NCBI RefSeq assembly: GCF_038066715.1 | Contig: NZ_JBBUKT010000006.1 | Coordinates: forward strand, 1-64,000 | Direction: 5' to 3' | Source of the DNA: Luteolibacter sp. Y139 | Lineage (GTDB): Bacteria; Verrucomicrobiota; Verrucomicrobiia; Verrucomicrobiales; Akkermansiaceae | DNA: 64,000 nucleotides | Shown here: piece after piece, positions 1 to 64,000 of the stretch | Layout of the letters: every line of letters begins with the position of its first letter | Position numbering within the stretch: the first letter of the stretch is position 1 | Made by a program: the position numbers and the translations under genes | Notes under the pieces: generated by a model | Told to the model about the DNA's origin: nothing | The model's database searches: none | What the model saw: only the letters and a program-made list of their open reading frames with translations

Positions 1-93
1 CTCCTCCATGAGCCACGTCCGCCACACGGAAGAGGGTTGAAAAGTGCAAACGATGTCCCCGAACAGGTGTAAACGATGTCCCCAGTCTTTACA
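1..93. mobile_element. Right-hand end of an IS21-like insertion element (partial)
   Basis: Two 16-base direct copies of TGYAAACGATGTCCCC lie at 45-60 and 68-83, 23 bases apart, and the segment closes with TTTACA at 88-93. Read from the other strand, the element would begin TGTAAAGACTGGGGACATCG, with the repeats behind it. Termini starting TG and ending CA with several internal copies of one transposase-binding repeat are typical of the IS21 family. A short frame on the plus strand stays open from base 2 to a TGA at 38-40 and could be the last codons of the element's own gene. The body of the element is outside the window, so the family is inferred from the end only. Confidence 0.5.
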
Positions 94-95
94 GG

Positions 96-108
96 CCCGC
101 GCTCCCAG
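96..108. repeat. Copy of an intergenic 13-mer, truncated by the IS end
   Basis: CCCGCGCTCCCAG here is identical to 52502-52514. At the second site it follows a small stem (GCGGGATGAATCCCGC); here the left half of that stem is missing and the IS-like end stands two bases away. This fits insertion of the element into a dispersed intergenic repeat. Confidence 0.4.
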
Positions 109-114
109 CGGGGG

Positions 115-1371
115 TCACTCGAAGCCGGGGGCTTGTTCGTCTTTCTCGCTGCTTTTGGCGGCGGTGTCTTGGTATTTGAGGATGCCTTGTTCCATCCACT
201 TCCAGAGGTCGGGTTGTTCCTTTTTGAAGTGTTCGTAGCCGGCGTGGAGGGCTTGGCTGCGGGCTTCGGCGTTGTCGACGTTTAGCTCGAAGCCGAAGTC
301 GGCGCCGGCGGGTTCGACGGGCCAGCCCATGATGCGGGCGAGCATGACGTCGCCGAGGGCCTTGCGGGCGTGGGTGCCATCGAGCCACCAGTGCATCTTG
401 GAGTTGTCCATGGGGACCTTCTCGGCATTGAGGGCGTGGAAGTCATTGAAGTCCCAGATGGTGGCGGGCGGGGCTTCGGGGTGGGCGGCGTTTGAGGCTG
501 CCACCATTTTGGCCATGGCCATGCGGTCCTTGCTGAAGGTGGGGTCGGGATCGCCCTGCTGATAGAAGACACCGATGTAGGTGGCGTGGCTCGGCGGGAT
601 GACGAGGACGAGGCGGCACTTGTGCGCCTTGGTGTCGTCGAGAATCTGCTGGAGCTTGCTCGCCTTCCATTCGTTTGGCTCGGTGGGGAGGTGGGCCTTG
701 CGACGGCGGATGACGCGGAGTGCGTGGGAGATGGCATCGCGCTGGATGACCTTGGCGACGTCGACGGTTTCCTGGTGGCGGAGGCGGTGGCCGAGGGCGG
801 TGTATTCGGGAAGCCGGTTCTTCCGCTTGTTCATGATGGTCTGAACCGCGGACTCGAAGGTGGAGATGCCGGCGTAGTAGCGGAGCGTTTGCTCAAGGTG
901 ATTGCCGTCGGGATTGAACGGGCTCTCCATGAAGCCGGTGGTCTTGTAGGGCGAGTTGCTGCCCATCAAGTCGCCGATGTCGATGCCTACGATGGCGGTT
1001 TCCAGCGGTGCGCGCTCGATCGTGTAGTGAAGGATGGCCGAGGTCTCGGGCAGGGTGCCGGCGCTGACGGCGAGGTTCACGGCGGGGGTGTCATTCCACT
1101 GCGGTAAGGCGGGGTCGAAGGCGATATCGATGCGAGAGGAACCGAAGAAGGCGACTTTCCACGGCTTGGCCTCGGCGATGCCGGCCTTGCCGGTGCGCTG
1201 GTAGCGGTAGATCGGCCGGTATTCGGCGAAGCTGTCGTCGGTCCACGGGCCCTTGCTGACCCAGAGTGGATTGACCCAGACATTCACGCCCACGAAGAGG
1301 GCGATCAGGAAGCTGGCGGCGATGAGAACGGCCAGCGTGAAGCGGCGAAAGGATGGACGGGGCAGGCGCAT
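115..1371 (-). CDS. SGNH/AlgX-DltD-like protein, partner of MBOAT acyltransferase
   Basis: The 418-residue protein has one N-terminal membrane segment (about residues 12-30) and then an extracytoplasmic domain. That domain shows FFGSSR, a GxS nucleophile block at about residues 77-80, and WWLDGTH, where D331 and H334 match the DxxH block of SGNH esterases and acetyltransferases. It lies 12 bases downstream of an MBOAT gene read in the same direction. This pairing is the usual one in O-acetylation systems such as AlgI with AlgX/AlgJ or DltB with DltD: the MBOAT protein brings the acyl group across the membrane and the SGNH protein transfers it to a surface polysaccharide. The polymer acetylated here is unknown; a glycosyltransferase gene starts divergently next door. 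Start is the ATG before MRLPRPSFRR. Confidence 0.7.
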   Translation of the reverse strand: MRLPRPSFRRFTLAVLIAASFLIALFVGVNVWVNPLWVSKGPWTDDSFAEYRPIYRYQRTGKAGIAEAKPWKVAFFGSSRIDIAFDPALPQWNDTPAVNLAVSAGTLPETSAILHYTIERAPLETAIVGIDIGDLMGSNSPYKTTGFMESPFNPDGNHLEQTLRYYAGISTFESAVQTIMNKRKNRLPEYTALGHRLRHQETVDVAKVIQRDAISHALRVIRRRKAHLPTEPNEWKASKLQQILDDTKAHKCRLVLVIPPSHATYIGVFYQQGDPDPTFSKDRMAMAKMVAASNAAHPEAPPATIWDFNDFHALNAEKVPMDNSKMHWWLDGTHARKALGDVMLARIMGWPVEPAGADFGFELNVDNAEARSQALHAGYEHFKKEQPDLWKWMEQGILKYQDTAAKSSEKDEQAPGFE

Positions 1372-1383
1372 GCGGAGCTCCGG

Positions 1384-2931
1384 TTAGAATTGGAAGTAGA
1401 TGAACTCGCTGAGCTTGTCGAACTGGTAGAGGACGCCGGCGAGGAGGAGGACGAGGCCGAACGCCCAGACGGCATTCGGGCGGAACTCCCACCAGCGGCG
1501 GGTGCCGGGACGGCCGTCCATGACCCGCGAGGGATCGAGGGCGGGATTGTAGCGGCGGAGGAATTGCTGGGTATTTGGCAGGAGCCAGACGATGAGCAGG
1601 ATCATGCACGCGCGGACGGCGTGGGCATCCTTCACGACGTAGGCGCTGCTGTCCGGCCAGCCGTGGATGCCATTCATGCCGAGCATGGCGCGGTACATCT
1701 GGCCGGTGGCTGCCATGGCTTTCTCGCCGCCGTTTTTCACGAGCTCATAGGCACCGGCGCGGAAGGGGACCCAGGAAACGAGCACCGCGACGAAGGTGAG
1801 CAGGATGGCGATGGGGCGCGGCATTGGCTTCCAGCCCATCTTCTTGCGGAAGCCGAACCAGGCGTGATTGAGGCAGAGGTAGATGCCGTGCAGTGCGCCC
1901 CAGATGACGAAGGTCCAGCCGGCGCCGTGCCAGAGGCCGCCGAGGAGCATGGTGAGGAAGAGATTGATGTAGCGGCGGGCGGGGCCCTTGCGATTGCCGC
2001 CGAGCGGGATGTAGAGGTAGTCGCGCAGGAAGCGGGACAGCGTCATGTGCCAGCGGCGCCAGAAGTCGACGACGGAGTCGGCCTTGTAGGGTGAGTGGAA
2101 ATTCAGCGGGAAGCGGATGCCGAAGAGGCGGGCGGCACCAAGCGCCATATCCGAGTAGCCGGAGAAGTCGAAGTAGAGTTGGAGGCCGTAGGAGATGGCG
2201 CCTACCCATGCTTCGGCGGTGGTGACCGGGCGCTCGCCGCTGGCGGCGAGGTCGAAGATGTTATTGGCGATCGGCGAGAGATTGTCGGCGATGACGACTT
2301 TCTTGAAGAGGCCGATGATGAGGATAGCGAGGCCGACGGCGAAATTCACCCAGAAGCGGGTGCGGCCGGGCTTCCGCTTGAACTGGGGCATCATCTCCTT
2401 GTGATGCACCAGCGGGCCGGCGATCAGGTGGGGGAAGAAGGTGACGAAGAGCAGGTAGTCGGTGAACTTGTACTCCTTGGTTTGCCCGCGCCAGGCATCG
2501 ACGAGGTAGGCGATCTGGAGGAAGGTGAAGAAGGAGATGGCGAGCGGAAGGATGATCGACGGCGGAGTGGCCGGCCAGCCGATCAGCTTGGCGGTGATGC
2601 CGGCGAAGAAGCCGGCGTACTTGTAGTAGCCGAGCAGGCCGAGATTGGCGGTGAGACCGGCGACCAGGGCAACCTTTCCCTGGTGGGTGTCCCGGTGGGT
2701 GGTGAGGAAGCGGCCGATGAGGTAGTTCCCCCCGCAGGAGCCGAGGATGAGGAGGATGTATTTCGGCGACCAGCCATGGGCCGGGTCGGGATTCCAGACG
2801 CCGTAGAAGGCGATCGAGGCGAGCACCAGCCAGGCGAACGCGGCGCGCGGGACGAAGCGCCGCAGCAGCGAGAAGACCAGGAGGGTCAGCGGCAGGAAGA
2901 CGAAGAGGAAGGTGTAGGAATTGAAAATCAC
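1384..2931 (-). CDS. MBOAT family membrane-bound O-acyltransferase (AlgI-like)
   Basis: This 515-residue polytopic membrane protein has about ten hydrophobic segments. It carries the family hallmarks: DFWRRWHMTLSRFLRDYLY followed by IPLGGNRKG, and LLGGLWHGAGWTFVIWG with the invariant catalytic histidine at residue 335. The length is normal for AlgI/PatA/DltB-type proteins. The family moves acyl groups, usually acetyl from cytoplasmic donors, to extracytoplasmic polysaccharide through an SGNH-type partner, and such a partner is encoded 12 bases downstream, so the two form an operon. The start codon is GTG at 2929-2931, giving MIFNSYTFLF; no strong ribosome binding site is visible. It is divergent from the glycosyltransferase gene at 3075. 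Confidence 0.88.
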   Translation of the reverse strand: MIFNSYTFLFVFLPLTLLVFSLLRRFVPRAAFAWLVLASIAFYGVWNPDPAHGWSPKYILLILGSCGGNYLIGRFLTTHRDTHQGKVALVAGLTANLGLLGYYKYAGFFAGITAKLIGWPATPPSIILPLAISFFTFLQIAYLVDAWRGQTKEYKFTDYLLFVTFFPHLIAGPLVHHKEMMPQFKRKPGRTRFWVNFAVGLAILIIGLFKKVVIADNLSPIANNIFDLAASGERPVTTAEAWVGAISYGLQLYFDFSGYSDMALGAARLFGIRFPLNFHSPYKADSVVDFWRRWHMTLSRFLRDYLYIPLGGNRKGPARRYINLFLTMLLGGLWHGAGWTFVIWGALHGIYLCLNHAWFGFRKKMGWKPMPRPIAILLTFVAVLVSWVPFRAGAYELVKNGGEKAMAATGQMYRAMLGMNGIHGWPDSSAYVVKDAHAVRACMILLIVWLLPNTQQFLRRYNPALDPSRVMDGRPGTRRWWEFRPNAVWAFGLVLLLAGVLYQFDKLSEFIYFQF

Positions 2932-3074
2932 GGTAGCTGGGGCCGCCGGGCGACGGGGTCTGTCTAGCGGTGCGGATTTCGCCCCGCAACCCCGGAGGGT
3001 GTGATCCTCAGGCGGGCGTCATCCGGGCTTTTTGCCGCTTGGAAGTTTTTCTCCGGCCCGCCAGCCTCCGCGGC

Positions 3075-4106
3075 GTGATCCGCGTGTGCCACGTCCTCGC
3101 CAGTGTCGGCGAAAAGGGCGGTCTTGAGAAAAATGTCATCGAACTCGCGAACCGGCAGGCCGCGCTCGGCCATGCCGTCAGCGCCGTGGCCGACGAGACG
3201 ATGCGGCAGCATTTCGACCCGGCGGTGAATTTCCTGGCGCATCCGATGGGCGGATGGCGGCTTAGTCCCTTCAACCTGCTGGCTTTACGGGGGAAGATCC
3301 TGGCGGCCGGGCCGCAGGTGGTGCATGCGCATGCGAACAAGGCGGGGGGGATGGTGCGTTCGCTGCGCGGGTTTTTGCCGGGGATCAAGCGGGTGGGCAC
3401 GGTGCAGAACATCAAGCGGAGTGCGCGGCCTTTCCGGGACTACGACGCGGTGATCACGGCCTCGGCGCAGGTGCGGGATTCGCTGGGTGGCATTCCGGCG
3501 ACGGTGATCTGGAATTCGATCGCTCCGCCGCCGCCGGGGACGCGCGAGGCGGCGCTGGCGACGAATCCGCCGTTTCTGGGCGAGGGGGAGCCGGTTTTTT
3601 CGACGGTGGGGCGGCTGGTGCCTGCGAAGGGGATGGATTTGCTACTGGAGGCGATGGCCGAGGTGCCGGGGTTCAAGCTGTGGCTGGTGGGAGAGGGGCT
3701 GCAGCGGCCGCTGCTGGAGGAGATGCTGGGGCGCTTGAATTTGCGTGAGCGGGTGTGGATGGCCGGGCATCGCGATGATGCGGTGGGGCTGATGGGGTGC
3801 TCGGATTTGTTCGTGGTGGCTTCACGGAATGAGGGTGGGCCCTACACGCTGGCGGAGGCGCTGCACATGAAGGTGCCGAGCATTTCAACGAGGGTGGGGT
3901 TTGCGCCGGAGTTCCTGCCGGCGGAGGCGTTGATGGAGACGCACTCGGTGCCGGAATTGGTGCGCGGGCTGAGGGATGCGTTGGGGGATTTGGCGGGATT
4001 GAGGGAAAGGCTAGAGCCTTCGTTCGAGCTGGTGGCGAATGAGGTGACGCTGGATGCGATGACGGCGAAGGTGATCGGGGTGTATGAGCGGGTGCTGGGG
4101 AAGTGA
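3075..4106 (+). CDS. Glycosyltransferase family 4 protein
   Basis: The 343-residue product has the GT-B fold layout. The N-terminal Rossmann half begins at once with IRVCHVLASVGEKGGLEKN, the G-rich acceptor-side loop of GT4 enzymes. The C-terminal half holds STVGRLVPAKGMDLLLEAM, then LWLVGEG and SRNEGGPYTLAEAL, the E-x7-E donor nucleotide-sugar motif. Family members move a sugar from an NDP-donor to a lipid or polysaccharide acceptor at the inner membrane face. The frame stays open upstream to a GTG at 2970, but the GTG at 3075 is preferred because the first beta strand starts there. It is divergent from the MBOAT/SGNH pair, so a role in building the same surface glycan is a reasonable inference but not shown. 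Confidence 0.8.
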   Translation: MIRVCHVLASVGEKGGLEKNVIELANRQAALGHAVSAVADETMRQHFDPAVNFLAHPMGGWRLSPFNLLALRGKILAAGPQVVHAHANKAGGMVRSLRGFLPGIKRVGTVQNIKRSARPFRDYDAVITASAQVRDSLGGIPATVIWNSIAPPPPGTREAALATNPPFLGEGEPVFSTVGRLVPAKGMDLLLEAMAEVPGFKLWLVGEGLQRPLLEEMLGRLNLRERVWMAGHRDDAVGLMGCSDLFVVASRNEGGPYTLAEALHMKVPSISTRVGFAPEFLPAEALMETHSVPELVRGLRDALGDLAGLRERLEPSFELVANEVTLDAMTAKVIGVYERVLGK

Positions 4107-4116
4107 GGTGGGACGC

Positions 4117-4133
4117 GTCGACGGAACGTCGAC
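4117..4133. terminator. Short hairpin between convergent genes
   Basis: GTCGAC-GGAAC-GTCGAC forms a six-pair stem with a five-base loop in the 41 bases between the glycosyltransferase and glycosidase genes, which run towards each other. No T-run follows on either strand, so termination is only suggested. Confidence 0.3.
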
Positions 4134-4147
4134 ACCCCTTAGGGAGG

Positions 4148-6178
4148 CTATTCGGGTCGCGTCACGGTTAGTGGCGTGAAGGGCCTATCCCCGGATTTCC
4201 ACAGGACCTTCAGGGCTGAGGGGCCGGTGAGGTGGTGGTAGTCTATGGAGATGGAGACGGGTTGTCCGGCTTGGAGGGTAAGCGTCTTTCCTGCGGCTGG
4301 GGTGCCGGCGGGTTTGTCGATCAGGGGGGCGTCCTTTCCGAGTGTGAGGGTCACTGCATCGTTGCTCACGACCTTGATTGTTAGAGGGCCTGCGGATGGT
4401 GGGATGACGATGCCGTCCCAGTGGATCTTGAAGTGGTCTTTGCCGATTCCGGCGGAGGCATCGGGTGAGCCTGTTCCCGGTTCGTCGCCGAGATTGAAGT
4501 CAATGAACGGGACGATGGAGGTTTTGGTGGCGGGCTTTTCCGAGCCATCGGCGGCGGTGTAGGTGACGCGGAACATGCCGTCGCTAAGAGTGGAGGGGTC
4601 GGGCAGCATCGCAGCGACTTCATCGACGCTCCATGGATGGCCGTCGGGATAGATGACGCCGTGGAAGGGCTGGGCGGGTTCGTCTGGGCCATCGGGGTGG
4701 CCCCAGGGGTAGCGGCAGTTGTCGCGGCCGATCATGAGTTCCCAGGCAACCCAGCCGTTCTTTTTTCCGCCGATGTCGGCGATGATCTTTTGGAGCGGGG
4801 CGTGGGGGCGATCGAGTGTTTCGGTGCAGAGGTGCTCCGGTCCGCCATCGGCATTCGGCAGTGAGCCGGGGCCCATGAGATACGAGTGGTAGGTGGGGAA
4901 GTCGGAGTACTTCGCGCCGTAGAAGCCGCCGTAGGTGGCCGTGACTGGTATCTTGGTGCCTGTGCCCTTGACCCATTGCCGGGTCCATCCGAGCAGGGTG
5001 TCGATGTTGGCATCGGTGTCCGAGGTGCGGTATTTCTCCTTCGCTCCGAAGGGCTCGTTGTAGAGCTGGAAGAAGGAGATGCGGGGATCGTCCTTGAAGC
5101 GGGTGGCGATGCCGGTGACGTAGTCGTGGAAGCGTTCGCGGTGTGCTTCCAATTCCACCTTGCTGTCACGGATGCGGTGGGAAGGGTTCGGCATCATCTG
5201 GGAATTGTGACGGCCTGGCACGGGTGCCTGGAAGTCGAGCGAGGGCTCCACGTGGCCGCAGTCGTCCCATAGGATGAGGTTTGTTTTCAGGCCGTGCTTT
5301 TCTGCGCGGGAGAGGAAGTCGTCGATGCGCTTGAGGTATTCCGTCCCGTCCTGGTCCCACACGATCCAGTGGAGGTAGACTTGCACCATATTGAAGCCAT
5401 ATCGCGAGGCGAAGCCGAGTTCGCGGTCCAGTACGTCGACGTGATCCCAGTAGTCTTGCCACATTTGCACGGAGTTCACGGCATCCGATCGCACGTAGAT
5501 CGCTCCTTTCACCCATGACCAATCAGTGCGGGATGGCGGGTCGGGAAGGGACGTCACGGGACCCACTGCAAAGTCGTCGAATTTCGCCCCGCCGATCTGG
5601 TCTTTCCAGAGTCCGACGCGACTAGGACGTGAATAGGTGTCGTCGAATTCGCGGATGACGGGCGTCTTCATGTCCTCGTAGTAGACGAAGAGATCGGCTC
5701 CGTGGCATTGCACCTTGAGCTTCCGGAGTTCGCCGGAGCGGCAGTGCATCACCTTTGACTCTTGTAGTAGCTTCCAACCGCCTTCGCGATCCATGCGGAA
5801 GAGTTGCAAGAGTGGTCGCTCCCAATCCTCGCCTTTTTCCACTTCTCTGAGGCCGACGGCGTATCCGGTGCGATCGTCGCCGATGCGAAACTGGATACCT
5901 GCGGCCGCATGGGGTTCGTTGGAGAGGTAGGCGACATTCGCGGTGACTTCGAAGTCCTGGCCGGTGAAATCCTGCCGGGTCATGAGGGCGAACTGCTTCT
6001 CTTTGGACGGCGTGCCGTCTTGTTCGACACCTGTGGAGGCGATGCCGCCTGCGATCTGCCATTTGCCGTCGAGCGTTTCCCAGTTCCCGGTGGAAGCGGC
6101 GTGGAAGTCGTCGGATGCTGCCCGCGCCGTGGCGAATGGCGAAAGGGCAAGGAGAGCCACGGGAAGGGCGGATTTCAT
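4148..6178 (-). CDS. Secreted multidomain glycoside hydrolase (clan A-like barrel)
   Basis: The 676-residue protein has a signal peptide (MKSALPVALLALSPFATARA). Residues about 25-215 look like a concanavalin/LamG-type sandwich. Residues about 225-520 look like a beta/alpha barrel with FFQLYNEPFG, where E375 in the Asn-Glu-Pro triad is the expected acid/base of clan GH-A enzymes, and GWVAWELMIG near the end of the barrel. HLCTETLDRP just before it may supply the nucleophile glutamate. The C-terminal ~130 residues (IKVVSNDAVTLTLG, VSISIDYHHLTGPSAL) resemble a PA14-type carbohydrate-binding module. The expected role is hydrolysis of a beta-linked polysaccharide outside the cytoplasm. The exact GH family and substrate cannot be fixed by eye. 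Confidence 0.65.
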   Translation of the reverse strand: MKSALPVALLALSPFATARAASDDFHAASTGNWETLDGKWQIAGGIASTGVEQDGTPSKEKQFALMTRQDFTGQDFEVTANVAYLSNEPHAAAGIQFRIGDDRTGYAVGLREVEKGEDWERPLLQLFRMDREGGWKLLQESKVMHCRSGELRKLKVQCHGADLFVYYEDMKTPVIREFDDTYSRPSRVGLWKDQIGGAKFDDFAVGPVTSLPDPPSRTDWSWVKGAIYVRSDAVNSVQMWQDYWDHVDVLDRELGFASRYGFNMVQVYLHWIVWDQDGTEYLKRIDDFLSRAEKHGLKTNLILWDDCGHVEPSLDFQAPVPGRHNSQMMPNPSHRIRDSKVELEAHRERFHDYVTGIATRFKDDPRISFFQLYNEPFGAKEKYRTSDTDANIDTLLGWTRQWVKGTGTKIPVTATYGGFYGAKYSDFPTYHSYLMGPGSLPNADGGPEHLCTETLDRPHAPLQKIIADIGGKKNGWVAWELMIGRDNCRYPWGHPDGPDEPAQPFHGVIYPDGHPWSVDEVAAMLPDPSTLSDGMFRVTYTAADGSEKPATKTSIVPFIDFNLGDEPGTGSPDASAGIGKDHFKIHWDGIVIPPSAGPLTIKVVSNDAVTLTLGKDAPLIDKPAGTPAAGKTLTLQAGQPVSISIDYHHLTGPSALKVLWKSGDRPFTPLTVTRPE

Positions 6179-6308
6179 GGCTGCACCATACGCCGGGTCG
6201 GGATGGGTCTTACTGGGTCATTGCCGATGTAGACGCATTTTCGGTACCGGGGCTGGTGCGCTGGTTCGGGCTTCCAATCGTCCGGGAGCTGTATCAGGTT
6301 TCGTTTTG

Positions 6309-8096
6309 ATGGGTTCTCGCTGGCTACTGCTCTTCCTCATTGGCACATCGCTGGCCGCTGCGGAGCCGGACTTGGCGGCATTGATTGCGAAGATCGAAAG
6401 CACCGCCAGTTCAGGTGAGGGAATGAATGCGGCGGAGCAGACACTGGCACATCATATTGCAGAGCATAAAACCGCTGCGGCAGATCAGTTGATCCCGCTG
6501 CTGAAATCCGAGAATGAAGATGTTCGCCAGTTGGCAGGGTATTGTGTGCTGGAACTTCCGCCCGGCAGTCTGCTGGAACGCCACTTGCCCGAATTGATCG
6601 AGGCATGCCGAAAGGATCGGGGATGGCTGCCCAATGCGATCGCAGACATTGATGCCGACGCTGCGGTGGAGTTCCTCGCGGCGGACTTCCGACGCAAGCC
6701 CGAAACGGGCGCCCAGATCGACCATGCGCTGATACAGGCGGCCCCGCGGTCAGTGCCTCATGTGCTCAAGGAGTTCGGACAGGCGACCGAAGAGGAGGAG
6801 GATTTTCTGGATGGAATTTCGAAGCTCTGGTTTGCGATGGGTGACAAGGCGGCGGATGCCGTGAAGCCGCTGCTGGAGATGACGTTGGACGAGAGCTTGC
6901 CACAGTTCCGACGGGAGCGGGCGATCGGCTATTTGGGAGACATCGGGCCCGCTGCCAAGACGTCATTTCCATCGCTCAAGGAAGCGGCGGTCAATCAGCC
7001 CGAGTGGTTTGGAACTGCGGTGAATGCCGCGCTCTCGAAGTCTCGAACTTCGGAGGCGGCGTCGGGATTGTTGCTGAATGCGGTGGCGGAAGCACGCAAG
7101 GAGGGAGAGATCTATGTATTTGGCAGCCTTGCCGAGCTGGGGAAGGAGGCGGAAGCGGTCGGAGATGAACTGGCCGGGTTGCTCGATGACCGGGATACCA
7201 ACGTGAGGCTGGGTGCTTGCAGCGCCCTCGCGGCCACCGGGCGTCTCGATCTGTGGCCTCAACTGGCGCGCGCCTTGAAGGACCCGGATTGGCGGGTGTC
7301 TTACTGCGCTTGCATTGGCCTTGCCGAATGGAAGGCGAAGGGGGCGCTGCCTTCGCTGGAGCAGGTGAAGAAGGGTCATTGGTATCCCCGCGTGGCTCAT
7401 GCGGCGGACTACGCGATGGTGGTGATCAACGGAGGAAGTGCGAGCAAGGAGCAGATGGAGTGGTTGGGGAGCTTTCCCGAGGACCATCCACTCACGGTGG
7501 GTTCGTATTGTCCCAAACTCACCTATCTAGCGAGCGAGGAAGTCGAGAAGCTGGGAATCGAGGAGCCCGAGGAAATTCGTTGGAATGTCGAACCCACCGA
7601 GGAACAGGACATTCCCACCTTCAAGGGTCTGTATCCTGCCGAATTCAAGGCGATCTCCGAAGTGATCGAAAATCAGAAGCGGGAGACGTGGGACTTCTGC
7701 TGCCGCCTGAGACGGAGATTGGAGCGGGATCGGGGGACGCTACTCGGGTTTACGGCAGGCGAGTGGGTGGGGGGACTCTTCACTGTGACCGCGGACGGAA
7801 AGGCGGAGCTTATCCTCGACGAGAACATTGAGAACCTTCTCGAGTGGAATGGGCGCTACGTTGTCTTGTCCGGGATGAGCCATATGGGCATCAACGAGGG
7901 TATGGTTCACGAGGTGATGAACGAGCAGGGGAAATGGGGAGTCCGCCCCCTCTATGCCCTCCCCGGGTGTCCGTCGGATAGCGGGGTCCTTGAGGATGGC
8001 CGCTTGTTTGTGAACACCCAAGGTGGAGGCGTCATCATCGGGAAGGACGGGAAATTCGAGTTCGCCGGCTCTTACAAATCCTCCTCTTCTGAATGA
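6309..8096 (+). CDS. Exported HEAT-repeat protein
   Basis: The 595-residue product starts at the ATG giving MGSRWLLLFLIGTSLAAAEP, a clean signal peptide; the frame stays open further upstream but that part overlaps the divergent glycosidase gene. Residues about 25-420 contain HEAT-like helical pairs, for example LIPLLKSENEDVRQLAGYCV and DELAGLLDDRDTNVRLGACS. The last ~170 residues are non-helical and may form a separate beta domain (LLGFTAGEWVGGLFTVTADG). HEAT arrays mediate protein contacts, and no catalytic motif is visible. Function is unknown. It is 46 bases upstream of the lactonase gene, in the same direction. Confidence 0.6.
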   Translation: MGSRWLLLFLIGTSLAAAEPDLAALIAKIESTASSGEGMNAAEQTLAHHIAEHKTAAADQLIPLLKSENEDVRQLAGYCVLELPPGSLLERHLPELIEACRKDRGWLPNAIADIDADAAVEFLAADFRRKPETGAQIDHALIQAAPRSVPHVLKEFGQATEEEEDFLDGISKLWFAMGDKAADAVKPLLEMTLDESLPQFRRERAIGYLGDIGPAAKTSFPSLKEAAVNQPEWFGTAVNAALSKSRTSEAASGLLLNAVAEARKEGEIYVFGSLAELGKEAEAVGDELAGLLDDRDTNVRLGACSALAATGRLDLWPQLARALKDPDWRVSYCACIGLAEWKAKGALPSLEQVKKGHWYPRVAHAADYAMVVINGGSASKEQMEWLGSFPEDHPLTVGSYCPKLTYLASEEVEKLGIEEPEEIRWNVEPTEEQDIPTFKGLYPAEFKAISEVIENQKRETWDFCCRLRRRLERDRGTLLGFTAGEWVGGLFTVTADGKAELILDENIENLLEWNGRYVVLSGMSHMGINEGMVHEVMNEQGKWGVRPLYALPGCPSDSGVLEDGRLFVNTQGGGVIIGKDGKFEFAGSYKSSSSE

Positions 8097-8145
8097 CACC
8101 TTTCGGCGACGACTTGCCGGGGCGCGATGCGTAGATGGGAGAATG

Positions 8146-9105
8146 ATGAAAGCCCTGCGTTTCCTTTGCCTGCTTCCCGCCTTGGCTTCGGCTCAGGAGA
8201 GTATTGAAAAGCTCGATCCGGGGCTGGATGCGATCCTTGATCCGGCGGCGAAGATCGAGACGGTGTGTAAGGGTTTTGATTGGGCGGAGGGGCCGGTGTG
8301 GGATGAGAGGGAGAAGCGGTTGCTGTTTTCCGATGTGCCGCGGAATACGATTTATCAGTGGAAAGAGGGGGATACGGAGGCGAGCGTCTACATGAAGCCG
8401 TCGGGGTTCACGGGGGTGGCCAATTACAGTGCTGAGCCAGGCTCGAATGGCTTGGCGATGGATGACAAGGGGCAGCTCTATTGCTGCGAGCACGGGGACC
8501 GGCGGATTTCCTATCTGACGCCGGGGGGCGGGAAGAGGACGCTGGCGGACAATTTCAATGGGAAGCGCTTCAACTCGCCCAACGACCTGACGATCGCGCA
8601 TAATGGGGATGTGTATTTCACCGATCCGCCGTATGGCCTGCCGGACCGCGAGAAGGATACGAAGTTCCGCGAGCTGCCCTTCTGCGGGGTGTATCGAGTG
8701 ACGCCGCAGGGTGTGGTGTCGCTGGTCACCCGCGATCTTGAACGGCCGAACGGGGTGGCGCTATCGCCGGATAACAAGACGCTTTATGTGGCGCAGTCGC
8801 ATGATCCGGCTCCGATCATCATGGCTTATCCGCTGAAGGCGGATGGGGGGATCGAGGGCGGGAAGATCTTCTTCAATTGTAAGGATGTGGGCGGTCCGGG
8901 TGTGCCGGATGGCATCAAGGTGGATGCGAAGGGGAATGTCTTCGCCGGGGCAATGGGTGGTTGCTTGATCCTGAGTCCGGAGGGCAAGCTGTTAGGGCGG
9001 ATCGTGTGCGGGCGGGCGACGGCGAATATTGCCTTTGGTGAGAATGGGACGCGGCTTTATCTGACTTCGGATGACCGGATTTTGAGGGTGGCGTTGAAGC
9101 GCTAA
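8146..9105 (+). CDS. SMP-30/gluconolactonase family protein, exported
   Basis: The 319-residue protein has an N-terminal signal peptide (MKALRFLCLLPALASAQ). It then has the six-bladed propeller signatures of the SMP-30/gluconolaconase/LRE family: WAEGPVWDE with the metal-ligand glutamate, FNSPNDLTIAHNGDVYFTD with the Asn ligand, and RPNGVALSPDNKTLY. Family enzymes open sugar lactones using a divalent metal. Two ATG codons are adjacent (8143 and 8146); the second lies a better distance from GGGAG at 8137-8141. The stop codon overlaps the stop of the convergent methyltransferase by four bases, so the two transcripts must cross. The substrate is unknown. Confidence 0.75.
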   Translation: MKALRFLCLLPALASAQESIEKLDPGLDAILDPAAKIETVCKGFDWAEGPVWDEREKRLLFSDVPRNTIYQWKEGDTEASVYMKPSGFTGVANYSAEPGSNGLAMDDKGQLYCCEHGDRRISYLTPGGGKRTLADNFNGKRFNSPNDLTIAHNGDVYFTDPPYGLPDREKDTKFRELPFCGVYRVTPQGVVSLVTRDLERPNGVALSPDNKTLYVAQSHDPAPIIMAYPLKADGGIEGGKIFFNCKDVGGPGVPDGIKVDAKGNVFAGAMGGCLILSPEGKLLGRIVCGRATANIAFGENGTRLYLTSDDRILRVALKR

Positions 9106-9929
9106 GGCTTTGATGCCGTGAAGACGGTGTAGCGCATCGCGCCGGTGAGGTAGGCGAACCAGATCCTTAGTAAGGTGAGGGCGAAGATGCGGTTGCGCTG
9201 GTGGTCGTCGAGGAGGAAGCGGCGGAGTGCGGGATCGCGAAAGAAGGCTCCGATGGTGCGCTGGATGCAGATGGGCCAGGTGCGGCGGACCTGGCGGCTG
9301 AGGTCGTCGGTGGATTGGAGGCTGAGGCCAGCGCCGGCGATCCATCGGAGGTAGTCTTCTTCATTGCCCATGCCGACCAGGCGGCCCTCGCGGCAGATGG
9401 GCTCTAACAGGTGCTTCTTTTGCCATTCGCTTGGCGATGGTCCGGCCATCCAGGCGCAGATGACGAGCTGGCCACCGGGAGCGAGGACGCGGGCCATTTC
9501 TCGGATGCCTTGCGCGACATCAGGCAGGTGCTCGGTGCTTTCGATGGCGATCACCGCGTCGAAGCTCTCGTCGGGGAAGTCATTCTTCAGCCAATCCCCG
9601 AGCACGAAGTCGGCTCCTCCGGCGGCAGCAGCGGCTGCTTGCTGCTTGGGCGAAATGGTGATGCCGGTGACTTGTGCGCCGTATTCCGACGCCAACAGCC
9701 GTGCGGTGGCTCCGTAGCCGCAGCCGACATCGCAGACGCGGTCGCCCTTCTTGATCCCGGCGCGCTTCGCGACGTAGCGGCTCAGGGCATCGACGGCGGC
9801 GAGGGGTGACTCGCGGCCGGTTTCCCAGAGGCCATGATGCACGTGCTCGCCCCAGAGGCTGCGATAGTAGGGGTCCAACTCGTCGTAGTGAGCGGCCACT
9901 TCATCGCCGGTCGTGTCGGTGTGGATCAT
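9102..9929 (-). CDS. Class I SAM-dependent methyltransferase
   Basis: The 275-residue protein has the SAM-binding motif I VCDVGCGYGATARLLA at about residues 64-79, followed by GITISPKQ (motif II region), DAVIAIESTEHL (motif IV) and MARVLAPGGQLVIC (motif VI). The N-terminal part (AAHYDELDPYYRSLWGEHVHHGLW) is typical of the tocopherol/sterol C-methyltransferase and cyclopropane-synthase-like group that acts on small molecules. The start lies inside the upstream kinase-like gene (29-base overlap), so the pair is probably co-translated. The target molecule cannot be told from sequence. Confidence 0.75.
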   Translation of the reverse strand: MIHTDTTGDEVAAHYDELDPYYRSLWGEHVHHGLWETGRESPLAAVDALSRYVAKRAGIKKGDRVCDVGCGYGATARLLASEYGAQVTGITISPKQQAAAAAAGGADFVLGDWLKNDFPDESFDAVIAIESTEHLPDVAQGIREMARVLAPGGQLVICAWMAGPSPSEWQKKHLLEPICREGRLVGMGNEEDYLRWIAGAGLSLQSTDDLSRQVRRTWPICIQRTIGAFFRDPALRRFLLDDHQRNRIFALTLLRIWFAYLTGAMRYTVFTASKP

Positions 9930-10467
9930 CGCTGGTGCGGGTGAGGAAGCTCGTGATTTCCAGAACGAGGTCTTCCATCGCTTGGTTCTTCGCGATTGCC
10001 AGCAAATGTCCGCAATGGGTCTCCAAAAAGGAACGATCGGTGGTGGCGTTCCTGCCGGATCCGGTCCGGTCGTCGTAGCCTGCGGCCCACTCGATGAAGG
10101 ACTCGTGCTCTTCCTGCATGTCGCCGCCGGGATCGATTCTCGAGCCGAATTGATTCTTCTGGCGATTCAGCAGGCGGTCGAGCCGGACTTCCTTCGGGAT
10201 GTCGAGGAAGATGCCGTGGGTTGGCTCGAGGGAAGGCAGCCCCCAGGTGGCGACGGAGCCGCTGAGAATCCAGTCCGGCTGAGATTTCAACGCTGAGTCT
10301 AGCAGGTCCCGGCGCTCGTCGGGTGTGTATTGTTCTTGGAACGGAGGATCAGTCGGCTTGTGGAAATACGAGTCCGAATCGAAGACGGGTAGTCCGAGTT
10401 GCTTGCCGAGGATCTCGGCTGTCGAGGTGCAGCCGGATCCGGGGCCTCCAGAGATGAGGATGCGCAT
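9901..10467 (-). CDS. P-loop NTPase/kinase-like protein with altered Walker A
   Basis: The 188-residue protein opens with MRILISGGPGSGCTSTAEIL. This is a P-loop of the adenylate/shikimate kinase type in which the usual lysine of GxGK[ST] is replaced by Cys13 (codon TGC, read directly). LPVFDSDSYFHKPTDPPF would be the acceptor-binding region, IFLDIPKEVRLDRLLNRQ an R-rich lid-like region, and SFIEWAAGYDDR follows. Related small ATPases with GSGTTT-type loops exist, so loss of the lysine does not by itself mean a dead protein. It overlaps the methyltransferase start by 29 bases. The substrate is unknown. Confidence 0.6.
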   Translation of the reverse strand: MRILISGGPGSGCTSTAEILGKQLGLPVFDSDSYFHKPTDPPFQEQYTPDERRDLLDSALKSQPDWILSGSVATWGLPSLEPTHGIFLDIPKEVRLDRLLNRQKNQFGSRIDPGGDMQEEHESFIEWAAGYDDRTGSGRNATTDRSFLETHCGHLLAIAKNQAMEDLVLEITSFLTRTSDDPHRHDRR

Positions 10468-10483
10468 CGTGTGTGGCCGGATT

Positions 10484-12082
10484 CTATTCGATCGGATCCC
10501 AGCTCTTTTCCGAGATCGTCTTCACCAGTAGGAAGCAGCCGACGGCGGAGGCGATGGCTTCGAGTGCCAGGAAGGGGCCGAAGGCGTCGAGATATTTCTT
10601 CGCGGCGAGACCGAGTCCGGGGAGGATCATGGCGCTCATCATCATGAGGAACATCGTGGCACCGCGCGTGGCGGACTTTGATTCCTCGGTGGGCTTTGAG
10701 AGGGGGACGGTCTTGTCGATGGCGCCGGGAGCGAGGGCGTAGACGGGCAGGGCGATCAGTCCGGGTAGAAGGATGGGGAGGTGCTTCATGCCACCGGGCA
10801 GCAAGGGCATGATCACGCCGAGCAATGAAATCGCCGGAATCACGAGCACGATGAGAACGGCCACGACTGCGCCGAGGATGAAACGCCCGGGTCCAGGCAC
10901 GGGGGCCAACCGGTAGATGTCTGCCGCTTGCCAGTGCTGGGAGAATTGCAACAGTCCCATCGCGCTAAGCGGCAGCAGTCCCAGGTAGCCGCCCGCGATG
11001 GCGATGCCGAACGTGCCCATGGCTGGCGAACTTCCCTGGAGGAGGAAGACGGCCGGCATCATCAGAAGCGGGGCGAGACCTGGGTAGAGACGCAGCTTCA
11101 TGTCGCGGTCGCGCAGCATGTAGGCGGCGGAGAGGCGGAACGAGGCCCGTGTCACTGGATCACGCAAGAGCCAGGAGAGCGGCGGGAGGTCGGCAATGCG
11201 GTCGAGCCAGCGGCGGCCACCGCCGGTTCCCGACGCCTTGGGTCGCGACTCGGCCAGGGTTTTGAGGCCTTCCTCGTAGGTGCCGGCCATCTTGCCGAAT
11301 GCCAGGAGGAGCACGCCAGCGGTGGCTGCCAAACCGACTCCCGCGAAGGCCCAATTCACGGTAGTGCCGTGGCCGATGACGATCTCGTCGAGACTGGCGA
11401 ACCATGCCGGTGGCAGCAGGAAGAGCCACCACTTGATGGCGATCAGATCGCTGTGCTTTTCCATGCCGCGCATCAAGTAGGGCAGCATCTGACTGCCGGC
11501 GACGAGTGCCATGGCAAGCAGCACCTGGGCAGTGGTCATCAGGTTATCGAGACGCTCGCGGCCGAACCAGCGCAGGCAGAGCTGATAGATGAGGACCACG
11601 CTGCCCGCGCAAAAGAGCGCGGCGAGTGCGGTGGACATCAGGTGCACCGGCGCGAACAGTGGACCCCACTTGATGGAGCCAGCGATGATGCCGACCAGAT
11701 TGAAGGAGCAGGCGACCCACAGTGAAACCCGGACCATCACCGAGACCTTCGCCCATAGGAGGGTGCGGGCATCGACCGGGCGGTGGAGGAGGATTTCCGG
11801 CTCGTCCTTGTTGAAAAGGATCTCGCCCGCCGAAGCTGCCACGAACATGCCGAGGAACAGCAGCGACATGCCATGGAGGTATAGGGACAGGGCGAACGAT
11901 GGCTGGCCGATGAATGAAAGTGCGGCCATCCCGACCAAACCATACAGAGCCAGCGTGCCCCACAGCTTCGCGCCGACTGAAGCAGGTGCGCGATTCTTAT
12001 TCAGCCCGCGCGAGCTGCGACCGCGCAGGAAGAGCGTGAGGTAGAGCTTCTGCAGCGTCTTCGATGTCGAGGGCGAGTTCAC
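10484..12082 (-). CDS. ABC-2-type exporter permease
   Basis: The 532-residue polytopic membrane protein has about twelve hydrophobic stretches and a cytoplasmic part in the middle (residues about 270-330, EEGLKTLAESRPKASG). It carries no nucleotide-binding motif. It starts with GTG at 12080-12082, which overlaps the stop codon of the upstream ATPase gene as GTGA, so the two are translationally coupled and must form one transporter. The arrangement (ATPase first, large single permease second) is common in ABC-2 type exporters of unknown cargo. The next gene downstream (kinase-like) begins 17 bases later and may share the transcript. Confidence 0.65.
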   Translation of the reverse strand: MNSPSTSKTLQKLYLTLFLRGRSSRGLNKNRAPASVGAKLWGTLALYGLVGMAALSFIGQPSFALSLYLHGMSLLFLGMFVAASAGEILFNKDEPEILLHRPVDARTLLWAKVSVMVRVSLWVACSFNLVGIIAGSIKWGPLFAPVHLMSTALAALFCAGSVVLIYQLCLRWFGRERLDNLMTTAQVLLAMALVAGSQMLPYLMRGMEKHSDLIAIKWWLFLLPPAWFASLDEIVIGHGTTVNWAFAGVGLAATAGVLLLAFGKMAGTYEEGLKTLAESRPKASGTGGGRRWLDRIADLPPLSWLLRDPVTRASFRLSAAYMLRDRDMKLRLYPGLAPLLMMPAVFLLQGSSPAMGTFGIAIAGGYLGLLPLSAMGLLQFSQHWQAADIYRLAPVPGPGRFILGAVVAVLIVLVIPAISLLGVIMPLLPGGMKHLPILLPGLIALPVYALAPGAIDKTVPLSKPTEESKSATRGATMFLMMMSAMILPGLGLAAKKYLDAFGPFLALEAIASAVGCFLLVKTISEKSWDPIE

Positions 12083-12849
12083 GGCCGGAAGGTTCTTGCG
12101 AAGTCCTCCGCCTTTTGGGCGAGGTCGTGGCCGCCCGTCAGGGTCGTGAAGAGCTCTTCCAGCGAACGGGCGTCGTGTTGCCGGACCAGCTCTGCGGGGG
12201 CTCCGTCCACTTTCACTCTTCCCTGGTCGATGATGATGACCCGGTCGCAGACTCGCTCCACCACGTCGAGGATGTGGGAGCTGTAGACGATGGCCTTGCC
12301 TTCGCGGGCGAGGGTTTGGATCAGGGCCTTGAAGCCGACGGCGGCGTTTGCATCGAGGCCGTCGAGGGGTTCGTCGAAGAAGACGACGGGGGGATTGTGG
12401 AGGAGTGCGGCGGTGATGACGACCTTGCGGCGCATGCCTTTCGAGTAAGCGCCGAGGAGTTTATCGGTGAGGGTTTCGAAGCTGAGGTCGAAGAAGGCGA
12501 TGAATTGGCGGATGCGCTCGCGGGCAGCTTCGGGCGGGATGCCGTAGAGGGCGGCAACCATTTCGAGATACTCCAAGCCGGTGAGAGATTCGAAGACGGC
12601 GCCGGAGTCCGGGACGAAGCCGACGAGGCGCTTCACTTCCATGGGTTCCTGGAGGAGATCATGCCCGCAGATGGAGGCGCTGCCGGAGGTGGGAACGAGC
12701 AGGCCGGTGAGCATTTTCAGCGTCGTCGATTTCCCGGCGCCGTTTGGTCCGAGCAGGCCGACGATCTGGCCGGCGGGGATATCGAGGGTGAGCGAGTCGA
12801 CGGCGGTCTGGGTGCCGAAGCGCTTGGTGAGCTGGCGGAGGGAGATCAT
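12079..12849 (-). CDS. ABC transporter ATP-binding protein
   Basis: The 256-residue ATPase has all core motifs: Walker A GLLGPNGAGKSTT, the signature LGAYSKGMRRKVVITAALLH, Walker B PPVVFFDEPLDGLD and the H-loop IVYSSHILDVVERVCD. It is of the drug/ABC-2 exporter type (CcmA-like). The frame is open upstream to a GTG at 12903, but ATG at 12849 gives the family-typical beginning MISLRQLTKRFGTQ. Its stop codon overlaps the permease start as GTGA. It energises the membrane protein encoded next; the cargo is unknown. Confidence 0.88.
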   Translation of the reverse strand: MISLRQLTKRFGTQTAVDSLTLDIPAGQIVGLLGPNGAGKSTTLKMLTGLLVPTSGSASICGHDLLQEPMEVKRLVGFVPDSGAVFESLTGLEYLEMVAALYGIPPEAARERIRQFIAFFDLSFETLTDKLLGAYSKGMRRKVVITAALLHNPPVVFFDEPLDGLDANAAVGFKALIQTLAREGKAIVYSSHILDVVERVCDRVIIIDQGRVKVDGAPAELVRQHDARSLEELFTTLTGGHDLAQKAEDFARTFRP

Positions 12850-12947
12850 CCTCAGGTGTTTCTGCCGGAGCGGGCAGGGGAGGGCGATGAAATTCCTGAG
12901 CACTCCGTTCTTGTCCTTCGCGGGGGAGTCGCGGGAAACTGGGGGTC

Positions 12948-13331
12948 ATGGATGACCCGAGGGAGGAGCCGCTGTATGAGATGATCTTGGGCAAGGTGCT
13001 CTGGGGTGAGCCGCGTGAGGAGGTGTTTCACAGGCTCAACGTCAATGGCCTCACGGGAGAGCGTGCGGAGGCGATTTATGCTGCTGCTTGGGAGGAAAGG
13101 CTGGTCGTCATCCGTCGTGAGTGTGCGAGGAAGGCTGGCACCGGCCTGTTGCTCACGGTGGGGGCGGTGGTGATTTTCTGCGTCTTCTGGTTTGGCCTGG
13201 GGGTGATTCTCAACGTGGTCCTCTATCTCTGCGCGGCCATGTTTTTCATGGGAGCGTGGAAAGCGATCGATGGCTTTGCCGGGATGCTGATGGCCGGGCG
13301 CAAGGAGGGCTCGGTGGCGGATGATGCCTGA
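12948..13331 (+). CDS. Small membrane protein, function unknown
   Basis: The 127-residue protein has a soluble acidic N-terminal half (MDDPREEPLYEMILGKVLWG) that looks helical, then two close membrane segments at about residues 65-85 and 88-105 (LLLTVGAVVIFCVFWFGLG; VLYLCAAMFFMGAWKAI), and a short charged tail. GEPREEVFHRLNVNGLTGERA with membrane segments following resembles small uncharacterised Verrucomicrobia/Planctomycetes proteins. It starts divergently from the ABC transporter genes, 98 bases away. No function is assigned. Confidence 0.5.
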   Translation: MDDPREEPLYEMILGKVLWGEPREEVFHRLNVNGLTGERAEAIYAAAWEERLVVIRRECARKAGTGLLLTVGAVVIFCVFWFGLGVILNVVLYLCAAMFFMGAWKAIDGFAGMLMAGRKEGSVADDA

Positions 13332-13355
13332 GGCGATTGTCCGGGGACGGAAGGT

Positions 13356-13829
13356 CTAGCGCTTGTCCTTGGCTTCCGTAGGGATTTTCGTCAGTTGAGG
13401 TTTCAGCACGGTTCCGTCCATTAGCACGGCGCGCAGGATATCGTTATCATTCACGTGGAAGGTCACGACATAGAATGCCACTGGAATGTCCGGGTGAGCT
13501 TGATCGCGGCTGGGTTGGTTGCGGAGCTCCAGTTTGGTGACGTGGAGGTTGTCACTTCCAGAGATGTCCGAAGAATCCAGGCTGGCTTCGGCAAGCTCCA
13601 GTACCTTCACCGCGGAGAGAGGTGGTTTTGCCCGGGGGATGGCCCGGGGTTGCTGCTTCCACAATCCCCAATTCACGGTGAATACGCGGACGAAATGGAG
13701 AACCTCATTGTCGTCCGCTCCCGGTGAGGTGAATTCCTCGCTGCGGTAGATTTCCACTTCGTCTTCCCCGGCGATTGCGACCCGGGGGAGGGCGAGGAAC
13801 AGGATCGCTAGGAAAACGAGCCGTTTCAT
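13356..13829 (-). CDS. Exported protein of unknown function
   Basis: The 157-residue product begins MKRLVFLAILFLALPRVAIA, a signal peptide; the frame extends 25 codons upstream, but that part is not signal-like. The mature part is beta-rich (FYVVTFHVNDNDILRAVLMD), like small periplasmic PepSY- or NTF2-like folds, but no family is recognised with confidence. It converges on the membrane protein gene at 12948-13331 with only 24 bases between them and no evident terminator. Confidence 0.45.
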   Translation of the reverse strand: MKRLVFLAILFLALPRVAIAGEDEVEIYRSEEFTSPGADDNEVLHFVRVFTVNWGLWKQQPRAIPRAKPPLSAVKVLELAEASLDSSDISGSDNLHVTKLELRNQPSRDQAHPDIPVAFYVVTFHVNDNDILRAVLMDGTVLKPQLTKIPTEAKDKR

Positions 13830-14030
13830 CCATTGGGAATACATGGACCTAAGAAAACTCGAACTCATGGTTCTAATCAAGAGCCGTGGTTCGAGTGGGA
13901 GCATCTCCCGTGGAAAACGGCGAGCTTGTTTTTACCTTCTATTTACGATCAGATTGTCAGGTTCGTCTTCCCGCTCTCGTCAGGCTTTTTGGCTGCAATT
14001 GCTGTTCACCACCGCCGGCGCTACCGCGCC

Positions 14031-14279
14031 ATGGATTCCCTCCCAACCCTCCAAGTCATGATCAAGATCCGTTTCCAAGCGGTCGGCATGAACGCCGCCC
14101 AGATTAACGTTCCGAAGGAAACAGAAGCCCCGGTTCCGCTTCGCGTGGATGACCATGTCGATCACCTCAATGGTGGCGGCAAGCCCCAGCACTTCGTCGT
14201 CGTCAGCGCGCGATACGTGGTGGATGAAAACAGTGGTGGTTTTTATCAACAGGTGGGTGTTGCGCTGAACTCGAAGTAG
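14031..14279 (+). CDS. Small protein of unknown function
   Basis: The frame encodes about 82 residues from ATG 14031, or 73 from ATG 14058 (MIKIRFQAVGMNAAQINVPK). The later part, HFVVVSARYVVDENSGGFYQ, is beta-strand-like and has natural protein composition. A strong terminator follows 33 bases after the stop. About 200 bases upstream (13830-14030) are free of other genes and are AT-richer, so a promoter could sit there. No family is recognised. Confidence 0.45.
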   Translation: MDSLPTLQVMIKIRFQAVGMNAAQINVPKETEAPVPLRVDDHVDHLNGGGKPQHFVVVSARYVVDENSGGFYQQVGVALNSK

Positions 14280-14311
14280 GAATCCTTGCGGGTTACATTG
14301 CGACAAAGAAA

Positions 14312-14338
14312 GAGGCCGGGAGAAGATCTCCCGGCCTC
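14312..14338. terminator. Bidirectional intrinsic terminator
   Basis: GAGGCCGGGAGA pairs perfectly with TCTCCCGGCCTC (12 pairs) around a three-base loop. It is followed by ATTTAA on the plus strand and preceded by AAAGA (T-rich on the minus strand). It sits between two convergent genes. Confidence 0.75.
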
Positions 14339-14384
14339 ATTTAACCCAATTTTACCCAGAGAAGATGGGCGCTACCTGAAACGA

Positions 14385-17300
14385 TCAAGGAGCGTCGGCG
14401 ATGGTGATGCGGAGGAAGCCCTTCGGTCCGCGCGGGGTGGCTCCGCCGACCGCGCCATCGAGGCGGAAGGTGCGGTAGGTCCAGCCGGTGGTGAGCGCCG
14501 GCATGCCAACGGAGCTGGCGGTGATTTCCGTCACGCCCTGGTCGTAGAGGCCGAGGTTGTTCGAGCCCTCGATGGTGTAGATGGTGTCATCGATGGTGGC
14601 GGCTTTCGACGGGGTGCCTGCGAAGACGGCTCCGGTGCGCACTGGCAGGGTGATCACGAGGGCCTGATCGGCTCCCACTGCTTCGACGCGCGAGCGGACC
14701 TTGCCGGTGGCGCCTCCGACGGCGGGATTTCCGTCGAGGGCGAACTCGTCGAGGTTGGTGAGGCCGTCGTGGTCCGGGTCGTCGGTCTTGGCGTTGAGGG
14801 TGCCGACGGCGGCGAATCCGGAGATCCAGTTGATGAACGGATCCTCGGGCAGGACCAGCAGGCGGCCGGTGCCGGTGATGCGATCGGTCTCGTGAGCGGC
14901 TCCGGAGCCGATGGCACCCCACTCGCCGTCTGCCTGCATGACGCCGTCGATCACGAGGTCATCGATGGAATCGGTGCCGACGTAGTTGAGGTTGATGAAC
15001 GATCCATTGGTGGCGCTGACGCTTACAATCGCGTTGTCGGCGAGCGTGGCGGAGGGAAGCGAGAGCGTGCCGGTGGTCACGGTGACATTGCCGGTGGGCG
15101 TGGTATTGGTGAGGGTCAGGGTGCCGGAGCCGACCTTGGTCAGGTGGCCGACCAACGTGCCGCCTGCGAAGGTGGTGCTGGTATTGAGGCCGCCGACGCT
15201 GAGGGTGGTGGCACCGCCTTGTGACGGGCCCTTGATGCCGGCGGTGGCGGAGGCACTGGAGAGCGAGCCGATGGTGTAGGTGTTGCCGTTGCTATTATTG
15301 CTTGGCTCCAGCAGGACGGTGCCTGCGAGGTCCACGGAGCAATTGGCGAACCCGCCAGTGTTGAAGCTTCCGCCGTTGTTCAGGAGGCGAACGGTGCCGC
15401 TGCCTGCGATGTTCAATTGGCCGGTGAAGCCTGCCCAGTTGTTGCTGAAGTCATCGCGGGCAACGGTGGTGTTGGCGTTGATGTTCAGCGTGCCGGCTCC
15501 GGTGATCACCGCACCCGCACCAAGGCTCATGCGGTTGTTCATGTTGATCGTGCCGGTCTGGCCGGTGGCGATGGTGATCGGATTGCCGAAGAAGTAGCCG
15601 TTGTTGTTGCCGTAGTTGTTCTGCAGGGTGCCGCCCTGGAAGGTCAGCGTGCCCATAATGAACGAGGTATTGTTCACGGCGAGGGTGCCAGCCTGGATGA
15701 CGGTTCCTCCGGTGTAGCTGTTGGTATTGCTGCCGAGGGACACGGTGCCGGCGCCGATCTTGTTCAGGGTGCCGGTGCCGCTGATGGGACCGCTGATGGT
15801 GTAGGTCACTCCGGTTTCGGCCTGGAGCAAGCTGGCGGCGTTGCCAAGGACGACGCTGCGGGTGCCGGTGAAGCTGGCCGTTGCTTCCAGCGTGGCGGCA
15901 TTGATGGTCACCGAGCCGGCGGAGTCGCCGAGGCTGCCGATGCTATTGATCTGCACCTTGCCATTGTTGATGACGGAGCCGCCGGTGTAGGAGTTGAAGC
16001 CATTCAGGGCGAGGGTGCCGGTGCCGGACTTGTTGAGGGTGCCGGTGCTGGCCCCGTCCATGATGCTTCCGGTGATGGTGTGGGTGGTTCCGGAAGCCAC
16101 GGAGAAGTTGCTGGTGCCGCTGCCGAGGTAGAAGCTGCCGGTGCTGGTGAAATCCGCTGTCGACCGCAGGGTGCCGGCATTGATGGTGGTCGAATTGACG
16201 GGGTCACCGAGGGCGAGGTCATTGGTGATCTCGAGGGTGCCGGCATTGACGGTGGTGCCGTTGAAGTAGGTATTGACGCCGCTGAGGATCAGCTTGCCCG
16301 CGCCACCCTTGGTGAGCGGCGAGCCATTGCCATCAATGACTCCGCTGATGGTCACGATGTCGGCGGCATTGGTCACGGTGACGGCCGCGCCATTGCCGGT
16401 CAGGGTCACCGGTGAGCCGATAATGTGGCTGCCCGAGCTGTTCGTGATGAAGGCTGCTGAGGCTCCGTTATTCAGGGTGAGGCTCGCGCCAGAGCCGGCG
16501 GCGAAGGTGTAGTTCTTGGCGTTTGCGGCACCATTGAAGGCGATGGTTCCGACGGTGAAGGCACCGTTCACGGTGATGGTGCGGTCCGCGGTGATTTCGG
16601 TGCCGCCGCCGCCGAAGGCCGCGATGGCTCCGCTCGCGTTTGGAGCGCCGGTGGGAGTCCAACTGCCGGCAGTACCCCAGCTGCCGTCGGCATTCACGTT
16701 CCAGAACTTCTGCACCACGGCGCTGTTCGCCACCGTCAGGGTGATGAAGCCGCCGCTGGCGCCGAGCGTGTAGGTCTTCGCCGGAGACTTGTTCGAGTCA
16801 TTGATCGAAAGCGAGCTGACGCCTGAGCCAGAGATCGCACCGCTGTAAGCGATCAGGTTGTAAGTGCCATTGGTGGTGAAGGCACCGGCACCGCCGTTGA
16901 TGTTGATCTGGCCGCCATTGATCGTGAGGCCGCCGCTGGTGGTGACGTTGATCTTATCGAGCGTGGTGGTGTTGGTGATGCCGAAGTCGAGCTGGGATCC
17001 GCTATCGAGGGAGAGGGAACCGGTGGAAAGAGTGCCGATATTCGTGTCGCCGCCGTCGCCGGGGGCGACGTGGGAGCCGGTGGCTGCCGCTACCGAGCCT
17101 GCGATGCTGCCGCTTCCGGAAAGGACCGCATTGGCAGGAAGGCTCACGGCGGTGTTGCCAAGGCTGCCGGTGAGGTTGATCGAGCCGGTGGTGAGGGTGG
17201 TCGCGCCGGTGTAGGTGCTGGCGCCGGAGAGGTTCAGGGTGCCCGCGCCGGTCTTGGTGAGGGCCAGTGCGCCGCCGCCGGTGCCGTTTTGGAGAGCGCC

Positions 17301-18665
17301 TGCAAAGGTATCGGCCACGGCGATGTTCGTGGTGAGCGTGGCATCGAGGGCGGTGGAGTTTTCGACGGCTCCAGAGCCGGTGAGCGTTGTCAGCGTCGGC
17401 GTGCCGCCGGTGCTGCCACCATTGAGTTGCAACTTGGCGCCGGTGGCCACGTTCACGCTACCTTGTGTTCCGAGTGCGGTGTCGGAGCCGAGGCGAAGCG
17501 TGCCTTCGTCAACGGAGACGGAGCCGAGGTAGTTGCTGTTTTGGGAAAGGACGACGGCTCCCGGGCCTGCGACGTGCAGGACGGTATCGGCGGCACCGCC
17601 GGTGAAGTCATTGGCGGCATTGCCGATGGTGAAGACGTCCGCGGCATTGACGGTCGAGAGCGTGCCGCTCACGGCGGCTGCGGCGGAGAGTGAGACGCGG
17701 GAGTTGACGGCATTGGTACCCTTGGAGCGGACGGTGGCGGTGTTGCCGATCGTCACGATGAGGTTGTTCTCAAGGGTGAGGCTGCCGTTGGCGCTATTGG
17801 CATCAAGTTCCAGCACGCCACCATTCACGAACACCTTCGCGTTTGCGGTATTGCCGAACGCGAGGTTGTTTTGCACCACGAGGGTGCCGGCGTTCACCTG
17901 TGCGCCATTGGTGACGATCGCGTGGACGTTGTTGCCGCCGCTGGTGTTGCCGATGAAGATGTTCGTTCCCGAGAGGATCCACCGTCCTACACCGTTTTTC
18001 TGGATCGGGCCGGCGCCGCCGTTGCCGGTGGTGGTGGTGTTGTTGATGTTACCACTGATGATGTTGTTACCAGTATTCGTCCCATCGAGAATGATCTGCC
18101 AGGTGCGGGTGGTATTGGTGGCGTCGAGGTTGCCGGAGATGATCAGATTCGCACCGGTGGTGGTGGAGTTGTTGATGAACGCGTAGTTGTCGCTCTGGCT
18201 GCTCGGCTGGGTCAGCTTCAGCGGGCCGGCCAAGGTCTGGGAGACGGCGACCGTGTCGGTCATGGTGACCGAGTTCGGAGTGGCGATGTTTTGCGCCGAG
18301 AGGAGCAGCGGATTGCCTCCGGTGGCACCGATGACGTAGGCGCCGACGTTTGCCGTATCGAAGCGGATGAGGCCGATGCGGCGGTTGAGATCGATGGTGA
18401 CCGGGTCGGTGACGCCGCCGCGAGTTCCACCGACGAGCGCGGAGCTGAAAGTTGCCTGGTCGTTCGAAGTCGTGGTGGTCGATCCGGGAACGGCGTTGGC
18501 CACCCAGTTGGTGGCGTTGACCCAGGTTGCATCCACTTCACCATCCCAAGTCTGAGGGGCGGCGAATGCGGAAGTGGTCACCGCGCAGAGTGAGGCGCAG
18601 GCGACGAGAGAAGTGCGGGTGAGGGGGGAAAGAATGGCGGGTTGGGAAAGAAGTCGGGCTTTCAT
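14385..18665 (-). CDS. Autotransporter-associated beta-strand repeat (PATR) surface protein
   Basis: The 1426-residue exported protein has the signal sequence MKARLLSQPAILSPLTRTSL then VACASLCAVTTSAFA. The frame continues upstream to a TTG, but this ATG heads the signal peptide. The body is a long Gly/Asn/Thr/Ser-rich beta-helix with many PATR units of the form LTKTGAGTLNLSGASTYTG, LTKGGAGKLILSGVNTYFNG and LNKSGTGTLALNGFNSYTGG. Near the C-terminus, DDPDHDGLTNLDEFALDG is a calcium-binding thrombospondin-3-like segment followed by a ~110-residue beta domain seen at the ends of many Verrucomicrobia exported proteins. There is no autotransporter barrel. The protein is probably surface-attached or secreted and adhesive or structural; the exact role is unknown. 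Confidence 0.8.
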   Translation of the reverse strand: MKARLLSQPAILSPLTRTSLVACASLCAVTTSAFAAPQTWDGEVDATWVNATNWVANAVPGSTTTTSNDQATFSSALVGGTRGGVTDPVTIDLNRRIGLIRFDTANVGAYVIGATGGNPLLLSAQNIATPNSVTMTDTVAVSQTLAGPLKLTQPSSQSDNYAFINNSTTTGANLIISGNLDATNTTRTWQIILDGTNTGNNIISGNINNTTTTGNGGAGPIQKNGVGRWILSGTNIFIGNTSGGNNVHAIVTNGAQVNAGTLVVQNNLAFGNTANAKVFVNGGVLELDANSANGSLTLENNLIVTIGNTATVRSKGTNAVNSRVSLSAAAAVSGTLSTVNAADVFTIGNAANDFTGGAADTVLHVAGPGAVVLSQNSNYLGSVSVDEGTLRLGSDTALGTQGSVNVATGAKLQLNGGSTGGTPTLTTLTGSGAVENSTALDATLTTNIAVADTFAGALQNGTGGGALALTKTGAGTLNLSGASTYTGATTLTTGSINLTGSLGNTAVSLPANAVLSGSGSIAGSVAAATGSHVAPGDGGDTNIGTLSTGSLSLDSGSQLDFGITNTTTLDKINVTTSGGLTINGGQININGGAGAFTTNGTYNLIAYSGAISGSGVSSLSINDSNKSPAKTYTLGASGGFITLTVANSAVVQKFWNVNADGSWGTAGSWTPTGAPNASGAIAAFGGGGTEITADRTITVNGAFTVGTIAFNGAANAKNYTFAAGSGASLTLNNGASAAFITNSSGSHIIGSPVTLTGNGAAVTVTNAADIVTISGVIDGNGSPLTKGGAGKLILSGVNTYFNGTTVNAGTLEITNDLALGDPVNSTTINAGTLRSTADFTSTGSFYLGSGTSNFSVASGTTHTITGSIMDGASTGTLNKSGTGTLALNGFNSYTGGSVINNGKVQINSIGSLGDSAGSVTINAATLEATASFTGTRSVVLGNAASLLQAETGVTYTISGPISGTGTLNKIGAGTVSLGSNTNSYTGGTVIQAGTLAVNNTSFIMGTLTFQGGTLQNNYGNNNGYFFGNPITIATGQTGTINMNNRMSLGAGAVITGAGTLNINANTTVARDDFSNNWAGFTGQLNIAGSGTVRLLNNGGSFNTGGFANCSVDLAGTVLLEPSNNSNGNTYTIGSLSSASATAGIKGPSQGGATTLSVGGLNTSTTFAGGTLVGHLTKVGSGTLTLTNTTPTGNVTVTTGTLSLPSATLADNAIVSVSATNGSFINLNYVGTDSIDDLVIDGVMQADGEWGAIGSGAAHETDRITGTGRLLVLPEDPFINWISGFAAVGTLNAKTDDPDHDGLTNLDEFALDGNPAVGGATGKVRSRVEAVGADQALVITLPVRTGAVFAGTPSKAATIDDTIYTIEGSNNLGLYDQGVTEITASSVGMPALTTGWTYRTFRLDGAVGGATPRGPKGFLRITIADAP

Positions 18666-19027
18666 CGGAATCTTCGGGTTGGCAGAGTTGGCTTGAGGCG
18701 CAGGGGCGGCGACGCGAGATGTGGCTTTCAAGGCAGTGTTTGGATTTGCTTGGGTTGTCGGGAGGCTGGCCCGAAGGCGGCCGTGATGAGGCAGGGTTGT
18801 GTATGAAAGCTAGCCAGCGGGTGATGATTGCCCAATAGCCCGAAGGAGGTAGGGCGGGGGTCACCCGAACGGGGAGGTGGTTTGTTGCTGCCGAATCGGC
18901 TCCATGCGATGGGTGGAGCCGTGGAAAAGTGGCCTGTTAGATCGGCGGATGCGCGGGCTTCCCGTGGCGAAATGCATCGGCTGCCGGTAGCTTGACCCTG
19001 CGGGGAAAAGACGATAGGTCCGCCGGG
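18666..19027. other. Intergenic region between divergent genes
   Basis: These 362 bases hold no convincing gene. They carry the 5' regions of the PATR gene (minus) and of the exported protein at 19028 (plus). A 7-pair hairpin GGCTCCA/TGGAGCC lies at 18898-18920. A copy of the heptamer CTGTTAG lies at 18934-18940. A candidate promoter for the plus-strand gene is listed separately. Confidence 0.5.
18992..19020 (+). promoter_or_regulatory. Candidate sigma70-type promoter for a leaderless transcript
   Basis: TTGACC (18992-18997), a 17-base spacer and TAGGTC (19015-19020) stand seven bases before the ATG at 19028. If used, transcription would begin at or next to the start codon, which fits the lack of a clear Shine-Dalgarno sequence there (only CCGGG). 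Confidence 0.4.
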
Positions 19028-19954
19028 ATGAAGTGGTTGTGTTTCGCCGTGATCGCCGGCCTTTGTTCCGGTCAAGCGATGGCCGAGACGACGGTGATCA
19101 CGGGGGTGCGCACGTGGCACATGACGGATGGCAAATCCCGCCGCCTGAAGCTGATCATGCTAACGCCCGATGGAAAGCATGCCTATTTCAGCGATGGGAA
19201 AAACAAGGGCCAGATTCCAGCGGTGGCGGTGGAGTCGCTGGTGCCGGAAGAGCGTGAGGTGTTAGAGGGAGTGCATTCCGGAAAGGTAACGCTGTGCAAG
19301 GTGGAGGGACTTTCGATGCAGCTCAGCTGGCCCACGGGCAAGGCACCGGAATATCTGGTGGGACTGCAGGCGGGTGAGGCCCGTGAGTGGAAGCATGTGA
19401 GCGGCAAGGCGATCCAGGCCCGGCTGGTCAATCTAACGGATGACGATGTGTCGCTGCTTGTCGGCGAAACCTTTTCGCTGGTGGCAATCCGCGATCTCTC
19501 GGAGGCGGACCGGCAACATCTGGAGAAGGTGAAGCGCGGGAATGTCACGGTGGCTTTCTCCGGAGCACTGGAGTTGCTGAATGGAGGTTGGGACAAGGGG
19601 CCGAGCTATTCCGTATCGGTATCGTCCGAGCGCTTTGCAGCCCTCGGTGAGCTGGGAGGCGATTTTCAGAAGGCATTGAACGCCTCCTTGAAAGCGGCGG
19701 GAGAGAAGTTGCCTGAGGGAAAGTGGAAGTTCATTTCGCTGAGTGAATACACTTGTTCGCGGCCGAACTTCGCGGCGGCGGACGCGAAGCTTCCCATGCT
19801 CTATGAGGCGACCTTCGCTCTGGAAGGTACCGGCGTGCGTGCTGCCAGGGATGCGTGGCCTCTAACCGTGACTCCCGTCCAGTGGCCCGGCGATCCGGAG
19901 CTGATCCTGCATGTGACCGCCGATGGCGAGATTCTCAAAGCCCAACGCCAATAA
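19028..19954 (+). CDS. Exported protein with SHD1-like N-terminus
   Basis: The 308-residue product has a signal peptide (MKWLCFAVIAGLCSGQAMA). Residues about 20-75 (RTWHMTDGKSRRLKLIMLTP ... DGKNKGQIPAVAVESLVPEE) resemble the SHD1 fold common in PVC-group exported proteins, where a W/T-D-x-G turn precedes short beta strands. The remainder is of mixed composition with no catalytic motif. The start is chosen at the ATG heading the signal peptide. It is followed after 8 bases by a second small exported protein gene in the same direction, so they likely form one transcript. Confidence 0.5.
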   Translation: MKWLCFAVIAGLCSGQAMAETTVITGVRTWHMTDGKSRRLKLIMLTPDGKHAYFSDGKNKGQIPAVAVESLVPEEREVLEGVHSGKVTLCKVEGLSMQLSWPTGKAPEYLVGLQAGEAREWKHVSGKAIQARLVNLTDDDVSLLVGETFSLVAIRDLSEADRQHLEKVKRGNVTVAFSGALELLNGGWDKGPSYSVSVSSERFAALGELGGDFQKALNASLKAAGEKLPEGKWKFISLSEYTCSRPNFAAADAKLPMLYEATFALEGTGVRAARDAWPLTVTPVQWPGDPELILHVTADGEILKAQRQ

Positions 19955-19962
19955 CCCCGGGA

Positions 19963-20397
19963 ATGATGAAACCGTGGCTCGTTCTTTTTCTGGTCCTGCT
20001 GCTCGGTCGCGCCGTGGCGGAGGAGGTGACGCTGCATCGCATCTACCATAACCCGCAGGAAGAGAAGGGCTGGATGGACTACCGCGTGGAGCGCCCGGAA
20101 TACGTGAAGGTGCCGGAGTGGGAGCCGATGCCTGGAAGCGAGGTTCCGCTGAGCCGTGACAAGGCGGTGGAAATTGCGAAGCAAGCGACCGCTGCTTCCG
20201 GAGTGGGTGAGAAGGCGAGGATGATCGTAAGCCTGGAAGCCACGAATCGCTATGAGAAGGAGATCCTCAAGCGCTTGCCCCAAGATGGCTGCCGCTGGTT
20301 TTACGTCGTCGAGTTCCGGGAGGAGGGAAAGAAGTCGATTTTTTGCGTGGTCACAATGAGCGGGGCGGTGGCGAAGGCAGTGCCGGGTGGGAAGTAA
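19963..20397 (+). CDS. Small exported protein, function unknown
   Basis: The 144-residue protein has a signal peptide (MMKPWLVLFLVLLLGRAVAE). The mature part has DKAVEIAKQATAASG followed by beta strands ending in WFYVVEFREEGKKSIFCVVT, a helix-then-strands layout reminiscent of PepSY-like domains. Two start codons (19963, 19966) follow CCGGGA. It begins 8 bases after the previous stop. No function is assigned. Confidence 0.5.
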   Translation: MMKPWLVLFLVLLLGRAVAEEVTLHRIYHNPQEEKGWMDYRVERPEYVKVPEWEPMPGSEVPLSRDKAVEIAKQATAASGVGEKARMIVSLEATNRYEKEILKRLPQDGCRWFYVVEFREEGKKSIFCVVTMSGAVAKAVPGGK

Positions 20398-20448
20398 GGC
20401 TCCGCGTGGAATGGACGAGGTTCGTGGGGCGTGCTACGGAGTCGAGGC

Positions 20449-21660
20449 ATGATTCGGGCTTTGATCCTAGCGATGCTGATTGCGTTCTCCGGTGTGCTGG
20501 GAGCGGCGGAGGTGGAATCAGCTCCGCCTCCCGCGAAGCAAGAACCCGCCAAGGAGGAATACCTGCCCGGGGTGGCCTTCAGCCAAGGGATCACGGAGAT
20601 CACCGGGGTCGCGATTTCGCCGCTGCTGGGCGTGAGTTCGGTGGGGGCGTGGCGCTACTGGAAAACGCCGGCCGAGGCGCGTGCGGCGCTGCCGTGGTAT
20701 GCGCAGCCGTGGGCGTGGGGGACTGGGCTGGTGCTGCTGACGCTGTGCTTTCTCAAGGACTCACTGGGGACGGCCGTGCCGGGTCTCTTGAAGAAGCCCT
20801 TCGACATGGTGGAGTTGTTCGAGAACAAGGCGAGCGCGCTGGTCGCGAGCGGGGCCTTCGTGCCGCTGGTGGCGGCGGAGATGGCGAAGCATCTGGATGC
20901 GGAGAAGGCTGCGGTGGCAGTGCCGACGGCGTGGCTCGGTGGAGAGACGGTGGCATTCATCGATCTCTCGTGGCTGATGATCCCCGGGGCGGTGGTGGCC
21001 TTCCTGCTGGTGTGGATCTGCAGCCACGCGATCAATGTGCTGATCATCCTTTCGCCATTCTCGACGGTGGATGCGGGATTGAAGCTGCTGCGCACCGCGC
21101 TGCTCGCGATGATCGGTGTGGTCTATGCGATCGCGCCGTGGCTGGCGGCGGCGTTTTGCGTGGTGCTGATTCTGATTGCGGCGTGGCTGGCTCCGGCGGC
21201 GATGCGGCTGGCGATCTTCGGGGCGCGCTTTGCCGGGGACATCCTGCTGCCGTGGCGCGGGAAGCGGCGGGCAACGCCGGAGAACCCGCATGTTTTCACG
21301 CTGGGCCGTCTGGCGGGGCTGCCGCCGCGCACGGGTGGGCGGCTGGTCTTGTTAGACGATGGCACGGCGGTGTTCCGTTACCGGCGCTGGTGTGTCCTGG
21401 ACGAGCGGACGGTGCCGCTGCCCGAGGGGGTGCGGCAGGTGGAGAAGGGGATTCTATCGCCATCGCTGGTTCATGGAGGTGAGGAGAAGATGGCGACGCT
21501 GCTGCTTTTTCTGCCGCGCTATCGCGGGCACGAGGAGAAGGTGGCCGAGCACCTGAAGCTCCAAGGGGTCCGCGAGCATCCGATGGCGAGGGGATTTGCG
21601 GCGGTGAAGGAGTGGCTGAAGGGCGTGCTGCGGCGCGGGCCGGCGGAGGTGCGATCCTGA
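20449..21660 (+). CDS. Multi-spanning membrane protein, function unknown
   Basis: The 403-residue protein has an N-terminal signal-like segment (MIRALILAMLIAFSGVLGAA), a proline-rich stretch, and then about five or six membrane segments (for example LSWLMIPGAVVAFLLVWICS and AAAFCVVLILIAAWLAPAAM). A cytoplasmic C-terminal part of ~120 residues contains GGRLVLLDDGTAVFRYRRW. The middle segment LFENKASALVASGAFVPLVA is conserved-looking. GGAG at 20438-20441 suits the ATG at 20449. No family is recognised. It stands 51 bases after the small exported protein gene and may belong to that unit. Confidence 0.5.
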   Translation: MIRALILAMLIAFSGVLGAAEVESAPPPAKQEPAKEEYLPGVAFSQGITEITGVAISPLLGVSSVGAWRYWKTPAEARAALPWYAQPWAWGTGLVLLTLCFLKDSLGTAVPGLLKKPFDMVELFENKASALVASGAFVPLVAAEMAKHLDAEKAAVAVPTAWLGGETVAFIDLSWLMIPGAVVAFLLVWICSHAINVLIILSPFSTVDAGLKLLRTALLAMIGVVYAIAPWLAAAFCVVLILIAAWLAPAAMRLAIFGARFAGDILLPWRGKRRATPENPHVFTLGRLAGLPPRTGGRLVLLDDGTAVFRYRRWCVLDERTVPLPEGVRQVEKGILSPSLVHGGEEKMATLLLFLPRYRGHEEKVAEHLKLQGVREHPMARGFAAVKEWLKGVLRRGPAEVRS

Positions 21661-21815
21661 TTTCTGCTGAAGACTACCCGACTGTTTCTTTGCGCCCGGG
21701 GCCTGTTGCGACGAGGGATGATGCTTTCCTTCTTGCAGGAAAATCCGGCAAGGGTGGAAGATTGCTCCGTCAAACCCGTATCACCTGTCAAATCCTCCCC
21801 TTGAGTCACCATTTC

Positions 21816-24110
21816 ATGAACGATACCCAAGCGAAAACACGAACGCGCCGCGGCCTCGCGGGCTGTCTGGGGCTGCTGGCCCTGGCCGCCACGGCTCAGG
21901 CCCAACAAGCCCCGGCGGCCCCGCAGTGGAAATACACCACCGACAAGCCGGCCGACGGCTGGGAAGCCCCGGGCTTCGACGATGCCTCCTGGAAATCCGG
22001 TCCCGGCGGCTTCGGCGGCAAGGGTGACAAGCGCGCTCCCGGCGGGATCGTGAACACCGAGTGGACGACCAATGACATCTGGCTGCGCCGCACCTTTGAA
22101 CTGAAGGAGATGCCGGGCCACCCCGCGCTCTTCATTCACCATGACGACGACGCGGAGGTCTTCCTCAATGGCAAGCAGGTTGCGAACTTCACGGGCTACA
22201 GTCAGTCTTATAAGATTGTGCCGCTTGAGCTGAGTGCCCGCGATACGCTGAAGGCGGGTGCGAATCTGCTCACGGTTCATTGCCATCAGGGAAGTGGCGG
22301 CCAGTTCATCGATGCCCATGTGATCGATACGGATAACCTGCCTGACCAGCGCGAGCTTCTCGGCAGCGATGGCGCGGTGCATTCGGATCTCATCACGACG
22401 TGGGGCGAGAAGGTGACCCCGGAGAATGCGTGGCGCGAGTATCCCCGCCCGCAGCTCCAGCGCGAGCAGTGGAAGAATCTGAACGGGCAGTGGGACTATG
22501 CGATTACGACGCAGGAGGCTGGCGTGCCTTCGAAGTGGGCGGGCAAGATCCTGGTGCCGTTTGCGATCGAGTCGAAGCTGTCCGGCGTCCGGCGGATGCT
22601 GCAGCCGTATGAGGCGCTGTGGTATCGCCGTCCGCTGGATCTGGCCAAGCAAGCGGGCAAGCGCACGGTGCTGCATTTCGAGGCCGTCGACTATCGTGCG
22701 AAGGTTTGGGTCAATGACAAGGAAGTCGGCAGCCATGTGGGCGGCAATCTTCCGTTCAGTTTCGACATCACCGATGCGCTGAAGGACGGTGGCAATACGC
22801 TGACCGTCCGTGTGGAGGATGCCACCGGGGGCGCGCAGCTTCGTGGCAAGCAGGTGCTGAATCCGGGCGGGATCTTTTATACGCGCAACTCCGGCATCTG
22901 GCAGACGGTGTGGGCCGAGGAGGTGGCCGAGCGTCGCATTGATGACCTCGTGATCACCACTGATATCGCCACGGGTGAGATCAAGATCGAGCCGAAGCTG
23001 GCTGGTGGTGATGCCGCTGGTGCGACGCTTCAGGCGCATGCGCTGGATGGTGGCAAGGTGGTCGCGGAAGCGAAGGGCGGAACGATCGTTCTCAAGATCC
23101 CGGATGCGAAGCTGTGGTCGCCGCAGAGCCCGCATCTCTACGACCTGAAGGTTTCGCTGTTGGGCGAAGGTGACAAGGTGGTGGATCAGGTTACTTCCTA
23201 CACCGGCATCCGGAAGGTGGGACGAGCCAAGGACAAGGATGGCAACTGGCGCTTCACACTGAATGACAAGCCGATCTTCCACTGGGGTCCGCTGGACCAG
23301 GGCTGGTGGCCGGATGGCCTGCTGAACCCGCCGGCTGACGATGCCATGGTCTTCGAGATCCAGTGGCTGAAAGACGCGGGCTTCAACATGATCCGCAAGC
23401 ACATCAAGGTGGAGCCGCGGCGCTACTACTACCACTGCGACCAGATCGGCATGCTGGTGTGGCAGGATCAGGTGAGCGGTGGCGAGAGCCCGCCGTGGAC
23501 GAGGTTCGACGCCAATCCGAAAGACGCGGAGTGGAAGGACGAAGACCACAAGCAGTGGCTCAACGAGTTCGATAGCATGATCTCGCTGCTGGATCATTTC
23601 CCGAGCATCGTGGTGTGGACGCCCTTCAATGAAGCGTGGGGCCAGCATCGCACGATGGAAGTCGGCGAGTGGGCGGTGAAGCGCGATCCTTCCCGGATCA
23701 TCAACATCGCGAGCGGTGGCAACTTCTGGCCGGTGGGTGATGTCGCGGACCTGCACCACTATCCGGATCCGGGCTACCCGACCGAAGACGCTCGCTACAA
23801 GGATTTCATCAAGGTGGTGGGTGAGTTCGGTGGCCACGGTTGGCCGGTGAAGGATCACCTGTGGAACGTGAGCAAGGAGAACTGGGGTTACGGTGGCCTG
23901 CCGACGAGCATCGAGGAGTATCACAACCGCTACGTGAAATCGATCCAGGTGCTGACCGAGCTGAAGCGCAAGGGCGTCTCGGCCGGGGTCTACACCCAGA
24001 CGACCGACGTGGAGGAAGAGATCAACGGCCTGATGAGCTACGACCGCAAGGTGATCAAGATCCCGGCGGCGGAGCTGAAGAAGATCCACAAGCCGCTCAT
24101 CGACGAGTGA
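21816..24110 (+). CDS. Glycoside hydrolase family 2 protein (beta-galactosidase/glucuronidase-like), exported
   Basis: The 764-residue protein has a signal peptide ending around TAQAQQ. An extra N-terminal jelly-roll (WEAPGFDDASWKSGPGGFGG ... LFIHHDDDAEVFLNGKQV) precedes the GH2 sugar-binding domain (LNGQWDYAI, WYRRPLDLAKQAGKRTVLHF), the Ig-like domain and the barrel. The barrel carries VVWTPFNEAWGQHRTMEVG with acid/base E606 and VVGEFGGHGWPV with nucleophile E670. Both catalytic glutamates are present, so it should be active. The start is the ATG heading the signal peptide; upstream codons in the same frame are not protein-like. It probably releases a sugar from extracellular glycans. A strong terminator follows. 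Confidence 0.85.
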   Translation: MNDTQAKTRTRRGLAGCLGLLALAATAQAQQAPAAPQWKYTTDKPADGWEAPGFDDASWKSGPGGFGGKGDKRAPGGIVNTEWTTNDIWLRRTFELKEMPGHPALFIHHDDDAEVFLNGKQVANFTGYSQSYKIVPLELSARDTLKAGANLLTVHCHQGSGGQFIDAHVIDTDNLPDQRELLGSDGAVHSDLITTWGEKVTPENAWREYPRPQLQREQWKNLNGQWDYAITTQEAGVPSKWAGKILVPFAIESKLSGVRRMLQPYEALWYRRPLDLAKQAGKRTVLHFEAVDYRAKVWVNDKEVGSHVGGNLPFSFDITDALKDGGNTLTVRVEDATGGAQLRGKQVLNPGGIFYTRNSGIWQTVWAEEVAERRIDDLVITTDIATGEIKIEPKLAGGDAAGATLQAHALDGGKVVAEAKGGTIVLKIPDAKLWSPQSPHLYDLKVSLLGEGDKVVDQVTSYTGIRKVGRAKDKDGNWRFTLNDKPIFHWGPLDQGWWPDGLLNPPADDAMVFEIQWLKDAGFNMIRKHIKVEPRRYYYHCDQIGMLVWQDQVSGGESPPWTRFDANPKDAEWKDEDHKQWLNEFDSMISLLDHFPSIVVWTPFNEAWGQHRTMEVGEWAVKRDPSRIINIASGGNFWPVGDVADLHHYPDPGYPTEDARYKDFIKVVGEFGGHGWPVKDHLWNVSKENWGYGGLPTSIEEYHNRYVKSIQVLTELKRKGVSAGVYTQTTDVEEEINGLMSYDRKVIKIPAAELKKIHKPLIDE

Positions 24111-24137
24111 GGAGCTGCTGACGAGATTGGTTTATGG

Positions 24138-24171
24138 GAAGCGCGGGCGTGATTGCCCGCGCTTCTTTTTT
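24138..24171 (+). terminator. Intrinsic terminator after the GH2 gene
   Basis: GAAGCGCGGGC pairs perfectly with GCCCGCGCTTC (11 pairs, six-base loop) and is followed by six T. It lies 27 bases after the stop codon. Confidence 0.9.
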
Positions 24172-24258
24172 GGTCCGACGGAGTGACAGCGCGGTGCGGT
24201 TCGTTGAAGCGGGCAGTTCGCGTGCTTCCGCGTTCTCACGAACGCGCCTACTGAAGGG

Positions 24259-25392
24259 TCAGCGGAACGGGACGATGCTTGCGCCGGTGGTTCGCTGGAT
24301 GATGAGGATCAGGCCGGCGAGGCCGACGAGGGCGGAGCCGATCCGCTTGACCCAGATGAAGCGCTTTTCGCCCCACCAGGCGAAGGCGGCGAAGGCCATG
24401 GCAAGCAGGGCGATTTGGCCGAGTTCGACGCCGAGATTGAAGCCGAGGAGGGCTGACGGTAGTTTCTCCGGCTGGCCTGTTGGAAGTTTTCCGACGAGCC
24501 ATCCGGCGAAGCCAAGGCCGTGGACGATGCCGAAGATGCCGACGAGGATGAGCCGGCCTTTGCCGAGTTCCTTTGCCCAGAAGTTTTCGATGCCGACCCA
24601 TGCGATGCTCGCGGCGACGAGGATCTCGACGACGGTTGAGGAAACATGCACCCAGCCGAGAGCCGCGGCGGCGAGGGAAAGGGAATGCGCGATGGTGAAG
24701 GCGATGGTCTGTTGGAGCAGCGGCTTCCACTTGGGCACTAACAGGAAGAGCCCGAGCACGAAGAGGATGTGATCGACGCCTTCGGGCAGGATGTGGGTGA
24801 AGCCGAGCCTGATCCAATCGCGGAGGTGGGTCTCCGATGGCTTCATTTCCGCATGGGTTGCGGGTCGCTCCGCGACTACCTGTTCCTCGTTGAAGAGCGG
24901 TCTGGTCTGGGCCGCGTCACCTTTGCCGGTGGTGACGATGAGATTCACGCCGAAGGGCTCTTTCCACGAGACGCCTAGCTTGGTGGTGCCGACTGGCATT
25001 CTGGCCTCGATCTGCACGGCGAGCATGGGCAGCTCCTCCGGGTCACCTTTCTCCATGAAGCCGGGTGTCTCCTTTTCCAACTCGGGGACATGCAGGGTCC
25101 ACGGGAGCTCCTGGCCATCGGCCTTCAGGTGGAGGCAATCGCGCCAGTAGGTCTCGCATTCGCGGGCGATCTTTTGCCAGCCCTCCGGGCCTTGTTCGCG
25201 GAGCCATGCGAGGTCCTTGGCTTCCTGATCCTCGTCGCCGCGGAACTCGGGGAGCATGTAGGCGGCATCGGCGTCGGCGATGGCTGTCACCTGGTCTCCG
25301 TCCAGCGCCACGGACATCGAGATCTCAGCGATCTGGTGGGCGGAAGCGAATCCCGCGAGTAGAAGCCAAACCAAGAGCAGGCGGCGAAACAT
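24259..25392 (-). CDS. HupE/UreJ-type membrane protein
   Basis: The 377-residue protein begins MFRRLLLVWLLLAGFASAHQ, a signal peptide whose mature N-terminus starts with His. A ~190-residue extracytoplasmic domain follows, then a six-segment membrane domain beginning GFTHILPEGVDHILFVLGLF and containing TIAHSLSLAAAALG and FGIVHGLGFAGWL. The repeated H-x4-DH and H-S/G pairs are typical of HupE/UreJ proteins, which are thought to move nickel or cobalt. The frame continues upstream, but those codons are the tRNA-Ser gene, so the start is at 25392. The metal specificity is unknown; no hydrogenase or urease gene is in the window. Confidence 0.72.
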   Translation of the reverse strand: MFRRLLLVWLLLAGFASAHQIAEISMSVALDGDQVTAIADADAAYMLPEFRGDEDQEAKDLAWLREQGPEGWQKIARECETYWRDCLHLKADGQELPWTLHVPELEKETPGFMEKGDPEELPMLAVQIEARMPVGTTKLGVSWKEPFGVNLIVTTGKGDAAQTRPLFNEEQVVAERPATHAEMKPSETHLRDWIRLGFTHILPEGVDHILFVLGLFLLVPKWKPLLQQTIAFTIAHSLSLAAAALGWVHVSSTVVEILVAASIAWVGIENFWAKELGKGRLILVGIFGIVHGLGFAGWLVGKLPTGQPEKLPSALLGFNLGVELGQIALLAMAFAAFAWWGEKRFIWVKRIGSALVGLAGLILIIQRTTGASIVPFR

Positions 25393-25418
25393 GGCGGGGC
25401 GGACAGGTGGAAGAAGAG

Positions 25419-25503
25419 CGGAGGGGGTGGGATTCGAACCCACGGTCAGTTTCCCGACTTCGGTTTTCAAGACCGACGCGATAGACCACTCTGCCACCCC
25501 TCC
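25419..25503 (-). tRNA. tRNA-Ser (anticodon UGA)
   Basis: The 85-base minus-strand gene folds as a class II tRNA. Acceptor GGAGGGG pairs with CCCCTCC, the D-arm contains GGCAGAGTGGTC, the anticodon loop is CTTGAAA giving UGA, the variable arm is long, and the T-arm is GTGGG-TTCGAAT-CCCAC. The discriminator base is G and no CCA is encoded. It lies 26 bases upstream of the HupE-like gene. Confidence 0.93.
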
Positions 25504-25601
25504 TTGGGCGCGAAGCGGCGGCACTTTCCGTGGTCAGGGCGGGTGTGCCAAGTCCAAAGGCGGGGAGGATGGCGGTCCTGCGGCGGAAATCGCGTTTGAG
25601 A

Positions 25602-25640
25602 AACGAAAAGACCCGCGCGCCTTTGAGGGCGGCGGGTCTG
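25602..25640 (-). terminator. Terminator hairpin of the duplicated ThuA tail
   Basis: AGACCCGC (25609-25616) pairs with GCGGGTCT (25632-25639). Read on the minus strand the stem is followed by TTTTCGTTTC. It ends both the dctA transcript and the relic coding tail, and has a twin at 27273-27308. Confidence 0.65.
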
Positions 25641-25666
25641 GAAGCCTGGTGGTCTTTGCTGGCCGG

Positions 25667-25855
25667 TCAGCGTCCTGCGACCCAGTTGACGGAGTTGGTG
25701 AGGAGGGTCTTGAAGGCGGGGTTGTCGTGCGCCTTGTCATCGTGGCCGAGGGTGATGCAGACGATGCGGGTCTTCTTATCGCGGACGGCCCAGACGCTGG
25801 GGATCGGGTCCTTTGTTCCGTCAGGAGCGTTCACCGCAAGGATTTCCATGCCGGT
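25667..25855 (-). pseudogene. 3' remnant of a ThuA-like gene
   Basis: The 63 codons encode GMEILAVNAPDGTKDPIPSV and onward to the normal end NSVNWVAGR. They match the C-terminus of the intact gene at 27336-28073, with only a few amino-acid changes (E to V, Q to G, T to A) and no stop. Everything upstream is missing: the match stops three bases from the end of dctA. There is no own start or promoter, so it should not be expressed as a functional protein. It is part of the 255-bp duplicated block. Confidence 0.8.
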
Positions 25856-25857
25856 GT

Positions 25858-27198
25858 TCAGTTCCCTGGTAAGTCTTCGCCTGAGGCTATCGCAGCGACG
25901 GGTTCTGGCCCGGAGTCGAGGAGCCGAGCGCGCAGATCTCCGGCGGTCAGCTCCTTCTCCCAGCGGCTTATGACGACCGTCGCGACGCCATTTCCGATGA
26001 GGTTGGTGATTGCCCGGCACTCGCTCATGAAGCGGTCGATGCCGACGAGGAGAGCGAGACTTGCAATGGGGATGCCCGGCACGACCGCGAGGGTGGCGGC
26101 CAGGGTGATGAAACCCGCACCGGTGACGCCGCTGGCGCCCTTGGAACTGATCATTGCCACGAGCAGCAGCGAGATCTGCTGTTTGAGATCCAGTGGGGTA
26201 TTCGTCGCCTGCGCGAGGAAGACCGCGGCCATGGTCATGTAGATGTTCGTGCCATCGAGATTGAAACTGTAGCCGGTGGGAATCACGAGGCCGACGGTGC
26301 CGGGGGCGCAGCCAAGGCGCTGCATTTTCCGCATCATCCCCGGAAGCGCCGTTTCGCTCGAGCTGGTGCCGAGGACGAGCAGGATTTCCTCCTTGATGTA
26401 GGCAAGGAAGCGGAAGATCGAAAAGCCGGTGCAGCGCGCGATAAGACCGAGGACAATGCACACGAAAAGCGCGGCGGTCAGGTAGAAGCTGCCCATGAGC
26501 GCGAGGAGCCGGTTGAGCGACCCAAGGCCGTAGGTTCCCACGGTGAAGGCCATTGCGCCGAAGGCTCCGACCGGAGCCACTTTCACCACAATGGACATGA
26601 TTCCGAAGAAGAGCTGGCCGACGGTCTCGATGGCGTGAATCACACGCGGCGCGCGGCTGCCGAGAGTCTTCAGGGCGAAGGCGGTGAGAATCGCGAGAAG
26701 GAGGACCTGGAGCAGGTCGCCCTTGACGAAGGCATCGAAGAAACTGGTGGGGATGATGTTGAGAAGGAACTCCACCGTGCCAAGGGATTGCGCCTTCTCG
26801 GCGTAGCTTTGACCGATCTTCGGATCGAGCGCGGCAACATCGACATTGAAGCCCGCACCGGGCTTCAGCAAATTGACCACGACAAGGCCGATCACGAGTG
26901 CGACCGTGGAAACGACTTCAAAGTAGAGCAGGGTTTTGCCCCCGACCCGGCCGAGCTTCTTGAGGTCGGACATGGACGCCAAGCCGTGAACGACCGTGCA
27001 GAAGACGATCGGCGCGATGATCATCTTGATCAGCCGGATGAAGCCGTCGGCAAGGGGCTTCAGAGACGAAGCCTGCCAGTCTCCAGGCTGCGGGGTGTCC
27101 GGGAAGAAATGACCGGCGAGGATGCCCAGTAAAACCCCAGTGATTACCTGGACGTAGAGGACGCGATACCAAGGTGTGCGTGGACGGGGGAGGTGCAT
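25858..27198 (-). CDS. dctA: C4-dicarboxylate/cation symporter (DctA type)
   Basis: The 446-residue membrane protein has the family (DAACS) hallmarks in order: [20 protein letters not shown], the serine-rich hairpin [20 protein letters not shown], the substrate/cation motif [33 protein letters not shown] and [16 protein letters not shown]. It takes up succinate, fumarate, malate or related acidic substrates with cations; glutamate/aspartate carriers of the same family are the alternative. The gene is alone between two copies of a ThuA-gene tail and has CATAAT ten bases upstream of its start as a possible -10. Its own stop codon lies three bases from the repeat edge, which suggests it arrived in the same event that duplicated the tail. 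Confidence 0.88.
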
Positions 27199-27269
27199 CT
27201 CGATTAATTATGCGATCCACTTGACCTCAGCCTAGCTCCGAAATCCATCCTAACGGTGTGGAGCCCAAT

Positions 27270-27524
27270 AAACGAAGAGACCCGCGCACCCTGATGGGCG
27301 GCGGGTCTGATAGTCTGGTGATTCTTACGGGCTGATCAGCGGCCTGCGACCCAGTTGACGGAATTGGTCAGGAGGGTCTTGAAGGCGGGGTTGTCGTGCG
27401 CCTTGTCATCGTGGCCGAGGGTAATGCAGACGATGCGGGTCTTCTTATCGCGGACGGTCCAGACGCTGGGGATGGGGTCCTTGGTTTGGTCCGGGGCGTT
27501 CTCGGCGAGGATTTCCATGCCGGT
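27270..27524. repeat. Direct repeat, copy 2 of a 255-bp block
   Basis: This is the copy within and behind the intact ThuA-like gene. It aligns without gaps to 25601-25855. Confidence 0.85.
27273..27308 (-). terminator. Terminator of the intact ThuA-like gene
   Basis: AGACCCGC (27278-27285) pairs with GCGGGTCT (27301-27308). On the minus strand the stem is followed by CTTCGTTTATT. It stands 28 bases after the stop codon. Confidence 0.6.
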
Positions 27525-28073
27525 CTTCTTCTCGGGCTGGAAGCGGTAGTTCTCGTCATAGATCATGAAGGTGGCGGGGACGCCTTTCATGATGGGATGC
27601 TTGGTGTCCTTGACGGTCACCTGGAAGTCGCCCTTGCCGTGGTTCGGGGTCTTGCCGCCGATGAAGCGGTCGTTGTAGCCCTTCCACGGGGTGTGGTCCC
27701 AGGTGGCGGCGTGGAGCATGACGATGCCCTTGCGCTTGTCGGCGAAATCGTTGAGTGCCTTTTGGAACTCTTCCTTGCCCCATTGGTCGTGGTTGCCGCT
27801 GAAGACGAGCACGTCCGCCTGAGGGAGCAGTTTCATGGCTTCATCGTAGTTCGGAGTGGCGGCGACGTCGGTCAAGGGGGCCGCCTTCAGGGTGGTGGCG
27901 TCGGTGCCGAGGAAATAGGTGGGGAAGTCGTGGGAGCTGCCGGAACCGACGAGCAGGACGCGGACGGTCTTGGCAGGCTTCGGGTCCGCGAACTTCTGGT
28001 TCATCGGTTCGGTCGAGTCCGGGCCAGCGAAGACCGGGAGGGCGAGAAGGGCGGAGAGAACGAGGGCTTTCAT
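27336..28073 (-). CDS. Exported ThuA-like domain protein
   Basis: The 245-residue protein has a signal peptide (MKALVLSALLALPVFAGP). It then has a class-I glutamine-amidotransferase-like fold of the ThuA (trehalose utilisation) family: VRVLLVGSGSSHDFPTYFLG, ADVLVFSGNHDQWGKEEFQ, GIVMLHAATWDHTPWKGYND and PIPSVWTVRDKKTRIVCITL ending GHDDKAH. In PVC bacteria such proteins are often found with heme c proteins and sugar dehydrogenases. The next gene upstream encodes a giant heme protein whose own N-terminus is another ThuA domain, 50 bases away, so the two probably work together. The substrate is unknown. Confidence 0.78.
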   Translation of the reverse strand: MKALVLSALLALPVFAGPDSTEPMNQKFADPKPAKTVRVLLVGSGSSHDFPTYFLGTDATTLKAAPLTDVAATPNYDEAMKLLPQADVLVFSGNHDQWGKEEFQKALNDFADKRKGIVMLHAATWDHTPWKGYNDRFIGGKTPNHGKGDFQVTVKDTKHPIMKGVPATFMIYDENYRFQPEKKTGMEILAENAPDQTKDPIPSVWTVRDKKTRIVCITLGHDDKAHDNPAFKTLLTNSVNWVAGR

Positions 28074-28123
28074 GGTGTTGCGTTCGTGATGGTGGAGGTT
28101 TTGTAGAAGTGTTTGCGAGAGGT

Positions 28124-31100
28124 TCAGGGCTTCTTGGCGACGCTGCGGATGTAGCCGATGATGTCGCGCAGGTTGTCGGCTCCCATGCCTTCGAGGCCTT
28201 CGGGCATGAGGGAGTTTTCGCCCTTCTGGCGGCTGGCGATGTCGGCGGTCTTCAGGTCGACGGTGATGCCACCGGGCTGGCGGATCTGGACGCGCGTTTC
28301 ATTTTCACTGGCGATGAGGGCGGAGTACTGGGTGCCGTCCTTCATGGTGATGTTCCAGGTGCGGTGCTCGTCATCGACGATCAGGTTTGGATTGACGATG
28401 TGGGTGAGCAACTCGAGGACCGGATGGGAACCGATGCCGCCGAGGTCGGGGCCGAAGACGTGGCCCTGACCGTCCAACTGGTGGCAGGTGGAGCAGATCG
28501 CGGTGAACATCAGCTTGCCGTTTTCGATGTTCGCGGGCTTTTCGACGAGTGGGACCAGCTTGGCGATGATCTGGTCCTTGCTCTGCGAAGCCGCGCCGCC
28601 GAGCAGGGTCTTCGCGCGTTGTGCCGTGGCGGCATCCGGGTGAGCGGTGAGGCGGGAAACCTGCGTGGCATCGAGGGTGGATGGATCCACCTTCTTCGCT
28701 TCCACCGCATCGAGCAGCAGCTTCGCCCACTCGGGACGGCTGGTGAGGGCGGTGACGGCTTGGTCGCGGGCGGGTTTTGGCAGCGTTGCGAGTGCCTCCG
28801 CGATTGCGCGGCCGGCTTCGGGGTCGCCGGTGGCGGAGAGGGCGGAGATCAGGTCCTTGGCAAAGGCTTCCGAGGCGGTTGGCGTCAGCAGCGCGGTGAT
28901 ATTGGTGAGGATGAACTTGTTAGAGCCGCGGGCGGGCAACAGCGCACGCACTGCATCAGCGCGGACGGTGTCGGATTGGCCGGCATCGCGGGCGACTTCC
29001 ATCAGCTCGGTGGCTGCCTTGGTGATTTCCTTCGAGAGCGTTCCGCCTTTGTCCCAGGTCGCGGCAAGCGAGAGGGCACCGGCAGCGATCCCGCGATCAG
29101 GCGAGGCGAGCAGCGCCTTCAACGAAGCCAGTGCCGCTTGCAGGTTGCGCGGGGCGGCTGGAGGCGTCTTGCCGAGCTCGCGGAGCACGACGGCGACGAG
29201 CTTCGGATTCGGGGATTTCTCGGCGGCCTGGAGGACGGAGATGAGCTGACCTTGATTGCCACTGGAGGCGAGGGTCGATGCCATCGACTGGACGGCGTCT
29301 TCCGATTGGGAAGATCCCGCTTCGGTCAGGACGGTTTCGAGCTGCGAGGATGGGTTCCGCGCGCTGGCGGCGGCGGCAGCGGCCTTGGACCATTCGTCGT
29401 TCTGCTTGGCACCGGAGGCGAGCAGGGCGGCGCTGGCTTCCGGGGTCATCGGTGAGGCACCGAGGGCGCGCAGGGTGGCGAGGCGGACGCGCTCATTCTT
29501 GTCGTTGAGGCCGGCGGTCACTTCGGCACCGCCGAGTGGGATGCCACTGGCTTCGGCGATGAGCATGGCGTTCTTGCGGACGCGGTCATCGCTGGCGCGG
29601 AGGGCTTCCTTGAGCACGGGCTCCTTGAGCTGGTTGAGGCGATTGAGCGCCCACAGCGCCTGGATGCGGGCGGGCACGAAGGATTCGCTGGTCGCCATGG
29701 CGGTCAACTGAGGCTCGACCGAGGTGCCGACTTCAGCGGCGCGCTCGAGGAGGATGCGGATCGCGTTGAATCTAACATCCTTGTTTGGGTGCTTGAATGC
29801 AGCGACGAGTTCGGCGGGCTTGGCACGATACATGTCGAGCTGCGGCCACTTCGGTGCGCCCTGGTATTGGACGCGGAAGATGCGGCCGAAGTAGTGATCG
29901 CGGTCGGGACGGACGGAGGCACCGGAGCGGCTGTGTTGCGGGCCGCGGGTGTCATTGTGAATGACGACGGGCGTATTGAAATCGAGGATGTACATCGCGC
30001 CATCCGGTCCGAAGGAGACGTCGATGGGGGAGAACCAGTAGTCCATGGAGCGGAGCCATTCGCCGTTCTGGATGATATTCTCACCTTTGAAGGATGGGCC
30101 TTCGGGCTTGAGGTTCTCGACGTGGATGATGTCCAGGATGGGCTCGGACATGAAGATCTTGCCGTCGTATTCCTTCGGCCACGCGCCGCCTTCGTAAACG
30201 GCGGTGGAGCAGCCGGCGCTGTAGCGGCCGACCTGGTCGATCTGCATGGTGGGCGGGCGATCGGGCATATCGGTGCGCTGGACCGTGCGGCCGGGATTCA
30301 CGGCGAAGAAGCTGGATGCCTTGGTGTTAGGAGCGCGTGCGAGCACCCACTCGGGCAGGACCACATGCTGGACGGGGTTTCCGCTGGTGGCCTTGCCGTG
30401 GAAGAGCTCCATGTCGCTGGTGACTTCACCACCGAAGGAGTTGCCGCCTTGGGATGCGACTTGCTCGATGGCAGAGCCGTCCGCCTTGAAGCGGAACATG
30501 CCCGCGGTGACGCGGCCCATGCTCTTGTGAAGGATCGGGCTCGACACGTTGGCATCGCTGCCGGTGCTGGCGTAGATCCAGCCATCGGGGGCGGCGACGA
30601 AGTGATTCGCAACGAAGTGGGTGTCGCCGGGAGCGAAGCCTTCATAGAGGGGCTTCACGACGTCGGCCTTGCCGTCGCCGTTTTCATCCTGAAGCGAGAC
30701 GATGTGCGGCTGCGCGACGGCAATAACGCCACTTTCCGAAAGGCAGAAGCCGGTGACGAGTTCGAGGCCTTTGTAGAAGACGGTCTTCTTGTCCATCTTC
30801 CCGTCGCCATTGGTGTCTTCGAGGATGCTGATGCTGTCCTCGGCGGGGCGGTTCGGATCGACGGGAGTCAGGGCACCGGTTTCCTTCCAAGGCTCGGCGA
30901 CCGTGGGGCGGCGGCCGTTCGGATACTCGGGAGTTTCGGCGACCCAGAGGCGGCCCTTGCCGTCCCACTGGATGGCGATGGGCTTGTTGATGAGGGGCTC
31001 TTCCGCCACGACATTCGCGACGAAGCCGTTCTGTAGTTTGAATTGTTTGACGGCATCGGCAGCGCGCAGGGGGCCACCGGCGGGATAGCGGAGGGTGGCG

Positions 31101-31849
31101 AGGTCGGCCTTCGCGCTGAGTTCGTCGGGCTCGTGCTTTCCGGTCCAGGCGACGGAGCGCAGGATGAAGGTGCGGATGCTGGCGTGAGCCAAGTTGGCAG
31201 GCGCGCCTTGAAGAATAGCGGCAGCGCGGTGGGTGGAGGGCTCGTAGGTCCAGATCTGTGGCTGGAGGTCGTAGACGGAGGCTCGCACGTCGCGGCCGGG
31301 GACCTTGGGTCCGTCGCCGCGCTTGGCATCGCGGCCTTTCGGCGTGAAGGCGGAGGCGAGCACCTGGATGCTATTCTCGAAGTCCAGGTCGTAGAGGGTG
31401 TCGTCGTCGATATCGAAGGGGGAGCTGTCCTTCACGATCGGGTGCGAGTTCGTGACGACGTAGAGCATCATCTTGCTCATGAACTTGCGGCTGCTGTCAT
31501 CCCAGCCGCCGCCGAAGGTGGCCTTCCCCCAGGCTGCGTCGCCGGATGCGACGGCGCCGTTGACCACGACGATACCGCCGCCGCGCTTGGTGAAATTCGT
31601 GATCGCCGTCTGGGAAGTGGCGGGCAGGGCCTCGAACTTTTCGCGGTGCAACAGCAGCACGTCGGCTTTGGAAAGCTTCGCCTCGTCCGGGGTGAGGACG
31701 GCGATGGCTTGGGCACCACCGGACTTGAGCGCGGCGAGGTAGGCGTTCGAGAACTGGTTGTTGTCGCTCGACACGATCACTCGCAGCGGAGCGGCGTGCA
31801 GGGATGATACGAGCACGAGGAGAAGCAGGGGCAGCAGGCGGAGGAACAT
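28124..31849 (-). CDS. PVC-type heme-binding CxxCH protein with ThuA and HEAT domains
   Basis: The 1241-residue exported protein starts with MFLRLLPLLLLVLVSSLHAA (ATG 31849; the frame stays open to 31909). Domains in order: ThuA-like (about 20-230, VIVSSDNNQFSNAYLAALKS); PVC-type membrane-bound dehydrogenase/propeller (about 255-650, with QWDGKGRLWVAETPEYPNG and DENGDGKADVVKPLYEGFAP); HEAT repeats (about 680-1080, for example RIQALWALNRLNQLKEPVLK); then cytochrome c with CSTCHQLDGQGHVFGPDLGG, heme attachment C-x2-CH at about residue 1118, and an axial Met candidate near SLMPEGLEGM. Such fusions are typical of Planctomycetes and Verrucomicrobia and probably oxidise a sugar or sugar derivative outside the cytoplasm. 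The substrate is unknown. Confidence 0.85.
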   Translation of the reverse strand: MFLRLLPLLLLVLVSSLHAAPLRVIVSSDNNQFSNAYLAALKSGGAQAIAVLTPDEAKLSKADVLLLHREKFEALPATSQTAITNFTKRGGGIVVVNGAVASGDAAWGKATFGGGWDDSSRKFMSKMMLYVVTNSHPIVKDSSPFDIDDDTLYDLDFENSIQVLASAFTPKGRDAKRGDGPKVPGRDVRASVYDLQPQIWTYEPSTHRAAAILQGAPANLAHASIRTFILRSVAWTGKHEPDELSAKADLATLRYPAGGPLRAADAVKQFKLQNGFVANVVAEEPLINKPIAIQWDGKGRLWVAETPEYPNGRRPTVAEPWKETGALTPVDPNRPAEDSISILEDTNGDGKMDKKTVFYKGLELVTGFCLSESGVIAVAQPHIVSLQDENGDGKADVVKPLYEGFAPGDTHFVANHFVAAPDGWIYASTGSDANVSSPILHKSMGRVTAGMFRFKADGSAIEQVASQGGNSFGGEVTSDMELFHGKATSGNPVQHVVLPEWVLARAPNTKASSFFAVNPGRTVQRTDMPDRPPTMQIDQVGRYSAGCSTAVYEGGAWPKEYDGKIFMSEPILDIIHVENLKPEGPSFKGENIIQNGEWLRSMDYWFSPIDVSFGPDGAMYILDFNTPVVIHNDTRGPQHSRSGASVRPDRDHYFGRIFRVQYQGAPKWPQLDMYRAKPAELVAAFKHPNKDVRFNAIRILLERAAEVGTSVEPQLTAMATSESFVPARIQALWALNRLNQLKEPVLKEALRASDDRVRKNAMLIAEASGIPLGGAEVTAGLNDKNERVRLATLRALGASPMTPEASAALLASGAKQNDEWSKAAAAAASARNPSSQLETVLTEAGSSQSEDAVQSMASTLASSGNQGQLISVLQAAEKSPNPKLVAVVLRELGKTPPAAPRNLQAALASLKALLASPDRGIAAGALSLAATWDKGGTLSKEITKAATELMEVARDAGQSDTVRADAVRALLPARGSNKFILTNITALLTPTASEAFAKDLISALSATGDPEAGRAIAEALATLPKPARDQAVTALTSRPEWAKLLLDAVEAKKVDPSTLDATQVSRLTAHPDAATAQRAKTLLGGAASQSKDQIIAKLVPLVEKPANIENGKLMFTAICSTCHQLDGQGHVFGPDLGGIGSHPVLELLTHIVNPNLIVDDEHRTWNITMKDGTQYSALIASENETRVQIRQPGGITVDLKTADIASRQKGENSLMPEGLEGMGADNLRDIIGYIRSVAKKP

Positions 31850-32174
31850 GGGTTGGAAAATTGGTGCTCGAGGCAGGGTCCGCATGGTGAGAGATGGGTT
31901 CATTGGCATTTAGTCGCATTTTGGATGAAAGCGCCAAGCTTCCACCGTGTCCCGTGCGGCGAGGATTGAAGTCAGACTACGCGCGGATGTTTCGTTGTTT
32001 GGCATAGCAACCGCGTTTTTTCTGTCATCAAAGCGGTGCGGCCGGGTGGGTTGGTTCAAATCCAAGTGAGAGGGGAGCAAACTGCACCTCCCGCGGAAAT
32101 TCCCCTTGCACCGGGGGCGGGGCGCGTGAATGCTCCGCCCGAAACCATATAAACCTGAGCAAGTAACTAAGGTA
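31850..32174. other. Intergenic region between the heme protein gene and cysJ
   Basis: These 325 bases hold no convincing gene. They carry the divergent control regions. TATAAA at 32148-32153 is a possible -10 for cysJ, but no good -35 stands at the right distance. GGGCGG/CCGCCC at 32115-32140 could pair. No known riboswitch fold was recognised. Confidence 0.4.
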
Positions 32175-33944
32175 ATGCTTCCCGAGCACGCTCCCTTCTC
32201 TCCCGACCAACGCCGCGCCGTCGATCTGGCGCTGGCAGGACTCGATGCGTCCCAGCGCTTTTGGCTGGCTGGATTTCTCTCTGCCGCACCGGTGGGTTCT
32301 GGGGCTCCCGTGGCTGCGGCCGCGGGTTCGCTGAAGCTGACCGTGCTGTATGGTACTGAGTCCGGGAATTCCGAAAAGCTGGCAGATCTGTCAGCGAAGG
32401 AGGCGAAGAAGCGTGGTTTCCAGACTGCGGTGAAGAACATGTCGGACATTTCTCCGGCGGATCTCGCGAAGGTGGAGAACCTGCTGGTGATTGTCAGCAC
32501 CTGGGGTGATGGCGAGCCGCCGGAAAGCGCGACCTCTTTCTACAAGGAGTTCATGAATGGCTCGGCGATCCATTTGCCTGCCGTGCGGTTCTCGGTGTGC
32601 GCGCTGGGGGATACGGCGTATGAGAAATTCTGCCAGATCGGCAAAGACGTCGACGCTCGCCTGGAGGCGCTTGGTGCGACCCGGATCTCGCCGCGTCAAG
32701 ATTGCGACGTGGAGTATGAGCAACCGTATCACGAATGGCTGGATGCGGCGCTGAAGTCCTTCGGCCCGGCTGCTCCGGCTCCGGTGACCCTTGCCCCGAC
32801 CGCGACCCATGTGGCCGAGGAATACGGTAAGAAGAACCCGTTCCCGTCCGAGCTTCTTGAGAAGGTCCTTCTTAACGGCAAGGGCACGACCAAGGAGACG
32901 TGGCACTATGAACTCTCTCTCGAAGGCTCTGGCCTGACCTACGAAGCTGGCGATGCGCTGGCTGTGGTGCCGGTGAATGCGCCGGATATCGTGGAAGGTA
33001 TCCTCAAGGCATCGAAGCTTTCGGGCAGTGAGACCGTGGAAGTGAAGGGCGTGGGGCAGAAGGTTTTGGCCGATGCGCTGCGTGAGGACTTCGATATCAC
33101 GGCGCTGTCGCGTGCGGTGCTGACCAAGCTTCAGGCGATCTCCGGTTCGGACAAGCTGGCTGCCTTGCTTGCCGATGACGCGAAGGATCAGCTCAAGGAT
33201 TACCAATGGGGTCGCTGGATCGCTGACGCGATCGCCGACTTCGCTTCCAGTGGTGTCGGTGCCACGGAGCTGGTGAGCATTTTCCGCAAGCTGCCGCCGC
33301 GGCTTTACTCGATCGCTTCCAGCCCGCTGGCTCATCCGGGTGAGGTTCACCTGACGGTGGCTTCGGTGCGCTATCAGGCTCATGGTCTGCCTCGCAAGGG
33401 TGTGGCTTCGACCTATCTCGCTGACCTGATTGAGAAGGGCGGCAAGGTTCCGGTCTACACGCACCAGAACAAGAACTTCCGCCTGCCTGCATCGGCCGAT
33501 ACGCCAGTAATCATGGTGGGGCCGGGCACGGGGGTGGCTCCGTTCCGCGCCTTCGTCGAGCAACGCGCTGCGACTGGCAAGCCGGGCAAGAACTGGCTGT
33601 TCTTCGGCGACCAGCGCTACACGTATGACTTCCTCTATCAGACCGAGTGGCAGGATCACCTCAAGGAGGGGAACCTGACCAAGCTCGACGTCGCCTTCTC
33701 CCGCGACCAACCGGAGAAGGTCTATGTGCAGCATCGGATGCTGGACCGCGCGAAGGAGCTCTACGGTTGGCTCCAGGAAGGCGCGCACTTCTACGTCTGC
33801 GGCGATGCCTCGCGCATGGCCAGCGATGTCCACGAGGCCTTGATCGCCGTCGTCGAGAAAGAGGGTGGCTTCTCCCGCGAAGTCGCCGAGGCTTACATCG
33901 AGGACCTCAAGAAGTCCAAGCGCTACCAGCGCGACGTGTACTGA
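32175..33944 (+). CDS. cysJ: Assimilatory sulfite reductase flavoprotein (alpha subunit)
   Basis: The 589-residue diflavin reductase passes electrons from NADPH through FAD and FMN to the sulfite reductase hemoprotein CysI. From about residue 50 it has the flavodoxin domain (LTVLYGTESGNSEKLADLSA, VSTWGDGEPPESA, CALGDTAYEKFCQIG). It then has the FAD domain (RLYSIASSPLAHPGEVHLTV, GVASTYLAD) and the NADPH domain (MVGPGTGVAPFRAF, YVCGDASRMASDVHEAL), ending in a typical aromatic residue. ATG 32175 is preferred to 32130 because AAGG stands just before it and the family begins there. It is the first gene of a five-gene sulfur cluster; cysI follows after 45 bases. Confidence 0.9.
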   Translation: MLPEHAPFSPDQRRAVDLALAGLDASQRFWLAGFLSAAPVGSGAPVAAAAGSLKLTVLYGTESGNSEKLADLSAKEAKKRGFQTAVKNMSDISPADLAKVENLLVIVSTWGDGEPPESATSFYKEFMNGSAIHLPAVRFSVCALGDTAYEKFCQIGKDVDARLEALGATRISPRQDCDVEYEQPYHEWLDAALKSFGPAAPAPVTLAPTATHVAEEYGKKNPFPSELLEKVLLNGKGTTKETWHYELSLEGSGLTYEAGDALAVVPVNAPDIVEGILKASKLSGSETVEVKGVGQKVLADALREDFDITALSRAVLTKLQAISGSDKLAALLADDAKDQLKDYQWGRWIADAIADFASSGVGATELVSIFRKLPPRLYSIASSPLAHPGEVHLTVASVRYQAHGLPRKGVASTYLADLIEKGGKVPVYTHQNKNFRLPASADTPVIMVGPGTGVAPFRAFVEQRAATGKPGKNWLFFGDQRYTYDFLYQTEWQDHLKEGNLTKLDVAFSRDQPEKVYVQHRMLDRAKELYGWLQEGAHFYVCGDASRMASDVHEALIAVVEKEGGFSREVAEAYIEDLKKSKRYQRDVY

Positions 33945-33989
33945 CCAAGCATCGAGTCAGCAGTTCCAAGTTCCAATTTTTCAGACGCC

Positions 33990-35711
33990 ATGAGCGAAAA
34001 GAAACTCTCCGCCAACGAAGGCATCAAGACGCGCTCGAACTACCTGCGCGGCACCATTCAGGAAGGTCTCGCCGACCAGTCCACCGGCTCGATGTCGGAG
34101 GATGACCAGCAGTTGCTGAAGTTCCACGGCACCTATCAGCAGGACGATCGCGACACCCGTAATGACCGTCGCAAGCACCGCCTTGAGAAGGCCTACTCCT
34201 TCATGATCCGCATCCGCGTGCCGGGTGGCGTGGCCACCCCGCACCAGTGGATCGAGACGGACCGCCTCGCGACGCAGTTTGCCAATGGCACGATCAAGCT
34301 GACGACGCGCCAAGCCTTCCAGTTCCACGGCATCATCAAGACGAACCTGAAGCGCACGATCAAGGAGATCAACCAGGCGGCGATGGATACCGTCGCGGCT
34401 TGCGGCGACGTGAACCGCAACGTGATGTGCAATCCGAATCCGTATCTCTCGTCGGTGCATGCCGATGTGCTGAAGGCGGCACAGGACATTTCCGCACACC
34501 TCACGCCGGCGACCCGTGCCTATCACGAGATCTGGCTGGATGGTGAGAAGATCGAAACCTCCGAGCAGGAAGAACAGGAGCCGATCTACGGCAAGACCTA
34601 CCTGCCGCGGAAGTTCAAGATCACCATCGCCGTGCCGCCAAGCAACGACGTGGACATCTTCGCGAACTGCCTTTCGTTCATCGCGATCGTCGAGAACGAC
34701 AAGGTCGTCGGCTACAATGTCGCCGTTGGTGGTGGCATGGGTTCGACCCACGGCAACGAGGCTACTTATCCGCGCATTGCCGACGTGATCGGCTACTGCA
34801 CGGCGGAGCAGGTCGTGGACGTGGCCGAGAAGGTGGTGCTGGTGCAGCGCGACTTCGGCGATCGCACGGATCGCAAGCACTCGCGCTTCAAGTACACCGT
34901 GGATGACCACGGCCCGGAGTGGATCCTTGCCAAGCTCAACGAGTATCTCGGCTACGAACTCGGTCCGGTGCGTGATTACAAGTTCACGGACAATGGCGAC
35001 CGCTTCGGCTGGGTCGAAGACGAGAAGGGGAACTTCCACTACACGCTCTTCGTCGAAGGTGGCCGTGTGCTCGACACGCCGGCTTACCCGATGCGCACCG
35101 GTTTGCTGGAGATCGCAAAGATCCATGACGGCGACTTCCGCCTGACTGCGAACCAGAACCTGATGATCGCGAATATTTCCGCCAAGAAGCGCTCCGAGAT
35201 CGAGGCGCTGCTGGAGAAGTATGGCATGCATCATAGCCACGAGCGCAGTGCGCTGCGCCTCGCCTCGATCGCTTGCGTCGCCCTGCCGACTTGCGGCCTG
35301 GCGCTCGCGGAAGCCGAGCGCTATCTGCCGGAAGTGGTGACCGAACTGGAAGAGGAACTGGAAAATGCCGGCCTCCGCCACGACTCGATCACGATCCGCA
35401 TGACGGGTTGCCCGAACGGTTGCGGCCGTCCGTTCATCTCCGAGATCGGCTTCGTCGGTCGCGGACCGGATCGCTACAATCTCTACCTCGGTGGTGGTCA
35501 CGCTGGCCAGCGGCTCAGCAAGCTCTATCGCCAGGACATCCATGCGAACGAGATCCGCGGCCTGCTGGCTCCGATCTTCCAGCGCTACGCGAAGGAGCGG
35601 GAAAAGGGCGAGCACTTCGGTGACTTCGTCATCCGCGCCGGCATCGTTGCAGAGACCAAGCAGGGCGGCGACTTCCACAAGAACATCAAGGAAGAGGCGC
35701 TCAAGAACTGA
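33990..35711 (+). CDS. cysI: Sulfite reductase hemoprotein (beta subunit)
   Basis: The 573-residue siroheme/[4Fe-4S] enzyme reduces sulfite to sulfide with electrons from CysJ. The cofactor cysteines are seen in the correct pattern: [20 protein letters not shown] (C-x5-C) and [20 protein letters not shown] (C-x3-C), about 45 residues apart. The substrate-side motif is [19 protein letters not shown] with the family arginines, and [12 protein letters not shown] is the conserved siroheme region. The length is normal. A stem-loop follows before cysH, so downstream genes may be expressed at another level. Confidence 0.93.
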
Positions 35712-35746
35712 ACCGACCATGAACAGGGAATGTGAAACCGGATACC

Positions 35747-35794
35747 AGCGGTGTCGGCCTTAGGCCGACCTCACCGCTCCGTGTTTCCGTTTTT
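35747..35794 (+). terminator. Bulged hairpin with T-rich tail between cysI and cysH
   Basis: AGCGGTG and TCGGCC pair with GGCCGA and CACCGCT around a TTA loop, with a three-base bulge (CCT). The sequence ends GTTTCCGTTTTT. It could be a partial terminator, an mRNA-stabilising stem or a dispersed palindrome. Confidence 0.5.
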
Positions 35795-35837
35795 AAAATA
35801 GCAACTCATTCCCTCGCGTTCATCGCGGTTTAACAAA

Positions 35838-36572
35838 ATGTCCACTATCACTCGCATCGCCACTCCTTCCGAAGCCGAGACGCTTTCGGAAGAACTCGCC
35901 CGCCTGAAGGCTGGCGACCGGCTCAAGCTTTTGCACGAGCGCTACGGCAAGCGGCTGGTCGCCTCGACCAGCTTCGGCTTGCAGGCGGCGGTCATGCTCA
36001 AGCTCATCGCTGACAACGCGCCGGAGATCCCGGTCGTGTTCATCGATACCAATTACCACTTCCCGGAGACCTATCGCTATGCCGACGAGCTGACCAAGCT
36101 GCTCGGCACCGACCTCCGCGTCTATCAGCCGACCCACTCCGCCGCCCGCATGGAGGCCCTTTACGGGAAGCTGTGGGAGCAGGGGAAGGAAGGCATGGAT
36201 AAGTACGGCATCTTCACCAAGGTGGAGCCGATGGACCGTGCGCTGAAGGAACTCGGCGCCGATGTCTGGATCAGTGGTGTTCGCCGCAGCCACTCGAGCA
36301 CCCGTGCCGAGCGTGCCTTCGCCGAGCAGCAGAAGAAGACGCTGAAGGTGTATCCGATCCTCGATTGGGCGGATGCGCAGGTTTCGGTCTTCATGCACCA
36401 GAACAATCTGCCGCGTCATCCGCTGGAGGCGGAAGGCTATGTCACCATGGGTGACTGGCATAGCACAGTGCCAGCTGTCGACGGGCTCTCGGCTGAAGAG
36501 ACCCGCTTCAACGGCGAGAAATACGAGTGCGGTCTCCACCTGGACTCCGGCAACTCGGATTTCCAGATCTAA
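35838..36572 (+). CDS. cysH: Phosphoadenylyl-sulfate (PAPS) reductase
   Basis: The 244-residue enzyme reduces PAPS to sulfite using thioredoxin. It carries LVASTSFGLQAAVMLKLIAD (PP-loop-like SxSxG region), VVFIDTNYHFPETYRYADEL, ISGVRRSHSSTRA and the C-terminal redox motif KYECGLHLDS. The paired cysteines (CC...CxxC) that bind the iron-sulfur cluster in APS-reducing enzymes are absent, so PAPS is the expected substrate. It stands between the sulfite reductase genes and cysK. No ATP sulfurylase or APS kinase gene is in the window. Confidence 0.9.
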   Translation: MSTITRIATPSEAETLSEELARLKAGDRLKLLHERYGKRLVASTSFGLQAAVMLKLIADNAPEIPVVFIDTNYHFPETYRYADELTKLLGTDLRVYQPTHSAARMEALYGKLWEQGKEGMDKYGIFTKVEPMDRALKELGADVWISGVRRSHSSTRAERAFAEQQKKTLKVYPILDWADAQVSVFMHQNNLPRHPLEAEGYVTMGDWHSTVPAVDGLSAEETRFNGEKYECGLHLDSGNSDFQI

Positions 36573-36593
36573 CCATTCATCGTCGCGCACGTC

Positions 36594-37007
36594 ATGGCAT
36601 CGTCACTCCAAGTGCTGCATGTCAGGGAGGGTGAGGGCGCTGATAAGGCGCGTCTCGGTCCGTATGAGATCGAGACACTGATCCCGGTCGCCGACGAAGG
36701 TGCGGCGACCGCCTATCGGGTCCGCATCGAACCGAACCAACGCACGGCCACCAGCTATCACAAGTTGGCGGAGGAGTTGTATCTGGTCCTGGCCGGGAGC
36801 GGGGTCGCGGTGCTGGATGGCGTGGAATACACGCTTCGCGCCGGTGATTTCCTGCGCCTGCCACCCGGGACCACTCACGCCTTTATCACCGGTGACGAGG
36901 TCCTCGTCATGCTGGACGTTCACACCCCGGGATCGCGGCCCGACCGGGACGTCTACTTCGTCGGGGAGACTCCGCAGGGTTTCTCGGTGCCGTCTTTGGT
37001 GACGTAA
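36594..37007 (+). CDS. Cupin domain protein in the sulfur cluster
   Basis: The 137-residue single-domain cupin has motif 1 as SYHKLAEELYLVLAGSGVAV, where H and E are metal ligands of the G(X)5HXH(X)3,4E(X)6G type but with HKL in place of HxH. Motif 2 is LRLPPGTTHAFITG with the third His. The lack of one histidine makes metal binding uncertain. It starts 21 bases after cysH and is followed 75 bases later by cysK, in the same direction. Possible roles are a small-molecule sensor or a thiol/sulfur dioxygenase, but nothing in the sequence decides this. Confidence 0.7.
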   Translation: MASSLQVLHVREGEGADKARLGPYEIETLIPVADEGAATAYRVRIEPNQRTATSYHKLAEELYLVLAGSGVAVLDGVEYTLRAGDFLRLPPGTTHAFITGDEVLVMLDVHTPGSRPDRDVYFVGETPQGFSVPSLVT

Positions 37008-37082
37008 ATTGACCCGTTTTTCCATGGCCTTCCACGGCCTCCTCCGCTCAATCTCTTATCCAACATCCCGCCCCATAAAGCT

Positions 37083-38060
37083 ATGCCCATCGCAGACTCC
37101 ATGGTTGCCACCGTTGGCAACACCCCGCTTATCCGCCTGAACAAACTCACCAAAGGCCTGAACGCCGAGGTGCTGCTCAAGGCCGAGTTCTTCAACCCGC
37201 TCTTCAGCGTGAAGGACCGTATCGGCAAGGCTATGATCGAAACCGCCGAGAAGGATGGCTCGCTCAAGCCCGGTGGCCTGATCATCGAGCCGACTTCCGG
37301 TAACACCGGTATCGCGCTCGCCTTCGTCGCCCGTGCCAAGGGCTATCGCTGCATCCTGACCATGCCGGAAAGCATGTCGATCGAGCGCCGCGTGCTGCTG
37401 CGTTTGCTCGGTGCCGAGATCGTGCTCACGCCGCGTGCCCGCGGCATGGGTGGTGCCATCGCCAAGGCCAAGCAGCTCCTTGAAGAGAACCCCGGTTCCT
37501 TCGGCCCCGGCCAGTTCGACAATCCGGCGAACCCGCAGGTCCACCGTGAGACGACCGCCGAGGAAATCTGGCGTGACACCGATGGCAAGATCGACGCCTT
37601 CGTGGCTGGTATCGGCACGGGTGGCACCATCACCGGTGTCTCCGAAGTCATCAAGGGCCGCACCGCGATGAAGACCTACGCCGTGGAGCCGGTGGCCAGC
37701 CCGGTCATCACCCAGTTCCGCAATGGCGAGGAGATCAAGCCCGGCCCGCACATGATCCAAGGCATTGGTGCCGGTTTCATTCCGAAGAACCTCAACGTCG
37801 ACATCGTCGATGACGTGATCCAGGTCACCAACGAAGATGCCTTCGCCACTGCCCAAGCGCTCAACACCGAAGAAGGCATCCCGGCAGGTATTTCGACCGG
37901 TGGTAATGTCTGGGCGGCCATCCAGCTTGCCAAGCGTCCGGAATACGCAGGCAAGCGCATCGTGACGATCGGGGCCTCGTCCACCGAGCGCTACCTCTCG
38001 ACTCTGCTCGCCGAGAAGATCCGCGAGGAAGTCGCGAACCTGCCGGTGGCGGAGATTTAA
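37083..38060 (+). CDS. cysK: Cysteine synthase A (O-acetylserine sulfhydrylase)
   Basis: The 325-residue PLP enzyme joins sulfide to O-acetylserine to form cysteine, the last step of the pathway encoded upstream. Motifs seen: VGNTPLIRLNKLT, EFFNPLFSVKDRIGKAMIE with the PLP lysine K44, EPTSGNTGIALAFVA (substrate loop), GIGTGGTITGVSEVIKG (phosphate-binding loop) and GIPAGISTGGNVWAA near the end. The length fits CysK rather than cystathionine beta-synthase. It closes the sulfur cluster and is followed by a strong terminator. Confidence 0.92.
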   Translation: MPIADSMVATVGNTPLIRLNKLTKGLNAEVLLKAEFFNPLFSVKDRIGKAMIETAEKDGSLKPGGLIIEPTSGNTGIALAFVARAKGYRCILTMPESMSIERRVLLRLLGAEIVLTPRARGMGGAIAKAKQLLEENPGSFGPGQFDNPANPQVHRETTAEEIWRDTDGKIDAFVAGIGTGGTITGVSEVIKGRTAMKTYAVEPVASPVITQFRNGEEIKPGPHMIQGIGAGFIPKNLNVDIVDDVIQVTNEDAFATAQALNTEEGIPAGISTGGNVWAAIQLAKRPEYAGKRIVTIGASSTERYLSTLLAEKIREEVANLPVAEI

Positions 38061-38086
38061 GCCGTCTCGGTAAGATCGAGTTTATT

Positions 38087-38118
38087 AAACGCCCCGTCCG
38101 TGAGGATGGGGCGTTTTT
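38087..38118 (+). terminator. Intrinsic terminator of the sulfur cluster
   Basis: AAACGCCCCGTCC pairs with GGATGGGGCGTTT (13 positions, one T-G pair) around GTGA, followed by a T-run. It lies 27 bases after the cysK stop. Confidence 0.9.
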
Positions 38119-38265
38119 CTTTGTCGATGCGATTGTCGATACCCTGATGGGTGTCCTTGGATCCCGCGCGATTTCTCTTCCCTTCATTTGGCCGAGGTTT
38201 AACCTATCAGGCTCAAGAGGTTTGTTGAATTTCCGGGAACTTGTTCCCATCCCCCGAAGAGCGTC

Positions 38266-41200
38266 ATGAAATCCGTGTGTCTGTTATGGTTCGCCTGTGT
38301 CTTGTCCGTTTCGGGCGCCACTGTGGCTCCAGAGCTCGTGGAGGATATTTATTCCTCGACGCCGACTTCCCACTCATCCCCCGACAAACATTGTGCGGTC
38401 GGAAACACCTTGTACTTCATCGCGACCGATCTCACCCATGGCGAGGAGCTCTGGAAAACCGATGGAACGGAGGCGGGTACCGTCCTGGTAAAGGACATCA
38501 ACCCCGGGGCGGAGAGTTCATCCCCGAACTTCCTGACGGCGGTGAATGGCATGCTGATGTTTTCTGCAAGCAACGGGGTGAATGGCTATGACCTGTGGAA
38601 GAGCGACGGGACTGCTGCCGGGACCGTGCGTGTGAGGAACGTGAACGGCCTTGGCTTGAGGCCGACGGGGATCACGGCACTGGGCAACCTCGCCTATTTC
38701 GCCGCACAAAGTAATAATGACACCGAGCTGTGGCGATCGGACGGTACTTCTGCGGGCACCGTCCTGGATCGGAATATCGACAGCAGCGGTAGTTCCAGTC
38801 CCAGCGGATTTTGCGTCGTGGGAAACACGCTCTATTTCACCGCCACCACGGGCTCCCTCGGGAGGGAATTGTACAAGGTGGGAGGTGGTTCCAGCACGGC
38901 CTTGGTCAAGGATATCAATACAGGTACCGGCAATGGTTCGTCTCCTGATCAGCTGGTGGCTTTCGGCGGTGCCTTGTATTTCACAGCTCGGGACGCGACG
39001 GGTTTCAGCGGTTTGTGGCGAAGCAACGGAACTTCGGCGGGAACAACCCCGGTCAAGGCAGGTGACATCAACGGCGTCCGGCATCTGGTGGTTACCGGGA
39101 ACAGCTTGTTCTTCGTCGTGACGGACGATTTGTGGAAGTCGGATGGAACTGTCGCCGGTACCGTCTCGGTGAAACATTTCGAGCCCACGGGCACCTCCTA
39201 CTTTCCGCCTGAGCAACTGACGCCTTTGGGCAATGATATTTACTTCGTAGCCGATAGCGCGGCGACAGGTCTCGAACTCTGGAAGAGTGATGGCAGTGCC
39301 GATGGCACCAAAGTGGTGAAGGATATCGTACCGGGTTCCGCGGGCTCTTATCCCTTCAACTTGAACGTCCTCGGAAACTCGTTGGTATTTTGGGCGAGAG
39401 AGGAGGGGACGATCAATTCGTGGATGTGGCGCAGCGATGGCACCGAAGAGGGGACCAACCTCTTCATGAAGATCAAATTCCAGTATGTGATCAGCGCGCA
39501 GGCGACCATAGGGAATGTGTTTTACTTTCGCGGCTATGATGACACAGCCGGTGGTGAACTCTGGCGTAGCGACGGAACCCTCGAAGGCACCGTGATGGTC
39601 AAGGATATCCTCCAGCCAACGGGCAGTGCTTCGCCGGCAGATCTAGTGAAATTTGCCGGTGGGCTGGCTTTCTCTGCCGACGACGGCGTGCACGGGCGCG
39701 AACTTTGGAGAGCGGATACGATGGGGAGCAGCGCGTCCATGATTGCCGACGTGCTGGAGGGGCCGGCCTCTTCGTCGCCGGTGGCCCTGGCAACCCTCAA
39801 GGAGCAGCTGTTTTTTGCGACAAACGATGCAGCCAAAGGGAGTGATCTCTGGTCGAGTGACGGAACGGCAGGCGGAACCCGGATGATCAAGGATCTGCCT
39901 GACGATGCGGATAACCATCCCATTCGAAAAATCGTGGAAGCGGGAGATTGGGTGTATTTCATTTACCCCGACCGTACGCCGGGTGGGAATCTCTGGCAGA
40001 GTGACGGGACGGAGGAAGGAACAAAGCTGGTGCCGGGAGGCACGAATTCATTCCCGAGCCAGCTCACAGCGGTGGGAGGCATTCTCTACTACCTCAACTA
40101 TAATTCTGTCACCGGACGCGAACTCTGGCGGAGCGATGGGACGTCCGCTGGCACGTATGTCGTGAAAGATAGCTTCCCAGGGTCCGGCGGGGCGGATTCT
40201 CCGGCGATCGTTCCGATCAATGGCGTGCTCTACTACGTGGCCAACGACGGGGTTCACGGTGAGGAGCTTTGGCGGAGCAATGGGACAGCAGCGGGTACCT
40301 CGATGGTGAAGGACATTTTTCCCGGAAGCAGTGGCTCGAGCATCACCCAGATGGCCGCTGCGGGAGGCATTCTCTATTTCGGTGCGGACAACGGGGTCAA
40401 CGGAATCGAGCTATGGAAGAGCGATGGTACGGCCGCGGGTACGAGCATGGTTTTGGATATTCGCAGCAATCTCCCCAGCTTCTCTTCTTCACCGAGTCTG
40501 CTCACCGGAGCGGGGAATACAGTCTTTTTCACCGCCAACAATGGTATCAACGGCGTGGAACTCTGGAAAAGTGACGGAACGGGCGTGGGAACCGTGCTCG
40601 TGAAGGATATTCGCCCGGGCGCGAGCAGCAGCTCAGACATTTCGGGAATTACGGCGGTGGACGGTCACGTCTACTTTCGTGCCAATGACGGGATTGCCGG
40701 AGACGAGTTGTGGATCAGCGATGGCACGTCGGCGGGGACCGTTGTAGCAGCGGATCTCACTGGGGATTCTGGAAGTTCGATGCCGTCGAACCTCTACTTC
40801 ACCGGCAAGCGTTTGTTCTTCACTGCCGTCAGCAATGAATTCGGAACCGAGCTTTATTCCATTCCCGAGGGGCGTGAGATCGAAGTGAGGAATCCTGATG
40901 GGATGCCATTGGCAGATGGAAGCGGAAACGTGGATCTCGGGTCACCTCTCACGGGAGCCCCTTCCGGCCCGCGAGCTTTTACCATTATCAATAACGGCGG
41001 CCTGCCGCTTCAGGTCGCGGGTGCTTCTGCAAATGGGGCAAACTCCGGCGATTTCGCAGTCGATGCCGCGACCTTGCCCACGACGCTGCAGCTTGGGGCG
41101 TCCGCAATGATTTACGTCAATTTCACTCCGGGCGCACCGGGCAATCGGAGCGCGGGGCTATCGATTGCCAGCGAGGATCATGACGAAAGTCCCTTTGATG

Positions 41201-41739
41201 TCGCACTGAAGGGATACGGAAATACCGCTCCTGCTTTTGGAGGCTATTCGTTCCCTGCTTCCAACGGCCCCGCGCGAATTTCCGTCGCGAAGCTTCTCTC
41301 CAAAGCTTCCGATGTGGATGGTGATGCACTGTCCATCCGCTCGGCAGGACCTGCGTCGGCAGGAGGAGGGAGCATCGCACTGGACGGTGGAAGTCTCGTC
41401 TATACTCCGGTCGCCGCTTCTTCTGGATCCGACACGTTCGAAGTGGTGATTAGCGATTCCCGGGGCGGCACGGTGGCCGGCGTGGTCACAGTTGTTTCTC
41501 CGGCCGTTGGTTCCGGCATATCCACCACCAATCCTCCGAAGATCGAAGTTCTTCCGGGCGGCGGTGTCTCAGTGGCGTTCCACGGCATTCCTGGCCGTAC
41601 CTATTCGATCGAAAGATCCACGGACATGAATAGCTGGGTGACCGTCGCGTCCTTGCCTGCAGGAGCCACCGGCAAGCTAGAATGGGTGGATGCCGACCCG
41701 CCGAAGCCGAATGCCTTCTATCGCCTGACTACCCCATGA
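38266..41739 (+). CDS. Exported ELWxSDGTxxGT-repeat protein
   Basis: The 1157-residue protein has a signal peptide (MKSVCLLWFACVLSVSGATV). Residues about 50-860 hold some 17 units, one every 48-50 residues, of the form ELWKSDGTAAGTSMVLDI preceded by a strand like NTVFFTANNGINGV. This is the ELWxxDGTxxGT repeat, probably a set of propeller blades. Residues about 900-985 look like a choice-of-anchor/HYDIN-type Ig domain, about 990-1080 like a cadherin-like Ig domain (LSKASDVDGDALSIRSAG), and the last 60 residues (GIPGRTYSIERSTDMNSW) are a C-terminal module common in Verrucomicrobia exported proteins. Partner and ligand are unknown. The stop codon overlaps the next gene's ATG. Confidence 0.8.
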   Translation: MKSVCLLWFACVLSVSGATVAPELVEDIYSSTPTSHSSPDKHCAVGNTLYFIATDLTHGEELWKTDGTEAGTVLVKDINPGAESSSPNFLTAVNGMLMFSASNGVNGYDLWKSDGTAAGTVRVRNVNGLGLRPTGITALGNLAYFAAQSNNDTELWRSDGTSAGTVLDRNIDSSGSSSPSGFCVVGNTLYFTATTGSLGRELYKVGGGSSTALVKDINTGTGNGSSPDQLVAFGGALYFTARDATGFSGLWRSNGTSAGTTPVKAGDINGVRHLVVTGNSLFFVVTDDLWKSDGTVAGTVSVKHFEPTGTSYFPPEQLTPLGNDIYFVADSAATGLELWKSDGSADGTKVVKDIVPGSAGSYPFNLNVLGNSLVFWAREEGTINSWMWRSDGTEEGTNLFMKIKFQYVISAQATIGNVFYFRGYDDTAGGELWRSDGTLEGTVMVKDILQPTGSASPADLVKFAGGLAFSADDGVHGRELWRADTMGSSASMIADVLEGPASSSPVALATLKEQLFFATNDAAKGSDLWSSDGTAGGTRMIKDLPDDADNHPIRKIVEAGDWVYFIYPDRTPGGNLWQSDGTEEGTKLVPGGTNSFPSQLTAVGGILYYLNYNSVTGRELWRSDGTSAGTYVVKDSFPGSGGADSPAIVPINGVLYYVANDGVHGEELWRSNGTAAGTSMVKDIFPGSSGSSITQMAAAGGILYFGADNGVNGIELWKSDGTAAGTSMVLDIRSNLPSFSSSPSLLTGAGNTVFFTANNGINGVELWKSDGTGVGTVLVKDIRPGASSSSDISGITAVDGHVYFRANDGIAGDELWISDGTSAGTVVAADLTGDSGSSMPSNLYFTGKRLFFTAVSNEFGTELYSIPEGREIEVRNPDGMPLADGSGNVDLGSPLTGAPSGPRAFTIINNGGLPLQVAGASANGANSGDFAVDAATLPTTLQLGASAMIYVNFTPGAPGNRSAGLSIASEDHDESPFDVALKGYGNTAPAFGGYSFPASNGPARISVAKLLSKASDVDGDALSIRSAGPASAGGGSIALDGGSLVYTPVAASSGSDTFEVVISDSRGGTVAGVVTVVSPAVGSGISTTNPPKIEVLPGGGVSVAFHGIPGRTYSIERSTDMNSWVTVASLPAGATGKLEWVDADPPKPNAFYRLTTP

Positions 41740-42380
41740 CCCTGACTCTCCCCATGAAAGCTCTCATCTGCTCGCTTGCCGTGGTTCCCCTGATGGCTTC
41801 GGGTGCAACCATTGTCGAGTCACACGTGTTTTCGGTCAGTACGGTGATACCGGACAATAGTGCGATCGGAGTGTCGGACTCACGTGTCTCGGTATCCGAT
41901 ATCGAGTCGATCACCAGCGTCGAGTTGACGCTGGTCACGAGTGGAGGATGGAATGGAGACCTGTACGTCTATCTACTTCATGGGAGTGGCTTTTCGGTGC
42001 TCCTCAACCGAGCTGGCAGGACGCTCTTAAACCCTGATGGGGCGGCATCGTCTGGCATGGTGCTGACGTTCTCGGATTCGGCAAGTGGTGACGTGCATGC
42101 TGGAATTGCGGCTTCGGGTGTTGCGAGCGGAACCTTTCAGCCAGATGGCCGGGAGACTGATCCTGCGAACGCGCTCGATACTGACAGCCGCACGGCGCTG
42201 CTATCATCCTTCGGCGGGCTGAATGCAGACGGTGAGTGGACTCTTTTTGTGGCGGACGCCGCCACCGGCGAAATTGCGACTTTTGAGAGTTGGACGCTGA
42301 CCCTGACCGGAGTGCCGGAGCCATCCTCGGCCTTGCTTGCGGGGCTTGGTTGTCTGATGGCATTCAGGCGCAGACGCTGA
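41736..42380 (+). CDS. PEP-CTERM protein with proprotein-convertase P-like domain
   Basis: The 214-residue product starts at ATG 41736, overlapping the previous stop as ATGA, or at ATG 41754 (MKALICSLAVVPLMASGATI, signal peptide). The body resembles the P/Homo B domain of subtilisin-like convertases (TLVTSGGWNGDLYVYLLHGS; LNADGEWTLFVADAATGEIA) but no protease is attached. The C-terminus is a sorting signal: VPEPSSALLAGLGCLMAF then RRRR, that is PEP motif, hydrophobic helix, basic tail, the tag cut by an exosortase. No exosortase gene is in the window. It is likely exported and anchored together with its neighbour. Confidence 0.75.
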   Translation: MTLTLPMKALICSLAVVPLMASGATIVESHVFSVSTVIPDNSAIGVSDSRVSVSDIESITSVELTLVTSGGWNGDLYVYLLHGSGFSVLLNRAGRTLLNPDGAASSGMVLTFSDSASGDVHAGIAASGVASGTFQPDGRETDPANALDTDSRTALLSSFGGLNADGEWTLFVADAATGEIATFESWTLTLTGVPEPSSALLAGLGCLMAFRRRR

Positions 42381-42391
42381 GACCAAACCGG

Positions 42392-43705
42392 TCATGAAAG
42401 CATCAGCGGTCCGCCTTCACAGAACTTTTGCTGGCCGAAGACGGGGATGTGATGGCCGAAGGCGTGGGCGATGGAGAGCCAGAGGCGGTTGTGGGTGACG
42501 TTGTCGAACTGCATGGCTTGGCCGGTCTTGAAGCCGAGTCCGCCGCCGAGGAGGACGAAGGGGATGTTGTCGAGGGAGTGGCTGTTGCCTTTGCCGAGTT
42601 CGTTGGTCCAGACGATGGTGGTATTGTCGAGCATGGTGCCCTGGCCGCCGGGTTCGGGAATGCTGTCGAGCTTCTTCGCGAGATAGGCGAGCTGCTCGCA
42701 GAGCCAGATATTGATCTTCACCAGTTTTTCTTGTGCTCCGGCATTGCTGTCCGGCTCGTGGGAAAGTCCGTGGTGATCCTCGTTAATATCCAGCCAGCGC
42801 ATGCGGGCTTGGCCGACGCTGTTGGTGTATTGGAGCGTGGCGACGCGGGCCATGCCATTGGCGAAGGCGTTCACCAGCAGGTCCGCTTGCATGGTGCTGA
42901 TCTTCGGGATGCCATCGTTGTCGAGGGCGACACCTGCTTCCAGCGCGGGGGGAGGGAGGAGGAGATTCTGGGTGCCGCTGCTTTGGAGATCCTTCTCCAT
43001 CTCGCGGACGAAGGTGGCGTGTTTTTCTAACAGATCCTTTTCCTCTCGGTCGACATTGGCGGCGATGGTGCGCAGGTCATCGCGCACTTCATCGAGCACG
43101 CTGCCGAGGTTTTCCCGGTCCTTCGTGCTGCCGTAGAGTTTATCGAACAGGGAGTAGGGATCGCTGTTCGGGGCGAGCGGCTGATTCGGGCCGGCGTAAG
43201 ATTCTCGGGTCCATGGGTCGGCCCTGTTAGGAACGGCGACGCCGACTTCCAGCGAGCCGAAGCGGGTTGCGGTCTCGGGGCGGGCCTGGAGGAAATTCCT
43301 GATCTCCTGGTCGATGGAGATGTTACGGGCCCAGCCGGCGGGTTTGTCGCTGCCGCCCTGGATATTGCCGGGTAGAAGCTCATCGGCGGTGAGCAGGCAG
43401 CTGATGCCGCGCATGTGGCCATCACCATCGCCGCGGACCTTATTGTGCACGCCCTTCAGGGTCATGAGGCGCTTCTTGAAGGGCTCGAGCGGCGCGAGGA
43501 TGCGCTTGAGCTGGAAGTCCGGTCCCGCTTGATCCGGCCAGAACTCTTGTGGGATGGTGCCGTTCGGCGTGAAGAGGAAGATGATGCGCTGCATCTTCGA
43601 GCCGGGCGCGTCTTGCGCGAGCGAGGGCAGCGATGGGAGGAAGGGCAGGGCAGCGGCGGACAGGCCGAGCTGGCGGAGGAAGTGGCGGCGGGTGGTCGTG
43701 TTCAT
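42392..43705 (-). CDS. DUF1552 domain protein, Tat-exported
   Basis: The 437-residue protein begins MNTTTRRHFLRQLGLSAAAL, a twin-arginine signal. The mature part has the DUF1552 features: MQRIIFLFTPNGTIPQEFWP, LKGVHNKVRGDGDGHMRGIS, DQEIRNFLQ and MLDNTTIVWTNELGKGNSHS. The family is related to DUF1501 sulfatase-like proteins of PVC bacteria, and its chemistry is unknown. It overlaps the upstream DUF1592 gene by ATGA (43702-43705), the standard pairing of these two families, so they are made together. Confidence 0.85.
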   Translation of the reverse strand: MNTTTRRHFLRQLGLSAAALPFLPSLPSLAQDAPGSKMQRIIFLFTPNGTIPQEFWPDQAGPDFQLKRILAPLEPFKKRLMTLKGVHNKVRGDGDGHMRGISCLLTADELLPGNIQGGSDKPAGWARNISIDQEIRNFLQARPETATRFGSLEVGVAVPNRADPWTRESYAGPNQPLAPNSDPYSLFDKLYGSTKDRENLGSVLDEVRDDLRTIAANVDREEKDLLEKHATFVREMEKDLQSSGTQNLLLPPPALEAGVALDNDGIPKISTMQADLLVNAFANGMARVATLQYTNSVGQARMRWLDINEDHHGLSHEPDSNAGAQEKLVKINIWLCEQLAYLAKKLDSIPEPGGQGTMLDNTTIVWTNELGKGNSHSLDNIPFVLLGGGLGFKTGQAMQFDNVTHNRLWLSIAHAFGHHIPVFGQQKFCEGGPLMLS

Positions 43706-46023
43706 CGGCTGGCTTGGTCAGGGCTGGCAATGCCGTGGCGAGCGGTCAGTGCATTGATTTCGACGAGGAGTTGCCGGATTTGATGGCCGGATGCGGTGAA
43801 GGTGGCATCGAGCTTCGTCACCGTGTCGTAGCCATACACGGCGGGATTCTGCTTCAGCTCGTATTGGAGAAGTTGGCGGATGAAACCGCGGCGCGCGCCG
43901 TCGGATTCCACGGCGTGATTTGCCAGATCGCGAGGACCCTTTAATCGCAGTGTTTCACCTTCGAGCGTATGATAATCGGCCTCGGGGTCGATGGGGCGGT
44001 CACCCTCGGTGGTGCGGTAGCGGCCCACGGCATCGAAGTTCTCCAGGGTGAAGCCGAGCGGATTGATCGTCTCGTGGCAGGTCATGCAGTTCGCGTTCCG
44101 CGTCATCTCGGCGACCTTCTCGCGCATAGTCATCTTTGGATCGAACTTGTGGTTCTCGAAGGCGATCGCTTCGGGCGGTGGCTTGAGGATGCCGCCCAGT
44201 ACATTGCGCGTGACGAAGACGCCGCGGTGGATGGGCGAGGTGCTGTCGGGATGGGCGAGGCGGGCGAGCAGGTAGGGATGCGTGAGCACGCCGGCGCGTT
44301 GGGCGGGATCGAACTTCACCGGTTGGAAGCCGCCGCCTTCCGGCATGGGAACGTCGTAGAACTTCGCCAGGCGGTCATTGAAGAGGAGGTAGTCTGCTTG
44401 GATCAGTTCGCGGTAGTCGGACTTCTCGCTCCACACGACCTGCTCGACAAATAGCTCCAGCGAGCGCCGGAGGTCGGCGACCAGTGCGGCATCGAAGCCG
44501 GGGTATTCCTTTTCGTCCTTCCGCAGCAGGTCGCTATCGGCATCAAGCTTCAGCCAGCGTTGGAAGAAGGCATTGGCCTTTGCCTTCGCCCGCGGGTCGG
44601 CGATCATGCGCTGGGCTTGGGCTTTCACCTGCTCCTGCGTGTGGAGCTGGGCGTTCTTCGCCGCGTCTAGCAAAGGCTGGTCCGGTAGCGAATCCCATGC
44701 GCCGAGTGCGAGCCGCGAGGCGACGGTGTAATCGTCCTTTTCCTTGCCGAGTTCCGGATAAAGGAAGCGTGGCGACTTCAGGATGAGGATGACGGCGCGC
44801 TTTACCGCTTGCTCCGGAGCGATGCCATCGGCGAAGGGGTGCTCGACGTAGAGCTGCTGCATTTCATCGGTCAACGGGCGACGGAAAGCTCGCTCGGCGA
44901 AGGTTGCGATGAAGGCCTTCAGTTTCGCCGGACGCTCGGGGTCCTCGTCCTTCGTCTTGCTCAGGAAGGGCAGGCGGGAAAGCACTTGGTTCGCCACCTC
45001 GATCGCTGCGGTGGTGGTGGCCTCGTGCCAATCCTTCGAGATGCCGGTGCCGCGTTCATAGCCTTCGCTGGCGTCGTCGGCAGGGAAATCCGTGCTGACC
45101 ACGGCGATCCGGACGGCGCGTGATGGTGAAAGATACGGTGCGCGTAGTACTTCCCACTCGCCGCGCGGGGCCTTCCACTCGAGGCGGACCATGCCGCGCT
45201 TGTCCTGATACTTGAAGTAGTCGAGCCGGAAGGGATAGCTGCGGCCGCCGAGCAAGAAGACGCGCGCCTTTGACTCGCGGACCTCGGCGCCGGAGTTGAC
45301 CCAGGCATCGATCAGGGCGGGCTGGCGCTTGGCACCGCTATCGTCGCGGAAATTCCCGTCGCCTTCCTGTTGGTCGCCATTGAGGTAGAGGCGGGCACCA
45401 TTCGGGGTGACCAGCTTGAACTCATACCAGCCGGTCGCGGGTGCGAGGAGCGAGCCGTCCCACGCGACCGAATACTGGTCGGCCTTCATGCCCTCGGCCG
45501 GCGGCCCTTCGCCGAAGTCGAAGGCCAGCTCGCGGTCCTCGCGTTCGAGCGCCTTGCGGGCCTTCTTGTTCATGCCGTCGGAGTCGAAGTACTGCGCCTT
45601 CAGTCCGCGGCCTTCGCCGGGCTGGGCCGCTTGGCCGAAGCTGCCTAACAGATCCGCCACGGACTCGCGGAACTGGCGGTTGGTGAGGCGTGCGAAGGCG
45701 GGCTTCGGCGGTGGTGTGTTTTTTGCCCGCGCTTCGTCTGAGTAAAAGGCACGGTAGATGAACTCGGCGACCCGCTGGGATTCCTCGGCATTCAGGATCT
45801 CCGGTTTGTCCTCCGGCATCTTGCGGTCGATGTAGCGCGCGAGTGAAGGCAGCGCGCGCTCGCCTTGCAGGGGCTCGTCCACTTCATCGGGATTTCCCTC
45901 GCCGTGCTTGCCGTGGCAGGAGGCGCAGTGCTCGGCGTAGATCGCTTCACCGGTCAAGGGGGCAGGTGCTTCCTGCGCGAGCAGGCAGCCTGTCAGTCCC
46001 ATGACAATGGAGATCCGGAACAC
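43702..46023 (-). CDS. DUF1592/PSD-type protein with cytochrome c and PA14 domains
   Basis: The 773-residue exported protein has the signal MFRISIVMGLTGCLLAQEAP and near its N-terminus a c-type heme site (YAEHCASCHGKHGEG). Next come DUF1587-like FARLTNRQFRESVADLLGSF, a PA14 domain at about 155-290 (VTPNGARLYLNGDQQEGDGN), then DUF1595/1592/1588/1585 parts: RRPLTDEMQQLYVEH, DYLLFNDRLAKFYDVPMPEG, AGVLTHPYLLARLAHPDSTS, CMTCHETINPLGFTLENFDA and RRGFIRQLLQYELKQNPAVY. A second C-x2-CH in the DUF1588 part may bind another heme. Such proteins are PVC specialities, probably extracytoplasmic redox enzymes; the substrate is unknown. Confidence 0.88.
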   Translation of the reverse strand: MFRISIVMGLTGCLLAQEAPAPLTGEAIYAEHCASCHGKHGEGNPDEVDEPLQGERALPSLARYIDRKMPEDKPEILNAEESQRVAEFIYRAFYSDEARAKNTPPPKPAFARLTNRQFRESVADLLGSFGQAAQPGEGRGLKAQYFDSDGMNKKARKALEREDRELAFDFGEGPPAEGMKADQYSVAWDGSLLAPATGWYEFKLVTPNGARLYLNGDQQEGDGNFRDDSGAKRQPALIDAWVNSGAEVRESKARVFLLGGRSYPFRLDYFKYQDKRGMVRLEWKAPRGEWEVLRAPYLSPSRAVRIAVVSTDFPADDASEGYERGTGISKDWHEATTTAAIEVANQVLSRLPFLSKTKDEDPERPAKLKAFIATFAERAFRRPLTDEMQQLYVEHPFADGIAPEQAVKRAVILILKSPRFLYPELGKEKDDYTVASRLALGAWDSLPDQPLLDAAKNAQLHTQEQVKAQAQRMIADPRAKAKANAFFQRWLKLDADSDLLRKDEKEYPGFDAALVADLRRSLELFVEQVVWSEKSDYRELIQADYLLFNDRLAKFYDVPMPEGGGFQPVKFDPAQRAGVLTHPYLLARLAHPDSTSPIHRGVFVTRNVLGGILKPPPEAIAFENHKFDPKMTMREKVAEMTRNANCMTCHETINPLGFTLENFDAVGRYRTTEGDRPIDPEADYHTLEGETLRLKGPRDLANHAVESDGARRGFIRQLLQYELKQNPAVYGYDTVTKLDATFTASGHQIRQLLVEINALTARHGIASPDQASR

Positions 46024-46151
46024 TTCCCGGATACGTCACCAAAGGGCCGCTTTTTCGATTAATGTGAAGATCGGGCGACAACAGGCGGATTGACGGTTTC
46101 TCCGGGCATGTTGGATGCTCCGCATCGTTTCAAAGGAACGAGATCAAAAGC

Positions 46152-46985
46152 ATGAATTCTCAGGGCAAAGTATGGTTGGTGACGGGAACTTCTTCCGGTT
46201 TCGGGCGGCGGATTGTCGAAGAACTCATCGCTCGCGGCGAGCAGGTGATCGCGACGGCGCGTGATCCCCGTGCGGTGGAGGATCTGGTGGCGCTGGCACC
46301 CAATAACGTGCTGGCGCTCCGGCTGGATGTCACGAAGGCGGAGGACATCCGTGAGGCCGTGGCGGCGGCGGTGGAGCGGTTCGGGAGGATCGATGTGCTC
46401 GTGAACAACGCGGGCTACAGTGTGGTCGGAGCCGTGGAGGAAACGGGGGAGGAGGATCTCCGGCATATCTTTGAGACGATGTTTTTCGGCGCGGTGGCGA
46501 TGACCCAGGCCGTATTGCCGGGGATGCGCGAGCGGGGTTCGGGCACCATCGTGCAAATCAGCAGTGTGGGCGGTTTCATCACCGCTCCCGGATTCGGGCC
46601 TTATTGCGCGGCGAAGCACGCGCTTGAGGCGCTTTCCGAGGCCTTGGCGGCGGAGGTGCAGCCCTTCGGGATGCGGGTGCTGATTGTGGAGCCCGGGGCA
46701 TTTCGCACGGAGCTTTTTGGATCCGCTTTCCGCAGCATGCCTGAGATGGAGGTCTATGCTCCGACGGTGGGGGCGACGCGGAATTATGCTGCGCAATCCG
46801 CCGGGACGCAGGCGGGCGATCCCGTCAAGGCGGCCAAGGCAATCCTTGATGCGGTGGCGGCGGGGTGTCCTTCGCTGCGGTTGCCACTGGGAGCGGATGC
46901 GATCCACGGAATGCGGGCAAAGCTCGCCCAAGTGGCCGCAGACGTGGACTGGAATGAGGCGATTGCCGCTGCCACAGCCTATTGA
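46152..46985 (+). CDS. Short-chain dehydrogenase/reductase
   Basis: The 277-residue oxidoreductase has the SDR cofactor motif VTGTSSGFGRRIVEELI (TGxxxGxG), NNAGYSVVGAVEETG, the catalytic IVQISSVGGF (Ser), and YCAAKHALEALSEALA (Tyr-x3-Lys). After that comes the loop VEPGAFRTELFG. It acts on an alcohol or carbonyl with NAD(P). AAAGGAACGAG stands seven bases before the ATG as a good ribosome binding site. It is divergent from the DUF1592 gene, and its substrate cannot be inferred from this neighbourhood. Confidence 0.85.
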   Translation: MNSQGKVWLVTGTSSGFGRRIVEELIARGEQVIATARDPRAVEDLVALAPNNVLALRLDVTKAEDIREAVAAAVERFGRIDVLVNNAGYSVVGAVEETGEEDLRHIFETMFFGAVAMTQAVLPGMRERGSGTIVQISSVGGFITAPGFGPYCAAKHALEALSEALAAEVQPFGMRVLIVEPGAFRTELFGSAFRSMPEMEVYAPTVGATRNYAAQSAGTQAGDPVKAAKAILDAVAAGCPSLRLPLGADAIHGMRAKLAQVAADVDWNEAIAAATAY

Positions 46986-47025
46986 AGAGCAAGCGGCGGA
47001 GAGCGGTGGCAAGGGGTGGTGAAAC

Positions 47026-47039
47026 TGTTCGATTGAACA
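47026..47039. promoter_or_regulatory. LexA (SOS) box of the imuA-imuB/dnaE2 operon
   Basis: TGTTCGATTGAACA is a perfect palindrome of the form TGTTC-N4-GAACA, which as I recall is the LexA motif described for Verrucomicrobia. It stands 27 bases before the imuA start and overlaps the candidate -35 (TTGAAC, 47033-47038), so bound LexA would block RNA polymerase. The operon is a classic SOS target. Confidence 0.85.
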
Positions 47040-47060
47040 TTTAAAAATTTCCCCTAGCTT
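47033..47060 (+). promoter_or_regulatory. Candidate promoter of the SOS operon
   Basis: TTGAAC (47033-47038), a 16-base spacer and TAGCTT (47055-47060) precede the imuA ATG by six bases. The transcript would be nearly leaderless, in keeping with the lack of a Shine-Dalgarno sequence (TTGCCCGC). Confidence 0.45.
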
Positions 47061-47066
47061 GCCCGC

Positions 47067-47690
47067 ATGGCTGCCGCCGTGATCGAGCAACTGCGCAAGC
47101 AACTGCGGGAGAAATTCCCGCAGGCTCATGTCGCGCCGCCGATTGCCGCCGAAAAGCCGCCCCTGACACAATCCCTCGATCCCGGATTCTTTCCGCCGGG
47201 GGAAATTTCAGAAGTGGTGGGCTCCGGCCTCGGTTTGCTGGTAGCGGGTCTCTTGGGCGAGCCACAGGAAATGGCACCTCTGCCGGATTTCATTCTCATT
47301 GATGGAGGTGATCAGTTTGATCCTGCATCTTTCACGCCCGAAGCCTGTTCGCGGTTGGTCTGGGTTCGTTGTGGCACGGCGGCTGAAATGTTGAAGGCAA
47401 CGGATCTAGTTGTTCGAGATGCGAACATTCCTTTTATCCTGCTGGATACCTGTGGCATCGGTCGCAGGGAATTAAGATGCATCCCGGCCCCGGCGTGGTG
47501 GCGGCTGAAACTGGCGGCTGGAACAGGAAATTGTCGCCTCGTCGTCATGTCACCCTTCGCTCAGGTGCCGTGTGCAGCGGTGCGCGTGGTGCTGGATAGT
47601 TGGGTGAGGCTGAGGGATTTCGAGCTTCCTCGCCGCGAACTCGTAGCGCGGCTGCGCATGGTGCCGGTGAAGATGAAGAGAGTGAATTGA
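47067..47690 (+). CDS. imuA: ImuA-like RecA-fold protein of the SOS mutasome
   Basis: The 207-residue protein has the shape of ImuA/SulA-like RecA relatives: GFFPPGEISEVVGSGLGLLV corresponds to the G-x-hhE-hxG lead into the P-loop, but the GK[ST] of Walker A is missing. PDFILIDGGDQFDPASF is the Walker B-like strand, and the end (LRMVPVKMKRVN) is basic. ImuA is thought to hold ImuB and DnaE2 together at stalled forks. The gene follows a LexA box and is six bases upstream of the giant imuB-dnaE2 gene, as expected for the imuA-imuB-dnaE2 cassette. Sequence resemblance is weak; the assignment rests mainly on context and fold-like motifs. Confidence 0.72.
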   Translation: MAAAVIEQLRKQLREKFPQAHVAPPIAAEKPPLTQSLDPGFFPPGEISEVVGSGLGLLVAGLLGEPQEMAPLPDFILIDGGDQFDPASFTPEACSRLVWVRCGTAAEMLKATDLVVRDANIPFILLDTCGIGRRELRCIPAPAWWRLKLAAGTGNCRLVVMSPFAQVPCAAVRVVLDSWVRLRDFELPRRELVARLRMVPVKMKRVN

Positions 47691-47696
47691 AACGTC

Positions 47697-50600
47697 GTGT
47701 TCGCAGCCCTTCATCTTCCTGATCTCACTGTGATGGCTGCTATGCGAGCCTGTCCCGGGGCGTGTAGGAAGCCGTGCGCCGTGTTGGAAGCAGATGTCGA
47801 TCCTGAGGCGATCTTGGAGAAGGTGAAGCTGCAACTCCAAGCGGTGAACGACGTTGCGCGAGAGACTGGAATCGGTCCCGGCTGGCCGCTCAATCGTGCT
47901 CTCGTCCGCTGTCCCGATTTGAAGGTGCTGACACCGGATCCTGAGGGCGAGGCGCAATTGCTGGGAGAGATGATTGCGCAAGCGGAAGGCATCACGCCGG
48001 ATCTGGAAATCGCGTGCAAGGATACGCTTTTGCTGGATCTATCGCGCACGTCTTCACGGCATGCGGCACGCTTGAGTGAATTGGAAGTGGCGGATGTTTG
48101 GCCACTGCATGCGAGGGCGGCCACGCCGGACCTCGCTCGCCTCGCGGTAAGGCATGAGGACTGCCACGAACGCTTGGTCACCTCGCGGGATATCGCCAGA
48201 TTACCTCTAGGACTGCTGCATTTTCTACCGGGTGGCGGTGAATTCCTGCCACTGCTGAAGGATTGGGGCCTCTCGAAGCTCGGGGACTTCATGGAGCTTT
48301 CACGACAGGATCTGACTGCTCGTCTGGGACCTCAATCGGGTGCCTGGCATGACCTGCTTCATGCCAAGACTTGCCGCCTGTTGCGGCTCCATCGGCCGCC
48401 GGAGAGCATGGAGCAGACCATGGACTTTGAGGAGCCGGTGACTGCGACCGAACCGCTGGTGTTTGCTTTCAAGCGCTTGCTGCATGCGCTTTCCGCCCGC
48501 TTGGCGGCCCGGTATGTGGCCGTGAAGACTTTGAGGATTATCTTCCATCTGGAACGTGGAGGAATCTTTTTCCGGGAGATCCGGCTGCCCGAGCCGCGGG
48601 TGGAGGAGGGGGAGTTGCTCAGGCCGATTCAGGTGCTGCTAGATTCGCTGAAGACCGGTAGTAGCGTGGCGGGCATTACGCTCGATGTGGAAACCACGCT
48701 GCCGACCTCGGCGCAGCGCGATTGGTTCATCCGCCAGCTCCCACAACCGGAGCGTTGGACGGATACATTGGCGCAATTGGAGGCTCTGTTAGGTCCCGGG
48801 AAGGTGGGTATTCCCGTGCCGCCTGCGAGCCATCGACCGGATGATTTCAAGCTGCACGTTGCGGATGGAAGCATGCCGGCCTCTTCGAATGGCTTCTTTC
48901 CTCCAAGCTCCTTGCCTTTGCGCCGTTTTCGCCCTGGTGTGTCAGTGATAGTCGCCGCCGACGCCAATCCCAGCCAACCACGGCCACTTGCCGTGCTAAC
49001 TGGTCCCTATCGGGGGCAGGTGATGGAAAGCCGTGGTCCCTTTGGAGCTTCCGGCCACTGGTGGGACGTCCATCCTTCCTGGCAACGGCGCGAATGGGAT
49101 GTGCGCCTCGCAGGTGATCATCTTCTGCGTCTCGCTTTTACGCCGCCGGACCGATGGTCGATCGATGGGCATTATGAGAAAGAGGATGACCTTGGGATGC
49201 CTGATGCGAAGGAGAATGCAGCAGCGGTTGTCTCATCTGTCGCTCAGTTGAAAAAGAGAATGCGGCCATTCGTGGAGTTCCATGCCCGATCGGCGTTCTC
49301 TTTCCTGAGGGGATCGAGTAATCCGGAACAAATGATCCTCCAGGCAAGGGAAGTGGGCTTGGATGCGATTGCGATTACCGACCATGAAGGCTTTTACGGC
49401 TCACCTCGAGCTTACAAGGCCGCAAAGGAGTTGGGAGGGATTCGCGCCATTACTGGTGCTACCTTGGAGATGGATGGAGCCCAAGTTCCGGTTCTATGTG
49501 CCACACAGGAAGGTTACAAAAGCTTGTCCCGGCATCTCACCAACCGGCATCTCAAATCGATCGTTGCCCACGGAGATCTGAATGACGGGAGATTGATCGC
49601 CCTTACCGGTGATCGCGAAGGGCCTTTGATCCGGCATCTGCTACGCGATGACAAAGAGGCTGCATTGAAAGCGGTGAATGCCTTGATCGACACCTTTGGC
49701 CACGGCAACGTGTATGTGGAGATCCATCGGCATAGCCTTCGGGATGACGGCAAGCTGAACCGCTATCTGGTGGATCTTGCCCGTCACCTCCGTCTGCCTC
49801 TGTTGGCGAGTAATGCGCCCCTTTATGCAAGGCGGGAAGACCGTTTGTTGGTGGATGCCTTCACTTGCCTGAGGCATCATACTTCTCTGGACGCTGCAGG
49901 ACTCTTGTTGGAGTCAAATGGAGAGCGCCATCTCAAATCGCCTCAAAAGATGGCGAGGCTTTTCCATGATCTTCCGGAAGCATTGGAAAACACGGCCAGA
50001 CTTTCAGACCGGATTGGCTTTGCCTTGGAGGATATGGGATACCAGTTCCCTCATTTGACCGATGAAGCTGGGGGGCTCTTTATCGAGCAAGAACAGGAAC
50101 AGCTATTGCGGGAACGTTGCCGCGAGGGCGCGATTTGGCGTTATGGGAAATGCGACGGGAAGGTCAGGAAGCGCTTGGAAAAGGAGATCTCGCTCATCTG
50201 CCGGCTCGGGGTTGCCGGCTATTTCCTAATCGTTCAGGACATCGTCTTGTACGCTCGGCGCGAAAACATCCTTTGCCAAGGCCGGGGGTCTGCCGCAAAC
50301 TCGGTGGTTTGTTTCGTCCTGGGCATCACGAATGTCGATGCCGTGAAACAGAAGTTGGTCTTCGAGCGCTTCCTTTCCGATCCACCTGAGGGGAAGAAAA
50401 AGGAGATTGTTTGGCCGGATATCGACATTGATTTCCCATCGGGCGACCAACGGGAAAAGGCGATCCAATATGTCTTCAACAAGTACGGCGCCCGCGGTGC
50501 CGCCATGACGGCAAACGTCATCACCTATCGGCCCCGCTCGGCTTTCCGGGAAATGTCCAAGGTGCTTGGTTTCCCTCCTTCAATCGCAGACCGCTTTTCC

Positions 50601-52448
50601 ACGATGGGGGGATCTCCCGAATACCAGCGTTGGGAAGAGAAGCAGGAAGAAATCGGAGTGCCCGAGGAAGAGAAGAAAAGAAGGGAAGAGGAACGACGGC
50701 ATGAAGCATTTGAAGAGAGCATGGCGAGCTTGTTGCCGCCCTCTCATCCGCGCCTAGCCGCTCTTGAAAAGTTATATCATGCAGTGCTGGGGTTGCCGAG
50801 GCATTTGGGGCAGCATTCCGGCGGCATGGTCATTTGCGCGGGAGGCTTGGATGAAGTGGTGCCTATCCAGCCTGCCAGCATGCCGGATCGAACCATTGTT
50901 CAGTGGGACAAGGACGATTGTGAGAACCTGGGTCTGGTGAAGATTGACCTGTTAGGTCTCGGCATGTTCGCCGCGATGGAGAACATGATCGAGATCTGCA
51001 AGCGCAGGAATGAGCATGTGCCTCTGGATGAAATCCCGCTGGATGATCCGAAGGTCTACGACATGCTGCATTGCTCGGATACGATCGGGACCTTCCAGGT
51101 GGAATCGAGGGCTCAGATGGCGACCTTGTCCATTCTCAGACCAGAGAGCTTTTACGAGATTGCCATCCAGGTTGCCATTGTCCGGCCGGGGCCGATTGTG
51201 GGAGATCTTCTGAACCCTTATTTGAGAAGGAGAAACGGCCGAGAAAAGCCCGATTGCATTCATCCGAAACTGGAGAAGGCGTTGGGTCGGACCCTCGGCG
51301 TGCCTCTATTTCAAGAGCAGGTGCTTCAGATGGGAATGATCATTGCCGGATTCGATACCACCGAAACCGCAGAATTGCGGAGGGCGATGTCCTTTCACCG
51401 CTCTCATGAACAAATGGATCGCGTGACCGCGAAATTGCACCATCGGATGACAGAACGTGGGATTCCATTGGATGTTCAAGAGAAAGTCATCCGGGCCACT
51501 GAAAATTTCGCCGAGTATGGTTTCCCCGAAAGCCATGCCCTGTCATTTGCCGCAGTCGCTTACTGGTCCTGCTGGTTCAAGGTCCATCACCCTGCAGCTT
51601 TCTACACCGGCTTGATTAACAACCAGCCGATGGGCTTTTACTCCACTCATTCCTTGATCCAGGATGGCAAGAGACACGGCATTCGGTTTTTGCCAGTTTC
51701 ATGCGTGCACAGTCTTATGGTCACGGATGTGGTGGATGAGAATGTGATCCGTCTCGGCCTGCATCGTCTTCAGGGGATTTCCAAGGAAACGCAGGAGAAG
51801 ATTGTGGAGGAGAAGACCAGGGAGCCCTTTGATTCCTTGGAGGATTTTCTCTATCGCGTCGTTCCTAATGCCAGAGAGCGACGGATTCTGGCGAAGTCGG
51901 GGGCGTTGAATGATCTGCCGAAAGCGGGGCATCGGCGGAAAGTAATGTGGCAAGTGGAGCTGCCTCTGTATGGCGATCTGTTAGGCGGTCAAGAGGAGGC
52001 TTCCGAAGATGCTCTTGCTGCGATGACCATGCCTGAGCGCCTTGCCGCGGATCTTTCAATCCAAGGAGCTTCTACTGGTCCGCATGCCATGAAGCTGTGG
52101 CGGAGGAGCCATGCTGAGATGGGGCTGGTGAATGCGCGGGATCTCCAGAGCTTGCCGCATGGGATGCCGGTGAGGGTGGGGGGCTTGGTGATTTGCCGTC
52201 AGCGTCCCGGGACGGCGAAGGGGCATTGCTTTATTTCGTTGGAGGACGAAACGGGGATCTCGAATCTCTTTGTGAAGAAGGAGAACTTCCAACGGATGCG
52301 GCTGACTATTGTCAGCGAGCCTTTTCTGATGGCGACGGGGCGGGTGCAGATTGCCGAAGGGGGGATGCGGACGGTTTATGTGGATGAGGTGTTTCCTTTG
52401 CCGGGGGCGGAGCCGGTTCATGCGGCGGAGTCGCATGATTTCCACTGA
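47697..52448 (+). CDS. imuB-dnaE2: ImuB-DnaE2 fusion: translesion mutasome in one polypeptide
   Basis: One uninterrupted frame encodes 1583 residues from GTG 47697. Residues 1-~493 are ImuB: it starts VFAALHLPDLTVMAAMRACP, where the Y-family metal Asp of the DMDAFF block is lost, keeps LLLDLSRTSS in place of the SIDE block, and ends with the ImuB-type tail RLAFTPPDRWSIDGHYE. A ~28-residue charged linker follows. From ~524 on it is DnaE2: PHP domain (FVEFHARSAFSFLRGSSNPE, AIAITDHEGFYG), polymerase palm with VWPDIDIDFPSGDQREKA (catalytic DxD) and RTIVQWDKDDCENLG (third Asp), FPESHALSFAAVAYW, and the C-terminal OB part (GLVICRQRPGTAKGHCFISL). DnaE2 extends bypass products and ImuB docks it to the clamp; here they are joined covalently. 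No standard QLxLF clamp motif is obvious. Codon use is less G+C-rich than its neighbours. Confidence 0.93.
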   Translation: MFAALHLPDLTVMAAMRACPGACRKPCAVLEADVDPEAILEKVKLQLQAVNDVARETGIGPGWPLNRALVRCPDLKVLTPDPEGEAQLLGEMIAQAEGITPDLEIACKDTLLLDLSRTSSRHAARLSELEVADVWPLHARAATPDLARLAVRHEDCHERLVTSRDIARLPLGLLHFLPGGGEFLPLLKDWGLSKLGDFMELSRQDLTARLGPQSGAWHDLLHAKTCRLLRLHRPPESMEQTMDFEEPVTATEPLVFAFKRLLHALSARLAARYVAVKTLRIIFHLERGGIFFREIRLPEPRVEEGELLRPIQVLLDSLKTGSSVAGITLDVETTLPTSAQRDWFIRQLPQPERWTDTLAQLEALLGPGKVGIPVPPASHRPDDFKLHVADGSMPASSNGFFPPSSLPLRRFRPGVSVIVAADANPSQPRPLAVLTGPYRGQVMESRGPFGASGHWWDVHPSWQRREWDVRLAGDHLLRLAFTPPDRWSIDGHYEKEDDLGMPDAKENAAAVVSSVAQLKKRMRPFVEFHARSAFSFLRGSSNPEQMILQAREVGLDAIAITDHEGFYGSPRAYKAAKELGGIRAITGATLEMDGAQVPVLCATQEGYKSLSRHLTNRHLKSIVAHGDLNDGRLIALTGDREGPLIRHLLRDDKEAALKAVNALIDTFGHGNVYVEIHRHSLRDDGKLNRYLVDLARHLRLPLLASNAPLYARREDRLLVDAFTCLRHHTSLDAAGLLLESNGERHLKSPQKMARLFHDLPEALENTARLSDRIGFALEDMGYQFPHLTDEAGGLFIEQEQEQLLRERCREGAIWRYGKCDGKVRKRLEKEISLICRLGVAGYFLIVQDIVLYARRENILCQGRGSAANSVVCFVLGITNVDAVKQKLVFERFLSDPPEGKKKEIVWPDIDIDFPSGDQREKAIQYVFNKYGARGAAMTANVITYRPRSAFREMSKVLGFPPSIADRFSTMGGSPEYQRWEEKQEEIGVPEEEKKRREEERRHEAFEESMASLLPPSHPRLAALEKLYHAVLGLPRHLGQHSGGMVICAGGLDEVVPIQPASMPDRTIVQWDKDDCENLGLVKIDLLGLGMFAAMENMIEICKRRNEHVPLDEIPLDDPKVYDMLHCSDTIGTFQVESRAQMATLSILRPESFYEIAIQVAIVRPGPIVGDLLNPYLRRRNGREKPDCIHPKLEKALGRTLGVPLFQEQVLQMGMIIAGFDTTETAELRRAMSFHRSHEQMDRVTAKLHHRMTERGIPLDVQEKVIRATENFAEYGFPESHALSFAAVAYWSCWFKVHHPAAFYTGLINNQPMGFYSTHSLIQDGKRHGIRFLPVSCVHSLMVTDVVDENVIRLGLHRLQGISKETQEKIVEEKTREPFDSLEDFLYRVVPNARERRILAKSGALNDLPKAGHRRKVMWQVELPLYGDLLGGQEEASEDALAAMTMPERLAADLSIQGASTGPHAMKLWRRSHAEMGLVNARDLQSLPHGMPVRVGGLVICRQRPGTAKGHCFISLEDETGISNLFVKKENFQRMRLTIVSEPFLMATGRVQIAEGGMRTVYVDEVFPLPGAEPVHAAESHDFH

Positions 52449-52490
52449 CGCGGGGGAATGGAGTGCCGGGCTGGCGAACTTACCATCCAA

Positions 52491-52514
52491 GCGGGATGAA
52501 TCCCGCGCTCCCAG
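52491..52514. repeat. Intergenic stem plus 13-mer, between convergent genes
   Basis: GCGGGATGAATCCCGC can fold as a six-pair stem, followed by GCTCCCAG. The 13-mer CCCGCGCTCCCAG is repeated at 96-108. It lies between the convergent imuB-dnaE2 and isomerase genes and could also end both transcripts. Confidence 0.45.
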
Positions 52515-52521
52515 TGAAGAA

Positions 52522-53334
52522 TCAGGCAAAGAAGCGGCGCAGGTTGGTGAGACTTTCGGTGGCGATGGCTTCGGGGGTGGGGGTATAGTCGAAGACTTCG
52601 ACCGAGACCCAGCCGTCGTAGGATGTTTCGCGTAGGGCTTCGACGATGGGGGTGTATTCCACCTCGCCCATGCCGGGGCCGCGGAGGTTGGGGTCGTTGG
52701 CGTGGAAGTGGACGGTCCAGTCCTTGCTCTCGCGGATGACTTGGCCGATGGACTTGTCCTCGTAGCTCATGGCCTTCACGTCGATGTGGAGCTTGCAGGC
52801 GGGATGGGCGACGGCTTCGCAGAGGCGGATGGTCTCGGCGGCGGTGGTGAGGAAGTTGGTTTCGACGTGGCCGAGTGGCTCCATGGCGATGGTCACGCCG
52901 AGCGGTCCGCAGTGTTCGGCGGCGGCGCGCAGGACTTCGGTAGCGCGGGCGAAGGCGTCGTCGTAGTTCCAGGCGGGATCGAGCGAGCGTTGCATCGGGC
53001 TGCCCCAGACCATGATGGTGCCGCCCATGGCGTGGCAGAGGTCGGCGAGGTGCCTGGCGTGGTCGGCGGTTGCTTTCCGGATGGCGTCGTCCGGGGTGGT
53101 GAGGTGGAAGCCGGTGGTTTTTGCCAGCAGCCAGTGGAGTCCGACGACTTCCATGCCGGCGTCGCGGACTTGATTTCCCAGGGCTTTCGCGTCCGACGTG
53201 GTGAGGGTCCGGACGTCATCGGCCAAGGTGAATGGGGCGATCTCGAGGCCTGTGTAGCCGATCTTGGCAGCGATGGCGGCGGCTTCGGAGAGGGGGATGG
53301 AGCCGAAGGTCTCGTTGCAGATGGCGTAGCGCAT
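52522..53334 (-). CDS. Sugar phosphate isomerase/epimerase-like TIM-barrel protein
   Basis: The 270-residue protein belongs to the xylose-isomerase-like barrel group: [71 protein letters not shown] (metal Glu), [14 protein letters not shown] (Asp), [20 protein letters not shown] (His) and [13 protein letters not shown] (Glu). The metal-ligand set is complete. The frame is open upstream to 53484, but those codons overlap the divergent control region, so the ATG at 53334 is used. It is divergent from the DapA-like gene and shares a 100-base control region with it, so it probably belongs to the same sugar pathway. Confidence 0.78.
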
Positions 53335-53359
53335 GACGTGAGAAAAGGCAGTCAACCGG

Positions 53360-53376
53360 CATGGCGCAATGCCATG
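53360..53376. promoter_or_regulatory. Interrupted palindrome near the divergent start
   Basis: CATGGC-GCAAT-GCCATG lies 26 bases upstream of the isomerase start in the shared control region. It may be a second operator or an mRNA stem. Confidence 0.3.
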
Positions 53377-53408
53377 GATGGGTAGGTGAGAAAAGCTTGC
53401 AGGGTTGA

Positions 53409-53422
53409 ATTTGCATGCAAAT
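53409..53422. promoter_or_regulatory. Candidate operator for the local LacI-type regulator
   Basis: ATTTGCATGCAAAT is a perfect 14-base palindrome 12 bases before the DapA-like start (53435) and 75 bases before the divergent isomerase start. Symmetric operators of this size suit LacI-type dimers, and such a regulator is encoded at 54389 in the same unit. Confidence 0.55.
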
Positions 53423-53434
53423 AGTGACCGCGTC

Positions 53435-54382
53435 ATGTCGCTTGAGACCCGCCACGCTGCCAAACGCTTCCGCCGCAAGATCACCGGATACGCCGCCTGC
53501 CTGCTGCCCTTCGAGGCCGATGGTTCGATCGCGCGCAGCGCCTTTCAAGCGGCCGTGGCCCGCACAACGGATGCCGGCCTTGGCTGTGCGGTGAACATGG
53601 ACACCGGCTACGCGAACTACCTGACCGCTGCCGAGCGCACCGAGATCCTGGGGCTTACGAAAGAGGTGATTGCAGGCCGCCGCGATTTCGTGGCTGGGGT
53701 TTTCGTAGAAGGCGTGGAAGGGGAACTCATCGATCTCTACCGCCGTCAGATGGATGAGATCGTGTCTTTCGGTGGCACGCCGATTCTTTTCCAGACGACT
53801 CGCTTTCACGACTGGGCTCCGGCGCAGATCGTCGAACTCTACGCGAAGGTCTGCGAGGGCCACGAGTCGGTCTTTGGCTTCGAGCTGGGGAAGATGTTCG
53901 CGCCGAATGGGATGATCTACGACGAGGAAACCATCCGCGGGCTGATGACGATCCCGGCGCTGAAGGGGATCAAGCACTCGTCGCTTGACCGCGGCAAGGA
54001 GCTGCGGCGGCTGGAGATCCGCGATGAGGTGCGGCCGGAGTTCATGATCTTCACCGGCAACGACCTGGGGATCGACATGATCGAATACGGCTCCGATTAC
54101 CTGCTCGGTCTCGCGGCCTTTTGTCCGGAGAAATTCGCCCTGCGCGACCAATATTGGCTGGATGGCGACGATCGCTATGCCGAGCTCACGGATGCGCTGC
54201 AGTATCTTGGCAATGTCGGTTTCCGTGCGCCGGTGCCGGCCTACAAGCACAGCTGTGCGGTCTTCCAGCATCTCATCGGCCGCATTCCGACTTCTGAACC
54301 GCACCCGCTCTGCCCGCGCCGCCCGGATTGGGAAGCTGGCATCATTGAGGATTGCGCCAAGCGCCTCGGCTACGATCTCTAA
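53435..54382 (+). CDS. Dihydrodipicolinate synthase/N-acetylneuraminate lyase family protein
   Basis: The 315-residue aldolase-like barrel has the Schiff-base lysine in [16 protein letters not shown] (K180) and the early active-site segment [30 protein letters not shown] and [17 protein letters not shown] are further family features. The classic GTTGE loop of DapA is not seen ([10 protein letters not shown] stands near that place), so it is probably not lysine biosynthesis but a 2-keto-acid aldolase or dehydratase of a sugar pathway. ATG 53435 is used; the frame opens at 53405. Neighbours are a LacI regulator, an isomerase and a Gfo/Idh/MocA oxidoreductase, which supports a catabolic role. 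Confidence 0.75.
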
Positions 54383-54388
54383 TAGACC

Positions 54389-55371
54389 ATGCCGACGATC
54401 GACGACATCGCCCGTGAACTGGGTATTTCCTCCGCAACCGTTTCGCGCGCGCTGAATGGCTCGCGGTTGGTCGGCGTGGAAGTGCGGGAGAAGGTCGCCG
54501 AGGTCGCGAAGAAACTGGGCTACGAGAAGCGCAGCATCCGCCGTCACCGCGGGCGTGGCATTCTCAGTGTGAAGCTGGTCCTTCCGCGCCATGCCGAGCC
54601 GGAGCGGGCGCTGTTCTATGATTTCGCGGCACTCATCGAAGGGCTGCGGCGTGGCTTCACTCTGTGCGGATTGAATCTGTTGTGTGAGATCAACTCGCCG
54701 GACTTCGAGCCCTATCCGCACAAGAAGGGTGGGGATATCGATGCGTTCGTTTTCGCTTTCCAGCGTCCCAGCCAGCAGACGCTGAAAAGCCTGCGTGATC
54801 ATGGGACGCCCTTCGTAGTCCTCAACCGTTCGATCCCGGGGCTGCCCTGCGTGGCTTCCGATCATGCGGCGGGGATGCTGGATCTGCTGGATCATCTCCG
54901 ATCGGTGATGAGCGAGATACGGCCGCGCTTCGTGTCGATCGAGGGCCTCGGCCAGATTCATGAGGAGCGGCTCGATGGTTTCGTGCAGGCATGCGTCCGT
55001 CGCAATATCGCGTTTGATCGCGAGAAGGACACCGTTGCCTTCAGCGACATCGCTTCGATCCAGTCCGCCAAGGTCGCTGCCGCGGCGAAGGGAGCGAATG
55101 TGCTGGTCTGCGTGAACGACATTGTCGGCACGGTGGTGCTGACCGAGCTTGATCGTCTTGGGATTTCGGTTCCGGGCGAAATCGCGGTGACGGGCTTCGA
55201 TGATTCGCCGGTGCGCCGGTTGTCCCGTCCGCTTCTCACCACCGTCAGCCTACCAGTCGAGGAACTGGCCCGCTATGCGGCGACACGCTTGCAGGCGGAG
55301 ATTATCGAAAACGAGGCACCTGCCGCCTTGTTGCGGGTCGCCGGCCATCTTGTTCCCGGAGAATCCACTCC

Positions 55372-55375
<4 letters not shown>
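54389..55375 (+). CDS. LacI family transcriptional regulator
   Basis: The 328-residue regulator has the N-terminal helix-turn-helix and hinge PTIDDIARELGISSATVSRA (about residues 2-21) followed by LNGSRLVGVEVREKVAEVAK. The C-terminal periplasmic-binding-like domain carries VASDHAAGMLDLLDHLRSVM and VLVCVNDIVGTVVLTELDRL, then ISVPGEIAVTGFDDSPVRRL. It starts six bases after the DapA-like gene, and its stop overlaps the next gene (ATGA), so it lies inside the unit it most likely represses or activates in answer to the pathway's sugar. The 14-base palindrome at 53409 is the likely binding site. Confidence 0.9.
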
Positions 55376-56184
<809 letters not shown>

Positions 56185-56227
56185 ATCCAAACCACGGAAT
56201 CGCCGTGGTCCCTTTGATTTTTGATTT

Positions 56228-57379
56228 ATGAAGACCAAGAAGCTCGGAATCATCCTCAATGGCGTCACCGGACGCATGGGCACCAACCAGCACCTCGTGC
56301 GCTCCATTCTTGCGATCCGTGAGCAGGGCGGGGTGGTGTGTGGCGATACGTTGGTGATTCCCGATCCGATTCTCACCGGACGCAATGAGGACAAGATCCG
56401 CGCGCTGGCGACGAAGTATGGCGTGGAGCGCTACACTACGGATCTCGATGCCGCGCTGGCCGATCCGCACAATGAGATCTTCTTCGATGCCTCCGGCACG
56501 CCGTATCGCATCGGTTTCCTGGAGAAGGCCATCGCTGCGGGGAAGCACATCTATTGCGAGAAGCCGACTGCGGTTAGCTTTGATGAAGCGCTGCGCATCG
56601 CCGTGGTTGCCGAGAAGGCGGGCGTGAAGAACGGAGCCGTGCAGGACAAGCTGTGGCTGCCCGGCCTGCGGAAGTATCAGCTTCTGAAGGAGCAGGGTTT
56701 CTTCGGGAAGATCCTCAGCGTGCGCGGTGAATTCGGCTACTGGGTTTTCACGGGCGAGCATCAGGGCCAGCCGATCCAGCGGCCGAGCTGGAACTACCGC
56801 AGCGAGGATGGCGGCGGCATGATCGTGGACATGCACTGCCACTGGCGCTACGTGATCGACAATCTCTTCGGGAATGTGACCCGTGTCTTCTGCAAGGCGG
56901 CCACCCACATCGAGGAGCGTGTCGATGAAGACGGCAAGCCCTTCAAGTGCACGGCCGATGATTCCGCCTATGCGCTGTTCGAAACGGACACCGGGATCAT
57001 CTGCCAGTTCAATTCCTCATGGAATGTCCGCGTTCGTCGCGATGATCTGCTCACGATGCAAGTCGATGGCACCGAAGGCTCGGCCATCGTCGGCCTCCGG
57101 AAGTGCTGGGCGCAGCACCAGAGCACGACGCCGCGTCCGGTGTGGAATCCGGACATCGACAGTCCGATCGACTACTACGATCGCTGGGTGGAAGTGCCGG
57201 ACCAACTCGCCTTCGAGAACGCGTTCAAGATCCAGTGGGAGCTCTTCCTCAAGCATGTCGTGAATGACGAGCCGTTCCGCTGGACGCTGCGCGAAGGAGC
57301 CAAGGGCGTGCAGCTTGCCGAGCTGAGCTGGAAGTCCCACGAGACCGGTGCGTGGGTGGATGTGCCGGCGATCGGGTGA
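56228..57379 (+). CDS. Gfo/Idh/MocA family oxidoreductase
   Basis: The 383-residue NAD(P)-dependent sugar dehydrogenase has the nucleotide-binding N-terminus KLGIILNGVTGRMGTNQHLV and the conserved AIAAGKHIYCEKPTAVSFDE with the EKP lysine. GGGMIVDMHCHWRYVIDNLF supplies the D-x3-H catalytic residues. GRMG in place of GxGxxG in the first motif is a variation. It is the last gene of the sugar locus, 43 bases after the isomerase. Family members oxidise or epimerise sugars, inositols or sugar acids; the substrate here is unknown. A perfect 11-pair hairpin follows the stop. Confidence 0.85.
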   Translation: MKTKKLGIILNGVTGRMGTNQHLVRSILAIREQGGVVCGDTLVIPDPILTGRNEDKIRALATKYGVERYTTDLDAALADPHNEIFFDASGTPYRIGFLEKAIAAGKHIYCEKPTAVSFDEALRIAVVAEKAGVKNGAVQDKLWLPGLRKYQLLKEQGFFGKILSVRGEFGYWVFTGEHQGQPIQRPSWNYRSEDGGGMIVDMHCHWRYVIDNLFGNVTRVFCKAATHIEERVDEDGKPFKCTADDSAYALFETDTGIICQFNSSWNVRVRRDDLLTMQVDGTEGSAIVGLRKCWAQHQSTTPRPVWNPDIDSPIDYYDRWVEVPDQLAFENAFKIQWELFLKHVVNDEPFRWTLREGAKGVQLAELSWKSHETGAWVDVPAIG

Positions 57380-57397
57380 AGGGGGGCGAAGAAGACG

Positions 57398-57425
57398 CGC
57401 CGCTACATCATGGCATGTAGCGGCG
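57398..57425. terminator. Perfect hairpin between convergent genes
   Basis: CGCCGCTACAT pairs with ATGTAGCGGCG (11 pairs) around CATGGC, 19 bases after the oxidoreductase stop. The tail has only two T. A partial echo, TGCCGCTATAT, lies about 75 bases further on. Confidence 0.5.
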
Positions 57426-57514
57426 TTGAGGTGATCCCGGAGCACGATCTCACGATGCGGCTTGTTGCCGCCAGTTAGCGACGGTCATAGACGTGCCGCT
57501 ATATTGGAGGACGC

Positions 57515-58780
57515 TTACTGCGTGGCTTGGCGCGGGCGATTGAGCCGCTCGACGAGTTGCGGAGGAAGCTGCTGGGAGTTGCTGGCCATCCACTGCCGGG
57601 CGGCGGGTTCGTCGCGGCGCATCCAGTCATTGAGGTAGCGCCAGTAGTAGCCTTGCTTGCGATTTTGGTCGCTGAGCTGGGAGACGAAATTGAGCGAAGA
57701 TTCCGGCGAGCTGCGGAAGCTTTCCTCGATGTATACCTGACGGGCACCATCGAGATCCGGGTTCTTGCCCAGGCTGGCGAGCCACTGGCCTGCGGCGGCG
57801 GGGTCCTGGCGGGCAAACTGGCGAGCGACGCCTTCGGCTGCCTCCGTTCGAGTATCTTCCGGCAAGTGCTCCACCCAGGTGCGGGCGGAGGCGAGGTCTT
57901 GGCGAGCCCAGGCGTCGGAGACGGTTTCAGAGACATCGCGGCGGGTGTTCACGTCGGTGATGGCGGCGTTCCACTGTCCTGCTTGGGCGGGATCGAGGCG
58001 AGCCATGTCGCGGGCCAAGTCGCGCGATGCCTGATTGCGGAGATTGTCATCCGTGAGGCCGGAGAGCCATGACGCCGAGTAGTCGAAGCCGAACTGCGTG
58101 ACGTAGGGCTTCATCGCATTGATCGCCTCGTCGCGGGTGCGGCCTTCGAGTTGGGCAAGGTAGTCACGGGCAAGCAATGGATCGGAGGCGGCGATGCCAC
58201 GGGTGGCGCCAAGCAGCCAGTTGTTCACGTCGCCTTCGTCGGGAGCGGTGGCGGCCCAGGCAAAGGCAGCTTGCGGATCATTGGCGGCCCAAGTGGAGAG
58301 TGCGGTTTCGCGTTCCCAATCGTTCGCGTTGCCCTGTTGGAGGAATGCGACGGCGCTGTTTGGGTCACGCTCGGCCCATGCCTGGAGGATCAGCGAGCGC
58401 TCGGCTCCGCGCAGCTCGGCGGAGGGAGAATTGCGAAGCTCGTCGTAAACGCCGGCAAATTGGTCGGCTGGCAGGCGGTCGAGGAAGGCGAGCAGCCGTT
58501 GGGTGCGGTCGAGACGGCTGGTGACGCCGAGGATGGACTTGAGATCCCGGTCGACGTTTTTGGTGGCATCGCGGCCTTCGCCGGCGCGCTTGCGCTCAAG
58601 GCGCTCTGCCAAGCTCATGCCCGCGGTACCTTTGCTTGATCCGCGGCCATCGGCTCCGCTCCCGTCGGCGGCGGTGCCGGATGCGTCCGGAGCGCTGATT
58701 CGTCCGATCATGACGCCGGCGCCCAGCGCCAAGGCGAGACCACCGGCGCTCCAAATCATTTGGGATTTTTTCGGATTCAT
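57515..58780 (-). CDS. Membrane-anchored WAxxDP-repeat protein
   Basis: The 421-residue protein has one N-terminal membrane segment (IWSAGGLALALGAGVMIGRI), a low-complexity Ser/Gly linker, then some ten helical repeats of about 30-35 residues. Their shared motif is WAxxDPxxAxxWL, for example WAERDPNSAVAFLQQG, WAANDPQAAFAWAA, FARQDPAAAGQWLASL and WMRRDEPAARQWMAS. Such repeat proteins are common in Verrucomicrobia and their role is unknown; the repeats may form a solenoid for protein contacts. It converges on the sugar locus. Confidence 0.65.
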   Translation of the reverse strand: MNPKKSQMIWSAGGLALALGAGVMIGRISAPDASGTAADGSGADGRGSSKGTAGMSLAERLERKRAGEGRDATKNVDRDLKSILGVTSRLDRTQRLLAFLDRLPADQFAGVYDELRNSPSAELRGAERSLILQAWAERDPNSAVAFLQQGNANDWERETALSTWAANDPQAAFAWAATAPDEGDVNNWLLGATRGIAASDPLLARDYLAQLEGRTRDEAINAMKPYVTQFGFDYSASWLSGLTDDNLRNQASRDLARDMARLDPAQAGQWNAAITDVNTRRDVSETVSDAWARQDLASARTWVEHLPEDTRTEAAEGVARQFARQDPAAAGQWLASLGKNPDLDGARQVYIEESFRSSPESSLNFVSQLSDQNRKQGYYWRYLNDWMRRDEPAARQWMASNSQQLPPQLVERLNRPRQATQ

Positions 58781-58891
58781 CGTGAGGAGAGGTAAGCTTC
58801 GGAAGCGGCGGATGTTTCAAGCGACGTCGCTTTTCAACTGCTTTTGCAGGAATTGAGAGGCGCTGGAGCAGAAAATGTTCCCGCTGATGCG

Positions 58892-60301
58892 CTACGGGAG
58901 GACCACGCGGAAGGTCGTGCCCTTGTCGCTGGTGACCTCGATCCGGCCGCCGTGGTTCTCGACGATGGTCTTCGCGATCGCCAGGCCGAGGCCGGTGTGG
59001 CCGTTGATTTGGCCACGCGCGGAGTCGGCGCGATAGAAGCGGTCGAAGAGTCGCGGCAAATGTTCCGCGGAGATGCCGGGGCCATTGTCGGAAACTTCCA
59101 GCACCGTGCCGTCTTCATTCACCGAGGTCTTCAGGATGACGGTGCTGCCCGACGGGGGGTGGATGAGGGCGTTGGAGAGCAGGTTCTGAACGACCATCGC
59201 CAGCGAGTGAGGATCGCCCTTGAGCGGGGCGGGGGAAATCTCCCGCTGCACAGTGATCGAGTGCTCGTTGGCGAGCGGTTGCAGCAGATCCGCCACCCCG
59301 GTGGCGATGTCGGCGAGGTCGCAGGCCACAGGGTCGAATTTCGAGGCAGGCAGATCCTGGCGAGCCAGCACTAACAGGGACTCCACCAGCGCCCGCATCC
59401 GCTCGGCGGCGGTGCGGCAGTTGGCGAGGATCTCGCGATATTGCTCGGGCTCACGCTCACGTTTGAGAGCCCGCTGCGTTTCCGAGAGGATGATGGTGAC
59501 CGGCGTGCGCAGCTCGTGCGAGGCATCGGCGGTGAAGCGCTTCTGGCGTTCGATCGCCGCGGAAAGACGCTCGAAGGTGTCATTCAGCACATGACCGAGG
59601 CGGTCGAGTTCGTTGTCGGTATTGGCGATCTGGATGCGCTCGTCGAGATTGCCGGCGGCGATGCGTGAGGCGGTGCGGCCGATGGTGTCGATCGGCTTCA
59701 AGGCGCGACCGGCAAGCCACCATCCGCCGCCGAGGCCGGCGAGCCATAGGGCTCCGCCTCCCAAGGCTAACAGCACGCCGAAGTTTCGCTGTTCCCGCTG
59801 TTCCTCGCTGATGTCGCGACCGACGATCGAACTCATGCCCGAAGGCTGGACCCGGTGTTGTTCGCGCCGGTGATCTTGTTCGACGTATTTTGTGGAGCCG
59901 TCCTTCGGACCGCAGGGTGGCTTGAGATCGTCGGGCGAATTGGCGGAGATGAAAAGCGGCGAGCCATCGCTGTCCCAGCACGCAAGGTAGCTGCCTCCAT
60001 TGGCTCCGGAGAAAAGCGCGTGGAGTTCCGGCGGGAACTTCGAGACGTCTCCGGGATTGAGCAGGCGCTCGCGGATTTCATCGAGGCTAGGCGGCTCGTC
60101 CTTGTTCGGCAGCGGACGCGAGGCGAAGAGGCTGCGGAAGAAGGTGCCTTGGAAGCCGCGGATCTCGCGGTCGATCTGGACGGTGCGATCGTTTGAGGTC
60201 AGGCGGAACGACAGCAAGCAGAGCCCCGTGATGAGACACAGCAGGATGAGCGCGTACCACAGCAGGAGCCACCAGCGGACCGATTGGAAGAGCCGCTTCA
60301 T
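58892..60301 (-). CDS. Sensor histidine kinase
   Basis: The 469-residue two-component sensor has two membrane segments (WWLLLWYALILLCLITGLCL and LALGGGALWLAGLGGGWWLA) around a ~140-residue extracytoplasmic sensor. A HAMP linker (LKPIDTIGRTASRIAAGNLD) follows, then the dimerisation helix with ADASHELRTPVTIILSE (phosphorylated H262). The ATPase domain has the N-box VVQNLLSNALIHPPSG, the G1 motif EVSDNGPGISAEHLPRLFDR and G2 TGLGLAIAKTIVENHGG. It is coupled to the regulator upstream by an ATGA overlap. The signal is unknown; the efflux operon just upstream may be its target. Confidence 0.9.
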   Translation of the reverse strand: MKRLFQSVRWWLLLWYALILLCLITGLCLLSFRLTSNDRTVQIDREIRGFQGTFFRSLFASRPLPNKDEPPSLDEIRERLLNPGDVSKFPPELHALFSGANGGSYLACWDSDGSPLFISANSPDDLKPPCGPKDGSTKYVEQDHRREQHRVQPSGMSSIVGRDISEEQREQRNFGVLLALGGGALWLAGLGGGWWLAGRALKPIDTIGRTASRIAAGNLDERIQIANTDNELDRLGHVLNDTFERLSAAIERQKRFTADASHELRTPVTIILSETQRALKREREPEQYREILANCRTAAERMRALVESLLVLARQDLPASKFDPVACDLADIATGVADLLQPLANEHSITVQREISPAPLKGDPHSLAMVVQNLLSNALIHPPSGSTVILKTSVNEDGTVLEVSDNGPGISAEHLPRLFDRFYRADSARGQINGHTGLGLAIAKTIVENHGGRIEVTSDKGTTFRVVLP

Positions 60302-60948
60302 TCGATGCTGTAGCCGTGGCCGCGGCGGGTGGAGATGAAGCCGGCGCCGAGCTTCTTGCGAACGTTCGAGACGTGGACGTCGAGCAAGTTGGAGAGCGTG
60401 TCGTCGCTCTCGTCAAAAAGGTGTTCGTAGAGTTCCGTGCGGCTGACCACGCTGCCGCGATGAAGGGCGAGGTATTCGACCAGCCCATACTCGCGCGGGG
60501 TGAGCGAGACGATTTCGCCTGCGCTGCGGACCTGGCGCAAGGCGGTGTCGATCTCCACGCCATCGATTTCCAAAGAGCTCGTCCCAAGCCCCGAGCTGCG
60601 ACGGATCAAAGCCCGGAGGCGGGCAAGGAGTTCCTCGAAATCGAAGGGCTTGGTCAGGTAGTCGTCGGCTCCGGCATCGAGGCCGCGGATGCGATCGGGC
60701 ACGGCATCGCGCGCGGTGAGCATCAGGACCGGCGTCTTTTTCTCACGACGGAGGCGGGCTAACAGCTCCCAGCCATCGATGCCCGGCAGCATGCCATCGA
60801 GCACGATGCAGTCGTAGTCGGTCTCGCGGGCTTTCGCCAATCCCTCCTCACCATCGATCGCGGTGTCGACCGCATACTGCTCCTCCCGCAGCCCTTCACT
60901 CAGGCTGTGGAGCAGCAGTGGATCGTCCTCGATGACCAGCAGGCGCAT
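60298..60948 (-). CDS. OmpR/PhoB-type response regulator
   Basis: The 216-residue regulator has the receiver domain MRLLVIEDDPLLLHSLSEGL with acidic pocket D8/D9, phospho-acceptor D51 in CIVLDGMLPGIDGWEL and K in DDYLTKPFDFEEL. A winged-helix output domain follows (SLTPREYGLVEYLALHRGSV; DVHVSNVRKKLGAGFISTRR). The upstream part of the frame (to 61014) lies in a repeat and is not used. Its stop overlaps the kinase start (ATGA). It is 94 bases downstream of the MacB-like permease gene in the same direction, so it may be co-transcribed with the efflux genes. Confidence 0.92.
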   Translation of the reverse strand: MRLLVIEDDPLLLHSLSEGLREEQYAVDTAIDGEEGLAKARETDYDCIVLDGMLPGIDGWELLARLRREKKTPVLMLTARDAVPDRIRGLDAGADDYLTKPFDFEELLARLRALIRRSSGLGTSSLEIDGVEIDTALRQVRSAGEIVSLTPREYGLVEYLALHRGSVVSRTELYEHLFDESDDTLSNLLDVHVSNVRKKLGAGFISTRRGHGYSIE

Positions 60949-61042
60949 TTGGAGATGGTAGATGGAAGATGGTGGATCGTAGATGGAAAGGCCGGAAGGC
61001 AGAAGGTTGTTCAACTACCATCTGCCATCTGCGATCTCCCAT
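60949..61042. repeat. Inverted array of AGATGG-type hexamers
   Basis: The left part has several AGATGG/GTAGATGG copies (GGAGATGGTAGATGGAAGAT). The right part has the same units inverted (ACCATCTGCCATCTGCGATC). The two arms could form a long imperfect hairpin in the gap between the permease gene and the response-regulator gene. Confidence 0.65.
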
Positions 61043-62257
61043 CTATTCATGACGCAGTGCCTCGATTGGATCGAGACCCGCTGCACGGCGCGCGGGCATG
61101 AAGCCGAAGAGGATGCCGATGGCGGCGGAGAAGATGAAGGCGATGCCGTTGATCTTGGGATCGAAGGCGAAAGGCGCACCCACGAGCGTGGCCAGCCAGA
61201 CGCAGAGTCCGTAGGCCAGCGCAATGCCGCACAGTCCGCCGACGCAGGAGAGGGTCACGGCTTCCACCAGGAACTGGAGCATCACCTCGCGGGCTCGTGC
61301 GCCGATGGCCATGCGGATGCCGATCTCGCGGGTCCGCTCGGTCACCGAGACCAGCATAATATTCATGATGCCGATGCCACCGACCAGCAAGCTGACGCCG
61401 GCCACCGCGCCTAACAGCGAGGTCATGACCTTGGTGCTGGAGCTGACCGCGTCGGCGATCTGGCGACTGTCGAAGGCGGAGAAATTGTTCTGCTGATTGT
61501 GGCTCAGGTGGCGTCGTTCGCGCATCAGCGAATTCAGGTCGGCCACCACCGCTTCGCTCGGGTAGCCGTCCTCGGTGGAGATCATGATTTGGCCGAGGTT
61601 CTGTTTCGACATCTGTCCGTTCAGGCGCCGTTGCAGGGTGGTGATGGGGATGATGATGTTGTCATCGAGGTCATCGCCCCAGCCTGCCTGGCCTTTCACC
61701 GTGGTCACGCCGATCACGGTGACGGCGGTGTTTTGCAGACGGATCTTTTTGCCGAGGGCGTCCTCCTTGGGGAACAGCTCCTTGCGGATCGTCTCGCCGA
61801 TCACCGCGACGGTCGCGCCATCCACGACTTCTTCATCGGTGAAGAAGCGTCCGTCGGCGATCTGCCAGTTGCCGATCGGGAAATAGGACGGGGTGGTGCC
61901 CTGAACATCGGTCTGCCGTGCTTCCTCATCGGAGATGGCCTGGACACTGGTATTGGACATGGGGGCGATGGCCCGGATGCCGGGGACCTGATCGCGGACG
62001 GCATCCAAGTCTTGCTGGCTGAAAAGGGCGGCGGATTGAGGGCCCCATCCCTGGCCGGGACGGAGGGTGAGCAGGTTGCTGCCCACCTTCTCGATCTGTG
62101 ACTTCACCGTTTGCGTGGCCCCGCGGCCAAGGGTGACGAGGGTAACCACAGCGGCGACTCCAATGACCACACCGATCACGGTGAGGAAGGCACGCATCAG
62201 GTTGCGGCGGATCTCGCGCAACGCGATGATAAAGGCGTTCCAGAACATGCTCATCAT
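61043..62257 (-). CDS. MacB-like ABC transporter permease
   Basis: The 404-residue permease has an N-terminal membrane helix (FLTVIGVVIGVAAVVTLVTL), a large extracytoplasmic MacB core domain (residues about 50-270, with LTLRPGQGWGPQSAALFSQQ), and three C-terminal helices. The helices begin SLLGAVAGVSLLVGGIGIMN followed by VTERTREIGIRMAIGARARE, the FtsX/MacB signature. It works with the ATPase encoded just upstream (ATGA overlap) and the MacA-type adaptor in mechanotransmission-type efflux or lipoprotein/peptide export. In E. coli MacB the ATPase and permease are one chain; here they are separate. The cargo is unknown. Confidence 0.88.
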   Translation of the reverse strand: MMSMFWNAFIIALREIRRNLMRAFLTVIGVVIGVAAVVTLVTLGRGATQTVKSQIEKVGSNLLTLRPGQGWGPQSAALFSQQDLDAVRDQVPGIRAIAPMSNTSVQAISDEEARQTDVQGTTPSYFPIGNWQIADGRFFTDEEVVDGATVAVIGETIRKELFPKEDALGKKIRLQNTAVTVIGVTTVKGQAGWGDDLDDNIIIPITTLQRRLNGQMSKQNLGQIMISTEDGYPSEAVVADLNSLMRERRHLSHNQQNNFSAFDSRQIADAVSSSTKVMTSLLGAVAGVSLLVGGIGIMNIMLVSVTERTREIGIRMAIGARAREVMLQFLVEAVTLSCVGGLCGIALAYGLCVWLATLVGAPFAFDPKINGIAFIFSAAIGILFGFMPARRAAGLDPIEALRHE

Positions 62258-62964
62258 CGCGTTCTCGGGGTGCGGTTGGTGTTGATGTCGTCCGAGCCGA
62301 TCAAGCCGTCGCGGACGTGAACGATTCGTTTTGCGTAGTGCGCCACTTCATCCTCGTGGGTGACCATGATGACGGTGATGCCCAAGTCGTCGTTGAGGCG
62401 GCAAAGGAGCTCCATGACCTCGAGCGTGGTCTTCGAGTCCAGGTTGCCGGTTGGTTCGTCGGCGAAAAGCGTGCCGGGATTGGTCACGATTGCCCGGGCA
62501 ATGGCGACGCGCTGCTGCTGGCCGCCGGAGAGTTCGGCGGGCGTATTGCGCTCCTTGTCCGGCAGGCCGACGCTGGCGAGGGCCTTGCGTGCCATCTCGT
62601 GGCGTTGCTTGCGCGTGTAGCCGCGGTAGAGCAGGGGAAGCTCCACGTTCTCCAGCGCGGAGGTGCGGGCGAGCAGGTTGAAGCCTTGGAAGACGAAGCC
62701 GAGCGCGGTGCGGCGCAGTAGCGAGCGCTGGTCCTTGTTGAGCGTCTCTACTCCCACACCTTCGAAGCGGTAGCTGCCGGTGCTCGGCGTATCGAGACAG
62801 CCTAACAGATTCATCAGGGTCGATTTGCCCGAGCCGCTGGGTCCCATGACGGCCAGGAACTCGCCGCGGGCGATGTCCATGTCCACGCCGCGCAACGCCT
62901 GGAACGCGGCATCGCCACGCCCGTAGGTTTTGGTCAGGCCGCGCAGTTCGATGAGGTTGCTCAT
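62254..62964 (-). CDS. MacB/LolD-type ABC transporter ATPase
   Basis: The 236-residue ATPase has Walker A MGPSGSGKSTLMNLLGCLD, the signature ELSGGQQQRVAIARAIVTNP, Walker B TLFADEPTGNLDSKT and the H-loop TVIMVTHEDEVAHYAKRIVH. The length and motifs match the MacB/LolD/FtsE group. It overlaps the permease gene downstream and the adaptor gene upstream by four bases each, so the three are one operon. Confidence 0.92.
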   Translation of the reverse strand: MSNLIELRGLTKTYGRGDAAFQALRGVDMDIARGEFLAVMGPSGSGKSTLMNLLGCLDTPSTGSYRFEGVGVETLNKDQRSLLRRTALGFVFQGFNLLARTSALENVELPLLYRGYTRKQRHEMARKALASVGLPDKERNTPAELSGGQQQRVAIARAIVTNPGTLFADEPTGNLDSKTTLEVMELLCRLNDDLGITVIMVTHEDEVAHYAKRIVHVRDGLIGSDDINTNRTPRTR

Positions 62965-64000
62965 GACTTCATCGGAGGCTTGGCGCTGACGATGATGTCC
63001 GCGCCTTCGGAAAGTCCTTCGCCAGTGATCTCGGTGTCATTGCCATCGGTGAGCCCCGTCGTGACCTTGATCTCGAACGGCTCGCCACTCTTCAGCACCC
63101 AGACACTGGTGTCTTTCTTCTCCGGGCCGGTGGGAAGTCCGCCGTTGGCACCGCGGCCCCAGCGTCGTCCGCCCCCGGGCGAGAGCTGCTGGACGATGGT
63201 GCGGTCGCTTTCTTCCACCTTGCCGAGTTTCTTTGCCGCCACGGGATCGAAGCGGAGCGCTGAGTTTGAGACGGAGAAGATGTCCTGCTTCCGCTCGATG
63301 AAGATGTCGGCGGTCGCCGTCATGCCGGGGCGCAGGCTGAGGTCGTCATTATTCACCTCCAGCTCGGTGCTGTAGGTCACCACGTTGTTGGTGATGGTGG
63401 AGCCGTAGAAGACCTTCTTCACGGTCGCGTTGTAGACGCGTTTCGGCCATGCGGAGACTTTGAACTCAACGGCCTGGCCTTTTTCTACGCGGCCGATGTC
63501 GGACTCCGCGACTGCCACGACGAGTTCCATCTTCCGCAGGTCTTCCGCGATAGTGAAAAGCTCCGGTGCGGTGAAGGAGGCGGCGACGGTTTGGCCGACC
63601 TCCAGCTTGCGCAGCAGGATGGTGCCATTGACGGGCGAGCGGATCACGGCCTTTTCCAGGTCGCGCTCGTTCGACTTCACGTTTGCATCGGCCTCTGCCA
63701 CGGAGGCCTTCGAGCTTTCGAGATCTGCCTGGGCCCGCTCCATGGTGGCCACCGAGGTATCCATGTCTGCCTTCGATGGAGTCTGGCCGCCGCTTAGCTT
63801 GTGCAGTTCTAACAACCGGCCGTGTGATGCCTCGCTTTCGCGCAAGGTCGCCTCGGCCTGATTGACGCGGGCCTTGGCGGAAAGCAGGGCGGCGCGGGTG
63901 CGTTCGGTCTGCTGGGTCAGCTTGATGGTGTCGAGCTTCGCGAGCTGCTGGCCCTTGGTCACGGTGTCATTGGTATCGACGAAAACCTCGGCGACGGTGC
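62961..64000 (-). CDS. MacA-like periplasmic adaptor (5' end outside window)
   Basis: About 345 residues of the C-terminal side are visible. The reading frame runs past the window edge, giving TVAEVFVDTNDTVTKGQQLA, the lipoyl-like half-motif of HlyD/MacA adaptors. A GTG inside that motif is not the true start. A coiled-coil hairpin follows (about AALLSAKARVNQAEATLRES to SVAEADANVKSNERDLEKAV), then the second lipoyl half VIRSPVNGTILLRKLEVGQT and the beta-barrel/membrane-proximal domain (LELVVAVAESDIGRVEKGQA in similar form). It links the inner-membrane MacB-like pump to an outer-membrane channel. It overlaps the ATPase gene by ATGA. Confidence 0.88.
   Translation of the reverse strand, partial: TVAEVFVDTNDTVTKGQQLAKLDTIKLTQQTERTRAALLSAKARVNQAEATLRESEASHGRLLELHKLSGGQTPSKADMDTSVATMERAQADLESSKASVAEADANVKSNERDLEKAVIRSPVNGTILLRKLEVGQTVAASFTAPELFTIAEDLRKMELVVAVAESDIGRVEKGQAVEFKVSAWPKRVYNATVKKVFYGSTITNNVVTYSTELEVNNDDLSLRPGMTATADIFIERKQDIFSVSNSALRFDPVAAKKLGKVEESDRTIVQQLSPGGGRRWGRGANGGLPTGPEKKDTSVWVLKSGEPFEIKVTTGLTDGNDTEITGEGLSEGADIIVSAKPPMKS

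Follow-up and report, generated by a model that had tools for sequence, protein, structure and literature searches.

A probable lineage-specific imuB-dnaE2 gene fusion, read in one frame, within a putatively LexA-controlled cassette of a Luteolibacter/Haloferula-type verrucomicrobium

ImuB and DnaE2 are normally separate proteins of an error-prone DNA-copying machine, and they must find each other. To our knowledge, the recruitment of DnaE2 by ImuB and the ratio of the two proteins are known solely from genetics, imaging and models. The locus described here resembles the ImuA-ImuB-DnaE2 mutasome of Mycobacterium tuberculosis and proteobacteria (PMC10421592, PMC12926913) in its components, in their order, in the inactive Y-family ImuB, in the catalytic Asp residues of DnaE2 and in the putative LexA-type control, but it differs from that system in that ImuB and DnaE2 lie in one frame and in that its ImuA-like protein is only weakly similar to the NCBIfam ImuA model. 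The window, i.e. the whole stretch of DNA that was analysed (64,000 nucleotides), belongs to a genome (G000) to which, among named taxa, species of Luteolibacter and Haloferula are closest, and the features of the locus are collected in Table 1.

Table 1. Features of the imuA-imuB-dnaE2 locus, with positions in the window and the basis of each assignment
Feature	Position	Strand	Basis
LexA-type box TGTTCGATTGAACA (palindrome)	47026..47039		exact TGTTCNNNNGAACA
imuA-like gene, 207 aa, separate	47067..47690	+	synteny, conservation
Fused imuB-dnaE2 ORF	47697-52448	+	GTG start, 1583 codons, without internal stop
ImuB part, residues 1-493	47697..49175	+	Pfam IMS; identity to separate ImuB of relatives
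Predicted ImuB-C beta domain, residues ~408-493	48918..49175	+	AlphaFold2 model of 385-800
Linker, residues 494-521, with Met501 at 49197	49176..49259	+	EKEDDLGMPDAKENAAAVVSSVAQLKKR
Codon 495, AAA (Lys), place of lost imuB stop	49179..49181	+	congener comparison, alignment
Segment of different ancestry (approximate breakpoints)	49182..51701		separate trees, AU tests, informative sites, sliding identity
DnaE2 part, residues 522-1583 plus stop	49260..52448	+	NF004225, native-start match, catalytic Asp

The fused gene starts just downstream of the imuA-like gene, with six bases between them, and in the whole-genome copy its frame was open over 1585 aa with zero stops. The encoded chain consists of a complete ImuB joined to a complete DnaE2 through a linker of 28 residues. 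Within the ImuB part, Pfam IMS matched residues 38-125 (E 1.6e-6) and IMS_C matched residues 237-332 with an E-value of 0.022 that is short of the cut-off. The DnaE2 part gave matches to PHP (528-679, 6e-25), DNA_pol3_alpha (803-1087, 5e-69), the finger domain (1093-1255), HHH_6 (1328-1414) and OB (1492-1568), and NCBIfam NF004225 (error-prone DNA polymerase) covered residues 522-1583, from position 3 to 1047 of the model, and scored 1046 bits (cut-off 939). The ORF, the whole-genome copy and the Pfam and NCBIfam profiles confirmed the continuous, stop-free ImuB-DnaE2 frame reported in the first-pass annotation, which had also placed the end of ImuB at about residue 493 and the start of DnaE2 at about residue 524 rather than at Met522 (49260). 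Read in this same frame, the ImuB and DnaE2 parts are about 81% and 74% identical, each over its whole length, to their counterparts in the closest species, G008. Because both parts are conserved in full length and in the same frame, and the junction is without a stop, the in-frame join exceeds chance. Apart from the fused gene, the genome gave one C-family polymerase match, the replicative DnaE1 on contig 10, and one Y-family match, which is a full polymerase (contig 1), so that no second ImuB or DnaE2 was found there.

The motif WPDIDIDF aligned to the polymerase Asp pair of PDB 4jom and KIDLLGL to its third catalytic Asp, and the DnaE2 catalytic residues are thus retained, as had been proposed from the letters of the window. 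The accompanying claim that ImuB has lost its Y-family active site held genus-wide, the signature being missing from the ImuB part and from congener ImuB by a comparison based on motifs and not on structure. Motif comparison with the congeners also revealed that the clamp-like QLPQPERW and the RecA-NT-like TLAQLEALLGPGKVGIP are conserved in the ImuB part. In an AlphaFold2 model of residues 385-800 (mean pLDDT 72.7, pTM 0.59), which does not show domain docking, ImuB-C was all-strand with a pLDDT mostly around 90 except in one loop, and the ImuB-C beta and PHP domains, each mostly well predicted, flanked a low-confidence linker with a tentative helix. The motifs and the model together suggest that the ImuB part has predicted clamp-binding and RecA-NT motifs plus a C-terminal beta domain.

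The imuA-like gene is syntenic in the relatives, with identities of 34-80%, and scored 12.3 bits against NCBIfam ImuA, whose cut-off is 150; because of this low score, the name imuA rests on position and conservation. Because this gene stays outside the fusion, the cassette as a whole is not a single gene. The LexA-type box precedes imuA by 41 nt, start to start, and all 17 readable loci of relatives carry TGTTCNNNNGAACA in a similar position ahead of imuA (16 exact, one with one mismatch), the motif being assigned by comparison among these relatives' loci. It was also found about 20 nt upstream of the genome's own lexA (G000:C1:46686; lexA at 46064-46666, minus strand). Since there are 12 exact copies in the 7.1 Mb of the genome, isolated copies elsewhere mean little. 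The conserved box before imuA and the one beside lexA support the SOS-type setting that had been suggested, and the cassette appears to be under LexA control. A scan for promoters near the operon did not find a sigma-70-like site. Elsewhere in the window, the large protein encoded at 43702-46023 (minus strand) has, close to its N-terminus, a CASCH motif that resembles a c-type haem site, and a tRNA-Ser (anticodon TGA) at 25418-25503 (minus strand) is the sole tRNA and the sole Rfam gathering-level match.

When the ends of imuB were compared in 16 congener genomes (G006 was left out as unreadable), each stop lay no more than about three codons away from the Tyr493 position, in most cases exactly at codon 495. 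The congener stop is nearly always TGA, where the window has AAA, and in an alignment in which the stop (TGA) was read as residue W, Lys495 fell in the stop column. Between Lys495 and Met522 there are 26 codons, and Met522 occupies the native DnaE2 start position of the congeners; the ancestral start of DnaE2 persists in the fused frame as this internal Met. In G008 the imuB stop and the dnaE2 ATG overlap as ATGA. A gene-level homologue of the linker was not found among 117 genomes of the family. Across the genus, the imuB-dnaE2 gap varies widely, between about -10 nt and 258 nt, and several spacers (L063-L079) carry repeat-like sequence. The DnaE2 beside imuB in G003 (L070, G003:C9:261168-263995) is apparently interrupted, with matches to residues 519-865 and 997-1583 in separate pieces, and this genome has a second DnaE2 copy on contig 11. 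A second, more divergent DnaE2 (61-64% identical to that of the window) occurs in several congeners (L098, L097, L117, L017 and G008:C16), and the flanks available for these copies yielded no ImuB.

By DnaE1 identity, G008 and G011 are the nearest of the genomes compared (97%, the others reaching 91% or less). The window ImuB is 80.7% and 79.1% identical to those of G008 and G011, respectively (79-81% when G015 is included), and the window DnaE2 is 74.3% and 73.4% identical (73-74% with G015), while the DnaE2 of G008 is 84.0% identical to that of G011 and 80.0% identical to that of the more distant G009. Because the distances of the window DnaE2 to the outgroups are about equal to those of its relatives, with no acceleration, its low identity does not stem from faster evolution. 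Informative sites uniting G000 with its sister species numbered 27, with 0 against, in ImuB, 8, with 13 against, in residues 522-1339, and 15, with 2 against, in residues 1340-1583. The AU tests rejected the grouping of G000 with its sisters for DnaE2 1-810 (p-AU 1.1e-5) and the placement of G000 outside them for ImuB (p 0.012) and DnaE2 818-1062 (p 0.027), p values that are optimistic because the groupings were chosen after the trees and data had been viewed. The trees show a mosaic in which ImuB and the DnaE2 C-terminus track the nearest species, while the DnaE2 stretch between the junction and residue ~1335 comes from a deeper lineage. Given this mosaic, the fusion probably arose by recombination close to the junction, although the stop may instead have disappeared through a point mutation that followed an unrelated recombination. 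The donor of the divergent dnaE2 segment was not found among the genomes compared.

The in-frame ImuB-DnaE2 fusion is a singleton, present in one genome. None of the 68 ImuB-DnaE2 loci in a GTDB scan was fused (80 loci were retrieved, 12 of them without imuB, and several came from genomes also in our own set), and overlapping surveys of the phylum, class and order yielded no second in-frame fusion among about 200 DnaE2-bearing genomes of Verrucomicrobiota. The only other frames of more than 1400 aa in the Verrucomicrobiota survey were those of G311 and G215, which were read, and that of G734 (1421 aa), which was left unread; L105 has a frame of the same length. On checking, the long frames of G311, G215, G235, G073 and L105 proved not to be fusions, since each overlaps imuB or upstream sequence in a different frame. 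Beyond Verrucomicrobiota, sampling was confined to plasmids and phages. The plasmid matches inspected had separate imuB and dnaE2 genes by annotation, the Tsukamurella and Octadecabacter matches, each with a single annotated product, were likewise not fusions by annotation, and no match in the phage records reached 80% coverage of the query. The papers searched described no ImuB-DnaE2 fusion. The notion of the fusion as an established arrangement is unsupported, given its single occurrence across the surveys.

Taken together, these results make it likely that the locus holds a genuine lineage-specific imuB-dnaE2 fusion, in a cassette putatively under LexA control, and that its single chain would work in cis. 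Most likely, recombination would have brought in a divergent copy in place of the 5' three quarters of dnaE2 together with the spacer, the 5' edge of the incoming segment would have fallen at the imuB-dnaE2 boundary, removing the imuB stop, and the former short spacer would have become the 28-residue linker. DNA damage would then lift LexA repression and allow imuA and the fused gene to be transcribed as one mRNA; the catalytically dead ImuB half would bind the beta clamp and ImuA, the DnaE2 half would synthesise across lesions, and the contact of ImuB-C with PHP would form within one molecule. The frame, the domains, the lost stop, the mosaic ancestry, the LexA-type box and the lack of a second ImuB or DnaE2 in the genome are observed, whereas we infer that recombination was the cause, that a single chain is translated, that it is active and that the contact forms in cis. 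In published AlphaFold models of the mycobacterial complex, ImuB-C is set against the PHP domain of DnaE2 (PMC12926913); the linker joins these two parts, and a 28-residue tether is therefore plausible.

The single chain is the likeliest product, and it is unlikely that DnaE2 is made mainly from an internal start at Met522 or Met501, with an ordinary separate polymerase doing the work and the fused chain being minor or tolerated. Met522 does lie at the native start position of the congeners, a purine-rich AGAGGA stands upstream of Met501, and, since the dnaE2 ATG overlaps the imuB stop in G008, stop-start coupling may have operated in the ancestor. However, a junction without a stop provides no terminating ribosome for stop-start reinitiation, and the binding site before Met522 is weak, as estimated by an energy comparison that was set aside because genes scored no higher than random positions. 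Moreover, no ImuB ending at residue 493 can be made from this frame, and a fully separate ImuB/DnaE2 pair would therefore need proteolysis. The earlier description of a 'covalent SOS mutasome' stands as regards the frame, the domains and the LexA-type box, but not as regards the single chain as the only product, since Met522 and Met501 remain; an effect of the covalent link on function is likewise unsupported. We hold only tentatively, and short of calling it probable, the stronger version in which recombination at the gene boundary gave rise to an obligate single-chain ImuB-DnaE2 translesion polymerase with clamp docking and lesion synthesis tied in cis at a 1:1 ratio and with no separate DnaE2.

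Both halves of the chain are intact, with the catalytic residues kept and no acceleration, and no other copy of ImuB or DnaE2 was found in this genome, which renders quite improbable a neutral or decaying accident in which loss of the stop harms the cassette and is bound to be short-lived, even though the fusion is common to no relative and the interrupted DnaE2 beside imuB in G003 implies that DnaE2 loss occurs in the genus. A sequencing or assembly error hiding a gene pair with the usual stop might be suspected from a singleton in a 31-contig draft, the more so as the stop is present in every readable relative. Nevertheless, such an error is highly improbable: the change from TGA to AAA takes two substitutions, the spacer is open and in frame, and the adjoining DnaE2 segment of different ancestry is not producible by error.

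If the fused chain is made as we favour, this natural covalent ImuB-DnaE2 would give structural studies a single-chain construct that is already at hand, and with it one could ask whether ImuB-C and the PHP domain of DnaE2 function within one molecule. The case would also document gene fusion via loss of a stop where a recombined segment begins, and the importance of the fusion hinges on a second independent occurrence or a demonstrated protein. The congener cassettes (G008, G011, G015, G009 and others) are alike in operon order and in the LexA-type box, but they retain the imuB stop, and the 5' part of the window DnaE2 derives from another lineage. The DnaE2-iPolY-ImuB-C systems (PMC6511836, PMC12926913) show that mutasome modules have been joined and split in evolution; in those systems, however, ImuB is split into two proteins, whereas here it is whole and joined to DnaE2. 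We accordingly regard the locus as a new variant of the known imuA-imuB-dnaE2 system and not as a new system.
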